This document shows positions 1 through 64,000 of a stretch of DNA of 64,000 nucleotides, piece after piece. The DNA lies in NCBI GenBank assembly GCA_015501585.1, contig JADNRY010000166.1:62001-126000 (forward strand). The letters run 5' to 3'. The notes beneath the pieces were generated by a model. That model did not search any database and was not told the origin of the DNA. It worked only from the letters and a program-made list of their open reading frames with translations. Every line of letters starts with the position of its first letter. Position 1 is the stretch's first letter. Source of the stretch: Rhodocollybia butyracea (lineage: Eukaryota; Basidiomycota; Agaricomycetes; Agaricales; Omphalotaceae). The position numbers and the translations under genes were made by a program.

Positions 1-383
1 AACAGATGGAACGTGTGTGACCACAAGCATTATTTTGATTCGTCTACCCCCGGGACGCGTTATTTTCTTGAAGGTTACGATTTTTTTTGACCATAAGCGT
101 TTATAAAATTCACGCAAAGCATCGCAGCTTTCTGCCCGTCCCCTTTCTGCCCAAATCGCGGGAACATATTTCCTTTCCAATCTAGCTTACTGATCATCGA
201 TCATCAGTCGTTTTTCTCGTTCATCGACCTCCCACCATCATTAGAAACACCTCTATATTCGCACATATAGCACAATTATTAGGCTACTCTTTGCAAGATA
301 CCCCGATTCTCGCGCTCTCTATCAGATCTTCTTTCTTTAAAAACGACACAAACTAATGCTCTCCTTGTTCCTCCTTCGAAGAA
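1..383. promoter_or_regulatory. 5' flank of the IDO gene
   Basis: No gene is visible here. The stretch before the ATG at 384 is pyrimidine-rich (for example 301-383, with runs such as ctcgcgctctct and ctccttgttcctcctt), which is common upstream of fungal start codons. No specific operator could be identified by eye. Confidence 0.35.
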
Positions 384-2044
384 ATGGAATACCTTGATAC
401 GTCGCACTTCCTTTCTCTTCCTCGGCCCTCTGCAGGAGATTTCCATGCTCCTATAGTCGATACGACTACACTTGCTGCCCACGATTTCGACGTTGACCCT
501 CGAACAGGCTTTATGCCTCCACATCCACCAGTTGAGCGACTTTTGTCACTAGAAGGACAGAACTACGAACACTGGGAAGATTTGCTTACCCAGGCCTGCG
601 CCGCAGATCTACAAATTGCTGATAAAGAAGGTGGCCTCACTCTAGAGGAAGAGAGACGTAGTGAACAATGGAGAACAACAGTCCGAATGGCAAGTCTCCA
701 ACTCTTCGTAAACTATTGTTTCGTTAATCCTTAAAATGTGTAGCTCCCCATCTTATCTATAACCCCTTTGCTCAAATCCGAGCTTCTACTTCGAAGGGCT
801 CATTGTGTCCTCGCATGGATAATGCATTTTTACATCCATACCCTGCCCATCTCCTCCCCAGAAATTCGCATTCCTCCACCTGTAACGCTTCCGCTCTTAC
901 TAGTCTCTCGAGAATTGCAGCTTCCCCCGTGTTAACTTACTCCGACGACGTACTTTACAACTGGGGAATTATTGATACAACAAATGCTTCTTCCTCGCCT
1001 TTCGGAACCATAGATCCACAAAATTTACGAGTCTTAACCACGTTCACATCCACGCCATCTGAATCCCACTTTTACCTTACATCCGCTCGTATCGAGCTCA
1101 TCGGCGTTCGCGCACTCTCGTTGATGCAATCTACTCTCGATGAGCTATTCGTTGGTGATGCTATTGCGGTCAGGCGTATCACGAAATACCTTAACCAGCT
1201 AGGATCAACCGATGTCTCGGGTTCAACAAGCGGTCGGGGTATCATAGGCGAAATGGAGACAGAACTCAACAAAATGACTGTCGGCTGTGATCCCCAGGTG
1301 TTTTATGAGCAGATTCGTCCTTGGTTTCGAGGTATCGATTCTAGCGAACGGAGGTGGATCTTTGAGGGCATCGAGATGGACGAGAGGCTGGAGGAACCCA
1401 CAGAGCTTTCTGGTCCGTCCGCGGGTCAGAGCTCGCTTATTCATGCGTTGGATGTATTCCTCGGTGTGGAGCAGTACTCGCATTCGAGAACTTTGACCGG
1501 ACGGTCGTCCATTACTAGTACTCCTGAAGACGAGCGGCCCAATGAGGCTATACCCGAGGCTTCTTCTTTCCTATCCCGAATGCAACTCTACATGCCCCGA
1601 CACCACCGTAACTTTTTAACCCACCTCCAAAATCAAAACACTAAGCGATCTCTCCGTGCACTCGTCTTCGATGCCCTTGCTTCCGCGGGTATCTCTCCTA
1701 CCGGAACCGCCAGCTCATCCACTTCCATCACCGTATCATCCAACTCTTCCCTATCCCCGTCTTCCATTATCGACACTGACGACGCACTCAATCTACTTTC
1801 AGCGTACAACACCGCCGTCATGGCTCTAAAAAAACTACGAGACTCTCATATCCTTATCGTAACGCGTTACATTATTGGCCCCGCTGCTCGTGCGAAGCGT
1901 TCTCAGCAACAGGCGCAGCAGGATGACGAGTTTTATATGAACGCTGAGGGTGTAGCTCCGCTAAGAGGTAGCGGAGGGACTGAGCTTGCTCATTTTTTGA
2001 AAGCCGTGAGGGATGGGACGAAGGACGCTGTTATTGCTCCTTAG
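384..2044 (+). CDS. IDO: Indoleamine 2,3-dioxygenase (fungal IDO, Bna2-like), one apparent 1-nt frame break
   Basis: Haem enzyme that opens the indole ring of tryptophan to N-formylkynurenine, the first step of the kynurenine/de novo NAD pathway, in the cytosol. Exon 1 (384-707) has the family opening HDFDVDPRTGFMPP. A 36-nt intron (708-743, GTAAAC...TGTAG) leads in phase to LLRRAHCVLAWIMHFYIH, then RELQLPPVLTYSDDVLYNW, a hallmark of the family. Further on are CDPQVFYEQIRPWFRG, the haem-pocket line RDSHILIVTRYI (the His matches the proximal haem ligand) and the C-terminal GGTELAHFLKAVRDGT. Reading passes from one frame to another at a C5 run (924-928): one more C would keep RELQLPP and VLTYSDD in one frame. 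No intron fits there, so this is a 1-nt deletion or a consensus error. The start is the first ATG before the conserved N-terminus. Function is very likely; intactness is uncertain. Confidence 0.9.
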
Positions 2045-3545
2045 TAGGTCCTGCCTCGGGGATTATATTCACGGCTATCTGTGATTTGACGATTTATTGT
2101 TATACCTTAATGTTAATAAAGCATCCACTTACTTCACTCGTGTTTGTATAGATTTAGATTTAGAGAAGCGCTGGTGTCGAATCTTACCTCGAGTGAGAGA
2201 TATTGATAACAAGCAGGGAAGGATTTATATGCCACTTCATCGTATCCTTTTGTTGCTCAACCATCGATGCTCTTCCTGCAGACCTCGCGCGTACCACAAC
2301 CACCGACCTTCATGCAGCTATCCAAAAGCATTTTAAACGTTTCTGCTTTCGCTGCCCTCCCCATGGCTTCTACTCAAGAAGCTGCGAAGGAATTAATTGA
2401 CTCGCGGGGACGGATGAACTACACTTCGCCGGAGCACTCATCGACAACCACTTTCTTTTATGACGAAGCTTTCTTTTTTCCGGCGTTTACAGCAACCCAA
2501 AAGCGCAATACGCGCCCTTGCGACTTGAATGAGGCTCGATCGTTCGCGCTCCTGGTCACTCATATGATATCCATCAAGTCTCTATGTATTTCACCGGATA
2601 TGGGATACACTAGCTTTAGTTGCGTTTCAAACTCCAAGTACTGTTGAAGTGCGTACCTTGAATCGTATTTCCAAATTAATTCTGATCCTACCTCGACTCG
2701 AGTAAGAGAAATCAATATCATGTAGGGAAGGACCAGTATGCCACCGCGTATCCTTTGTTGGTCCGTTGCCACTAGAATAAGCTCAATCCAACTCTAGGTC
2801 CTGTTCAATGTAAATCATCTCTGGCGGACGGAGTCTCTATATGTTTCTCCGGGACATGGTAAAAGTGCTGGTTACGGCGTATCTAACTGTAAACCCTTAG
2901 CTGTCTTGGGTCGAGTGGTCAAGCGCAACTCCAGCTTGTCCTTACAGCCATTCAACGTTGTGATGAGCGATGTCGAGACATTAAACGCAGTACAGTCTGC
3001 GTCGATAGGACATGGTACATAGCTCAACTCACAACGATCCTCTTCACTGTTGAACTTTTATCTATCTATGCGTATATACTTACTACTAGGATGCAACTAG
3101 GATGCAACATACTATAACCTTCACGGTTTGCGGAAAGTTCGGTTTTGGAACGAAACTCATGATCACTGGAAAATTGAAATCTATTCTGGCCTTCATCATT
3201 CTAATTCATGAAGCTCTCGAAGGGGCATGTTCAGCCTCAAAACTTAAACCTATCAATGCTTCCTGTCGCGCGTAGCTCTCTGAAAATCCTGGGTCCCCCG
3301 AAGCCACGTGTCTGACTGCCAACTTTTATTTGGAGAGTGGAACCGGAGCTGACCGGAGACGATATCAGCGCACTTTTTGTTCAAATCAACGGAAAAAGGA
3401 AGTGGATTACTCGGGAATGTTGATAGTCATGTGCGGTCATATCAGAAAACTATCAGATGGTTCCTGAGCGTCAGGCATATAAGACGTCAGAACTTGGATT
3501 CTACCTTCATATTGGGCTGTCCTTTGGCTGTCATTTTTCAGAACG
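2045..3545. other. Intergenic region with degenerate dispersed repeat copies
   Basis: No credible gene. Two stretches (about 2540-2665 and 2771-2870) resemble a third near 20155-20370: all share degenerate forms of gtaaatcatctc, gagtctctat and a following ccggatatg. They look like eroded copies of one repeat. A short open frame from about 2314 begins with a signal-peptide-like Met-Gln-Leu start but runs into unrelated sequence, so it is not called as a gene. Confidence 0.4.
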
Positions 3546-6396
3546 ATGTCTTCGTAAGTACACGCATACTACACAATGTCCGTCTAATTTTTCACAATCT
3601 CCAGACATGCTTCAAATGGTGAAATACCCAGTCAGAACACCTTTATTGATAGCGATGTAAACACCGCCTATCATATGGCCAATCAGGATCTAGGGCAAGG
3701 TACGTGATTACGATATATGAAGTGTAGTATCCCAAGGGTTAACATTACTTTATGTTGCTGAACCAGATCAATCCTTGTCATTGTCAAATGTTCGACAGTG
3801 TCCAACCCCAAGCCAATACTTCACTGGACGTAAAGAAGCACTTAGCAGGCTAGGAAAAATATTCTCTGCACCGGTGGTAACACTTTTTGGTCCAGATCAA
3901 CATATGCTTGCATCTTTTGTGAGGCACACTTTCAGGTAAAAAGTGCAATATAGTATAAATTTGATATAAACTAACCTCTCACAGTACCCGGGCTGTTTTC
4001 CTTCTTGCAAGCTCAGCTGAAGCATTGGCTGTGGGACTTGCACAGACAAGCCTCCAAGATCCCCAAGTACTTACAGCCACACTTTTAGTTCTGGAAAATA
4101 CACATCCGTCTCTTGTCTTAGCTGATCATCTCCCGGCCTGCTGTAGTTCTCCTGTTCTTATCACAAGCACCAATCATGCAGTTTCCCACTTGGCATCCTC
4201 TCCTGCTTATGGATTTCAACTCCCCGATCACCCAAATCAACAAATAATGAACAAACTGCGGGGATCAGTTCAAAAGGCCCTTGAGCCTAAGCAGCATATT
4301 GTAACACTTGTAGCAAGTGGAGGAACTGGAAAAACGCAAACGGTTCTGAAATTTATTTCAGATAACTCGTCAAGGTAGATCTTGCACAATCATCCTGCAG
4401 AAAATGCTTATATCACTTTGATGTCTTCCCCCAGATTTTCAAACATATGGTTTTTTGATGCAACGTCTGATACTACACTTACAGCCGATTTTAAGGCACT
4501 GGGTAAAGTCGCCAGTGTGGGGGAAGATGTTAAAGATGTGCGGGACTTCCTGGCCAGAATGGATCACAACTGGCTTTGCATTTTTGACAATGCTGATGAC
4601 AAGGAGTTATACCTCAAAGACTATATTCCCAGCTGCAGTCATGGGAATATTATAATCACAAGCCGGCTACTGGAAGCGTCACAAATGGACTCCCCCGGTT
4701 GCCACCTTGAATTTGGGGACCTGAACAAGGATGATGCCATTGAGCTGTTGCTGAAATATGCCCACAAAGAGAGTTCTGAGACAAACAAGAGTCTAGCTGC
4801 TGAGATTGCTGATACCTTGGGCTGTAATGCTCTTGCTTTATCAACATCTGGAGCATATATTCTCACAACAAGGACCTGCACTCTTAGCAACTACTTGGGC
4901 CATTTCAATAAGAAAAGGAAGGAAATTCTTAACTATAGATTGAGATCACTGGATAGCTACCAAAGAACTATATTCAGTGCATTCAAAATGAACTTTGAGA
5001 ATCTCAGCCTTCCAACACAATATTTGATGCAGATCTGTGCTTATATTCATCCAACTGCCATTCCTATGGAGATGTTTATCCGGGCAGCTAGCTTTGAAGG
5101 AAATGATATTGGATCTGCTGATTTACATAGACCAACTCAGGCCATCAGCTTGACTGAGAAGTTTTTGTCCTTATTTGGAGAAGCAGACTCATGGGATGAC
5201 AGTGTAAATGAATTGTGTCAATTGTCACTTGCATCATATGATGATCTTCAAAACACTCTGACCTTCCACTCAGTGATACACAAATGTGTGCGGGAAACTG
5301 TGCCATCTGAAGTAGACATGGCTCAAGCAGCAATGATAGTATTGGGGCGTGCCACCCCACTAGGAGCAACATATGAGGAATATAAATTTCGGAAAAGGGT
5401 GGTCACACATGCGAGCCATATGCAATTAGAAAATCTACCCACTGTCCATGTACGGATCTGCTTGCAAGGATCTTCTGGGATAGTGGATTTTGGGCACAAA
5501 CCGAGGCACTTGAGGAGCAAACAGTCATGATAAGTAAAGAAGGACTTGGTCAGCGCCACCCTGACACATTGATGGCCATGATTAAGCTTGGAGCTACTTA
5601 TCGCACCCGGGGAAAGCTGGAGGCTGCCGAGTACACTGATCAGGAGGCAGTTTCTTTATGCAAAGATGTGCACGGGGAGAACCACCCTGATACGGTGCTG
5701 TCAATGGCAAACCTTGCTGCTACATATCAGGCACGTGGAAAATTGGAGGAAGCGGAGAGACTCAAGGAGGAGGTCCTTTCAATACGTAAGGTGATATTGG
5801 GTGAACGTCATCCTGCTACACTTACCTCCATGTCCAATCTTGCTTTCACTTATAAACACCGTGGAAATTTAGAGGCAGCTGAGAAGCTTGAAGAGCAGGT
5901 GCTTGCATTACGCAAAGATATCCTTGGGGAGCACCACCCTAACACATTGACTTCCATAGCCAACCTTGCATTCACTTATAGGCAGCTTGGTAGGTTGGAG
6001 GCAGCTGAGAGGCTCGCTGAAGAAGTACTTTCATTGAGGAAGCATTTGCTCGGAAAGCATCACCCCGATACACTGAGCTCCATGGATCATCTTGCACTTA
6101 CATATCAAGCGCGTGGAAAGTTGGAGATAGCAGAGAAAATGGAAGAAGAGGTACTTCCACTGCGAAAGGAATTCCTTGGGGAGCACCATCCCGATACGCT
6201 GCGTTCCATGCACAACCTTGCGGCTATATATCATGAGCTTAACAAGCTGGAAGAAGCTGAGATCCTTGCAGAGCAGGTACTCTTATTAAGGAAGGATGCT
6301 CTTGGGGAGCATCATCCTGATACATTGAGTTCCATGGCCAAGCTTGCAGCTGTATATCAGGCGCGTGGAAAATCAGAAGCATCGGATGGCACTTGA
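3546..6396 (+). CDS. NLR-like STAND protein: degenerate NTPase segment + NB-ARC + TPR array (copy 1)
   Basis: Predicted signal-transduction NTPase of the fungal NB-ARC/TPR class, thought to act in non-self recognition or regulated cell death; ligand unknown. Inferred exons: 3546-3553, 3605-3699, 3767-3935, 3985-4374, 4435-6396, with GT-AG introns of 51, 67, 49 and 60 nt. Order: a CPTPSQYFTGR motif common before fungal NB-ARC domains; a segment VVTLFGPDQHMLASFVR...TLLVLENTHPSLVL that looks like an NTPase without a P-loop; a true Walker A (GGTGKT, about 4320); Walker B (LCIFDNADD); an NB-ARC-like IIITSR line; a helical ARC region; then about seven 42-residue TPRs of the HPDTL...GKLEEAE type. 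Compared with copy 2, one G is missing near 5464 (TTGCAAGG against TTGGCAAGG), giving a stop at 5528-5530 before the TPRs. The rest is intact, so consensus error is as likely as pseudogenisation. The N-terminal exon model is tentative. Confidence 0.82.
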
Positions 6397-6649
6397 GGAA
6401 TGCCTGAGTTTGTGAGTATCTACTCTGTACAATAAATTTTGCTTTGAGCTCCTATGTAAATGTATGCTCATTTGCAACTGAGGTGAGATTCATTCTGATT
6501 TCACTTATGTTTGTCTACAGGTATCATATAGTTGTACTAGTAATTGTGTCCATCTTACCATCTATTTATCATTGTTTCAATTCCTATCCTTCTTGATATA
6601 TATGTGGCCATTGGCCATTTTCCAGTGTTCAAGGATGTGAAATGGAGCA
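6397..6649. other. 3' flank of NLR copy 1, shared with copy 2
   Basis: Immediately after the stop codon the sequence remains homologous, in inverted orientation, to the flank beyond NLR copy 2 (about 15400-15556) as far as roughly 6540. It contains an aataaa-like motif at about 6432. The homology then fades before the repeat-rich mobile element that begins near 6650. Confidence 0.55.
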
Positions 6650-7759
6650 TAGCACATTTACCGTAACCCCCAGCCGTAACCCAGCTGTAACCCATGACCG
6701 TAACCCTGCCGTCACCCTACCGTCACCCTACCGTCACCCCAGCTACATTCTACCGTGACCTTTGATTAATGTACAAACTTTATCTGATTATTAGTGGTAA
6801 AGTGATAAGTGGCGCTTTCAGGCCTTTGGCCATTGGGCAATGAGGGTATGCTGCAACTTGAAGCAGTGAGCAACATTTACAGAGCTATTGGGCATTTGTA
6901 GGTAGATAACCAGTTTCTATAATATATACTTACAGACTCAGCAAACCAAAAGATATACTTCATAACTATACCTTACTAACTTTTTGCACAAGTGCCATGA
7001 CCTTTCATACTTTTACCGGGGCTAGGTGGTTTTGCCGTGCAGCCGGTGCGTGGTGCGTGCAGGTGTGTGCACGCACCGACTGATGCGTGTTGCATGGTGC
7101 GTGCGCATGTAAATTACAGACTAACTTTTAACTCAAACTCAGCAAGAAATATGTACATTATGTATTCATAGGTAGTATATATGACAATTACTGTGTAATT
7201 GACGAGGTCCTAAAGGTAGATTTTATTGACATTAAGTCTTGGATAAAAAGAATATTCACATCACGCAACACTTGTGCGCACTCGGCATCATTCGCACGCA
7301 CCCTTGCACGCACCTGCACGCACCCGCACGCACCAGCACGCACCCTGCAAAATGATGCGAGGGTGCGTGCAACTTGTTGATGGCGGGTGCGTGCAAGTGA
7401 TGGCAGATCATACTTGCTTTTCACTATAATCTTTCCTTACGACTTACAAGTAGTGTTCTAGAAGCCCAGTAGTAGTAGTAGTAGTAATATAGTGCAGCCC
7501 AATTTGTGTTTATAGTAATAATAGGTAACAGGATACTTACAATATATATTATCTGCTTTGTAAAGTGTACACTGTATTATCAAGGTCTGGGGAGTTGAAC
7601 AAATGATATTTAATATTTGTACTTCAAATAATAAAGTGGAATTTGTACTCTGAGTCGCCATGCTAGTACACCATGCACCACTGGTTGTGCTCGGCCCAGT
7701 CAACATGCACGCACCACGCACCCCGTTTGCACGCACCTGCACGCACCCGGCACGCACCA

Positions 7760-8181
7760 TATTAGAGGTTGATCGATAAGGCAGACAGTGTACTCTACAC
7801 TGTTAGTAGGCTCTGGTCACACAGACACAGAGGAGACGAAGGTCCAGACACAGACACAAACAGAGAAAACACAACTTGATATTCCACAAGTACATACAGG
7901 CTTAAATACGAGTCCAGCGAGTTAATAATAAGTACAACGTGTGAAGCGTTCACAGACGGAGTGAGAGTAATAAGACGAGAGTGGAATGGAGCACAAGGTA
8001 AGTAAGTAAGAATAGACGAGAGCACGATAATAAAGCAATGGCGAGTGGGCAGGATAAAGATAGTACAACTAGTTCACATACCAGTAGTTACAGCGAGAGA
8101 GAACATTTCATAGATAGTAACGAAGTGGGAAGACTGTTCCATAGTAAGTATAATGAAGTTGATAGATGACGAAGTCCAACA
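7760..8181 (-). repeat. 3' LTR of the copia element
   Basis: A 422-bp long terminal repeat, apparently identical to the copy at 13036-13457. Its inner edge abuts the polypurine tract. Confidence 0.93.
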
Positions 8182-8195
8182 CTCCTCCTCAAACC
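8182..8195 (-). other. Polypurine tract of the copia element
   Basis: On the minus strand this reads ggtttgaggaggag directly before the TG that opens the 3' LTR. It overlaps the last codons of pol. This is the expected plus-strand primer site for reverse transcription. Confidence 0.8.
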
Positions 8196-11100
8196 TTTGC
8201 AAGTCCCATAGACGATGCGAAGTGTTTGGCTTTTGCTGAAGTCAAAGCCTTGGTGAAAATGTCTGCCGTCATGTCCTCGGTTGGACAGTAAGTAAGTCGA
8301 ATGTTACCTTCTTCAATAGCATACCGAATGAAATGATACCGTATGTCGATGTGTTTGGTCCGTGCATGAAACCTGTCATCTTTCGCTAGAGCAATGGCTG
8401 ATTGGTTGTCCGAGTGAAGTGTGATAGGTCCGGCGATTGGAGTGAACAACTCGGAGATGAGGTTTCGAAGCCAAATTGCTTCCTTGGCTGCATGCGTGAG
8501 AGCAACGTACTCTGCTTCTGTAGTGGATAGAGAGATGGTGTCCTGTCGCTTTGATGACCATGATACTGCTCCGCCATTAAGCATAAAAACGTATCCTGAT
8601 ATGGCATGTCTGTCCTCTTGGGACATTCCATCGGCGTCCGTAAATCCCTCGACAGGATGTTTCTGCACTCCTCCTGAAGTTAGCCAATAATCCCGGGTAT
8701 ATTTCAGATAAGCGTATACACGCCTAAGTCCGTTCCAATGAGCGATGCCTGGATTCTGTGAGAATCGGGCAAGAATGGCAACCGTATAGGTGATGTCGGG
8801 TCGTGTGGCAATGGAAAGATATTGGAGAGCACCAAGTGCTTCTCGGTAAGGCTTATCCCGCATGGCGGCGATATCTTCCACAGTCTGTGGCATCTGGTCT
8901 TTGGTGAGATGAATATGGGGGTCGAAAGGAATGGAGAGTGGCTTTATGTCAGAAAATCCGTAGCGGCTAAGAATAGCATCAATGTATGATCGCTGTGATA
9001 AACGGATAGATCTGCTGTGAAGTGATCTCTGAATCTCGATTCCAAGTAGCCAATGAATTTCGCCCTGATCTGTGACCTCGATAATCGCGCTGATAGATTT
9101 CTTCAGCTGTGCCATAATTTCCAGAGTTTTGGTAACCAATGTCATATCATCCACATGGATGAAAATGATTGTGAACGGGTTGGTGCGATAGAATACGGCA
9201 TGATCAAAATCTGACCGTTTGAAGCCTAGCTTCGTCATGATTTCTCTGAATCGCAAATACCATCTTCGACCTGCTTGTTTAAGTCCGTACAAGGCAAGTT
9301 TGAGTCGAAGTACTTGTCCGGGTTTTACACCTAGATTAATGCCGGTTGGTGCCTTCATGTAGATCTTTTCGCTGTCATCAAGTTTGCCATAGAGATATGC
9401 CGATTTGACATCCATCTGATGAATGATCCAGCTGTGTTCAGCTGCGATGCTGAGAATAGTTCTGGCTGATGCGAGTTTGGCAACTGATGCGAAAGTTTCA
9501 TCTGGAAAATAATCAACATCTGGGATTTGATTAAATCCTCGCACCACAAGTCTGGCTCTGTGACTAGTAAGCCGTCCTTGTTCATCTTTCTTGGTCCGAT
9601 AAACCCATTTGGATGTGAGAATGTTTGCATCCGATGGTGCCGTGACTATATCGTAAGTTTCACGCTGGTTGAGTCTGGATATCTCCTCGTTCATGGCTTC
9701 TTGCCATTTTGGCCAGTCAGGTCGGCGCATAGCTTCTGCAACTGATAAAGGATCTGATTCGATTTCAGATGTGACTTGTGCAAGTGATGCTGTAAGGTAT
9801 CGGAGTTCTGTGTTACCCTCTGCTGATCCTTCAATGATATCCCTGATTTTCTGAGTGGGTCGCCTGACACGTTTTCCGGTAAGTTGTTCCGGCGGGATGG
9901 GCTCTGCAATTTCGTCAGGTACAGGAATAATAGGCTGTTCCGACTCAGTGACTGATGTTTCCAAATTTTCCAAATTTCCATCCTCCTCCTCAATGAGTTG
10001 GATCTGCCTGTTGGAAATTGTTACGTTCCGTTCCGTGGTAACTGTTCGTCGCTGTGGCCAATAGATAAAATATCCGTTAGATTCCGTGTCTATACCTATC
10101 CATCTTCCTTCTTGTGCCTGTGGTTCGAATTTTCCTGGCTCTTTCTCCTTCTTTACATACACTATGCTCCCAAATATTTGAAAGTTAGAAATGTCGGGTT
10201 TTTGATTGAACCGTTTTTCATATGGTGTCGCCATATTTATTCCCTTCTTTGGTGTCCTGTTCCAAATATAAACCACGTACTTCATCATAAATCCCCATAG
10301 CCATTTAGGGAGTCCTGATGAAATGATTAGACTTCGTACTGCATTCAGTAGAGTCCGATGAGTGCGTTCCGCTATGCCGTTATGTTCCGGAGTGTCATGC
10401 ACCGTTAATCTCCGCTGGGTGCCAAGTCGTTCCAGGTAATGGTTGAATTCTCGGCTAAGAAACTCTCCCCCTCGATCAGAGTGAAGAATTTTAACAGTGA
10501 TGCCATATTGAGTCTGGAGATTGGTTTGAATAATGACGTACTGGGTGAATGCTTCATCCTTGCTTTTCAGCAATGGTTCCTCTAACCATAGAGTCGCCTC
10601 GTCGACTATGGTGAGGGCATAAGTGCAACGGTTGATAGTCTGAACTGATGTGGGTCCCCAGACGTCCATGTGAAAAACATCTCCATAATTCTCTGCTCGT
10701 GGAGAAGACCGTAATTTGGCAATCGGAAATCTTGCTGCCTTAGCTAGCAAGCATGTACGGCATTCCGGCTCGTCCATGTGAGATTTATCCAATCTCATCC
10801 CATTGATCTGGTTGTGTGCGAATAAGTGCTTAATATAAGCATAGTTCTGATGGCCTAAGATGCAGTGGGCGTCATAGAGTGATACCAGTCGATCTTTGGC
10901 AACATAAGCATATTCCTCCATGGGAATCTGGTAGAGTCCATGGATCTTCGGAATACGTGCAACGATCCTGTTGTTGGGGTCAGTCATGGTGAGTAAACCA
11001 TTCCCAATGTGGATATTGTATCCATCATCATCGAGTTTTCCCAAGGAAATAAGAGTGTTGGGAATGTTGGGGCATAGGAGGGCATTATGGAGTGGGACGG

Positions 11101-11452
11101 TTCGAGTATTGCCGTGGTTATCAATTGGAAAATCCAAATGAAGCGTACCTGCCATGCTAGAATTAAAAGTTCCGGCATTGGCTGCTTGAATGACTTTAGT
11201 CGGAATAGACTTTAGATCTTGGAGGCTGTCCTCCATAGGAGTCATGTGGCTCGAGCATCCGGAATCAAATAGTATAGCCCCTCGGCTATGTGCTCCCATC
11301 ATTGCTGTTTCGTGTTCATCAGCAATATCATTGAAATCAAATGTGAGATATGTTTCTGCTGTATTTGGGGACATCTGGAAAGATGCCGTCGAGTTTCCAA
11401 GCTCGGTGTAGGATTTGGCGGGAGGAAAGACGAAGCTGGTGTCCGATGACAA
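8189..11452 (-). CDS. copia Pol: protease, integrase, reverse transcriptase, RNase H
   Basis: The pol frame is uninterrupted for 1,087 residues and continues in frame from the Gag zinc knuckle, so 11452 marks the frame rather than a true start codon. Domains in order: aspartic protease (FDSGCSSHM); GAG-pre-integrase HHCC zinc region (HCILGHQ...CRTCLLAKA); integrase core with D (FHMDVWGP), D (ILHSDRGGEF) and E (NGIAERTH); reverse transcriptase with QMDVKSAYLYG and the active-site line IHVDDM; RNase H with FTDADG, TEAEY and LHSDNQSA. All catalytic acids seen are present, so the enzyme set looks functional even though Gag is broken. Confidence 0.93.
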   Translation of the reverse strand: MSSDTSFVFPPAKSYTELGNSTASFQMSPNTAETYLTFDFNDIADEHETAMMGAHSRGAILFDSGCSSHMTPMEDSLQDLKSIPTKVIQAANAGTFNSSMAGTLHLDFPIDNHGNTRTVPLHNALLCPNIPNTLISLGKLDDDGYNIHIGNGLLTMTDPNNRIVARIPKIHGLYQIPMEEYAYVAKDRLVSLYDAHCILGHQNYAYIKHLFAHNQINGMRLDKSHMDEPECRTCLLAKAARFPIAKLRSSPRAENYGDVFHMDVWGPTSVQTINRCTYALTIVDEATLWLEEPLLKSKDEAFTQYVIIQTNLQTQYGITVKILHSDRGGEFLSREFNHYLERLGTQRRLTVHDTPEHNGIAERTHRTLLNAVRSLIISSGLPKWLWGFMMKYVVYIWNRTPKKGINMATPYEKRFNQKPDISNFQIFGSIVYVKKEKEPGKFEPQAQEGRWIGIDTESNGYFIYWPQRRTVTTERNVTISNRQIQLIEEEDGNLENLETSVTESEQPIIPVPDEIAEPIPPEQLTGKRVRRPTQKIRDIIEGSAEGNTELRYLTASLAQVTSEIESDPLSVAEAMRRPDWPKWQEAMNEEISRLNQRETYDIVTAPSDANILTSKWVYRTKKDEQGRLTSHRARLVVRGFNQIPDVDYFPDETFASVAKLASARTILSIAAEHSWIIHQMDVKSAYLYGKLDDSEKIYMKAPTGINLGVKPGQVLRLKLALYGLKQAGRRWYLRFREIMTKLGFKRSDFDHAVFYRTNPFTIIFIHVDDMTLVTKTLEIMAQLKKSISAIIEVTDQGEIHWLLGIEIQRSLHSRSIRLSQRSYIDAILSRYGFSDIKPLSIPFDPHIHLTKDQMPQTVEDIAAMRDKPYREALGALQYLSIATRPDITYTVAILARFSQNPGIAHWNGLRRVYAYLKYTRDYWLTSGGVQKHPVEGFTDADGMSQEDRHAISGYVFMLNGGAVSWSSKRQDTISLSTTEAEYVALTHAAKEAIWLRNLISELFTPIAGPITLHSDNQSAIALAKDDRFHARTKHIDIRYHFIRYAIEEGNIRLTYCPTEDMTADIFTKALTSAKAKHFASSMGLAKV

Positions 11453-13011
11453 CTCAATGGCTGCCCAAGATGATTCTGGGACTTCTTCAATCTGTGATGA
11501 AGATGCGGTTTCCTTCCCCTTTTGCCTAGATCTCCAATTTTCATCTGATTTCTTCCCCTCTTTCGGCTCGTGAGTTTCCCTACTCTCTTTGGCTTGATTA
11601 GCCTGTGGCCGTTTAGGCGATGGACATGTGCTCGCAAAATGTCCTTTCCCTCCACAATTAAAACATGCGGAAGTAGACCTGTTAGGTCCATTTGGTTTCG
11701 AGTTTCCTCGGCCCCTAGAAAATCCCCTCTGAGAAAATCCTCGACCTCGGAATCCACCTCAACCTCGGGAATTTCCCGCATAGTTAGCCGATTCCTTCTT
11801 CCCCTTGTTGTGATGACTAGCACTACGTACGTGTCCCTGTGCTTCTGCACGAATGGTGGCAATCAATTCCTGTGTTGCCAGTTTCTTGTCGGTTCGAGAT
11901 GTGACTACAACAAGTGCGTTTATGGTGGGTCTGAATTGGTTGGGGATAGAGGATATGATGGTGTTGTTGAACATTTCATCGCTAAATTCGATGCCGCGGG
12001 TTTCAAGACTGTCTCGGATTTCCAACATAGTGTCTAGGTGTTTGTTAACCCTAGATGGTTCATAGCAACGCATGGTGTGAAGCTGTCTCTGCAGATGTGA
12101 TTCCGTGAGCGCATTTTTGGAGTCAAAATCAGCGATTAAATTTGTCCACACATCACAAGTGTTGGTATAATTTCTATACCTTCGAAAAATGCCATCCGAT
12201 AATCTGCCAATTAAAGCATTTAGCAAATCTGTATCAGATGATTTATCCCCTGTATTTCCGGCTTCTCGTGTGTCTGTTGCTTCATGGGGTTCCATGTGAG
12301 GTACTTGCCATAATTTATGGACTTTGCAGCTAATTCTACTCGACTTTTCCATGTGTCCCAGTTCGATCCATCCGGTTTAAGGGTAGTGACCTTGTCAAAT
12401 GCTTTCAGTGCTTTGGACATCTCGTCGTCAGATGAGTAGCTATCTGATTCTTCTTTGTCTGATGATCCTGGATCGCCTCCGTCAGATGGTGGTGAGCTGT
12501 GAGGTAAGTCTGATGTTGGGATCAAAGGAGTATCGTGATCTGATGGTACAGGTGATGGAGCTGGTGGGGGCGGCGGTGGTGGCTGCGGCTTTGGCTGTGT
12601 TGGTTGTGATTGAGAGGCCTGTGATGCTTGTGATGATGCCCTTGATATTTTCGGGGCTGGCTGCTGTAGAGGTGATGTTGGTGCCGCTGGTTTGGGTACT
12701 GCCGCTTTCTCCTGGGATTTTTCAATTCTGTGTGCTATTCCAGATGTTATTTCTGGTATGTCTTCTGTAGGACTGGGTATGTCGTATCTGTTTGGACAGA
12801 TTTTCCGGTTACAAAATTCGTATTTTCCAGTCTGTAAGCTGTTGTAACAATCTTGGTATTTTGTTGGAATCCAAAGATGTGGTCTTAGGGCACAAGGAAG
12901 CTCTGGGTTGTTGGCGGCAACTGGCTTAGTTGTGGCTGAAGCTCGTGTGGATGGTTTCGATGAGCTGGGTTGTTGTGACATCAACAATGGTGTCTGGGAT
13001 GGTGGCGTCAA
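11453..13011 (-). pseudogene. copia Gag region (broken by a frame shift and an in-frame stop)
   Basis: The coat-protein region starts with a Pro/Ser-rich extension (about 13011-12400), then the copia Gag domain (LKPDGSNWDTWKSRVELAA), continuing as TDLLNALIGRLSDGIFRRY, an RGG-rich linker and a CCHC zinc knuckle CFNCGGKGHFASTC (about 11665-11624). The zinc knuckle is in the same frame as pol and runs into it openly, so Gag-Pol is designed as one polyprotein. Two lesions interrupt it: a -1 shift at the plus-strand G4 run 12286-12289, and TGA for an expected CGA at 11761-11759 in the linker. With identical LTRs these are surprisingly fresh lesions, or sequence errors. Confidence 0.8.
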
Positions 13012-13023
13012 TGGTTAGGCTCG

Positions 13024-13035
13024 GGGCCCATAACC
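13024..13035 (-). other. Primer binding site of the copia element
   Basis: Minus strand ggttatgggccc abuts the 5' LTR. It is complementary to the anticodon-arm sequence gggcccataacc of initiator tRNA-Met rather than to a tRNA 3' end. This matches the half-tRNA priming known for Drosophila copia. The tRNA identity is inferred from recalled initiator-tRNA sequence, not checked. Confidence 0.6.
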
Positions 13036-13457
13036 TATTAGAGGTTGATCGATAAGGCAGACAGTGTACTCTACACTGTTAGTAGGCTCTGGTCACACAG
13101 ACACAGAGGAGACGAAGGTCCAGACACAGACACAAACAGAGAAAACACAACTTGATATTCCACAAGTACATACAGGCTTAAATACGAGTCCAGCGAGTTA
13201 ATAATAAGTACAACGTGTGAAGCGTTCACAGACGGAGTGAGAGTAATAAGACGAGAGTGGAATGGAGCACAAGGTAAGTAAGTAAGAATAGACGAGAGCA
13301 CGATAATAAAGCAATGGCGAGTGGGCAGGATAAAGATAGTACAACTAGTTCACATACCAGTAGTTACAGCGAGAGAGAACATTTCATAGATAGTAACGAA
13401 GTGGGAAGACTGTTCCATAGTAAGTATAATGAAGTTGATAGATGACGAAGTCCAACA
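13036..13457 (-). repeat. 5' LTR of the copia element
   Basis: A 422-bp long terminal repeat, apparently identical to the copy at 7760-8181. The element's promoter is expected here. Its inner edge abuts the primer binding site. Confidence 0.93.
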
Positions 13458-14348
13458 CACCACACATGGGGTGCACGGCAAAATATATGTGCCGCTTTTA
13501 CCGTAACCCTTCCGTGACCCTTGGTGAATTTACTGTGACGTTTTTGCACAAATGCCATGATATTTGTCGCAAGTGCCGTGACCTTAATGGCATGTACCGT
13601 AACCCTGCCGTGACCTTTAGTACATTTACCGTGACCTTTTTTTGCAAGTGCCGTGACCTTGCCAACTTTTACCCTAACCCTGCCATGACCTTTAGTACAA
13701 TTACCGTGACCTTTTTCACAAGTGATTTCTCAAGTGCAGTGACCTCAACAAACAATTGCCGCGATCCTTACGTGACCTTTAGTAGGTCCGCCATGACCTT
13801 AGGTGTATTTACTGTCACCTGTTGCCTGAGTACCATGGTGCCATGACCCTTGGTATACTTACTTACTGTTGCCTGACCTTTGGTATATTTACTGTCACCT
13901 TTGCGCATGATACTTATAATCTTATTCCCATAGCCCTGCCATGTTTGCTGTGATTGACCCCCCTTAATCATAGTAATGGTTGCTAGGCCCTTGAATTGTA
14001 GAAATAGTGTATAGAAATACAAAGTAAATGTACTGCAGTACCGTGACCCTCAAGGAAAGTGCCGTAACCCTGACCACATTTACCGTCACCCGCCGTCACC
14101 CTACTGTAACTGTTACGGTGGGCTACGGCGGGGTTATGGTAAATGCTAATGGCCCATGTGAAATGTGTTTCGTGTTGTAACAGATAGTTCTACTGTCTTT
14201 GCGGTTGTTTTGTATCATTTTCTGTACCATACCAAAGTGGTTTGTTGAGGAACAGCAAGGGAAAAGGTAACGTCGACCCTCAACGAGAGGGGAATTGCCA
14301 CGACGTGGTACAAGCGAAACAACAATCAAGGTTATGTAACATACATTA

Positions 14349-15002
14349 GGGATCCGCACCGTAACCGTATAATACGGTTTACGGTTACGGTTTTACGGGT
14401 ACCCGTAACCGTACCGTATGAGGCTTGTAAAGCTAGTTTACGGTTACGGTTACGGTACTCCCGTATACCGTATACTGACCGTATATGTACGGCCATATAC
14501 GGGTACCATACGGCCCGTAAAAATACCCAGAAGCCAACAATGGCAAGGAGGTTGTCTGACTGCTTTTCTATTCATATGGATACCACCAATGGTATTTCCG
14601 TTGGAAAGAATTGCTTGCTTTCTGAAATTGAGCCCTCAATGTCAGGAAAAATGATATAAGCTTTCATCACCACATCAGATCACTGTGGGAATTAATATAC
14701 TTGTTGTTGAGGTGGTCCTCTGTTTGAATGCAGAGACCGTTTGTGTGGTGATACCATACCAGAATCAACATAAGACTCTTGAGCTTGTATTCAAAGTGAT
14801 TATATATGCGCAAAATTCAAGTTTCAGGTCTTAGTAATTTTTATACGGCCGTATACCGTAAAATTACCGTATAATACCCGTAACCGTAACCGTAAGAGGC
14901 TTTTTGGATTTCTTTACGGTTACGGTTACGGTCCTACCGTATACCGTAAGTGACCGTAAATTATACGGCCGTAACCGTATACAGTTACAGTGCAGATCCC
15001 TA
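14349..15002. mobile_element. hAT-like MITE with TACGG/CCGTA subterminal repeats
   Basis: A 654-bp element bounded by terminal inverted repeats: left tagggatccgcaccgtaac, right (reverse complement) tagggatctgcactgtaac, 17 of 19 matching. It is flanked by a perfect 8-bp duplication acatacat (14341-14348, 15003-15010). The tag-gga-gca terminus and the 8-bp duplication fit hAT elements. Both ends (14355-14520, 14845-14990) are packed with TACGG and CCGTA words in both orientations, presumably transposase-binding repeats. The core (about 14525-14840) encodes nothing recognisable. An autonomous partner must be elsewhere in the genome. Because the flank is an acat microsatellite-like run, the duplication alone would be weak, but it agrees with the TIR. 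Confidence 0.75.
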
Positions 15003-15009
15003 ACATACA

Positions 15010-15556
15010 TACATGTGACTAGTGTACCAGCAGAACGACCAAGCAACACAAGTACTTCAACATGGTTAAAACATGCAATATTTAGCCTAAGCAAATACCA
15101 TCCGAGGGTTGCCGCCAACCTGTGAGATCGGTGGTGAGCAGCAGTGGGAATTGGTGGTTGGGAAGTTGAGATCAATGGCTGCTCACAGTGTTATGTTGTT
15201 GATTATTTGGGGTGAATCAGCATAGGGCACTGTTGGGGCACTACAAAAGAGAAGTCGGCGAATGTCAGTGATTATTGGCCAACTGTGACTGGTTTGCTGC
15301 TTGATGGTATAGTAATACTGGAGCTAGCACCTCAGGTTGCGCCTTATGCAGCAAAATCTGTACAAAACCAAGTCTCAGTTCAAAATGGTAACTATTAGTG
15401 GTACAGCTAAAGTATGATACCTGTACAGTGTAGATAAACATAAGTGAAATCAGAATGAATCTCACCTCAGTTACAACTGAGCACATACATTAAATACATA
15501 GGAGCTCAAAGCAAAATTTATTGTACAGAGTAGATACTCACAAACTCAGGCATTCC
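15010..15556. other. Flank between the hAT-like element and NLR copy 2
   Basis: About 15400-15556 is the inverted counterpart of the 3' flank of NLR copy 1. The rest (15010-15400) holds no gene that can be supported. Confidence 0.45.
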
Positions 15557-18353
15557 TCAAGTGCCATCCGATGCTTCTGATTTTCCACGCGCCTGATATA
15601 CAGCTGCAAGCTTGGCCATGGAACTCAATGTATCAGGATGATGCTCCCCAAGAGCATCCTTCCTTAATAAGAGTACCTGCTCTGCAAGGATCTCAGCTTC
15701 TTCCAGCTTGTTAAGCTCATGATATATAGCCGCAAGGTTGTGCATGGAACGCAGTGTATCGGGATGATGCTCCCCAAGGAATTCCTTTCGTAGTGGAAGT
15801 ACCTCTTCTTCCATTTTCTCTGCTATCTCCAACTTTCCACGTGCTTGATATGTAAGTGCAAGATGATCCATGGAGCTCAGTGTATCGGGGTGATGCTTTC
15901 CGAGCATATACTTCCTCAATGAAAGTACTTCTTCAGCAAGCCTCTCAGCTGCCTCCAACCTACCAAGCTGCCTATAAGTGAATGCAAGGTTGGCTATGGA
16001 AGTCAATGTGTTAGGGTGGTGCTCCCCAAGAATATCTTTGCGCAATACAAGCACCTGCTCTTCAAGCTTCTCAGCTGCCTTCAAATTTCCACGGTGTTTA
16101 TAAGTGAAAGCAAGATTGGACATGGAGGTAAGTGTAGCAGGATGACGTTCACCCAATATCACCTTACGTATTGAAAGTACCTCCTCCTTGAGTCTCTCCG
16201 CTTCCTCCAATTTTCCACGTGCCTGATATGTAGCAGCAAGGTTTGCCATTGACAGCACCGTATCAGGGTGGTTCTCCCCATGCACATCTTTGCATAAAGA
16301 AACCGCCTCCTGATCAGTGTACTCAGCAGCCTCCAGCTTTCCCCGGGTGCGATAAGTAGCTCCAAGTTTAATCATGGCCATCAATGTGTCAGGGTGGCGC
16401 TGACCAAGTCCTTCTTTACTTATCAAGACTGTTTGCTCCTCAAGTGCCTCGGTTTGTGCCCAAAATCCACTATCCCAGAAGATCCTTGCCAAGCAGATCC
16501 GCACATGGACAGTGGGTAGATTTTCTAATTGCATATGGCTGGCATGCGTGACCACCCTTTTCCGAAACTTATATTCTTCATCTGTTGCTCCCAGTGGAGT
16601 GGCACGCCCCAACAATATCATTGCTGCTTGAATCATGTCTGCTTCAGATGGAACAGTTTCCCGCACACATTTGTGTATCACTGAGTGGAAGGTCAGAGTG
16701 TTTTGAAGATCATCATATGATGCAAGTGACAATTGACACAATTCATTTACACTGTCATCCCATGAGTCTGCTTCTCCAAATAGAGACAAAAACTTTTCAG
16801 TCAAGTTGAGGGCTTGAGTTGGTGGATATAAATCAGCAGATCTAATATCACTGCCTTCAAAGCCAGCTGCACGGATAAACATCTCCATAGGAATTGCTAT
16901 CGGATGAATGTATGCACAGATCTGCATCATATGCTGAGTTGCATGGCTGAGATTCTCAAAGTTCATTTTGAATGCACTGAATATAGTTCTTTGGTAGCTA
17001 TCCAGTGATCTCAATCTATAGTTAAGAATTTCCTTCCTTTTCTTATTCAAATGGCTCAAGTAGTTGCAAGAGTACAGGTCCTTGTTGTAAGAATATATGC
17101 TCCAGCTGTTGATACAGCAAGAGCATGACAGCCCAAGGTATCCACAATCTCACTGGCTAGCTTCTTGTTTCCTTCAGAACTCTCCATATGTGCATGTTTT
17201 AGCAGCAGCTCAATGGCATCGTCCTGATTCAAGTCACCAAAAGCAATGTGACACCCCGGGGTATCCATTTCTGAGGTTTCCAGTAGCCGACTTGTGATAA
17301 TAATATTCCCATGACTGCAACTGGGAATATAGTCTTTGAGGTATAACTCCTTGTCATCAGCATTGTCAAAAATGCAAAGCCAGTTGTGATCAATTCTGGC
17401 CAGGAAGTCCCGCACACTTTTAACCTCTTGACCCACACCGGCAACTTTACCCAGAGCTTTGAAGTCAGTTGTGAGTGTAGTATCAGAGGTTGCATCAAAA
17501 AACCATATGTTTGAGAACCTAAGTGAAGACGTTGGCAAGGTAATCTAAGTATTTATGCAATATCATTTGGCAAGATCAATCAGTACCTTGATGAGTTATC
17601 CAAAACAAACTTGAGCACCACTTGTGTTTTTCCAGTTCCCCCACTAGCCACAAGTGTTACAATATGCTGCTTAGGCTTGAGAGCCTTTTGAATTGATCCC
17701 TGCACCTGATTCATAAGCTGTTGTTTTGGGCGCTCAGGAAGTTGAAATGCATTATCAGGAGAGGACGCCAATTTTCCTACTGCAGAGTTGGTGCTTGTGA
17801 TAAGAACAGGGCAACTACAGCAGGCAGGAAGATGATCATCTAAGACAAGAGATGGATGTGCATTTTCCAGGACTAGAAGTGTGTTGGCACGTAATTTCGA
17901 ATCTGGGAATTTTTCGGCGAGCGCTTTAGCCAAAGCTTCATCTGAACTTGCAAGAAGGTAAACGGTCTCGGTTCTATGGCAGGGTAGTCTATATCATATT
18001 CAAACTATACTGAGTTTGAAGCTTTTTACCTGCCAATTGTCCTCACAAAAGATGCAAGAATCTTTTCATCTGGACCCAACAGTGTCATTATTGTTGCCGA
18101 AAATATTTTGCACAGCTTGCTAAGTGTATCCTGACGCCCAGTAAAGTACTGGCTTGGGGCGGGACACTGTCGAACATTTGACAGAGACAATGTTCGATCT
18201 GGTCCAGGATATAAATAGTGTTAAAACTTAAAACTCAAGGTACTACTACAGCTCATATATTAATCACATACCTCGCCTTGGCTCTGGATTCGGTACATGT
18301 ATAACTTGGAAGGTAGATCCAAAAATCTGGAAATGCGATGCTCCAGCAAACAT
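15557..18353 (-). CDS. NLR-like STAND protein: degenerate NTPase segment + NB-ARC + TPR array (copy 2)
   Basis: Inverted paralogue of the gene at 3546-6396, with the same architecture. Inferred exons: 18353-18272, 18200-18030, 17973-17587, 17518-15557. Exon 1 encodes MFAGASHFQIFGSTFQV, which resembles the MF..A..F.I.G..F motif common at the N-terminus of agaricomycete STAND proteins and absent from copy 1. Then CPAPSQYFTGR, a P-loop-less NTPase-like segment (IMTLLGPDEKILASFVR ... TLLVLENAHPSLVL), Walker A GGTGKT, Walker B LCIFDNADD, and about seven 42-residue TPRs. Two frame problems: near 17067 one base is missing compared with copy 1 (CTTGCAAC against CTTAGCAAC), and exon 2 has two extra bases near its start, so the join to exon 1 is out of phase. 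The TPR part differs from copy 1 at only about four residues. Confidence 0.8.
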
Positions 18354-18375
18354 CTGGCTCCCCAGTCTAGAAAAC

Positions 18376-18525
18376 TCAGTTAGTCAATAAGCGCGGTGCT
18401 GAGACTATGTGAATTTACAAGGATGTTGTTTCACTAGCTGGCAGTGGCGTCATTTAGTAGTTAATAGGCACAGTGCTAAGACTGTGAGTTCACAAGGATG
18501 TTGTTCCACCAGCTGGCAGTGGCCC
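18376..18525. repeat. Two-copy degenerate tandem repeat upstream of NLR copy 2
   Basis: Two adjacent units, about 18380-18453 and 18459-18524, share the order gt(c/t)aata, gtgct(g/a)agact, acaaggatgttgtt and ctggcagtggc. The period is about 75-80 bp. They lie just beyond the inferred first exon of the minus-strand NLR gene, thus in its promoter region. No function is apparent. Confidence 0.6.
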
Positions 18526-21195
18526 GTGGGCTACGATTGAAGGGGGATCGTGATCATTTGACGTTCTGTTCGCCATTTATACCTGAGACTTAGGAACCAT
18601 CCAGTTTGACTGGCGCTCATTATTAACAGCAGTTACCTTGTATTCGATTCCATCAACGTGTTTGGCCTCTATAATTCCACTCAGGAGTAAGCTACGGCTT
18701 CAAGATCTTGAACACATGTGTCCATTGTGATGTCCAATTCTTCCAACTAGTTAACTTGGTGATGTTATGGCTAGGGTTTGAATTTTGTAGTTAGTTCATA
18801 GTACTGTAGCAGCTAGCTGGCAGAACTTCCTTTCCTTTTATACATTTTTCCTGCCTTTTAAAGTTCATCATTTTATGTGGTAACCCCATATTTATACCAT
18901 GATTTCTTCATAATCCTTACCGGTTTATATTGTTCACAGCAAAAAAAGCTCATCCCGTGTCAACCGCATTTTGCATGGTGGCATTGCTTGGGAAACGACT
19001 GGCAGGGTAGAAGGATAGCAGCTTAATCACCATCAATTGTGTGATAGCCACTAAACAAGGAGTCCATTGTACGCCGTTGTGCAGTCACCAGTGTGCACAA
19101 GTAGGAGCACAGCAGTGCTACATAGCATGAATTGGCATCATGATGTTTACCGTTCACAAAGATAACAGCCTAGCCAGCGCCAATTTAGCTTTTTCGCATC
19201 TTATGCCATCGATAACCTCGCTCACGTCCACCAAAGGCATGAATACATTGTCAGAAGCTTATTCCGAAGTGGAAAGATGGATTACGGCTCATTCAACACG
19301 ATTCTATACCCAAAGCTTCAATCTCGAAGATGTGTTTGCCATCGACGCAACCGGAGGCGGAAAGTCTTCCCTTTTGGAGTTAAATGCTTCGTTTATCCTC
19401 CGTATTCCTCCGTACCCAACTAGGTACTTATCAACATCCCACATGGCTCTTGAACCTTTTCTCAGCAGCCACAGTGTTGCACATAACCCATGACCCTGAT
19501 TCTGTGCCCATCGGGCCAGGTTCATCGTTCAAGGGCCCCACTAGTATAAAGTACACCGTTGGGATCCAGTCGAAGCGTGAAATCAAACCATGCTGCTTTT
19601 CTTTGCAATAATTTTAGTTGCGTTGCTGAAGTTGGTGCTCAGCCGCGCCATAACGCCCTCGGTGACGATTACTACTACAAGGTCAGGAAGGCTCCAAGGT
19701 ATTGAAGAAGATGGAGGTAAGTACATATCCCTCTGTTTCGTCACTTCCAACTACTGCGCGAACATCTGCGGGCTCCCAGGTGACCCGGATCTCTTGAAGA
19801 GATCCATCTCGATTTCGTGGATCAAGAACTCACACTCCAAAGCTTCCCCAACGTCGATTATACTACCCTTCAATGTCCTCGAAGCCACAGTTGGGTCTTC
19901 AAATCGACTAAAAACATTGACGACGCAGAGGAGTCTGCCATTCTGACAAATCTGACGGCTTAGGTTCTTATTATGCAACAGAAGCGCCTTCTGCACGCCT
20001 AGTGGAGGGGCATCCATTTGCCACTTCTGTATTTAACCGGAGATTAATATCAAGCCGGAAATCTCTTTGCGTTGTCCTTTGTCGCTCGCACCCTTGCCAG
20101 TCAAATGAGGCTCAATCAATTCTGGTCATTATTTGTTTTTGCACCAGCGCACTCATGACGGCGGAGCTCAATTCAACTCTAGTCTTTTCCAATCAGGCTA
20201 CCATGTAAATCATCTCCGGAGCAGGGGAAATTGGTATTTAAGGCCTTAAAGTAGAGCACTGCGGAGCACGGAGTCTCTATGTGTCCCTCCGGATATGATA
20301 TGGGATAAGTCGTGGCAGTGTTCCAAGTTCTACAGTTGGAATGTGTACCTTCAAATGTATGCGCGCATTGGCCTACCTTCCACTTTTACTATTAGCTGGT
20401 GGCGAGTGGACGAGTTACATAATTTGAGATGACAGCGGAATCAGAACGTGTCGTATCCCGCTTCATTACCTAGGACAGCAAACACCACAAATAGTGATCA
20501 CTGAGTGACAGTCTTCCAAAGTTCTCAACATTCAACTGCAGACAAGGAAAAAAAGAACAAAGCGCTCAATTTTAAAAGTATAATACAAACAGTACAACAA
20601 TTGTACCTACATACGCGGTCGAATATCGCTACAAAACATCCAAAGAACAACGAGTAACGAAATAGAACAATCAGGATGACGAAAGAACAGTCCAGTGAAG
20701 GGGCAACGCAAGGATGCAAAGGTATAAAATCCAGAACCGGATAGACAAAGAGCGAGTATTATCCTCCATAGTCAACGTGATAATGTCGAGAGGAGGAAGG
20801 AGATAAGGTAAGTGAATTCCCGATCGAGGCCAAGGAAGATATTAGCTTGAATAGTGCCTGTGGACAGTCATCAAGAATGATAAGGTACATAGATGATTGG
20901 TGGCGATGGCAATCAGGAGTATAGTGTGGGATTGACGTTTAAGAAGCGACGGTGATTATGAATGTGTTCAAGGAGAAGGAAGGCGTACATCGAAAGGTAT
21001 CCAGGATTTGGGGGGTATTGGGTTGGGAAGGTATCAGGAGAACGGAGGAATGGCGATTAAAATTGAACTGAAGATGATGATAGCAAAGGCGAAACAAACA
21101 AAAAAAGAGACAGATAGCAAAGGAATAGCCATAGATAGCGTTAAAACGAAACTGATACACAAAGAGCAACGGAGGTGAGAAGAAAGGTATCCCGT
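18526..21195. other. Gene-poor interval between NLR copy 2 and the P450
   Basis: No gene can be supported. An open frame at 19140-19493 contains a P-loop-like TGGGKSS string but no other helicase or ATPase motif. Another at 19590-19946 opens with a hydrophobic leader and a GRLQGIEEDG string reminiscent of carboxylesterase N-termini, then degenerates. Both may be gene relics. A degenerate repeat copy shared with 2.5-2.9 kb lies at about 20155-20370. Confidence 0.4.
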
Positions 21196-23178
21196 TCACG
21201 AAGAACGAGGTCTGAAGATGAGCTTACACTCCATTGCGGAGGGGAAGATTACCTGACGACATGTGTGAGTGACAGAAGACGACAGACAGAAGATGCTTAC
21301 GAAGCTGTCTTTGATCTCCATACTCCTCTCATTGGTCTCGGAAGGCGCTAAGATGTCAAAGTTCCTCACCATGGCTGCCATCAACACTTTGAGCATGACC
21401 TGTGCGAGGTTCTGGCCGCCACAAACTCTAGAACCGGTACCGAAAGGCATCATGTTCTGTTGCATCCGGGCCAAGTGTTCCACGGATCCAGGTTGGTCGG
21501 TCTCGAGCCAGCGCTCGGGAGAGAAAGTGTCCGGTGAAGGGAAGATGGCAGGATTACGGTGCATCGACCAGGCCTGAGTAGCGACGACAGTACCCGGAGG
21601 AAGCTCAAAACCCATAAGATCGAAACCCGCGTTGACAGCGCCGGTTTTGGACGGAATTTGAGGAACGACACGCTCGAGCGGACTGGGAGCAGCAGAATAT
21701 ACTCGAAGGCCTAGAGCGCGGGTAGTTAGAAAAGGGGACTCATCGACGTGAGAGATGTCACAAACCTTCCTTGATAAACGCGTTGAGATAAGGAAGACTC
21801 TGGAGGACAGAGATGTCAGGAATGGCATGAGCGTTCGGCATAGCCTCGTCAAGTTCTGCCTGAAGTTTGGCAGTAATATCGGGTCGACGAGACATCTCCC
21901 AAAGGAAATAAGATACGGAAATGGAAGTAGTGTCAGAGCCGGCAATCCTGAGGCAGAAAAGATTCAGTGACGCATGTAAACAGAAGCTTGAATGACTTAC
22001 ATGTGGCCCATCGCCTCGGAAATTATGTCGTTTTCAGGCATTGTCTGTCCAGTAGAAGAGTAACGGTATGTGAGAAGACGGTGGAGCAGAGGCACAGAGT
22101 CCGCATTTCCGTCAAGCGCGCCAGAATTCATCTCGGTGCGAGCCTGGTAAACGCGTTCGCTCACAAACTAGAAGCGCATTAGTATGAGCAACATGGGGTC
22201 GAGTATAGACTAGAAGCATACCTCAGCCATGATTTTGTCGGAATCACAGAGCTGGCGCCATCGAACAAGAGGAATCCGGCAGACCAAGTTCCATGCCCAG
22301 CTAGGAACGACACTCCGCTACACGATGCAGTCAGAAGAAAGTGAGCAGGGAAAGTGAGTAGACATACGATGATACCGCGTTTGGGAAAGTCGCTGATAGC
22401 GGTCGAAAGAGGGTCCTCGTTGTCGGAAGCCCACTTCTTGACCGCATGAAGACGATAGCCGTAAGAGGTTGAAACGATAACATCCACCATGAGGTTTCGA
22501 AAGAGCGTAAGACATTCGATTGGCGACTTTCCGCCGATGTTCCTGACGTTCTGTTCTACGTTAACGGGCTGTAGAAGGAAGGCCAAATAAGCTCACATTG
22601 ACAAGTTCGACCATAGGCTCGTGTATGTCAGGCTGGAATTTGGCGAGGTTGGCGGAAGCATAGTGAGGAGCGTAGCCTTTGCGAATGATAGCGTGAGGAG
22701 CATGGTCTAAAGTGGTCATGCTACGAAGAATAAGCAAAATATCGCGCATATAACCTAGGAGAGGCATACGCATGGTCATTGTTGTTCCTGAACAAAGCGA
22801 AAAATCGGTCAGATTCAAACTCGCCATTCCTATTACACAGTATACGCACGTAAGAAGGCTTTTGTAGTACTCGCTCTTGTCGAATTTATGAACAGAATAG
22901 ACGCCTCTTGTGGAAGCCAAGTCGTTGAAAAACACCTTGTTCGGGCCGACACGAACGACTGGGCCATATTTTTCGAAAAGTTGATGGACGATTTTGCATT
23001 GTTCGAGACGAACGACATGTGTTGTGAGCCAAAAGTTGGAAGCTGCGGCGTACCAGGGACCAGGGATAGCGCTGAGAGGGTGCAAGAAGATGTTGTAGAA
23101 GCCTTTGAGAACGGCGTACGCGACGATAAGAAGGACAGCGGTGACGGTAAAGTTGTAGATGATAGCGACGGAGAACAT
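21196..23178 (-). CDS. Microsomal cytochrome P450 monooxygenase (nine exons)
   Basis: Membrane-anchored P450 that inserts one oxygen atom using electrons from a CPR partner; the substrate is unknown. Inferred exons: 23178-22850, 22787-22770 (18 nt), 22720-22597, 22568-22368, 22317-22222, 22167-22002 region, 21947-21766, 21710-21301, 21252-21196. The protein has an N-terminal membrane helix (AVLLIVAYAVL), a proline hinge HPLSAIPGPWY, the I-helix AGSDTTS, the ExxR motif (EGLR), a PERW line (FSPERWLE) and the haem loop FGTGSRVCGGQ with its Cys ligand. All splice junctions keep frame. The intron at 22596-22569 is only 28 nt. The overall style is that of fungal benzoate-4-monooxygenase-like P450s, but a CYP family cannot be assigned. 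No neighbouring biosynthetic genes suggest a cluster. Confidence 0.92.
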
Positions 23179-26100
23179 GGCGACAAACGAGGAAAAGGGT
23201 GACCGCGATTCGAGTGAGGGAGGAAAGAAAGGAAGTATCTGGGGGCTGCAGAATTCGTCGCGTCTGCTTATATAGGATTTCCAATGACATGTCTTGGATC
23301 GTCATGATTTCAATCGCCGACACGGAAAAGGATATTCGTCTTCCTTTTTGGCATGCACGTGCATTTTTAGACGCTTTCTCACGCTCTGTCCCGCTTGCGC
23401 CACATCTCAAGTCGCCGTAATCTTCTCTGAGTGTCGTATAGTGGCCAATTTCTGGTCTTGAATATACCCGGATAGCTCGGAGCTGGTCCAAAAAGCAGAG
23501 ACTCTCGCGGACACAAAAATTCGGCTCCAGTGGCACTAAAAATGGAATCACCAACGAATCACTATTTTTCGTTTACTTATTTCTGGTGATAATGTTCGGC
23601 GTTTCTGTGAAGAAGCATTCAAGGATACTCTCAAAAATCAACTCTCCAAGATCCTCCGTGATATGATTCGCTCAAGCTCAAACTTAGCCGGGTCTTCTTT
23701 CCAAACTTTCGCAGACATGAACTCAGGTGGGTACGGTACCGCAAATCCTTTGAGCGTCCAGCTTGGATGTACCTTTTACTCATTCTCGTACGTAGAATGT
23801 ATACATACAGAGCGCCACCTTAGATCTCCGTTCTTCATTCAAATATCTAGCCATCCGTCCCTCTTCTTCTACTTCGAAGCTTCGGGCTCAGACTCAGAAT
23901 TTAGCTCCACATCATTCACTGCCGAATACACTTTTTCATGCTGCTGGCCTTGTCAGGACACTATCATGATGAGAGTATGCACTAGACCCGTCTGTGAGCT
24001 AGATTTTACGAAGACAGCTTCGAAACTCGGATAGCCTCAAGGCTTTCTAGGCCATTTGCATCCTGTTACGCTTTAGCAGACTATGCGTATAGCTTCCATC
24101 CAAGAATCCCTTCCCAACTGAGGAGCGATTTCCACATAGATTCAAAAAGATTCACCCTATGGATCACCAATCGTGAGGTTTGATAACCGACTTTCAAGAA
24201 GCCCTCTTTCTCCGAATCTTTCGAGTCCCAACTAAGTACAGCTCTCAGGGAGATATCCAGATTCCAAACGAAAACACCGATCTATATGGACTTTACGTAG
24301 AGTACTAGTGCAAATGGGCTACGACAAGTATCTAATCTCACATCCGTTCTTTGAATTTCCTATGCGTAGAGAAGCTTCAACACGCGTCGCACTAGCTTGA
24401 CCCGAATGTAGTCTAACAGGATGATATAGGATGCATTGCTGTCTTGACTCTTGACTCTTGTATAATATTTCCGGTAAGTATAGCACCTGCTACGCCTAGT
24501 GACGTGGATACTTAACTGGAACTGGTATCGATATCATGTTCCAGACCTTCAAGCATATGCTGCTTACCTTCTTTGACCTGCACCTTCTACTCCTTCTACT
24601 CCTTCGATCGCCGACACAGACTTAGGCTGTACCACCATACTAAACGTTCTCTTCCGCTGGAAATCATTCTCCTACACTCACCTTACTTACATGTACAACC
24701 ATATAATCAGTGATCGTAGTACTCCTATTTCGCGAGACAGCAGTCCGGGGTGTAAACAAGGAAACACCAAACCCTCAAGGCCTCACCCTTGATAGACTTA
24801 ACTCTTGACTCAGACTGACCCTAAAACCCCAGACCCAATACCTTTTTAGCAACTCTATCATGCGAGATAACTCGAATAAGGCCTCGAATTGAAGCTAAAA
24901 CTCGTAAGGAGAGCGAAACATTATTTCCTTTCACCAAGCTTTACTATAGAGCGGAAGAAGAACAGTAAGTCATCGTAGACACTTGGACAAGGATATGAAT
25001 CATTCGTTCTATATCTTCATTCTGGATCTAGACCCTTCAACATTAGCGTTGCTAAAAACTATGTTCACGTTTCTAACTACAATGAAGTCCAAATGATACT
25101 TGCTCCGATCTAGCGTGTATACGCACGCTTGACCTGCGATACCCCTGCTCAAAACCTAGTTCACCCACAGCCGCGACCGTGACCGGCACGAGAAGCAGAC
25201 ACGATACCTCAACCAACTGCGGATGCCAACTTCGACAGAGATACTATCGTAATCTGGAAGGAATGGCATTACCGGATGTAAGGCCTAAATCATTATGGAG
25301 CGAAAGTTATTTCATCAAAAACGAGGCCCAGATGCTTCGATATGCCTCGATATCCAGTTTACAATGTCCCGGGAATAATATCGCCTCAAACCTGATTCAT
25401 CCCACAGCTCGAACACTAGCACAAGAAGCAGTCTCCGATGGAGCATGGACGGAGAAATTATCAAATCAAGAACGAGGGCACATAAATTATACGCATTCAG
25501 TTATAGGTAAACAACCCAGAACACCCGGCGACTCCGCCCTATTCAGCCTTTTACCTCCAATTTCTGGCAAAGAAACATTGAGCAGAGGATGCTTGGATTG
25601 GATATCAGATCAGGAAATCAACCTACCCAAGGGGACGTGCGTTTCCTGTCCGGTGACGATACGAGAACTCACTTCTTTCTACTAAGTAGGTCACATACTA
25701 CTCAGTGAAATAAGCCCCTTGTGCATCGCAAATGGGCAGGAATCGGACAAAGGCTTCCTCCGTGCTCACCTTCGTTTCATTTCGAGCAGCTACTTACTAA
25801 AGCTAGTACTAGAGCCTTCATTTCGTGCACAAGGTCGCGGAACGGATTTCAACCATAAGGCAAAGTTGTAAGGTGCGAATTAAACCTTCTATTTCGCATT
25901 TTTTGAAAGATTAGGATGATTGACCCGCACGGGTTGTTGCTTGCCTAACCGAATAATAACTTCCCATATTACTTATACGATTGGAGGGAAGAAGGAAGGA
26001 AGGAAAAATTTACACGGTATAATTTAAGAGTTGAACGTTGAACGCCGGGTTTACAGATTATCCCGGCGGAAAACGAGCACCATCTCCCCTGTTACTATGG

Positions 26101-28683
26101 GAGGTAAGAGGACGAGCCGAGTCTGCCATCAGGGAATTGGAACGTTGCTCCCACTTCGACGACCCCCAATTTTGTACATAAATTCTATTCAAACTGCCGG
26201 CGCTCGTTGTGTAAAGTCTGGTACAGAGTGAAAGACGGGGTAGAAAAATCTTTGGTTCCAGCTATTCGACTCAGAGTTACTGCCAGTGGCCATGGCGCCC
26301 AACAATTAGGCGCCTATCACATGATGAACTTAGGCTCAAGCGCTCAAAGCTACTTGACCTTCTACCACCATCGGCATTTCCTTACAATTCCTAACACCGA
26401 TGAGCTCTTTTGACATCTGGTAATTATACCAAAACTCTCTTCTTAATCAGTACTGACTCGAATAATCTCACGATGAGTTGACCAGATTTAGGTCTATCGT
26501 TTTCTAGCATTTCTTCTGGCACTATCAACCTCTGGAACTCAACCTCTGGAGCACCCAACGTATCTTATTTTTGCCTATTGAGTGCTCGGCGTCCCGAAAT
26601 TTGGCCACACTAACAATCCTCCAAACTACCTTGGCAAGAAGGTAACCCCAAACCAGACCATCTTTTATCATCCCTTCTTGCCTGAACTTCCGTCAACCTC
26701 GAAAGCAGCTTCTACGGCGTCGAGGCTACGCTCGTCCCGTTTCTAGCTTTTCTTCTTGCAGAGAGCTCGAGGGAAAGGCTTATTTTTGCCAACCTGACAG
26801 CCTCCTTTTCTTCTCTCAGTATTAGCTTTTCGCGTTCCCAAATCTTGCACTAGTCCCCTTCAACCAGCTTACAATCTTGAGCAGAATGTTCGGCGCAGCC
26901 AGGGCTTTGCTTACCCCATGTGTTTAGGCTCAGCCATCCTGGGCCTTTTATTTATCGTTCACGGGTTAGGCTGGGACCCAATGCACGGTTTCCAATGTCT
27001 TACCATTTCATTAGATACACGAATAATTCTATCCAGGTGCTGAAAATCGTGAGTGATCTCTTGTACTTCTTCTCTTGCCCCTGTTTGAAACTGAAGCCAT
27101 CGCTACGCTCAACCCCATGGGTGTAGCCTTGACTTCGTTTTCGAAGTTCTGGGGGTGGAGGGTCTACTCTCCAAAGCACAGAATACTTACATTTTCGAAC
27201 CACGAAACACCAGGTCTTGGAGCCCTGTAGCTAGGCTCACAGGGCCGGAGCGTCTGCTGTTATTTTCTCTTCTGAAGGCATGTTTGAAATTGCCTCAGTC
27301 CCTTGGGTTTTGGAGACTGCGACTTTCGAATGGATGGAACGCTCTATTCACAGTTGTGTGGCCCTACCGCGCCCTAGTTCCTAGGAAAGATAAGTCCGTC
27401 CAAGCTGTCCAAGTCCAGCACCCAGCTTTCCCTTTTTTGTCAATCGCGTACAGGTGCAAACGGAAGATTCGGCGGGGAGTGCGGTCAAGCCTATTGAGCA
27501 GAGGAGTGCTTCTCGACAGGTATCTAGCATCTTAATGCATCCAACTTTACTACGTCTACCTGATGGCTAAGATGTCTGGGTAGGATCTGGACTTGGAACG
27601 TTTCTACTCGCTCGACTTCATCTCTGCGCTGCAATGCTGTGTAATGTTCTTCTGTTCAGACATATAGCTAGCAAAGAGTGAATGATGCAAGACTATGTAC
27701 GTCTGTACTCTCTACCAATCCGAATTACTCTTCCGCGAGCTTTACTGTTCATCTAGCAAACGCTTATCATGAGCTAGATGTTGGACCAGTTCACAATCCT
27801 ACTGCCACAGACTCAACTTGGCTCATGACCTTCGGTACAAGCTTTGCCTGGGTAGTACAACTAATTTTGTCTCTTTCCTACGGTCTCAAACGCTCTCATT
27901 GCCGCTAACCCCGTTGAATGGCGGTATGTACGTTCCTGACTCTCATTCAGCTGAACTTTTTTACATGTAGATCGAATGCTAGAAGTAGCACAGGTACCAA
28001 GTGACAAGAAGTCTCGAATAGCCAGTACTATTCTTCATACTCCATCAATTTAACTGACCATCGTTGCGGTCCACTTCAGCATAGTCCTGGGTTTCAAATA
28101 CTCACTCAAACTTCCTTGCAGGCGTTGACTACCCAAAGTTGCAACTTGGCACTGTAAAATATAAGGAACCGTGGGCTGGTAAGCTTCCATTGTCGGCGAT
28201 ATATGTGTTCCCACCCGCAATGGGGAGAGCACAAGTCAATGTGAGCTCAAGACCAGATGTCGACAGCAGCACAACCCTCTAATTTTTCAGAGAAAATAGA
28301 TAGGCACTTGCCCCAGGTGAGGCATCATGATTCGGAGGATACTTATCACACTCGTGTATCTCATCTATCGTAACTTCTTTAGCTTTGCTTTTTGAAGGCT
28401 TTTCGAAGTGTAGCCGAGCTTAGAAGTGATAAAGTCTAAGTTTTCATAAGTTACAAAGAGGATGTCGTTGCAGACAAGTTCTCTCCCAGCCGTCCCGATA
28501 GCATGGTGTAAACCGAGGGTGACAAAACTTATTCAAGTCAAGGTATGTAGAATAAGTAAATAACAAGATTAATGAAGTAGTAGGCAATGATTATAAGAGA
28601 ATGCCAGACTATCGAAGACTAATTCGAATACAATAAGAGATCAGAGATTGAACCGCAAGAGGGCAAAAAGCATAGCCTTCTAC
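23179..28683. other. 5.5-kb gene desert
   Basis: Only short chance open frames; none has a recognisable motif or splice structure. A degenerate internal duplication is visible around 26505-26660 and 26740-26890 (shared tttctagc-ttttcttct, ttatttttgcc and gcgttcccaaat-like words). The sequence has the look of eroded repeats. Confidence 0.5.
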
Positions 28684-30875
28684 TCAATCCGAGGAGTCTC
28701 TCTCTCCGTTCACCTGATACGCAAACACCGCTGAAACGGCAATACATACCCCAATCGACCATATGAATCCTCCTATCCAGATACCCCCGGCAGCATTTCT
28801 GAGATCAGAAGCATCCTTGAACACCGGTGTCCATCCGTTCTCGTGGAACTGAAAGGCGTCTGTCTGGCACCAACATGTTTGGAATGTCCCAATGTCCTCC
28901 ATGACACTGGACGCAATGAGCCACGCGGCATTAGCAACAGCGATACTCTTTCCCGTGAGCCGTGTGATAACCGCCAGTCCGCTCAGACTACGTGTGCTTC
29001 GTTTATCCTGAGCCTCCAGTCTTTGCATAATTTCATGAGAGACAATGTTGGAAAAGACTAATATGAGCCAGGAGAGAGTAGCCGCGACGCCATAGATAAG
29101 ATAACTTCCTGACCGGCAGCCGAGTCCGATAGCTGGTGTCCTGTATGCTATGAATATCGCAGCTCCTGTGGTACCCCATTGGAGGAACAGGGCCACACAT
29201 GCAGCTAGAAGCATATGGTGGATCATTCGGGATGATGAGAGAGCTTGGATAACGGCATGAAAGCTTTGAGCTCTGGGTCTAAGCGACAGCGAGTAGTAGC
29301 ATCCTGGGTTGTTGATGGCTGTATCGATGTTTGGAAGCTCGTGATTGCGCTTTCGAACCCTCTTCGTACATGGCCAACAAATGTAAACCAGGTGAAGATG
29401 CGGGCGTAGTTAAAGATCGGTCCCTCCCTCCTTTCGTCCCCCCGCACATCAAATCCCCACCAGGTGAGAGGAGATAACGAGCTGTTTAGATCATTCATTA
29501 GATCGTTCAAATTTGATGAAGAGGCGAGATTGGGTTCGCTAGCTAAAGTTCCCTGTTGAGCTGATACATCATCGGACTGCAAGTCTGAGCCTACCCCGCC
29601 CGTGTGGCTTGTGTTCAACGAGGGCCGCACCTGCAGTTGACTAGTGGGCGCATAGTGACGATGAACTGGTAAAAGAGGAACGGTCTCTCTGGATATATTG
29701 AGGAGTCTGGTCTGACGTCTCATCTCGATATTGGGCAAGTCGGCATTAGGGCAGAGGGCTGTCTGAGCTACATATTCGACTTCGCCATCGATTCCGCGCT
29801 CTGGAACAAATTTGTGGTCCGTTAGTGCCTTCTTAATGGTCCCAACCTTGCACTGCGATCCTACACGGACATAACTGAGAGACTCATCTAAGCCTGTGAC
29901 TGTAGCTAAGTATGCGAAAGAAAACCTACCCGAAGACAACCGGAAACCTGGATTCGTGATGAGTTACACATGAATACAAAATGTGAGCAACAAAGCCTTA
30001 CATCCAACTCCAGACAGTACTAGAAGCGAATTGAAGTCCGACATCAGGACTGCCAAGTGAATCATGGACAGCGGCTATAAATGAGATCAAGTAAGCTAAA
30101 AATGCCAGTAGAACTGTAACAAAGCAGTCGTCTCAGCATCGCAAACAGGGAGTCATCAAATCAATAACATCACCTGCCTTGTGCAAGGAATGACTGGGTG
30201 AAACCACGCCGTGTGTTGCGCAGGTCCTTCTCAGCAGTTAACCAAAATTTCTGTTGACAATTATCTTCATCCAAGATGATAAGACTGGCTAATTCTCCAG
30301 CCTTCTGGTTAGCACGCATAGGACATTGCTGGCTTTCCTGAAGAATGAACGCGGCTGCGTCCACCCTTTCGACCATATATCGGCAGCGTGCATTATTTTG
30401 AGCAATCTCTTTGATTTGTCGGAATGCAATGGATATATACCGTCGATTGAAAGCTGTAAGCGCGATAGAGTAGGCAGCCAACGCTGGGCTTCCAATAGAT
30501 AAACAAGCGCTCAACAGGTTCATGGATCCATTGGCTTCAAAGGGTAACTGGGCTATCAGGGCTAGCCACGGCAGCAGCCAAGTCGTCATAGTAATTGCAG
30601 AAGAAGTGAAATCTACGCTCTTTGCCACCTTAAATGAGACATCCCGTAAAAGCTGGATGTGTGCTTACCTGTGTGAGTGCGCCACTTCCACAACTTTGCT
30701 GACAAGCTCTAGTTGAGATACCCCAAACGTCTGCGGGAAGGCTGCCATTGGCCGAACATGTAGGAAAGATGGGCTCTCCAAGAATGTTGACGAGGCCGTC
30801 AGAGATGCAATTGAACTTGGAGGCACATGCCGTTTGCCAGTTGGGCACATTGACAGTGCTTAGGGAAGTACCCAT
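28684..30875 (-). CDS. Conserved agaricomycete multi-pass membrane protein, function unknown (copy 1)
   Basis: I recognise the sequence pattern as a family common in agaricomycetes but know no function. Inferred exons: 30875-30669, 30629-30178, 30113-30002, 29947-29930 (18 nt), 29874-28684. Order: a cysteine-bearing extracellular-type region (CISDGLVNILGEP, SLPADVWGISTRAC); membrane segments MTTWLLPWLALIAQLPF and LLSACLSIGSPALAAY; an ERVDAAAFILQESQQCPM line; AFLAYLISFIAAVHDSLG; a low-complexity loop; a C-terminal membrane region with IGGFIWSIGVCIAVSAVFAY. The intron 30177-30114 appears to start GC (AAG|GCAGGT) rather than GT; only this keeps frame. At about 29226 one base is missing (GAATGATCC where GAATTGATCC would join SHHPE to IHHMLLAACVALF). 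The true start may lie in an upstream exon. Confidence 0.75.
30114..30177 (-). other. Probable GC-AG intron
   Basis: The coding frame runs SFLAQ into VLLAFLAYLISF only if the 64-nt intron uses the donor AAG|GCAGGT and the acceptor TTACAG. The nearby GT donor four bases downstream would shift the frame and destroy the conserved membrane segment. GC-AG introns are a known minor class. Confidence 0.7.
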
Positions 30876-32950
30876 AAATTCACGGGTACGATGGAGCGGT
30901 CAATGTGAGGTGGAAAACATTCTTAGGTCTGGCCGTATTTATGGTTCAGAGGAAAGACGCCTGCGCTGCCGACAGACCCTTCAACTTCAACTTCACAGCG
31001 ATTGCACTGCATCGCATTAACTTTTAACTTCGATTTTGGAGAAGCGGTGCAAATACCGTGAACCAGTTCCTTGGTAAGTTGCACCTGTCCGATCTTTGAC
31101 CTTGGTATCAGGAAAATAATGAATTACGAGACGCAAAAACCCTATTCAAAGTCGTGCGCTTGGGCAATCAAATATTGCTTACTTACATCTTGCATTCTTA
31201 TTTCAATCGGAAGGAAGGAGTGAATTATCACATAAGTATGAACGTAGGCAAGGGACAATTCCCCCTGTCTTGTCATGCATAGCGGCCACACTGACTTCAT
31301 GGGCCCTTCTTGTAAACAGCTATTGACCCAGCGCTACAGCTAGAGCCTAGTCATTGATATGAAGACAGAACTGATCATATTCAGTCACTTCACAGGTATA
31401 AGGCGTTGATGTGACAGTGGTCTCTGATTACCTAGTAGTGCTCTTTTGGACACCTACTACACATATACGTACAAGTTGACCAAGGGTATCTCTCATGCTC
31501 AACTATCTGACTGGAAAACTGACCAAACAGGATATTGGAATATTATCAATTTCACGTAGACTAGAAGCTTGAAAGACTCCAAGCGAATATCCTACCTCTC
31601 AACCGTTCCCTCGCAACTATTCGGAAGATTTACGCCTCTTGGCCTGCGGAAGGATCCAAGTTGCCTAAACAAGCTAAAGCCAGGACATCAGGACTTCAGT
31701 TGAAGTGCCAAGCAATCGAAACCTTGTCCAAAGTATGTACTGTAGATCGTAGGCTTGGTGAGTGACTGTGGAAAGAAAGTGGTGATATATAAGTACGAAA
31801 CAGCGGTCGAGTGTATCAGAGACATCTTTGATGCGCTTCAGAACTTCAGTTAATAACTAAGTACATACCGACCTCTTCATAGATAAATCTCTTTTGACTG
31901 CTTGGTCTCGCGCAGTGGTACATCAGTATCAATTTCGTTGCTGGTAGTCACATATGATTCGTCCTACCACTTCTGGAAGCTGGTTAGAGAGTAGAGATTC
32001 TTATCATGATGAGATGTTTTGATCGTCCGCAAAGAGGTCAGCACTGTCATACCTGGGGGCAAGCAGCCGGAAGCGGACAAGGGGCGGCTGCACAAGCTGA
32101 CTTGTACGCCCACCCCTCTACTCTAGAGGAAGTGTTAACCAAACCTGAGGCCTGACTAAAGTAGGCTGCGAAATTACTAGTTTCGAAGATGGCCCGATAT
32201 GTCCTTTTGGTCAGAATCTCGCAGTTCTGGTTGGTGATCTGCCATTGAAAGAATATCTTTTAGCGGGCTGGTGAAAGGTTGTATTTCGTGCAAATTTCGT
32301 GGTATACTTTGGTCAGGCTGAAGTGGAAATTATGCGGTGTGAGGAGGGATCCAAGATCGAAAACCTTGAAGGAACAATGAGCGGGACTCAAAATTTCTGG
32401 GACGAAGTAAAGCCAGCTCCATACACGGTGATGAGATGAAATTGAAAATGGACAGCCAGACAATTAGGAATTAGTTCCCTCTAAGTACTTAGTGATGTCC
32501 TGTTTGAGTCGCCGAAGTACTCAAAGCAGTCATAAAGTGCCACTCAACATATATACGCTAGAGGTTAACTCCAACTCTGGCCCTAGGTGCTGGACTTTCC
32601 AGAGAGGAATCGGGAGTTATGGAAAACTTCAGTGACCATTACGCGAGCTGCGGAACACAGGCTACCTGAGAAAGAGTACCGCAAAAGCTAAGAATTTGGC
32701 CTACTCTAAAGAGCGATAAGAATGTCGGAGGATAAAACCAGGACGAGGAAACGATTAACCACTTGTGCAATTCCCATGTGTACCGTTATTTACTTTGCTT
32801 TGCTTCGTGTTGCATTGAGTTTGGAAACTGGCAAAGCTCTGTAGATGTATGCACCAATATAATACTGAAGACTTAAAGAGTAAAGTCATAAGCTGAAATA
32901 TCAAGTACGACAAGAGATCAGAAGCGAGTTTCACAAGTACAAGTTGAAAT
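30876..32950. other. Intergenic region between membrane-protein copies
   Basis: No supported gene. Short open frames lack motifs or splice context. The only order visible is that it separates two copies of the same gene family. Confidence 0.4.
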
Positions 32951-34165
32951 TCAATCCAAGGAGATTTGTTCCCCATTCACCCGATATGCAAAAATCGCTG
33001 CAACGACAATGCATACCGTGATTGACCAAAGGAACCCTCCTATCCAGGTCCCCTCGGCAACATTTCCAAGATCGGATACATCCTTGAATACCGATGTCCA
33101 TCCATTCTCATGAAATTGAAAGGCGTCTGTGGCACACCGGCAACAGGTCTGCAACGTTCCGATATCCTCCATTACACTGCACGCAATGAGCCATGCTGCA
33201 TTGACAATGGCAGGAGCCTTTCCCTTGAGCCGCGTGATAACTGCCAGTCCGCTCAGACTGCGAGTGCTTCGTTTATCCTGAACTTCTAGTCTTTGCATGA
33301 TTTCATGCGAGACAAGGTTGGAAAAGACTAACACGAGCCAGGAGACAGTAGCAACAATACCATAAATAAGATGACTTCCTGAACTGCAGCCAAGTTCAAC
33401 GGCTGGTGTCCTGTATGCCACGAAAATGATAGCCCCGGTGGTGCCCCATTGGAGGAACAGGGCAACGAAGGCAGCTTGAAAGTTGCAGCATGTGATTAAT
33501 CAAGCGGGGATGCTAATGGAGTGTAGATAATAGTATGAAAGCCTTCAGTTCTGGTTCCAAACGACATCGGACGGTAGCATCCTGGATTGCTAGTGAATTA
33601 GCCATAGTTTGAAAGCTAGTGATCGCATTCTTGAACCCTACTTGTACATGCCCGGCGAATGTAAATCAAGTAAAGATCCGTTATCGAAGATCGGTCCCTC
33701 TGTACTTTCGTCACCTCGAATATCAAATCCCCACCCAGTGAGAGGAGACAAATAGCTATCTAAATAGTTTGTCGAAGCTACGTGATGGCTCGAAGTGGGT
33801 GAGGACACTTGTGAATCTGGGCCTACAGCGCCCCTGTGGCTCGTTTCCGAAGTTGGTACCTGTAGCCGACCGGTTGGTGCATAAAGAAAATGGGTCGGGA
33901 GCTGTCTCTTTGGATGCATCAAGTCTGACTCTACTTCCTGCATCAGACAAGAAAAACAAGTCCGAGTCGGGTATAGACCTGTCTGAGCCACATATCCAAC
34001 GTTTCATTAAACCTCAAGCTCTGGAACGAATTTGTGGTCCGTCAGAGCCTTCTTTATGGTCCCGACCTTGCATTGACATCCTACAGGAACATACCTTGAG
34101 GGCATAAGTCTATATACAGAACTGTACGAAGGGAAGCCTACCCAAAGACGATTGGGAACTGGCAA
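32951..34165 (-). pseudogene. 5'-truncated, decayed paralogue of the membrane protein (copy 2)
   Basis: Homologous to the 3' half of the gene at 28684-30875. An exon start resembling FPIVFG and YVPVGCQCKVGTIKKALTD (34160-34030) keeps the same splice layout. A middle section aligns to the loop (LSPLTGWGFDIRGDE) but has several frame changes and stops. The last 156 residues (33421-32951), including RSTRSLSGLAVITRL and HENGWTSVFKDVSDL, remain open. Everything upstream of about 34190 (the cysteine-rich N-terminus and first membrane helices) is missing. Multiple lesions, unlike the single-base breaks elsewhere, indicate true decay. Confidence 0.8.
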
Positions 34166-34779
34166 CGGATATCAATGAAAGCTAGGTTGGAGGTGCAGCA
34201 CGAGGAGGACCCCGTTTCCTGTAGCATTCATTCACGTCGATATTATTTCTAATCGATGGAAAGCGCTCAAAGATCCCCTGCAAGATCTCCCGAAGTTTGG
34301 CGATCCATTGAGGTTGCTAGCTGTTCAACGTCAGTAACTCACTTATTTCACTTCCATATATCCAGCGTTTCCGCACTCCCGGGAGCCTTGAGTTCGATCT
34401 CAAGCACCATTGTCATGCCCTCACGAAAGACTCTCCCAGTGGCGGAATAACCCTTATGGCTCATTACGTGGCACAGAGCAAGCACCGTAGGGAGTTCACT
34501 TCTTGTCATGTCTAGCCCGACTCCAGACCATACAAGCGCTGACATCTCCGTTCATGGACCTAAGTTTCCTTCAAAAGACAAAGTCAGGACAGTGCACGTG
34601 GAGTTGTAAGGAAGGAAGTGGAGTACTCGGCAGGGTACAAGATCTGAACACCCGTTCGGCCGAAACTACAAGACGGAAGTGAACTGAACGCGGTTGTTGG
34701 TTATTGTTGGCTACAGATAGACACACTGATAGCAAAGTTGTTCTAAAAATCATTCCAAAAGATAGAGCCCCTGGCCCTG

Positions 34780-36540
34780 GCCTCTATTCACCCGTGACCA
34801 GAAGAAAACTCGCCGAGCTGAGACAACAGTCCTTCGGGTCGAATTCAAGGTCCCTCGTCCCCTCCTAGTCTCCTCCTAGTACATGTAAAAGCTAAAGTCA
34901 GAGTGTACTCTAGTTGAGATGCGCAGCAATTGAAACCTCCCGTACCGATTGGGCTTTCGTTGATATTTCAGCGGTGGCGGTCCGAAACCTATCTAGATTC
35001 TTCGGTCGTTGGTGATAGGTTAATGAGTTTTCGTGTAATCATTCTAACGTTCAAATCAGTAAGTGATTTTACCATATTTTCGAACCTGTGTTCAACTTTA
35101 AAACACAAAGGTTAGAGTGTGGACAGATTCGGTGAAAAAATCTGGTTCATCCACTGCCCACTAGGAGAATCCAACGGTGCTTCCTTCGGCTCAACATTCA
35201 ACTTCGTTTGCCCTAGGAGGCAAAGCTTCTGTGAAACCCGGAGCCAAGATTGTAGAGTGCTCGAGTAGGAAAAACGAGCAGCCGAACGTTATGAATCCAG
35301 CATTGTGTATTCGGATTTGTGGTTCAGAACCTATGCGTCGGTCAAACTGTCGATACTTCAGACCACGAAGGTTAGTGTTCCTGACAAACTTGGAGCGAAT
35401 ACCGGGTTCATTTGTGACTGGAAGAGTCATAGCTATTCTTCCGGCCGCTGAGTTGAAGGAACAATGCATCGGGTCTCCAAATTCAAGGCCCGTCGTTTGT
35501 CCCTGATACGCACGTTTTCTATAGAAACTGAAGTCAGCATCGCAGAGTGGTCGAGTTGAACCGTAAAAGAAGCCGAACCTAATGAGCAATCCACTCGTTC
35601 CAGCACTTTAATCTAGTTTTAGATTCAAGATCTGCCCGTCATTCCAATTACAGACAAGAGTAAAAATTCTTTAACGCTTTAGTACACAAGGGCCAGAGCT
35701 CTGAGCAGATTCGGAGCGAATATCTCATCCATGATAAGACGATATTCAATTCCTGTAACCAAGGTATCGCGAAGTGAGTCTGAAATTATTCGGAATCAGT
35801 GAAAGCCTTTTAATGTTAGAATCTCTAGAGTGTACTGGGACATCGGAAATTCATGGATACAGTCTTCGAAACTTCGGGACAGAGACTAGAGCTCTTGACA
35901 GAATTGGGGCGAAAATCTCACTCGTCCACTGTTCCCTTCCGGTGGGAGAATTGCTGCGTTGGGAAAACGGCGCTTCGTAATTAAAGCCCTTCTTTTGCTC
36001 CTGATACGCAAGTAGCCTGGCTAACCGTCTTATAGTTAGCGAAGAAAAGTCGTTCGCTGATACGCAAGTTGCTGTAAAACCGATGTCAGGACCATACGTG
36101 ACATTGTTTGCGATTCAAGGCTTGTCCAGATTCTGCGGTTTCGAGTTATAGAGAAAGACCGACGATAGGTGTCAATCCTTCGACACAAAGACTAGGTTCT
36201 TAACAGACTTGAGGTAAATATACTGTTCACCCACTGTTGACTTGTGTTGAGAACCTTCGGCGAGCTGATATCGTGGGCTTCGGGTCAAACTCGAGTTCGT
36301 CGCTTCTAGTACACAAAGGCCAAAGTCAGGACCGTAGATGCTCGCGTTGAGATGCTAAGCAACCGAAAACGCGTGTACAGATTGAACTTCCGCTGATATT
36401 CCAGTATCAGATGTCTGGGGTGGCGATCTGGGTCCTGTCTATATCCTGCGTCTGTTGGTGATATTAGAGGCTCGGGAGGGAGACACAGCGTCAATTCTTC
36501 GATGTTTCGACCAGATATGTATTGATACATGCACCACTAC
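34780..36540. repeat. Cluster of degenerate tandem repeats
   Basis: Units recur at irregular spacing. One core (gacagattcggtgaaaa ... tccactg) appears near 35118, 35696, 35878 and 36197. Another (aaagtcaggac ... gttgagatgc ... gatattcag) appears near 34890, 35525, 36080 and 36320. A ctgatacgcaag word appears at about 35504, 36001 and 36058. Units are about 300-500 bp and strongly diverged. No coding frame or transposase is evident. An old satellite or eroded mobile-element array is likely. Confidence 0.55.
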
Positions 36541-38739
36541 ACGAGCTATGTCAGCTAGTCGAACGTTGGAAGAAAAAAAGCCACACACCTAAATATACGA
36601 TACAACATACAGTGCCTTTCACTTCTACAAACATTAACATTTTCTTTTTACTACTTGCTTTTCCTACAGTCACGCGGCAGTCGTATTTTCATGTTTAGGT
36701 TGGTTGTAGTTATAGTTGATTTAGTGGCGGCATTTCGTGATCGTCTGTTCTGGATTGTAACTTCGGGTTCCACTATACGCACTTTTTTCTTGAGTGGTAA
36801 AGCCTAAGATCAATTCAGCAGTGATTCAGCTACAATTTCCAAAAAGAAATAAGAGCGCCAGACGCACTGTGCATTTCAGCTTGGCTAGATTTTCCTTTTT
36901 CATTTGCGCGATGGGTGACGACGGAGGGATAATTGCACCCCAAACTGTTCTCGTATCTGGGTTCCAAAAGAGTCAAGCCCGTCCAGCAGATGAAGTGGCG
37001 AATATACTGACATTTGTCGGGATCCCTAGCTGGAATAACGATTTCTATCTGTAAAGATCATATCAAGAGATTAACTGGATTATACTAGCTGAACCAGGGC
37101 GTAACGTACCTTGGTTCGGGCCATAATGCTAGTTTCGAAACCTCTAGGTCATGGATTGAGCCCGTCGAGTTGTTATATACTGTTGGGAAAAGACCACCGA
37201 CCAAGATATTTTAGCCGGAAAAGGATTTGGCCGCTATTTGACAAAAAACAAATGTTAATAATTCAGACTATTGTTCGCATGCAACAACTGGTACTTACAA
37301 GTCACCCTTTCTTTACAAATGCAACGCTGTGGCCAATTGACCACAAAAAGGCACAAAAGCTCAAACAACGCCCAACTCTTCTAACAAATTTGTGAAAATT
37401 GAGTTCGGCTCAAACACAATAAGCTTTTGGGCGCACCAAGTCCTTATTTTGTATTTGGAATATTATGTCCAATTGCGAAAAGCCATTCAAACTCATCGTT
37501 GAAACGTTGAACGTTGAGTACATCGAAGATACGCGCTAAGCGCTCAGATTCTTAGCGGTCCGTGCGACCAAGATCAGGTGGGCGCTCCGTGACATCGATT
37601 CTTCTCTACCCCTTCGTTTCTCAGTGAAGATTCTCCCAGTGGCGGATGACATCGATGATCACTGGACGAGCAAGATATTCAGTCTCACTATGTCGAAAAC
37701 TCTAGCTTTTTGTCGAAGAATACACGCTCTTCCCGCCAATCTGCTAACAAACGCTAGATCAGCGAAGCACTCTCTACTATGACTACTATGACCCGACTGC
37801 TTAGTAACTACTCAACCCAACGACTCTACGGTCCTGAATTCGGTATTAATAAGCCTGATCGAATATTTGCAACCTAGGATAGATATCTGTACTTGGTTAC
37901 ACTAATCCAAGCAAATAACTAAATCAGCGAAATATTCTTTCAAAAGACAAGTCGCGCTTTCCGACCTTCTACGATACCTCAGAGTTCTTCAGAACATCAT
38001 TCTTTACGGTGAAGAGGCTATATCCTCACAAAGTCAGGAGAGTGGGGACCGAATAAAATGGTAAGGCTAGTGCTATACATCCCAATCACGCTCAAGGCTA
38101 ACGCATTAATGTCCACCATGGACGATGTATGTTGTAATAGGGGGTGGATTCCTTTCATCGCCAGACTCCGTACGAGACGCATGCATCTAGCAGTCAGCTG
38201 GGACAGCTCCACTCGACTCTCTTTCAGTTCTGCATTCTGATCATTTGGAGCCGGTGCTAGCATATATTCATTACGATTCACGAGTTGTTTCTTCTCTCCT
38301 ATCGGATCCATCCCTGCCGAATCTTATCCCTCTTGGCACTAAGTACTAGAGGACGGTACCGTTGCGGCACCGTCAAGAAATGGTTCAAGTTTCTTCTTTT
38401 ATCATGTGTTTCTGATACAGCTTGTTGAAATACTCGATGAGCTATTTCAATCTCATCTCATGACAGGGCAAGGCAGAAATTTCGGGGCATATCGACGAGC
38501 CGAGCTCAGCCTTTCCCATATGTGGCGGCGGCTTGGGTGTGAAGAGGATAAACCACGAAGTAATCATAAGAACTCCGAACGCTTTCAGCTCGAACACGGA
38601 ACTTCCAAGTGATGCAGAAATGTTGAACATATACATTTGCGAGTTGAACAGATGTTCAAGAAAGGTCAGTGACGGTACGGCCCGATTTCGATCTCCTCGT
38701 ATTTAAGTCGAAACCCCAACCAGATCTTTCTGTGACGAC
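36541..38739. other. Intergenic region upstream of GH127
   Basis: No supported gene. Around 37540-37600 is a stretch (gcgctaagcgctcagattct, agcggtccgt, ggcgctccg) whose diverged counterpart lies at about 42596-42650, so the GH127 gene is flanked by similar sequence in direct orientation. Confidence 0.4.
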
Positions 38740-41700
38740 ATGGCTCGTAGCTCTGCTTTCCTACTTTTCGTTGGTAGCATTTTCTCCGGAGTGCTTGGTC
38801 AAACTGGTCGTAAGCCCATTCTTTTCTGACCCTCCTTTTAAGCTGAAAGAGTTGGTACTAGTTGCGCCGAAGCAGTTTTTGTCACTTCCGTTAGGGAGTA
38901 TCCGGCCAACTGGATGGCTGTACGATCAAGTAGGTGGATACTCTTCACTATGTGAATCAGCTAACGTTACCTCTTTGAAAGCTTATGGTTCAGACCAACG
39001 GCCTTGCTGGCCACGAACATGAGTTCTACCATTACGTGTCTCAAACAGACTGGACGGGCGGGAACTCGTATTACTCTAGTCTAGAGGAAGGTAAGTACTA
39101 TTTGCACTCCTTCGTAACCCGAATTTCAATCTTTCACAGCTGGTAGCTACTGGTCAGAAATATCCTTTGATTTCTCCCGTCCTCCTCCTCATTGCGATTA
39201 CTCCGCAGGTTCAACGCGATGGTTCCCAATGGCATCTTAGCAAATAACACTGCTATCATCCAAAAGACGCAAGAATTCCTCGACTACGTCCTTTCTCATC
39301 AAGACTCTACGGGTTGGATGGGTCCTGAAGTCAACACCACAAAACCAAGATATTTGTGGGGAAGGTATTGCATTCCATAACGTCCTTTGAGACTTATACC
39401 TGAGAGAAAGTACAGATATCCGTTTATGTTTGGCGCGATTCAGATGGTCGAATACAATCCAGATCTCACCGATCAAGTTGTCACCGCATTGCACAAATTT
39501 GTAGCTGTAGCCAACACGATGCTCCACAATGGCGAAGGAGTTGAAGCATGGACTCAAACGCGTTGGGAGGACTTTGTTATGACCTTGCAATGGTGAGCTT
39601 CGTAATCAGTAGAACTATTGAATCTCAGATCTCATGTTTTATAGGCTGTATGATTTCCATCCGAATGGAAACGAAGCTCTTTTGCTCGATACGATGCTGC
39701 AACTAAAGTACACAGGTGTACCCTGGGAGAAAGTGTTTGAATCTCAGGTAAGCTCTTCACTGCAAACATATTTTTTTACTACTGAACGCGTTCATAAAGT
39801 ATTTCCCCACCACGGCCAGTAAGTGCTCTAAATAAGTAACTAGATGACGTAGTTCACTGAACATTTAACACTACAGCCGACCACCTCCAGAATCCCTTGG
39901 GATTTGTTCTTTCGGCAAGTCACCCGTAGTTTTTTTTAAAAAAGTCGGCACCTGATTAAACCATCCGTTAATAGTGGCATGGAGTCAATATGGCGGAAGG
40001 CTTGAAAGCACTGCCTGCCACTTATCGTTTCACGCACAATCAATCTGGTTAGGCGGTTAAGCTCTGATGTATCTTAAAATTTAACACTTTCGCCCAGATT
40101 TGGACAGGGCCAGCGAAGGATGGGACTTGCTCTTCCAATACCATGGAAGGCCTTCTGGTATCTATGCTGCTGATGAATATCTCGCTGGATTGGAAGCTGT
40201 TAGAGGGTGAGATTCCTTGATCATGTTTCCATGACGAAAGCTTGACTGACGGCTTTCTCGTGCAGAACTGAGCTGTGTTTAGTCGTTGTGAGTATTTTAG
40301 CATCGGCCACATATCGCACACTAAACACTTGTACACATTCTACTTAGGAAACCATGTTCTCGTGAGTCAATCGGCTCCGTCAGAGATGAACAAAAAGTTT
40401 ACTCGGCTTTGCAGGGGATCATATCTCTATCAAGTAAGCGGAGATCCAAAGTACGTGGACCGGGTCAGTACTCAATAAACTTTATATATATTGTACAATG
40501 TTATTAACGGAACGAATAGGTTGAACGGATCGCGTACAATGCGCTTCCAGCAACATTGACTGGAGGTACATCACCTTTGGTGTCATAATATTTTGGATTT
40601 ACGAGTTCTAGACTTCTGGTCTCGCCAGTATCTTCAACAGCAGAATCAAATCGGGGCCCAGAACATGACCCCGTAAGGGTATCTTCTTTCCTCGATCGAA
40701 TCAAAATTTCTGAATGGTGTTATCTGGCAGGAATCCTTTCGTTAATGACGGGTTCGTCTATAAACCTATGAAATTTTTACCCTGTTTAAATAGTCGTTAG
40801 GCCGTACTCTAACGTCTTTGGACTTGAGCCCAACTACCCGTAAGTAAGAAAATGTTGAGGTAGAAGATTCGCTGACACCGTTCTCCAGGTGCTGTACCGT
40901 TAATCATCCGCAGGGCTGGCCAAAGTTTATTACCAATGCCTTTGTGACATCAGCAGACCAAGCATCTATTGTTCAAGTCTATCTCGGTCCTTTCAAGACC
41001 AGTACAACGCTGGCTGGAGGTTTGCCTTTGATCTACTCGACTATTCTGGATGTGCTTCTGAATTCTCTGTAGGGAATCCCGTCACTGTGACTGTAAACAC
41101 TATATACCCTTTCAGCGACTCGTTAAACACCACTATCACCGCTACGAAAAGCGTTCACATACTACGTGCGAATCCCCAGCTGGGTCGTAAATGGCACGAT
41201 ATCGATAAACAGTGGTTCTCCGACTCCGGTTTCCCCAACAAATGGCCTCCAAGCAGTTCAAGCGAAAGCAGGAACCACGGTATTTACGCTGAATCTACCA
41301 GCTGAAATTACTACAGGTATTCTTCTTTCAAACATGTTGTTCGACTACGATTGACCGTTTTTCTGGGTAGAGAGTCGCCCCCATGGTTCGATCGCAGTAC
41401 ACAGAGGTCCTTTGCATTACGCTTTCGACAGTACGTTTTCTCCATCATCTCATTACCCCGAATCAATCTGAAAATATAATAACCTAGTCCCTCGGAGTTC
41501 TAAAGTCTTGACGCAGAATGCACAACAACCTCTGGCAAAGGACCTCGAATTCGACGCCACCGCTGCGTGGCAATACGCTATTGACCCAACTACGCTGAAG
41601 TTTGTCAACAAACCTCCTGCCTCGGGAACCCTCCCCTCGCCAGTGTTCGATTCTGGATTACCCCCGCTGTCAATGACGGTCACCGCGTGTCCCATTACCT

Positions 41701-41892
41701 GGCCCGAAGCTGGTAAAACCTTTGCCGCGTCTCCGCCGACGAAGCCTGCGTGCACTGGAGCACACACGACCATCACTTTAACTCCCTATGGGGTGCGTTA
41801 ACCTCTTCTCTTGTTCTAGCCTTGCCCATCTGATCACCTCATTTTAGGCAACCAAATTGCGTATTGGCGAGTTCCCAGTGTTTACAGCGTAA
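38740..41892 (+). CDS. Secreted glycoside hydrolase family 127-like enzyme (beta-L-arabinofuranosidase type)
   Basis: Predicted extracellular retaining glycosidase acting on arabinose-bearing plant polymers or glycoproteins. It starts with a signal peptide (MARSSAFLLFVGSIFSGVLG). The gene is cut by many short introns, e.g. after the leader, at GSYW|FNAMVPNG and at LWGR|YPFMFGAIQM. Family lines: SIRPTGWLYDQ, TNGLAGHEHEFYHYV, NAMVPNGILANN, the zinc/catalytic GTELC (Glu-x-Cys), YNALPATLT and YPCCTVNHPQGW with the Cys-Cys pair that in HypBA1 holds zinc and the nucleophile. The C-terminal half is beta-rich (YYVRIPSWVVNGT; TKLRIGEFPVF). In the A4 run 41147-41150, one A fewer would keep TITATK and FTYYVRIPSW in one frame. 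Splice sites near 39830-39980 are not resolved. The exact substrate is unknown; family assignment is strong. Confidence 0.85.
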
Positions 41893-42954
41893 CACCGGGC
41901 GCAGGGGTGCTATTCTGGGTCTAAGTCTGAATCTGGTAGGGGTCTTATTATGAACTTTATGCCACGGAATTTTATGATGCCATTATTGTGTGCGAGTTCC
42001 GATTTTTCAACGTTGAAGCTACGAGTTTACGTACAGCACACGATACTATGGAATAGTATTGTGCGCAAGTGCCGTTCGGAAGCTCAACCTCCGGCCTCCT
42101 TCCAACCGACCTTGACTTTCAGAAGCCTTGAGGTTGATGTGAAACGTGATGAGTCTTATCTCCAAATCGCGAACGGACGGTCGACCAACAACATATTCGC
42201 TCAGTGTCTGTTGAGAACTCTAGCCCGAGCATAGGAGGGAAAGCTATTTGTAGCACGATTTCGGTTTTTCGGTGGGACTAAGGGATCTAAAGCGTTGTCC
42301 ATCGGGTGATGCATAAAAAATCACCTAGCGAGCTATGGTTAGTATCAAACCCGCGTGCTACTCGGTAATTGGACGCTAGAACGAGACCGTACAGGCGCTG
42401 ACATTTCTTATCGTGGTAGTCGAGAACCCAAAGAGAACCTTGAATGAAGCGCTTAGCGCACTGACCAGTGAGAGTCAGTGAGTGTCTTTGGATTACTAGC
42501 GCTATGCTCTCAACAGTGCCTCAACTCATTGAAGAGAATACTTTGGAGCGTTTGGGAAGAAGATCTGTGCGAACGATTGAAGAAGACTAGTGCAAGATAA
42601 GCGCTCGGATAGCGGTCCGTCCGGGGATCATCTGGAGGCGCTCCGCATCTCTGCATCTCTGCCTCAAACATCCATCATCCCTCAGTTCCTTTCTTCCTTC
42701 CGGCTATCCTCAGCCTGTTGGTGTGCCTTTCCTGTCAGATACGATTTCCGTGCATGCGCTGACGATGATTTATAGTACTATAAGTAACAGACTTGGACAT
42801 GGGGCGCAGATATGTCAATGTCTGCAACAGCTCTAGCTAAAACCTTAAACTACCCTGAGATCGACTGAGAAACTTGGAGGTCTGCAGACCCTGAGTGCAC
42901 CCAGAGTCGATAACTCGTCAGACTGCGGATTTCATATGTGCTCCACTATGCATA
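41893..42954. other. Intergenic region downstream of GH127
   Basis: No supported gene. It holds the downstream member of the GH127-flanking repeat pair (about 42596-42650) and several aagcgct words around 42450-42605. Confidence 0.4.
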
Positions 42955-43182
42955 TCATGGTACATAGACCAATACATACACGCTGGCAACTGGAAATAGC
43001 TCACGATCTTCACCTTGCTGTGCCTTTCTTGACAGGAGATGAGCCGCATCGCCAAACGAAGGTCTAGCCGGCCAGAAATACTCCCAAAATAGATGTTCTC
43101 CGCCCAACGGAACGTACTGCTTCCTGCGCTTATTCGCCTTGGCGTCACGACGGTCACGTTTAATCCCGTAGCGAGGCACCAC
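42955..43182 (-). CDS. Small basic open frame, divergent from the desaturase
   Basis: A 75-residue frame with a basic N-terminus (KRDRRDAKANKRRKQY). I do not recognise it. It starts 99 bp from the desaturase start on the other strand, so the two would share a bidirectional promoter if it is expressed. It could be one exon of a gene whose other exons I cannot place, or chance. Confidence 0.25.
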   Translation of the reverse strand: MVPRYGIKRDRRDAKANKRRKQYVPLGGEHLFWEYFWPARPSFGDAAHLLSRKAQQGEDRELFPVASVYVLVYVP

Positions 43183-43281
43183 CTATTAGGTATTTGATCT
43201 TATTTTTCGTTTCTTCATTCCTTCCTTCCTTTCCTTCCTTAACTTTTTCACCTATACACGCTGGTTTTTTATTATTGATAC
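43183..43281. promoter_or_regulatory. Pyrimidine-rich leader before the desaturase
   Basis: About 43200-43250 is a CT tract (ttccttccttcctttcctt) directly before the start codon at 43282, a common context for well-expressed fungal genes. Confidence 0.45.
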
Positions 43282-45378
43282 ATGACTTCCACCTTTTCGG
43301 TGGCGACCTCGCTCCCTACTGTCGACGTTGACTCTCATTCTCTTAACAAAACTGCCAGCACTACGCTTCCTGTCGTCACTCCGTTGACTGACCCTTTTTC
43401 TCTTATAACTCCAGCTCGCAAACTACCAACTTTTACCCGCTCAGAGCTCGCGTTTCTTATCTCCCGTGGCCACATTCTCACTATCCATCGCCGCTACATT
43501 TATCGTCTCAACCATTTCTTGGCCGTACATCCCGGCGGCGACCTTCCGGTACGCGTGGTGTTTTTTTTTCTGTGCTTTTTTAACGTTCTTACAGGTGCTC
43601 CACTTTGTCGGAAGGGATGCGACAGATGAAATAGAGGCCTACCACCCAGTTGAAGCCCTCGCTCGCATGAAGGGCTTCATCATTGGCACCGTAGACCCCG
43701 CTGATTGGAGCGAAACCACCGGTTGGAAACCTCTAGTCCCCCCAGTTCATATCGGATGGCCCAACAACATCGCTGCTTATGCTGGTGTACCTACGGTCAA
43801 CACTTCTCTCTTGGCCTACCGAGGTATCTGCAAAGAATGGGTAGGCTGTCACCTCCAGGCACTTCACTCCCGCCTATGGATCCATCTTCACTCGAGCCAC
43901 CATCACCACCTCCCGAGATCTGCCTTGTTGAACAACAACGGTTATCTTATTCGTTCAGGCAGCTTCGCCAACAGCTCCTAATGGAACCCGGTCTTTTTGA
44001 GTTGCACCCGTGGAAACTTTACCGGTACACGGTCCTGCGATGCTTCTTTCTATTCGCTACGTTTCTGGGGTTCTATCTCAATGCATCACATAAGTGTCAG
44101 TCCTCTCATCTTCCGTTCCATTCAGTCGGCCCTCTAACAGACGTTACACCGTTTCAGGGCATTACTGCGTCTCTGCCATAGCACTGGGTTTTTTCATGCA
44201 GCAGATTATGTTTTGTGCCCGTGAGTTCAACCTACCTTATTTCGAAAAGTGTACAACTGACATCATATCAGATGACGCTGGCCATACCGAAATTACTGGA
44301 AATCGCTTCTGGGACCGGGCAATTGGAGGTACCATCGCCAGCTTTGCCAGCGGGATGTCCCTTGGATGGTGGATAGACCAGCACGATGTACACCACTTGA
44401 TCACCAACCATCCTGAGCACGACCCCGATATCCAGCTCCTCCCTTTCTTCGCTTTCAATACCCGCTTTTTTGATAGTCTCTACTCGACCTTCCATGCCTG
44501 CGTTATGCATTTCGACGCTCCGACTCGCTTCCTCATCCAGTACCAGCATCTCTTTTTCTACCCAGTCATGGTTTTCGCAAGATTCTCGTTGTTCGGGAAA
44601 AGCTACGTATACGTAGGTCGCTTCCGCCATCTATCCTCACTTCATCTCATCTTTTTTTTTTTCGTTAGTTACTCACGAAAGCTAAAGCGGACGGTTTTAG
44701 GACTTTTGAGCTTGTCGGCGTGGTGTTCTTTTGGTTCTGGTATACTTTGATGTTGAAGTATATCGGCTCTGGTTTCGACGGCGTGAACAGTCACTCGCTG
44801 ATCGAGTTGTGGGGTACCCGCGTTTTATTCGTCCTCCTCAATCTGATCGCCGTATGCCCGATCCACGTACAGGTGCGACTTTTTTTCTGATTATCATGCT
44901 CATGGTGCTCATTTGTTTTTTTTTAGATTGTACTCTCGCACAGTGCCCAAGATTCGGTGGACATGGGCGTGTACGAATGCTTCATTCATCGACAATTAAG
45001 AACGACGATGGACGTCTCGTGTCCCGAATATCTTGACTTCATTCACGGAGGCTTGCAGATGCAAATAGCCCACCACGTAAGTTCAAGTTATCGTACGTTT
45101 TCTAATATTAACTGACATTACGTAACGCATAGCTCTTCCCTCGACTATCTCGGCTCAATCTTCGCCGCGCAACCGTCCAGGTCAAACAATGGGTCGAGCA
45201 GAACAGACGCTACGCGATAGAAAACAAATCCGGCGGCGATCTGTTGGAATTCAAGGAGAAGAATTTCACGCAGGGGAACGAACAAATGGTGAGTATGCTC
45301 GAGGATATTGCTGGTCAGTGTCGTGCGCTGCTCGCTACAGCGGATGAGATGGCAAAAGGTAAAATAGAAATGGAATAA
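43282..45378 (+). CDS. Cytochrome b5-fused front-end desaturase, probably sphingolipid delta-8 desaturase
   Basis: ER membrane enzyme introducing a double bond into the long-chain base of ceramides (delta-8) or a related acyl chain. Domain order: N-terminal cytochrome b5 with haem line FLAVHPGGDLP and VLHFVGRDATDEIEAYH; a linker; then a di-iron desaturase. The first His box HDAGHT is split by an intron (GCC C|AT GAC), the second is QHDVHHLITNHPEHDPD and the third QIAHH, whose Gln marks front-end desaturases. Membrane stretches include VVFFWFWYTLMLKYIGSG and VLFVLLNLIAVCP. The C-terminus is charged (KQWVEQNRRYAIENKSGGDL). Introns of about 45-65 nt are evident. At the G3 run 43839-43841 one more G would join ICKEWG to RLSPPGTSLPPMDPSSLEPP; as given the frame is broken. 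Confidence 0.88.
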
Positions 45379-48055
45379 TTAATTACGCGCTCTGCTTTGC
45401 TATTGCTTTGTCAATGGACTATTGGACTTGCTCTCTATACCCATACTTATCGTTACAGTAGTCGCTTCTTATTAGTAGCTAGCTTATGGCTGAATCTAAT
45501 GGGTGTCGATATTCGTAGTGGTCGGCATTTCGGTGTCCGCTTTAATCCCTATAATGTATTTGAGATATGCATACCTCCCTGTTCACAGTGGTGGTCAAAG
45601 CTGTAATTATCGACCACGTGTAAATTCGAATTGATCCTTAATTGAATAAGTATATGTCCTCGTCAGAATTATTCCATTTGAGGGATGCAGCGATGAGCCG
45701 TTATCATCCTGCGCCTCTGATAATCTGTATATGCCGCCAAGTTTGACAAGTATCTACATACGTGGAAGGAGGAGCGAGAAAGACTCCGAGTCAGAAGAGG
45801 GGTGAGCGGAGGCAAGCGAAGGCTGGGGCGAACGGAGCGATTTCGGGTGGGATAAGACAACGACGTCAAGTTATCTTATGTCAATACATAGTTGCCTATC
45901 AAAAGTTCGAACTCAATATGATTTGCCCAAATATTGGAAGATTTACATTGCTCTCGAGATCGGAACTTGAGAACGGTTAGAGCCCGTGTTGATGACATGC
46001 CAAACATTTTTGCTACCGCAGCGAACACTCGTCTACATGCACATGCGAGGGACTTGTAAGACGAGGTGTCCGCACATAACACACGAGGCATTCGAGTGTT
46101 CGACAACTGCTTTTCACAGTCTTCAAGTTGCTTATAAGAGCCGGGTTGCCACTCGCACGCCAGCCTTGATATCTCCATTTACTCTGGCAGTGCTTTTCTA
46201 CAGCACTCCTTTCAGTTTTACCTAGCACGCGAGGTGCTTACAAGACACGGGGATCGGCAAATAACGCACGAGGCATTTAAGTCTCTGATTTGACAACCCC
46301 TTCCGAAGGCCTTGCTTATAAGAGCGGGGGGTCCCCATACAATTATTCTGGCAGTGCATTTTCTATACACCCCAGTGCGTCTCCAACCTTGCAGTACTGC
46401 TATTTAAGTTTAAGTTCAAGTTACCTTCACCTATGCCGTAGAAGTATATGACCCGCACAAAGGCCGGCACAAAGTTTCGAAAGGAGACTTACACTCACAA
46501 CTATTATAGCCAGTTGTACGAGAAATCTTTGGGAGGAGATGTCAAGTTGCAGGTGCCTACTGTGGTTCAATTTAGGCGTACTTAAGACTTCGGGATTGAT
46601 CGTTTTAGAGTGCTTCAGTCGTTGAGGCTCTTCTCGAGAATTCTTTCACCTGATCGTAGTAACTAGTAGACCCGTGTTAATGGCATTTTGCTACACTCCA
46701 CTATCCGCAAGGACACGAGGGACTTACGCAGAACACGCGAGTAATTGTTCATCTAATGGCAGCGGGTCGAGTCAGAGTTTTAGACGACGAATCGAGCTCA
46801 AAGTGCCTACATGATCCATGACCATCGTTCATCATCATCGTATACAACCCGTCTCAGTCTTCCGAAGAGGTACCTCCTATGATAACGTTTTGATCTCTAT
46901 CCTCTTGATTTTTAGAAGCTCACTAATGATGGTCGATCCGGAGTATTGTTACTAGGGCCGAGTCAAGCCCGTCTTCAAGCAGTTGATAAAAATGGAACAT
47001 AGCAATACCAAGGGCCAGGAATGAGAGAATTCGTTAATCCCGGAATAGCAATTAGAGCTTGGAAGAGATACTTAATCACTGTATATTCTCATCCTACTAT
47101 GAGCGCGTTGGACTAACAAACCACCTAGAACGGAGGAACAATGTACCCCGAACGTATCATCATTTCTTTAAATTAAGGTAAGGATTAATATTGAAGACGA
47201 AGGGCGTGAAAATCCAACAATAATAATCAAAAATGGCGTATATGAGTCCGGTTCCGGAGTTCCTCCATTCCGATGAACCACAAGCATTATTGCAAAGTGC
47301 CTTTCGAAAAGTCAGATGTGGCAAAACTCTTCATGATCTTCTCCTTTAGAGAAGTGAACGACTCGGTATTAAACTGGACTAGGGAAGTCAGGTCCGATTC
47401 GGGAGTGAGATGGCCCGTCGATCGCTCTCGGCTTCTATACAAGTTTCCTGTATAGAGTCTGCCTAGGGGAGACGACTCTCGGCCGCTGTTATACTCACCG
47501 AAGTTTGATATCTCCACATACTCTTCTCTATACATCCAATTGCAGCTCCAGTAATTTACTCTTGCAGTACTCGGCTTGATTTACTTAACCTTTTATAAGT
47601 ATATGGCCCGCACAAGAGTAAGTTTGTCCTCTTTTGAAAGGAGGCTCGTAAGGTGTACCCGTAGGCGAAGTTTACTATAGCGAGTGCCACGAAGTCATCA
47701 GGCGGTAGGCGTTACACTGCTGCAAGTAGTACAATGGATGTCTGCTATGGCTTATTCTGGCTTACTCTGGATGTGATTGTAGCCCGCCGAGCTATCACCG
47801 TTACCGAGCGGGGTAGCACACATTGGGTCGATGCAACTGAGATAGCGATCCAGAAGAAAGAAAAGCAGGAATATACAGGCGGATCTTGTTCCGATTCTGC
47901 TGCCATAATCTGAAGCAGATTATCTGGTGATTACCAACGTAACTTCCAGCCGAGAGCCGTGAACCGATGAAGTATTGCGTACGCCAATGAGTAGGGATAC
48001 AGATTATAGATATACAAACATGCAAAGGGCAACTCCACAATTTTGAACAAGGTGA
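45379..48055. other. Intergenic region with degenerate repeat blocks
   Basis: No supported gene. Two similar blocks lie at about 46040-46210 and 46228-46400 (shared cgaggcatt, ttgcttataagag, tctggcagtgc, ttctac). A partial third lies near 46717 (gacacgagggactta). Another pair shares cttgcagtact...agtatatg(a/g)cccgcacaa at about 46392-46465 and 47562-47620. They look like old mobile-element debris. Confidence 0.45.
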
Positions 48056-48607
48056 TTATGGTAGATCCAAAAACGAGATAAAGTCCACGGGGATAACTTG
48101 TGCTCTGTCCCGGTCAACAAAGCGCATTTCGCTAGTGATGACATCCCGGATAAACTCAGTATCGAGAAATACCTGAAGAGACAGGATTCAGCGTGGTAGG
48201 TGGTAATATAACAAATCAGCGACGCACATCCGCAATTTTTGCAAACGACTCTGCTTCGTACATCACAAGTCCATCGCAATCCATAGCCCTGAAACCCAGT
48301 GTCCTCACAAGCGACCGTATTTCCTCGTTTACATACATCTGTGCAGAAGATGTTATCCATATTCAGACTGAACGAGACACAGAACACTACTCACCTGTTC
48401 GTATCTGAGGATGTTCCGCTTTACAATCGAAGCCCCGAGAAAGATTTTAGAATGCGTGTTCTGCCAGTAATCCCGAAATTGTTCAGTCGAAATGTCCTCG
48501 TTCTTATGGACAGCGATTAACAAGCGAACCCTACTCGGCGACATCGACGAGGATGAGGACGTAGCAGCTAGAGAATTCTTGAGGAGGGCATCAAGTGAAG
48601 CGTCCAT
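48056..48607 (-). CDS. EthD-domain protein (dimeric alpha/beta barrel)
   Basis: Small cytosolic ferredoxin-like-fold protein. Fungal EthD proteins include decarboxylase- or cyclase-like members and many of unknown role. Exons 48607-48395, 48338-48228, 48172-48056; introns of 56 and 55 nt with clean GT-AG sites and intact frame. The N-terminal tail is Ser-rich, then VRLLIAVHKNEDISTEQFRD and YWQNTHSKIFLGA, the typical EthD opening with its conserved W and H. Exon 2 gives MDCDGLVMYEAESFAKIAD; exon 3 ends VPVDFISFLDLP-like (VIPVDFISFLDLP). About 145 residues, normal for the family. No partner gene nearby hints at a substrate. Confidence 0.82.
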
Positions 48608-49510
48608 GACAAAGGTGCCTCGGGAGCAACTTGCTTCAGCCCGTCTATTAGTATTTGGGACGATGGAGTCGTTCGGAACTTTTTGATGACAATCTTGCAG
48701 GATCCCGTCGAAATTTATGCCCTCTATACAGATAGTTGCATAGTAAGCCGCAGAAGAGGGGCAAATTGGCGGTCTTGAGAGGTGCCAACCTATTTAAGAT
48801 TGGTTCCTAGCAGAAAAATCCAGGGACGCCATATGTCGCCGTCTAGGATAAGAATGTCATATGGAATAGCCTCGGGATGTGGTGCAAAACTGGTGCAAAA
48901 TACAATAAGTTGAATAACGTTAGACCTTCATTATCGTGACTCCTTCATTATCGTGACTCCGAGGAACAACATTTCGGGTGCTAAGTGCTTCGACATAGCC
49001 ATAGGGTGAACTTGGCCTTGGGCTCCTGACAGCGGACTTGGAAATGCGAGATGATTCCAGGCAGGCCAACAGCCTTTAAGAGCAGTCATTGTGGCGAGAG
49101 CAGAGCACCAAGCGTTGGTTTGATGTTTCGTACCGGCAATAGAAATTCCTGTTGTGGCTGTGTTTCCAAAGGCTCTGATTCATCCGATTTATTATGCACG
49201 CAAAGAAAATCGCTAAAGTATAGGAAAAATATGAGAAGAAGCTTCATAAGAGCCTCAATGATATATCCCAATTTTGGGTTGAACAAGCGAGAGAGCGAGG
49301 CTACAAAAAATAAAAACCGATCTTCCAACGCAAAAGTGGCTCCGAATAGCGAAGATCTGTGCGTGAGATGTTTTACTGACAGTCACGTGCATATCTTCCA
49401 CCGAATCGCAGTCGAAAAAGCTTTCTTTTCTACGCCCTTTCTTCCCCAACCTCCATCATCCAGCCAGTAATCTATTCAAGCAAGCTCTTTGAAATACCTA
49501 GAAAGTTGTA
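48608..49510. promoter_or_regulatory. Intergenic region between EthD and histone H3
   Basis: The divergent starts at 48607 (-) and 49511 (+) bracket this region, so it must hold both promoters. A short direct duplication, ccttcattatcgtgactcc, occurs twice at about 48927-48962. No gene is supported. Confidence 0.5.
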
Positions 49511-50270
<760 letters not shown>

Positions 50271-50561
50271 ATGCCTTCCGCTTTCTTCTCGTTGTTCCTC
50301 TATTTTGTATATTCGACTCGACCTTTTTGTGCTGGTGGGTAATCGTACTGTTGTACAGTTATGTTGTATGAATCATGATTAGCCTATGAATACACTACTC
50401 GACCAATGGGTCTTTATATTTATGAACTCCGTGTGGGGCATGCTTTCAAGACATCAGAATTAACGAGCGATGGTATATAATAACGATAGACAGATGGTGG
50501 GTGTATGTGCAAGGTATAATGCCAAAACCGCAAGAACGAAGGTCCTGGATACGCTAACGCT

Positions 50562-51230
50562 TCAAAATCCCCCTAAGCACCCATCCAAACTAGGTGGTTC
50601 TCGAGCATCCTCACAACTTATCCTCCGTTTCCAAAACTTCTTCCGCAAAGCTGATCTACTACGCTGGCTAGCTATAGGGTTCTTCATCGCAGGAGGAGGA
50701 CACGAAGGAAGGAGAGACAGAGACAGTGCACGAGAGAAATCTTGTTCAGCAAACGTAGATGGCAAGTTCGGGGCAAAAGAGTGTGTCGGAGACAAGGGTA
50801 TATCGGGGGAAGCGATTGATAGCGGAGAGCCATATTCATCTGAATCTTCGGATTCAGAGATGTCTGGGATTAACGCAGGCGTGACAGTGCTCTCGGGAGC
50901 AGGAGCAGTGCTGACACCGCAGTCGAAGTAGCTGCCAGTCACCGGTGATTCCGCAGCATGGGTAGCAGCACTAGGTGAATAGAATCTCCCACCGCGCTCG
51001 GGCAATTCACATGAATTGGGTGAGACAGCGATAGGGGCTCTGTCGTAAGTAGATGAAGAGTGAGTTGGCTGGGTAGATACGAGGGATGGGGTAGGAGGAA
51101 AGTGGACATGAGGGGAATGTGGTGCGTGTGGTGTGGTATAGGATGAGAAGGGCAGAGGGCTATTGCACGACGACGACGAGCGACGTGTGAAGCTAGGCAG
51201 TCTGGCCTTTAGGATTGGTCTAGGAGCCAT
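50562..51230 (-). CDS. Ser/Pro-rich conserved fungal protein with ILK and HVHFP motifs (paralogue A)
   Basis: A 222-residue single-exon, largely disordered protein. I know no function. It starts MAPRPILKARLPSF, then SPHVHFPPTPSL, DRAPIAVSPNSCELPERG and an acidic patch (ISESEDSDEYGSP). The C-terminal region is basic (RSRSALRKKFWKRR). The order ILK...HVHF resembles the SILK + RVxF pair of protein phosphatase 1 regulators, but the RVxF match is imperfect (His for Lys/Arg). It sits head-to-tail with a longer paralogue at 51693-52881 that shares the motifs in the same order, so the two arose by tandem duplication. Confidence 0.7.
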   Translation of the reverse strand: MAPRPILKARLPSFTRRSSSSCNSPLPFSSYTTPHAPHSPHVHFPPTPSLVSTQPTHSSSTYDRAPIAVSPNSCELPERGGRFYSPSAATHAAESPVTGSYFDCGVSTAPAPESTVTPALIPDISESEDSDEYGSPLSIASPDIPLSPTHSFAPNLPSTFAEQDFSRALSLSLLPSCPPPAMKNPIASQRSRSALRKKFWKRRISCEDAREPPSLDGCLGGF

Positions 51231-51692
51231 TGTAAGTGTTAGAAATTAATCCGTATCGGAGCAAGCTCCACGAGGAGGTGCACAAGAGAGAGGGCGAAAC
51301 TGGAACTGCGAGCTATCCTCCTTATTAGAGAGTTATGAGTGTCATTGTCATGCGAGGGGAAGTGCAGGCAATATCATCAGATCTAATATAGCACTGCATG
51401 AGCACGGCCGGGACAATGGACATTGGAAATGTAAGAGGCATCGATAAGACAACCGAAGATGTGGAGTTGTGGAGCATTCTCTTGCGGCTAACACGCGTGA
51501 GAATGGAATAATTAGCACCAACGTCATGAACTCGGGTATCTGGACTCAATCGCTTCCACAGTGGAGCGAGTTCGATATACACGTTTTGAACGTTTGAACC
51601 CCCAACAACAGATGAAATTGACATACAACACAACACAAACTACGGAATACCGACTGGAAGGAAGGACGACCGTACATACACGTGAAAAACTA
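51231..51692. other. Spacer between tandem paralogues
   Basis: Carries the promoter of paralogue A and the 3' end of paralogue B. No gene or clear site is visible. Confidence 0.4.
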
Positions 51693-52881
51693 TCATCTTT
51701 TCTCAGCAGACTCCACAGTAACAACCCGAGGAGGATAAGTGATTATCGATCCCTCCGTTTTATGATCCAAGGATAATACCGCTGCGAAAGAAGGGAAGGC
51801 AGAGAACGGATCTTCGGGTGAAGGAGACATAACCGTAGTCGGCGGAACTTCCGATTTGCCAAGGGTCATTAGTTCCTTCTTCAAAGTACGCACACGGGCA
51901 GCGGCATCCTCGTACTGACGGGAAGGAGACCAGACAACGCCTTCTTTGGTTCCGAAAATCATGGGAGAAATCATACCTCCGGGGCTAAGGAACCCGGGAG
52001 CAGCAGCGTCGTCTACAGACTCGTCCAAAGATATGGATTGCCAGAACGCCTGAGTGAGAGAGGTGTTAGCGGCCGTCGCAGTGCGCTGAGACGACTCGTT
52101 GAGCGGTGACATGAACTGCTGCCTCAACGGAGAGGAGATCATCTCTGCAGGACGCCCAATCACCTGAATAGCAGGCGGTATTTTTCTCGCTTTGCCTGCA
52201 ACCTGGCGAGAAGCACGCGCAGGGTTTGTCCCGTACGCCGTCTTGGTCCTGGACCAAACTTTACCGGTAAGTCCATCGTCAAACTCATTATTCTCCTTGT
52301 CTGCGAGCACGGCGGGAGAGGGCGGTGCAGGGGCTGAGGGGTACGGTGAGCGTGGATACGCCTTGAGCGCGTCTCCTAGAGCGCTGACGGATTGAATAGA
52401 AGGTTTGGCGGCGATAGCCTGGAAACGAGCGCCAGCACGAGTGGTGGCCTTTTCAACACCGGGCGATTTTGGGAAGAGCTCGGTATTGGGAGAAGCAAGT
52501 GGAGGAGTGAACGTTTTAAATTTGGGCGTCAGCTCCTCTGAAGAGCTCGACTCGGCAGGCGAGACTTTGGAAAAGGTTTGGGAACCAGGAGAATAAACGT
52601 GCGAGCCCCAGGGAGGCAGCTCAAGCGGGTTAGGGGATACCTTTATAGCGCCACGGTCGTAGGAGTTTGGTGAATGAGTGGAAAAAGTGGCTGTTAATCC
52701 AGGAGACGAGGGAAAGTGTACGTGAGGGCTTCCAGGATAAACCACGCTTGCGGCGGCAGTGAAAGGAAGAGGGTTTTTGTGATATGGGTAGGGGAGGGGG
52801 GCGTTTGAGAATAGACCTGGGGCTCGAGGGAGATCTGAGAGCACGAGGAGAGGCAACTCGAAACATGGATTTCGCCGACAT
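51693..52881 (-). CDS. Ser/Pro-rich conserved fungal protein with SILK and HVHFP motifs (paralogue B)
   Basis: About 396 residues, mostly disordered; function unknown. The start at 52881 gives MSAKSMFRVASPRALRSPSS, then RSILKRPPPLP. The following family line (NPLPFTAAASVVYPGSPHVH) lies in another frame; the change falls in a plus-strand T5 run (52774-52778), where one base fewer would join them, so this is a 1-nt insertion or consensus error. Downstream are DRGAIKVSPNPLELP, a KEN-like KENNEF, a possible basic segment (RASRQVAGKARKIPP), FLSPGGMISPMIFG and a C-terminal AAARVRTLKKELMTLG helix. SILK is an exact match to the PP1-docking consensus [GS]IL[RK], followed by HVHF. This is suggestive of a PP1 regulator, not proven. 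Confidence 0.7.
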
Positions 52882-55568
52882 GAAGGTCGTAAGTTGTGGG
52901 GGTTTTTTTCGTCAAAAATTCGTCAAAAGTGATATGTTTTTTTTTGAACAAATGAATGCCTTGGCCAGCAAGGAACTGGAAAGAGAATCTTGTTAGATTT
53001 TGTAGCGGAAAGATACTAGACTTACTTCTTTGTAATGGGTCGTAAACAACGCTGAAGCTACGAGGATAGGGAAATGAAAACCAGAGCTTGTGCTATATAA
53101 GCGGTCGCCACGGCTGTGCGACAACCGAATGATGCGGTTGATCCGTGATAGACATCATCAAAGGGCGGTGTGGCCCTTGACAGCTATCTAGTCAGCTTTC
53201 GAAAAACGAGCTGAAATACTTCACCTGTAAAGCTCAACTTGCAGGTTTTCTTTGGTGTCTCGCCGTCTTTCGAGCTCTTCCTAGTACCACTTGAAAGTTC
53301 AAACGTTCAAGCTCAAGCGCTCAATTCCCTTCAAGTCCACAGCAGGCGATGACTTGAAGACCAATACTCAATATATTCTGCTCGCAGGCCGCACAAACTT
53401 GAAGGGTCAGAGGACCGGGGGTCATTTCTAGAAATCTACGCTTGATCTACAGAAACCCGCCTCGATGGCAAGGACAGGCAAGGACTCGGTCTCAAAAACG
53501 CCGGAATCGCTAGTGCTCCAACACAGTATGCAAGAGGACTCGGAGTATGCCTTAAAATCGTGGTCAAGCTACTCAGTCACACCAGTATTGCCTCGGAATA
53601 CTGGCCGCAGCGCTCAGAGATGTTTCAATAGACGAAACAGGAGAAAATCAATGATACTTCGAGCTCTATTCATCAATAAGTAAGTAGTTGAAAATTGCCC
53701 CCTATAGAAGTGTTCTGAAGGTATTCAAAGAGCGCTCGTACCCGTCTAGAGATCTCGCTCGACGTTCAGCGATGTAGGCTCATATATCTCAATAAAACGA
53801 ACGCGAAGTGCGCAAAACAAACTACGTCTCTAGGAGGTAAGATTGCCGGTAAACGACTCTTCAAAATGATGATTATGTATCAGATTGACCATCATTTTCC
53901 CTTCGTGGGGGGATGTCATTCTGGATTCTGCCCCTGTCCTTCAAACTCTCCTGAGCATTCGCTGAAGTAGATGTTTTGTCATACATTTTGCTTCGACGAC
54001 GTCGATTCCACTCACTTTCATTTAATGAGAGAAGCTTTAGCTCGAGTCTAGGCTTTACCAGTTGCTTTTTATCGCCCTAAACCCCTAACCCGACCTTGTC
54101 AGAATACGACTTGAATACGACGATCAAACTGTTCGTGCCTTTTGCGTCTCTCTCCATCATCTCTCCATCCTCTAGTCCCAAGTGCAGTATGCTCAACTCG
54201 ACCTCTATCGTCCTAACCTAATCTTCCCAATCTCCCTCTTTATATCCAGGCTTACCAGATATAGAACGCGAGTGTAGGGAGGGACAGGAACAAATATCTG
54301 TAGACAGGTATTGATTATATCAGTTGTATCATAACTCCAGGTGTGTTGCCTTTTTCTCCTTTAACGGCGATATATTGAAAACGATCATATATATATCTTG
54401 TTGGAGTATTAAAAAAATCAACGCTGTATTCTGTCGCCTCTAAGCCTGCTCTAAGCTAACGACCATATTACAAGATCGGTTTGGATTGAAAAGCTAATTT
54501 GTATGCGAGGTTTTGATTGCCCAACATTTCAACCTGAGTACCCTCTTTAACTTTGATAGGAAACTCGAATCCGTACGCGAAATAACGGTACTTGAACTCA
54601 ATCCAAAACACCGCAGTAGGAACCTGAGAACCTCTCTGTACTTATCAGAGCACAAGACTGGCTTGTTAGAGCTAACAAGCAAGCTCTAATTCCATATAGT
54701 CTTCGCGAACGGGGATAATCATCCTGACTATCTTTGCCAGAATAGCCCTTGTTTTTCTTACGCTGGTTCTTCAGCTACACGGGATGACAGTTCTCGATTA
54801 GGTCGAAATGTCCTCATTTCAAATATCTGCCGTTCAGTGAATAAGTTGTACCACCCTGCCTTCATTCAGCGCCACTAGGCTATCTAGGCTTATCTAGGCT
54901 GCATCAGACTACATCATGGATACAGAACCACCCCCAGGGCTACGTTCTCTGCAGCATGCTATGTAGCAAAGAGGTATCAGTACAAGTATGTACATCCGAA
55001 TCGTAGTCCTTGAATCCACGTATTGAACAACTCTGATGGTCGAGCATGTTCTATAGTATGGCTGGTAAACATCGGGACATTCAAACAAGTGTAACGACGT
55101 CCCTCAATCCAAGTATCGGCGTCGGAGCGAGAATGTCACCCCAACAACATTGCTGAAGTGTTGGCTTAAACCAACTCAAAGCTTGAATCCGGCACAATTG
55201 GACAAGAGGTCATATCCATTACTCATTTGGTCATTTATTTTTTTGGAAATATACAGTATTCGAGTGAGTACTCTGACGTCTATTATTGACGGTCCTCTTT
55301 GTGCTGGAGCAGCCGTCATAGAGTGACAATTTCGTCTTTGGAGACACCAATAAATGTTGAGTATGGATGTGAAACAATAATGTTGAGGGGAGCCCAGACA
55401 TCAACCCCCCCCCCCCCCCCCCTCTTTCAATTATCTCCTAAGATTACAATTTGGATGAACTCTGTTACGCTGTACCACGCACTGCTAAATTATTATCATA
55501 CTCCAAGGCTTCCTGAATGGCGATCTCTACGTTCCTCTTGTCGAATCCATCACTCTGTCCGGGCTAAT
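52882..55568. other. Intergenic region with an 18-nt poly-C run
   Basis: No supported gene; short frames lack motifs. A homopolymer of 18 C lies at 55405-55422. Such runs are prone to replication slippage and sequencing error, so its length should not be trusted. Confidence 0.5.
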
Positions 55569-56075
55569 TCAGAGGAACCGTTTTAATCCGGAAAACATCG
55601 GTGAAATTTGGGCACTCACCCGTGCAACAAATAGGCGTACCATACGTTGGACACAGTCACTACAGTTTCCGTTACCATCAAGATAGACTTCGTCACTTTG
55701 CCCAAGTTCCACCAATGCATTTCGAAGTGGTAGTGTCAAAACCCCCACTGAGAAAAAACGCCAACTTGCGATACTCAACGCCTCCCCTTGTGCACGACGA
55801 ATATTAACTCGGTAGTGAAATTCTGTTTCACCTGGTGGAAAAAGTACATCCATTGTTTTATAGCCAATCGGTCGTTGGTCTGGAGAGAGCACGGGCCAGG
55901 GTGCATGGACTGGCCAGGTGATAAACCAGTGACGTTTCTCATCCACAATGATTGAGATCGTTTTGTCCTCGTCGTTATCTGGATACCGGACCAAGTTATC
56001 ACGATCGAATCGTCTGGTTAAGACCTTCATAATAACACCTATTGAGCGGGTATATATCATTAGCATTGGCCTCAA
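55569..56075 (-). CDS. Uncharacterised protein, possibly an exon of a longer gene
   Basis: A 168-residue open frame that I do not recognise. It contains aromatic-rich HWFITWPVHAPWPVLSP, DVLFPPGETEFHYRV and YLDGNGNCSDCVQRMVRLF. Residue use is protein-like rather than random and no stop interrupts it. It lies 375 bp downstream of the APH-type kinase on the same strand. The N-terminus may lie in an upstream exon because the first Met is followed by an unconvincing leader. Confidence 0.45.
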   Translation of the reverse strand: MRPMLMIYTRSIGVIMKVLTRRFDRDNLVRYPDNDEDKTISIIVDEKRHWFITWPVHAPWPVLSPDQRPIGYKTMDVLFPPGETEFHYRVNIRRAQGEALSIASWRFFSVGVLTLPLRNALVELGQSDEVYLDGNGNCSDCVQRMVRLFVARVSAQISPMFSGLKRFL

Positions 56076-56449
56076 GTAGAGAAAACATACAAACTTTGAG
56101 ATAATCGATTAATCGCTTTGTTGGTGAGCGCAGATACCCAACTAGCCCAAAAACCGGTTGAGATGAGGCCGCGGCCCTGCGTAGCCATCAGACGTGTTCA
56201 AAACTCGTGGTCCGTGGATAACTGTGGGTGCGGTACTGTCTGGTACTGTGTGGTCATCAATTACAGTGTTTGAAGTTTTGAACAATCATTGAGTTCGGCA
56301 AGATAATCGCGCATTATCATTCTGGAGCGCATGCTTGAGTTTGCAGTGTTGATCCAGTCATCTGCAGTATATATGTTTAGGCATTGGGAGCGATCTTCCT
56401 TTCCAGTTCCTCAAATTTCAAAAGGTACCAGTTATTAACTATTATCAAG

Positions 56450-57337
56450 TCAAGTTCCGACCCACAAAGAGGCCGTTGCATACACATCGGAAAATACTTC
56501 ACGTTCCCTATTATAAGTTACCATGGTATTGCGAATCATTTTCTTCCACTGACTGTCTACAAATGGCCGTCGTAGCGCAATATAGGCATTCCAGAAGTAA
56601 GGATACCATCCAGCATATTCCCAGTCAATGATTCCAGAGATATGCCCATCGTGAACAAGTATGTTTTCCGGTACAAGGTCTCCATGCGAGAAAATATGAG
56701 GCTTTTCGTTGTCGAAGATATCACTATCAATCGGCTTGAAAACAGTTACATCGGTGGATATATTCGTTGCATCGATGATCCAAGTGACAAATCCAAGAGC
56801 AGTGGTGGCTCTCCAAGAACCAAGATCATCTGGCGCAAAAGGATGGAAGTCGAGGAAGTATGTAGGTTTACCTACCATTCCCATGGACCCATGCGTGTCT
56901 AATGAGGAGAGCTGAGAAAAGATAAACTGGAGCTCCTTCTCAATGACTTGGAGCTTTTCAGCATCAAGAGTTGGAAGTAGTTTGTCCAGACGTTCGCCGT
57001 GAATTCTGTCCTGGACAATGTAGGTGATAGAGGTCACTTCATCATATAGAGTTGCGTGAATTCGAGCGACGGGGATCGATGTATGTGTAGCAACAAGTTC
57101 AGTTGCCTCGGCTTCTCGTGCGGTGACAGACGTCCCAAATTTTACTATGTACCCATCGCCGATATCCACAACATCCACGCCATAGTAAACGTTGCTAATT
57201 CGTGTTCCTCGAGATATTGCAGTTTTTACGCGGTCCAAAGTCCAAGTTGTACTCGGTACTAGCCAACATGCATCAGTGTGGATAATTCTGGAGAGTTTTA
57301 CGAGCCTTACGTTTGGAGCGACTTGCCTCCATTGCAC
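56450..57337 (-). CDS. APH-type phosphotransferase (aminoglycoside/choline kinase-like fold)
   Basis: Small-molecule or protein kinase-like enzyme of the phosphotransferase (APH) superfamily; fungal members rarely have known substrates. N-lobe: IGDGYIVKFGTSV with the ATP-binding Lys, and ITYIVQDRIHGERLDKLL as hinge. C-lobe: catalytic loop FSHGDLVPENILVHDG (Brenner-type HGDxxxxN), then the metal-binding IIDWEYAGWYP. The C-terminus reads PYFWNAYIALRRPF. About 295 residues, slightly short. The codon at 57337 is GTG and no in-frame ATG precedes the conserved N-lobe, so the real start must be in an upstream exon (several ATGs between 57340 and 57480 are possible). The internal frame is intact. Confidence 0.82.
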   Translation of the reverse strand: MQWRQVAPNVRLVKLSRIIHTDACWLVPSTTWTLDRVKTAISRGTRISNVYYGVDVVDIGDGYIVKFGTSVTAREAEATELVATHTSIPVARIHATLYDEVTSITYIVQDRIHGERLDKLLPTLDAEKLQVIEKELQFIFSQLSSLDTHGSMGMVGKPTYFLDFHPFAPDDLGSWRATTALGFVTWIIDATNISTDVTVFKPIDSDIFDNEKPHIFSHGDLVPENILVHDGHISGIIDWEYAGWYPYFWNAYIALRRPFVDSQWKKMIRNTMVTYNREREVFSDVYATASLWVGT

Positions 57338-57996
57338 TTCGAGCGTAGTGCTTGTAATTGATGAAGTTCAAGTTCGTGCTGATCAGTAGCGCTCGTGATC
57401 TGCATAAGCGCCGTCTTGTCAGATAATGAAACGAGTGTATAATATTATATCCGTAACGCCGTGCGCAGCGCGGCAATCCCCGACTCTGATCTTCGCCAAA
57501 CCGTTATACCAATTCGCGAATTAATGGCATATACTATAGATTTTCTTCATGTACAAAGAGAACACGACAAGGAATTCTAATTGAACCTGATTACCCATGC
57601 ATGAACTCCAACAAGAGTGCATGCCGCTGCATTTGTATAGTAATTACATATCATTAGTATGTGGAACAGCGGGGGAGAACTGCCAATGGGACAAAATCCT
57701 CAACATTTATAAGCCCATTAACATTTTTTGTAGTGAGGAACAACGGTTCCTTCATAGATAACACATCTGCATCAGCAGCACCAAGAATCTCTTTTGAACA
57801 GACACAAAGGTTTTATTTATGTAAAGGCTGTGCGAATTGCTCAGTATGACATCATTTAATCAACGTGAGAACTAATTGCCTCGGTTAAAGAAATTTGGAA
57901 CATCAGATAAAAATCAGGACCACAAAGCCCTCCCTTCCCTTCGGTCAGAGTCGGGGATGAGTGCTTGTTTACAAGTTTACAAGTTGATATTCATCT
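57338..57996. other. Region upstream of the APH-type kinase
   Basis: Should contain the first exon and promoter of the minus-strand kinase; the splice sites could not be fixed. Nothing else is visible. Confidence 0.35.
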
Positions 57997-58737
57997 CTAT
58001 CCTAAAAAGGAAGAAGGTATAAAACCCCGATGAACTTCAAGGCTTACTCTCAGCATTCCAGTCTCCCAGCCATGATCAGAACCAAGTAATGTACGGCTAC
58101 GCCAACTATCAGGAGTGATTGGCCACCAGGACCGCTGAGAAGCAGCGAAGCTTTGAGGCTGAACCTGACGATTATGCTGTTCATGACGAGCAATAGCAAA
58201 ACTCACCCCGCTATGCGGGTTTGAAAGAGATTGATCCGGCCCCTGCAACCAAAGTTGAAAGCAAGTCAAACTACCATTGAAAACTATCCCGACTCGGTCT
58301 CTGTCCTCGCCCAGCTTCGAATGGGGCACATCGAACGGGGCACATACCACTTCAGAAACACCTCTGTAACACCCAGCGAGCTGGCTCTCCGGCATGCCCG
58401 GGTTGCCACAGCTACTCGAAAACAGTCTTTTACTTTCAATGCCAGCGCACCGGGCTGCGCAAGGAGCTGTCGCAATCTTCAGATTCCAGAAGAGCATACA
58501 ACAGTTCCAGAGGGATGGTGTCTATTTGGGTTCAGTAAGGTAAAGTTTTCTACAAATACAATACATAGCACGCGCAGCACGAGCGGCGTGCAACAAGAAG
58601 TCGACAAAGAACGAGGACAGCAGCACAGGGATACCGTACTGTGATGGTTGCATGGTATTGCGAGCAATGCCAACGTCCTTTGCTAAGGATATTTCGTCGC
58701 TCTCGCTCACTTCTACGCTAAAACTATCGCTGTCCAT
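57997..58737 (-). CDS. Uncharacterised candidate gene in two open segments
   Basis: Two minus-strand segments, 58737-58522 (MDSDSFSVEVSESDEIS..., acidic start then IPVLLSSFFVDFLLHAA) and 58497-57997 (ending WRSRTLLGSDHGWETGM), could be exons of one gene or chance frames. I recognise no domain. The first segment ends inside a ~45-bp sequence that is duplicated at about 59062-59108. Confidence 0.25.
58510..58555. repeat. ~45-bp duplicated segment, copy 1
   Basis: Reads gatggtgtctatttgggttc followed by agtaaggtaaagttttctac. It matches 59064-59108 with about two or three differences. Copy 2 overlaps the stop codon of the HNH gene. Confidence 0.75.
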
Positions 58738-59063
58738 GTCAGAATCGAGGTTGAGGTTGAGGTCAGACTCTAGTACCTTGCATCATCAATAGAGGTTCTT
58801 GTTAGTGAGCTATCCAAATGGACCGTCGTGTCAGGTTTGACTTTGTGACACTTGAATCGTAAGACCAATTTAGTCTCCAGAGCAGGAGAAAAAAGAGATA
58901 TGGTAACGACACGTTTACGCGTAAACAACCACTTGGCAGCAACCGCAAAAGCTCTGTTTATCGACGAAAGGCTGCGTTGATCATAATTTGGTGTATTTCC
59001 TGTGAAATCTGGAAAGAAGATGTCGGTTTTCAGTTCACAGGAGCATAGGAAGAAACATCATTG
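58738..59063. other. Spacer downstream of the HNH gene
   Basis: No gene or motif is evident, apart from the duplicated segment at its edge. Confidence 0.35.
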
Positions 59064-59108
59064 GAGAGATGGTATCTATTTGGGTTCAGTAAGGTAAACT
59101 TTTCTACA
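59064..59108. repeat. ~45-bp duplicated segment, copy 2
   Basis: Reads gatggtatctatttgggttc followed by agtaaggtaaacttttctac, overlapping the 3' end of the minus-strand HNH gene (stop at 59104-59106). Confidence 0.75.
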
Positions 59109-60452
59109 AAGATCGTGGATACAGTAGCGCAGTAACATAGTCAGAATTCGGAGTGCTCACGTCAAGCCCAACGTCAACAGCGCTCGAGTGATAAAGGGCG
59201 TGAAAGAGAACGTCAGATGATCCACCATCCTCGGCTAGCACGTCCAGATGTTGAAGGTCTCTCTGAACTCTATCAATATATTCGCCGGCTCCAGAGAGAT
59301 GTGCGACCTTGGCACAAGTAGCATGGAGAGCGAGTAATGCCGGATCGGGGAGAGAAAGTGAGGGTTCCGATGTAGTGAAAGTTGTAAAGGGTGAGATGTT
59401 GGCCAGATCCGCATCGAATGGATCGAGATGCTTTATTTCGTAGCGATGGAGAGTTTGCTGGAATATCGCTTCTCGTTCAGCACGTAGCAAAAGTGAGGAG
59501 GATTGAGTTAACGCACTGTAGCCTCAAACCAGAGCATTAATTGGTCAAACGAGTCGTGTACAGTCAGTTTCAACGTCATAACATTGAATAGTGAATGGAT
59601 TTTAGGCCCATCGAGATTGTTCACGTTATATCCGAAGCGCGCAAGAACAGCGAGGACCGATGAGGCGTAATCTCTCTGTCGAGGGATAAGAGAAGGTACG
59701 AACAGGAACGATATGCAATAACGTACCTTAGTCTCATTGGAAAGCTTGAAATATGTAGAAGCTGGAATAATATGGGCACAGTTCGTTACTGCTGAACGGA
59801 AGCGCTGGAGTTCTCCTGTGTCTGGATAATCTTCAAAGTACGCTTTCAAAGCATAACTCCGTTCAAAAGTCTTGGTTGCGACACATCGATATCCATCTCG
59901 GTAGAGAGCCTAGGTCTGAAACTTAGCAAGGCCAATGAAAGAAACAAGATATAAGCTCACCAGATCCTTAGCCTTCTCATGATTGTCCGGCGCTTGGTGT
60001 ATCATGGACTTGATCTCTTGCTTCCGAAGGTCAAAAGAGGGACGGCTGGGATGACTTTGCAGGGTTGGAGTACGCGAACCTTTGTACTTCTTAACTGTAG
60101 CCAATTAGTTTGGTTAGAATTAAGACGCGATACTGGAAAGCGAAAACTTACACGGGCGAATGAAAAAATCCATATATACTTCTCCGAGATCATAAAGCGC
60201 GGAATCATTGCTGCATGAGACAACTGTAGACACAACCTCGGCTCGAACGGTATCGTTTGGAGATAGGATGAGAAGAAAACCGAGAACTCTGGCTCGAATG
60301 ACGGAGGCTTCACCTCCTAGGACCCTTTGGTGGAAGTTGTACACGGAAGTGTATGCATTTGAGTGGTCCGGAGTTTGAAACCTGTGTTCTATGTTTTTCG
60401 GAGGAGGTAGAGGACCTGGGGATAGACCTTCGATAATCATTGTGGTGGTCAA
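59104..60452 (-). CDS. HNH endonuclease-domain protein (HNH_2 type)
   Basis: A fungal family with a predicted metal-dependent HNH nuclease fold; its biological role is unknown. Starts MTTTMIIEGLSPGPLPPP; exon 1 ends near FIRP (about 60150). A middle exon has TPTLQSHPSRPSFD. The intron after AKDL joins in frame to ALYRDGYRCVATKT, the first metal/DNA-binding line, and then CAHIIPASTYFKLS with the general-base region His. The next exon holds YASSVLAVLARFGYNV, KIHSLFNVMTL and DSFDQLMLWFEAT. The last exon has ALLALHATCAKVAHLSGAGE and DLQHLDVLAEDGGSSDVL, strongly typical of the family's C-terminus. The junction between exon 1 and exon 2 (60150-60100) cannot be resolved in frame, so either an extra exon or a frame error is present. 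Confidence 0.83.
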
Positions 60453-63090
60453 TAATAAGGCTAATCAATCGGGCCGTTTGAACCGACATGTAGTATCAAT
60501 GATATAAGCGCCGATCAACAAAACTTTTTGCTTTCCTTCTGTCATCTACGAGAATGCTCGTACTCTTAGCTTTTGTTTCTTTACACTTACTGGACTCTAT
60601 ACTCGCAGAGGACAGATCTCAGGCGAAAACTCTCTCGAACAACTCATAAAACTCCCTCGATATCCATGGCCAGTTTGACGAAGAAGATTCTCTGTTGTAC
60701 GAAAGAAGGTCCGTTGCCAGTGAAGCTTTGAAGCCCAATGCTCAAAGTTTCAAGAACCTAACATTACCTAACATTAACGTCTATCTCTCCAGGCTCACGC
60801 ACTCAATTCTCCGCCAAAACCAAATTCTGCACCAGGCACTTCAATTCATCGTCAACGCGATCTTTCTCGTCGAAAGGGAAGCTTGGTGCTGGAAAAATAT
60901 CTGCCGCCTGAATATCTTCACCGTATCTGACTTGTGAAACAAATCCGTGTACGCTCAAGTTGGGCGAGCGTGGCATCCCGTTTATTTCTTCAATACCTTT
61001 CTCGTGGCTAGGATGCTGCCAAATGTCCGTCATGCTATCGTCGTTTTCCATTCGAGACTCATCGACTTTCTCTCTCAGCTCAACTCAGAAAGCCGCCGCT
61101 CAAGCTCAAGCCCAAGCTCAAGCTCAAGACTCGCTGAAATATTTTGGTGTGGGTAGTGGAATCGCTAGGCATTGTTGGAATGGAATTTTTCCAGTACGTG
61201 TTGTTCATATGGCACTAGTATTGAGTCAATTCCATCTTCTGTTATACAGTTACATTTTGAGTGCCTACCTAATGACGATGATTCCGCTGTGCCTTTGTCG
61301 TATGAAACAACAGAAGTTCGCAACAAAATCCGCAAAAATCCGCCCAGCCTACGGACACAGACTGTACCATACCGAGTGTGGCCACTGAGCTTTTTCTTTT
61401 CCGAATTGACGCTACTCCTCCACCTTTCTCCCCCAATACATCTCCCCACGTTGTTGTTCGAGTTGGTGCTACGGGTACTGCCCTTTCCACTTCCGCCAAC
61501 TCTCTGCGCAGTAATGGCCACGACTGTCGCTAGGATGATGACAGATCCAGCCGCAGGTCCCGAGCTGGAACCTCTCCGCAGAAGGAAACACGAGAACCAG
61601 AAGTTCCTAGTCCGTCGAGGAATGCGGGAAGTGTTACCACTTTAGTGAATGTTAGAAGACGGGAGAAACGTGAGTTTCCTGTTTACCTTTTTCTTCTTGA
61701 GCTCTCTTTTTACTTTTCTCTTCAGTGTTCGAATGTAATACGCCCAATGCGTCTGCGTGTCTTCTAAGCATGGTAGTCGTTACTACTCCACCCTTAAATC
61801 TGTCTGACATTCGTCGGGAGATGGTCATACTTCCCCAACTGAGCCCCCGTCACTGGGTTATTCGACGACTCTATATCAGGTGGCGACACGAACAGCAGAA
61901 CAACACTTTTGACCGGGAGGTACGCGCGACGGGTTTGGGTAGAGGAAATGTTTTTGGCGAGCTCGCGTTGGTGGTAGATGTCAGAAGGAAGGAAGGGAAG
62001 ATCGGAAGGAGGAACGATAGATTCGCCAGAGGAAGAGTAATGAGAACCGAGGCAGAGTCGGGAACGATATCGAAAACTTCCACGGAACGGAGAAGGTTTT
62101 GGGAGCGACCGACGTGAAGCGGATGGGAGAAATGAAGACGCTGGGAAACCCCGTACGTCCAGTCCGAACTGCAACGTTTGCATTTCTTTTCTAATTCGAT
62201 CTTCCAGATTCCGCATCGCCCTCTCTCGTACTCCGTATATCATTGACTTTGTCGAAAATGCGCTATCTTCGTCAGGGACGGGATAATCGATGTTACGGGT
62301 AGGCAGAGACCAACGCTTCTTTCTTGCCTTAAGGTTCGGAGACCATTGCTGCGCGCGCAGAGCATCTTGCTGTATCTTCGTCTTCGTTTATCGTCAAAGG
62401 CACGACAGTGTGGATAGTGAAAGAGAAGGAGTTTTGCTAGCAACGAAGGTACGCCAGAATCAACTATTCTATTTAATTGAGCTGATTTGTCTTGCTTTAG
62501 AATCTCGTCAACGCTGGGAGCACACAAATGAGCCACCGTTGACGACGAAAATCTATAAAGGCGGCACTTCTCAGGAGGCGTTATAGATGTTTCCTGTACC
62601 ACTTGTGGGTAGACTCAGGCGCAGCCGAACTTCTCTTGCTGCATTTTAATTATTTGGCCCGTTTACCTACCAACCATGTAGTCACTAAGTAAAATAATCT
62701 GATCCTACCCTTTTACCATCACCATTGTCCCAGGGGATTGCTCTTCATCCTCTTGCATACGACCTACCTGTGCTATCATACTACCTACACATTCTGTTAC
62801 GAGTCATAACTGGGTTGAGATCCCAAACCATACTCTAGTTAGCGCAGCCCAAGACAGCATTTCAACTCCTCCTTCACTATGCCTTCACTCCGTGATCCTA
62901 GAGATTTGAACTTTGAATGGCTCACTACGTACATACGTGAAAAGCAGTAAATGTTAGGAATACTCCGTACGCCTCTGGACGAATACGTATCGCTTTGACA
63001 TTGCTCTTAATGTATCATTACAGGTACAGACAGACACTTATGGATACAGTTGCTTTGTATACAACTGAGTTTACTCAACTTCTACAGTGT
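60453..63090. other. Poorly resolved interval
   Basis: Several overlapping open frames on both strands but no recognised domain. The best candidate is a minus-strand frame of about 160 residues (62288-61794) beginning near DYPVPDEDSAFSTKSMIYG and containing RAMRNLEDRIRKEMQTL, which looks like a coiled-coil start. A short plus-strand frame at about 60554 opens with a leader-like MLVLLAFVSLHLLDSILA but stops after 31 residues. At 61110-61131 there is a short caagct/caagcc simple repeat. Confidence 0.35.
61794..62288 (-). CDS. Uncharacterised candidate exon with a possible coiled coil
   Basis: An open frame containing STKSMIYGVRERAMRNLE and RIRKEMQTLQFGLDVRGFP, followed by a Ser/Pro-rich stretch. 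I do not recognise the family. The first part reads like real coding sequence; the second part may not be. Boundaries are guesses. Confidence 0.28.
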   Translation of the reverse strand, partial: DYPVPDEDSAFSTKSMIYGVRERAMRNLEDRIRKEMQTLQFGLDVRGFPASSFLPSASRRSLPKPSPFRGSFRYRSRLCLGSHYSSSGESIVPPSDLPFLPSDIYHQRELAKNISSTQTRRAYLPVKSVVLLFVSPPDIESSNNPVTGAQLGKYDHLPTNVRQI

Positions 63091-64000
63091 TCAGGTACTT
63101 ACCGTACTACTACTAAGATAGCTAGAAGGAGGTTCATCCGTTAAGCCCCTTGCCCAGGCTGAATTTCTCTGTTCTTCCAACCGTGTGAGACGATTCATCA
63201 TATCAGCAATTCTCTGCTGTATCAAGGCCATGTGGTCCTCCGATCCATTCCCGGCTGCCTGCTCCAGCATCAGGAGTATAGCATTTTGAGTATTTTGGGC
63301 ATCTTCTGCAAGGCAGATCTGGCGGTCTGTTAATGGAGGCACTCCTGATGAGTGTGGTTGGAGAGTGTGCTATGACACCTGAAGTTAGTTATATGCTACT
63401 CAAAAGAGATAAGCTTACATCTTCTGAAAGGGATTCAACTATTTCATCATAAGGATTGTCGAAGGCTAGCTTCACGTCATATATCTCTGGAATTTGTTGC
63501 ACCAGCGATTGTTTATGACGCCGATGTCGGTAAAAGAACATCGAAAACAAAGCCAGCACACATATGGCCATACCACCAATTACACCGCCAATGATCGCTT
63601 CCAAGCGCTCCTTGGAGGACAGAGAGGTAGCAGGCATGACTGATGTTTGGCTGGGTATCTCAGATGTGCTTGTTGTGGTATCAGAACTGCTGTTAACAAT
63701 CGAAAAAAATCCAGTCCTGGCGATAAACCTATGATTTCTTCAGATTTCCTATAGAACGCACAAGCAACGCATCTCACGATTTCCTGGTTTCCATCTCTAT
63801 GACAAATAGTCTACAAATTACTGCTATCGGCCTGATAAGCAACTGAAATGTATCTAAAACTTACCCAGTCATGGTAGCCTGTGGAGAAAATACTACGACT
63901 CCCGTAGGTCCGGGAGAGTCGACAATGACAGATGTTGTGCTTGAACCTTGAGTGGCTGGGAAAAACACGAGGGAAAAACTTGTGCGGTCTGGTGGGGCAA
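63091..64000 (-). CDS. Single-pass membrane protein, Ser/Thr-rich ectodomain (partial, runs off the window)
   Basis: The 5' part of the gene lies beyond 64000. Visible order: ectodomain end (FFPATQGSSTTSVIVDSPGP, VVVFSPQATMTG); an intron; TTTSTSEIPSQTS; one transmembrane helix IIGGVIGGMAICVLALFSMF followed by a basic stop-transfer YRHRRHK; an acidic cytosolic stretch (DNPYDEIVESLSED); then a last exon with LTDRQICLAEDAQNTQ and a helical IADMMNRLTRLEEQR. This layout (secreted N-terminus, GG-rich helix, short cytosolic tail with a coiled coil) is very common in agaricomycetes, where the role, possibly surface sensing, is unproven. A GTAAGT near 63107 suggests one more 3' exon beyond the stop at 63091. 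Confidence 0.75.

What the first reader, a model, noticed from the sequence alone, without database searches (positions are those of the whole stretch)
3767..4374. P-loop-less NTPase-like segment ahead of the true NB-ARC domain in both NLR genes
Between the FTGR motif and the real Walker A (GGTGKT), both NLR copies carry about 130 residues that mimic an NB-ARC in order: a beta-strand line VVTLFGPDQHMLASFVR (a normal P-loop protein would read VTLxGPGGxGKTxLA), then FLLASS, then a Walker-B-like TLLVLENTHPSLVL and a following PVLITSTN strand. These parallel WLCIFDNADDKELYL and NIIITSR of the genuine domain. The pattern suggests a duplicated NTPase fold that has lost nucleotide binding but kept its core strands. 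It is conserved in both paralogues although the rest of the segment has diverged. A pseudo-NTPase fused to an active STAND could act as a built-in regulator or decoy; I know of no description of this architecture in fungi.
Basis: partly seen in the sequence, partly recalled or inferred. Interest (0 to 1): 0.75.

Follow-up and report, generated by a model that had tools for sequence, protein, structure and literature searches.

The report
Dead ATPase copy in fungal NLRs
Mushroom immune-receptor-like genes carry, in front of their working ATP-binding switch, a second copy of part of that switch that has lost its ATP-binding motifs but seems to keep its fold, suggesting an inactive built-in partner of the working copy whose role can now be tested.

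Summary
Both NLR genes in this Rhodocollybia butyracea window encode an FxGR hinge, a ~105-residue segment, then the true NB-ARC. The segment is a duplicated NB subdomain (no ARC subdomains) that has lost its nucleotide-binding motifs. Its profile matches the receptor's own NB-ARC (hhalign E 5e-12) and Mycena NB-ARC domains (E 3e-10); 19 reversed or shuffled controls gave E 0.068 or worse. AlphaFold2 predicts a P-loop NTPase-like fold (match scores modest). A phase-2 intron lies at the matching place in the dead copy, the live copy and ordinary NLRs of the same genome. In 46 rows Walker A is absent 46/46 and the Walker B Asp is Glu/Gln 46/46; the live copy keeps its Walker A in 46/46. It has spread: 28 loci here, relatives in three families of Marasmiineae, one origin, purifying selection. 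The conserved hinge probably still serves the live domain, making the dead copy an insertion. Its role (best guess: cis partner or autoinhibitor) is untested. Rice BPH18/BPH26/Pib share the layout; I found none described in fungi. Both window copies carry a downstream frame offset.

The parts
3767..3935 (+). NLR1 exon: end of N-terminal tail, CPxPSQYF-TGR hinge, linker helix, strand 1 and helix 1 of the degenerate NB subdomain
3820..3831 (+). FTGR (FxGR hinge); G in 46/46, F 43/46, R 39/46 rows
3874..4228 (+). Degenerate NB subdomain, strand 1 (VVTLF) to strand 5 (FQLPD), interrupted by intron 1
3874..3921 (+). VVTLFGPDQHMLASFV: strand 1, place of the lost Walker A, helix 1
3936..3984 (+). Intron 1, phase 2, 49 bases, between helix 1 and strand 2 of the degenerate copy
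3985..4374 (+). NLR1 exon: rest of the degenerate copy, linker helix, true strand 1, Walker A and helix 1
4082..4096 (+). LLVLE: Walker-B-like strand, Asp replaced by Glu
4151..4174 (+). PVLITSTN: sensor-1-like strand, Arg replaced by Thr
4319..4336 (+). GGTGKT: true Walker A of the working NB-ARC
4375..4434 (+). Intron 2, phase 2, 60 bases, at the matching place in the true NB-ARC
4435..5460 (+). NLR1 exon: rest of the true NB-ARC and a DUF7779-like region (sub-threshold match), up to a one-base frame offset near 5463
5461..6393 (+). NLR1 TPR array
18030..18198 (-). NLR2 exon with FTGR hinge (18145-18134), strand 1 and helix 1 of the degenerate copy
17974..18029 (-). NLR2 intron 1, phase 2, 56 bases
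17587..17973 (-). NLR2 exon: rest of the degenerate copy (LLVLE 17879-17865, PVLITSTN 17810-17787), linker helix, true Walker A (17642-17625)
17519..17586 (-). NLR2 intron 2, phase 2, 68 bases
15560..17518 (-). NLR2 rest of NB-ARC, DUF7779-like region and TPRs, with a one-base frame offset near 17066

Best explanation
The segment is a tandem-duplicated NB subdomain of NB-ARC type, duplicated together with its intron, that has lost Walker A, the Walker B Asp and the sensor Arg and so should not bind ATP/ADP (motif loss shown; loss of binding inferred). It sits between the FxGR hinge and the working P-loop, so the hinge must reach past it to the working domain (inferred from conservation and the model). 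Most likely it works as a rigid cis partner of the working NB domain, holding or capping the surface through which NB domains assemble, so that ADP/ATP exchange by the live domain releases or builds the active oligomer. Probability: dead NB duplicate about 0.95; hinge serves the live domain about 0.7; cis regulator/assembly partner about 0.45.
For: Homology: hhalign of the segment core versus own NB-ARC, probability 97.5, E 5.4e-12; versus Mycena NB-ARC cores, 96.8, E 3e-10; 19 controls at E 0.068 or worse. With the linker the match to Mycena starts at CPxPS..FxGR (E 1.1e-17). Introns: phase 2 between helix 1 and strand 2 in 23 of 24 modelled degenerate copies out of 28 loci; phase 2 in 25 of 25 modelled live copies (matching place in 24, L026 differs) and in 14 of 14 ordinary single-NB-ARC loci of the same genome. 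Fold: AF2 of the segment alone pLDDT 84.5, pTM 0.79; the 50 best VIA rows are all P-loop NTPases by their titles, 21 of them NLR/apoptosome proteins. Lost motifs. Constraint: median dN/dS of the segment 0.39 and 0.23 in two subfamilies. One origin: 23 dead copies form one clade, support 100/100, 23 live partners another, 97/92; distances of the two copies correlate, r 0.80, 0 of 999 permutations as high. Hinge: FxGR linker mean entropy 1.04 bits, like the live domain (1.19) and unlike the dead core (1.95); linker pLDDT 55/64 in the segment alone versus 79/83 with the live domain; 43 of the 50 VIA rows listed for the two-domain model start at residues 44-61, at or just before the hinge, and run on through the live domain. 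pTM 0.76 for the two-domain model suggests fixed packing.
Confidence: 0.7

Rival explanations
1. Neutral or merely structural spacer: the duplicate survives because removing it would disturb the hinge-switch junction, not because it regulates anything.
For: Weaker constraint than the live domain in subfamily A (median dN/dS 0.39 vs 0.19); several of the most conserved positions are hydrophobic strand or helix residues; two predicted proteins do without it.
Against: Kept in three fungal families and at 28 loci, with the Walker B position fixed as Glu/Gln (37/9 of 46) rather than drifting.
Confidence: 0.25
2. Integrated decoy: the dead copy is bait for pathogen or non-self factors that attack NB-ARC domains.
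For: It evolves faster than the live copy (NLR1 vs NLR2 dN/dS 0.57 vs 0.14), as a surface under diversifying pressure might.
Against: All pairwise dN/dS values counted for the segment are below 1 (max 0.89); bait domains are, as I recall, often swapped between receptors, whereas this one has one origin and has diverged along with its partner.
Confidence: 0.12
3. Not an NTPase relative but another alpha/beta fold (for example a TrkA-N-like Rossmann domain) inserted by chance.
For: TrkA_N matches 2 of 24 segment members, best E 5.4e-5; weak sequence matches to designed Rossmann proteins, best E 0.2.
Against: Profile match to NB-ARC over most of the segment, shared phase-2 intron, and the 50 listed VIA rows are P-loop NTPases.
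Confidence: 0.03
4. The segment is mostly removed from the mRNA: gene models P0020 and P0028 join FxGR directly to the live P-loop, so the usual protein could be an ordinary NB-ARC and the dead copy an alternative exon.
For: Two gene models in two species make the same kind of join.
Against: 35 predicted proteins keep a complete segment; coding constraint on the segment; the GT and AG of such a splice come for free from Val and Gln codons, and 8 of 18 loci lack the AG.
Confidence: 0.07

Closest known systems
Rice CC-NBS-NBS-LRR receptors BPH18, BPH26, Pib (and BPH9)
   Same: A first NBS reduced to the NB subdomain with a P-loop far from consensus, followed by a complete NBS (PMC5041133, passages). 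For BPH9, two reviews say that NBS2 inhibits the CC domain and that NBS1, lacking ARC2, does so less or not at all (PMC11678690, PMC10419156, passages).
   Different: Plants; CC and LRR instead of a short N-terminus and TPR; the rice P-loop is altered in place, whereas here it is shortened; common descent not tested; the rice paper counts four such genes among 480, here there are 28 loci in one genome.
Agaricomycete NB-ARC-TPR NLRs (e.g. Mycena P0060, P0063)
   Same: Same FxGR hinge and NB-ARC type, DUF7779 and TPRs (precomputed); a single NB subdomain with intact P-loop within 45 residues of FxGR.
   Different: No degenerate copy.
Fungal STANDs with non-canonical P-loops (Dyrka et al. 2014, PMC4986451, passages)
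   Same: Variant P-loops in fungal NLRs have been noted.
   Different: Those were found as single-residue changes in the NB domain, not as a dead duplicate beside a working one.

Membership tests
NB-ARC / STAND P-loop NTPase (the degenerate segment) | sequence homology to NB-ARC | tested here: met
   (family profiles; Pfam's NB-ARC model does not reach it)
NB-ARC / STAND P-loop NTPase (the degenerate segment) | P-loop NTPase fold | tested here: met
   by prediction only, with modest scores:
NB-ARC / STAND P-loop NTPase (the degenerate segment) | Walker A GxxxxGK[ST] | tested here: not met
   0 of 46 rows
NB-ARC / STAND P-loop NTPase (the degenerate segment) | Walker B Asp | tested here: not met
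   Glu 37, Gln 9 of 46
NB-ARC / STAND P-loop NTPase (the degenerate segment) | sensor-1 / RNBS-B Arg | tested here: not met
   Thr in 41 of 46
NB-ARC / STAND P-loop NTPase (the degenerate segment) | ARC1/ARC2 subdomains after the NB subdomain | tested here: not met
   strand 5 is followed at once by the linker helix of the live NB-ARC
Fungal NLR (whole protein) | NB-ARC with intact Walker A | tested here: met
   PF00931 E 1.6e-5, 24.8 bits vs cut-off 23.5 (P0127); GK[ST] in 46 of 46 rows
Fungal NLR (whole protein) | C-terminal repeats | tested here: met
   TPR; in the window beyond a frame offset in each copy
Fungal NLR (whole protein) | N-terminal effector or signalling domain | tested here: inconclusive
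   no Pfam match in the N-terminus of P0009 or P0127; P0033 has a sub-threshold SesA match
CC-NBS-NBS-LRR (rice BPH18 type) | partial first NBS with degenerate P-loop plus complete second NBS | tested here: met
   searches compared with PMC5041133
CC-NBS-NBS-LRR (rice BPH18 type) | CC domain and LRR | tested here: not met
   TPR instead of LRR and no coiled-coil family among the Pfam matches
CC-NBS-NBS-LRR (rice BPH18 type) | common descent of the first NBS | not tested
   no plant sequences were compared

The most novel reading that the evidence does not exclude
A pseudo-NTPase inserted between the adenine-sensing FxGR hinge and the switch it serves, acting in cis as a built-in mimic of the neighbouring NB protomer: it caps the assembly face of the live domain at rest, and perhaps can be left out by alternative splicing to give a constitutively competent single-NB-ARC form. 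This would be a STAND counterpart of pseudokinase control, evolved independently in mushrooms and in rice.
Probability: 0.2. Interest if true: 0.82.

Novelty: new variant of a known kind. Interest (0 to 1): 0.62.

Why it matters
Pseudoenzymes regulate kinases and GTPases; a dead NB subdomain maintained beside a live one in NLRs gives a natural test of how STAND switches are held off and assembled. The same layout in rice insect- and blast-resistance receptors suggests convergent use. Here it is not an oddity: it occurs at 28 loci of one mushroom genome (some may be alleles) and in three families, so it can be studied comparatively, and Pfam's NB-ARC model does not see it.

Tried and rejected
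Pfam on the segment alone: nothing for the window copy, no NB-ARC in any of 24 members; TrkA_N in 2, Barstar in 2, and 13 other families in 1 each. I trust the profile-profile result, its controls and the introns over this. Sequence profile against PDB chains: six weak matches, best E 0.2, two of them designed Rossmann proteins. A form with an intact P-loop in the first copy was not found among 46 rows; protein searches reach only fairly close relatives, so an intermediate may exist. Region search with the second R. butyracea subfamily found only 2 R. butyracea proteins, so its spread is unknown. Splice sites as evidence of regulated skipping: rejected as explained by codons. The tree cannot say whether the dead copy came from its own NB-ARC or from another NLR: 128 columns and long branches, as the tool warned. 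One search was a script error, rerun. The first-pass intron model of L016 (GC donor, phase 1) was replaced; L035 gives no credible model and counts as the one exception of 24; L025, L031, L032 and L033 had no intron-1 model. Live-copy introns were not modelled for L025, L028, L035 and L037.

Full report
What is there. The window lies in a 95.6-Mb assembly. Two proteins named Rhodocollybia butyracea, P0127 and P0009, are the products of the two window genes. NLR1 (+ strand, from 3767) and NLR2 (- strand, from 18198) share one order: CPxPSQYF-FxGR hinge, linker helix, the segment in question, a second linker helix, then strand 1 and Walker A GGTGKT of the true NB-ARC, the rest of the NB-ARC, a DUF7779-like region (sub-threshold in P0127: 22.1 bits, cut-off 27) and TPRs. 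The copies are 71% identical in the two exons that hold the segment, 85-91% in the NB-ARC half and 98% in the TPRs.

Is the segment an NB domain? A profile of 17 relatives of the segment also hits, in many of the same proteins, the true NB-ARC, and hits the single NB-ARC of Mycena NLRs over most of its length (P0069: positions 1-117 of 131, E 1.4e-10 among 129 sequences). Profile against profile (35 segments, 30 true domains, 14 Mycena domains), the segment core with the linker cut off matches the receptor's own NB-ARC at probability 97.5, E 5.4e-12, 93 columns, and Mycena NB-ARC cores at 96.8, E 3e-10, 83 columns; four reversed and fifteen column-shuffled controls gave E between 0.068 and 0.74.

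Independent evidence: introns. Intron 1 splits the segment between helix 1 and strand 2, phase 2; intron 2 splits the true NB-ARC at the matching place, phase 2. Splice sites were chosen by profile score and donor type, not by phase. Of 28 own-genome loci with the segment, 24 could be modelled and 23 have a phase-2 intron there (L035, a poor model, is the exception). The live copy has a phase-2 intron in 25 of 25 modelled tandem-type loci, at the matching place in 24 (L026 differs). Ordinary NLRs of the same genome, with FxGR directly before the P-loop, have it in 14 of 14 distinct loci, some of them near-identical pairs. In subfamily B the exact intron-1 site is ambiguous: chose different sites for L022 and L024, all phase 2. 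The simplest reading is that an NB-ARC with this intron was duplicated together with it.

What is lost. The 46 aligned rows are 30 of the 35 predicted proteins with a complete segment (5 left out for an incomplete NB-ARC) plus 16 own-genome loci; a few rows are the same locus. Walker A is present in 0 of 46 segments; the true domain has GK[ST] at its P-loop in 46 of 46 (P0040's segment has a GKT elsewhere). The Walker B Asp is Glu in 37 and Gln in 9; the true domain keeps Asp in 45 of 46. The sensor Arg is Thr in 41 of 46; the true domain keeps Arg in 39 of 45. ARC subdomains are missing. Nucleotide binding is therefore very unlikely, by inference.

What is kept. Pairwise dN/dS (pairs with dS 0.05-1.5) has median 0.39 (0.26-0.89, 37 of 45 pairs) for the segment in subfamily A and 0.23 (0.07-0.42, 27 of 28 pairs) in subfamily B, against 0.19 (29 of 45) and 0.21 (27 of 28) for the true domain. 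For NLR1 against NLR2 it is 0.57 and 0.14. So the segment is constrained, more loosely than the live domain in subfamily A. In a tree of 23 pairs and 19 ordinary domains the dead copies form one clade (100/100) and their live partners another (97/92) (128 columns, long branches); over the 46 rows the two distance matrices correlate (r 0.80, 0 of 999 permutations as high): one origin, inherited together since.

Spread. Relatives with the segment come from Rhodocollybia, Gymnopus, Lentinula, Collybiopsis, Armillaria and Stygiomarasmius. Looked up: Rhodocollybia and Lentinula are Omphalotaceae, Armillaria Physalacriaceae, Stygiomarasmius Campanellaceae. Of 18 Mycena proteins in the list, 15 have FxGR directly before an intact P-loop and the other 3 did not show that pattern, at least two of them lacking the FxGR part; Mycena is in the same suborder. 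Own genome: 28 loci with the segment and at least 14 ordinary ones; the search gives lower bounds, and near-identical pairs may be alleles. The protein search listed 120 of 160 hits and sees only fairly close relatives, so the real spread is unknown.

The hinge. In relatives from other fungi and from metagenomes FxGR lies within 45 residues of the P-loop. Here it stands before the dead copy, and by eye nothing like it stands before the live P-loop. Yet the linker's mean entropy (1.04 bits) is like that of the live domain (1.19) and unlike that of the dead core (1.95); its dN/dS, over 22 codons, is noisy (median 0.30, up to 1.66, in A; 0.14 in B). In the model of the segment alone the linker is poorly defined (pLDDT 55/64); with the live domain present it rises to 79/83 (different query sequence and alignment). 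In the two-domain model, 43 of the 50 VIA rows shown start at residues 44-61, at or just before the hinge, and continue through the live domain, while only 187-209 residues are aligned, about the length of the live half plus the hinge (only range ends are given). I infer that the hinge docks on the live domain and that the dead copy is looped in between. That this motif contacts the adenine in Apaf-1-type domains is recalled, not from a call.

How it most likely works. Shown: NB duplicate with lost motifs, one origin, retained. Inferred: it packs rigidly on the live domain (pTM 0.76 although 45 of 382 residues are under pLDDT 50) and acts as a cis partner that holds or caps its assembly face. 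For rice BPH9 reviews give the inhibitory role to the complete NBS2 and little or none to the partial NBS1 (passages), which argues against simply assuming that the dead copy is the inhibitor. A spacer role is the main rival.

Known or new. BPH18, BPH26 and Pib of rice have a first NBS reduced to the NB subdomain with an altered P-loop, then a complete NBS; four such genes among 480 NBS-LRR genes are counted for japonica rice (PMC5041133, passages). So the layout is known in plants. For fungi I found no description in searches of the open PMC library (listings), nor in the passages I saw of PMC9815663, PMC4986451 and PMC12258605 or section 31 of PMC9815663; most subscription papers are not covered. 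I file it as a new variant of a known kind.

Caveats about the window genes. Aligned to each other, each copy shows a one-base frame offset: NLR1 near 5463, before the TPRs, and NLR2 near 17066, after the NB subdomain. They may be broken genes or assembly errors; relatives without such an offset exist (L019, L023; Gymnopus proteins). The finding rests on the family, not on these two copies alone.

Noticed in passing
window 5463 and 17066: Each of the two NLR copies has a one-base frame offset relative to the other, so both may be broken or carry sequencing errors; the public model P0127 works around one and P0009 stops at the other.
   Followed up: partly
window 7756-13458: A retrotransposon, Copia-type by eye, with 427-base direct terminal repeats 99.8% identical, lies between the two convergent NLR genes: a recent insertion.
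   Followed up: partly
window 4850-6499 vs NLR2 counterpart on the minus strand: The two NLR copies are mostly 70-83% identical in 150-base steps of the 5' half and 96-100% from 5450 on, dropping abruptly after 6500: looks like partial gene conversion of the 3' part.
   Followed up: partly
P0020 and P0028 (Gymnopus androsaceus, Collybiopsis luxurians): Predicted proteins of the same family in which FxGR joins directly to the live P-loop without the dead copy; loss, alternative splicing or model error.
   Followed up: partly
L035/L036 (own contig C412), L025, L037: Family members with the dead and live copies, or parts of the live copy, separated by hundreds of bases to kilobases of other sequence, possibly broken by insertions.
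   Followed up: no
N-termini of P0001, P0009, P0022, L019, L023: A recurring short N-terminal motif, MFxxASxFxI..., instead of a known effector domain; might be one of the N-terminal amyloid-like motifs reported for agaricomycete NLRs (PMC9815663, section 31); not compared.
   Followed up: no
window 357-2044: Upstream gene: its first exon matches indoleamine 2,3-dioxygenase (PF01231, E 6.4e-8).
   Followed up: partly
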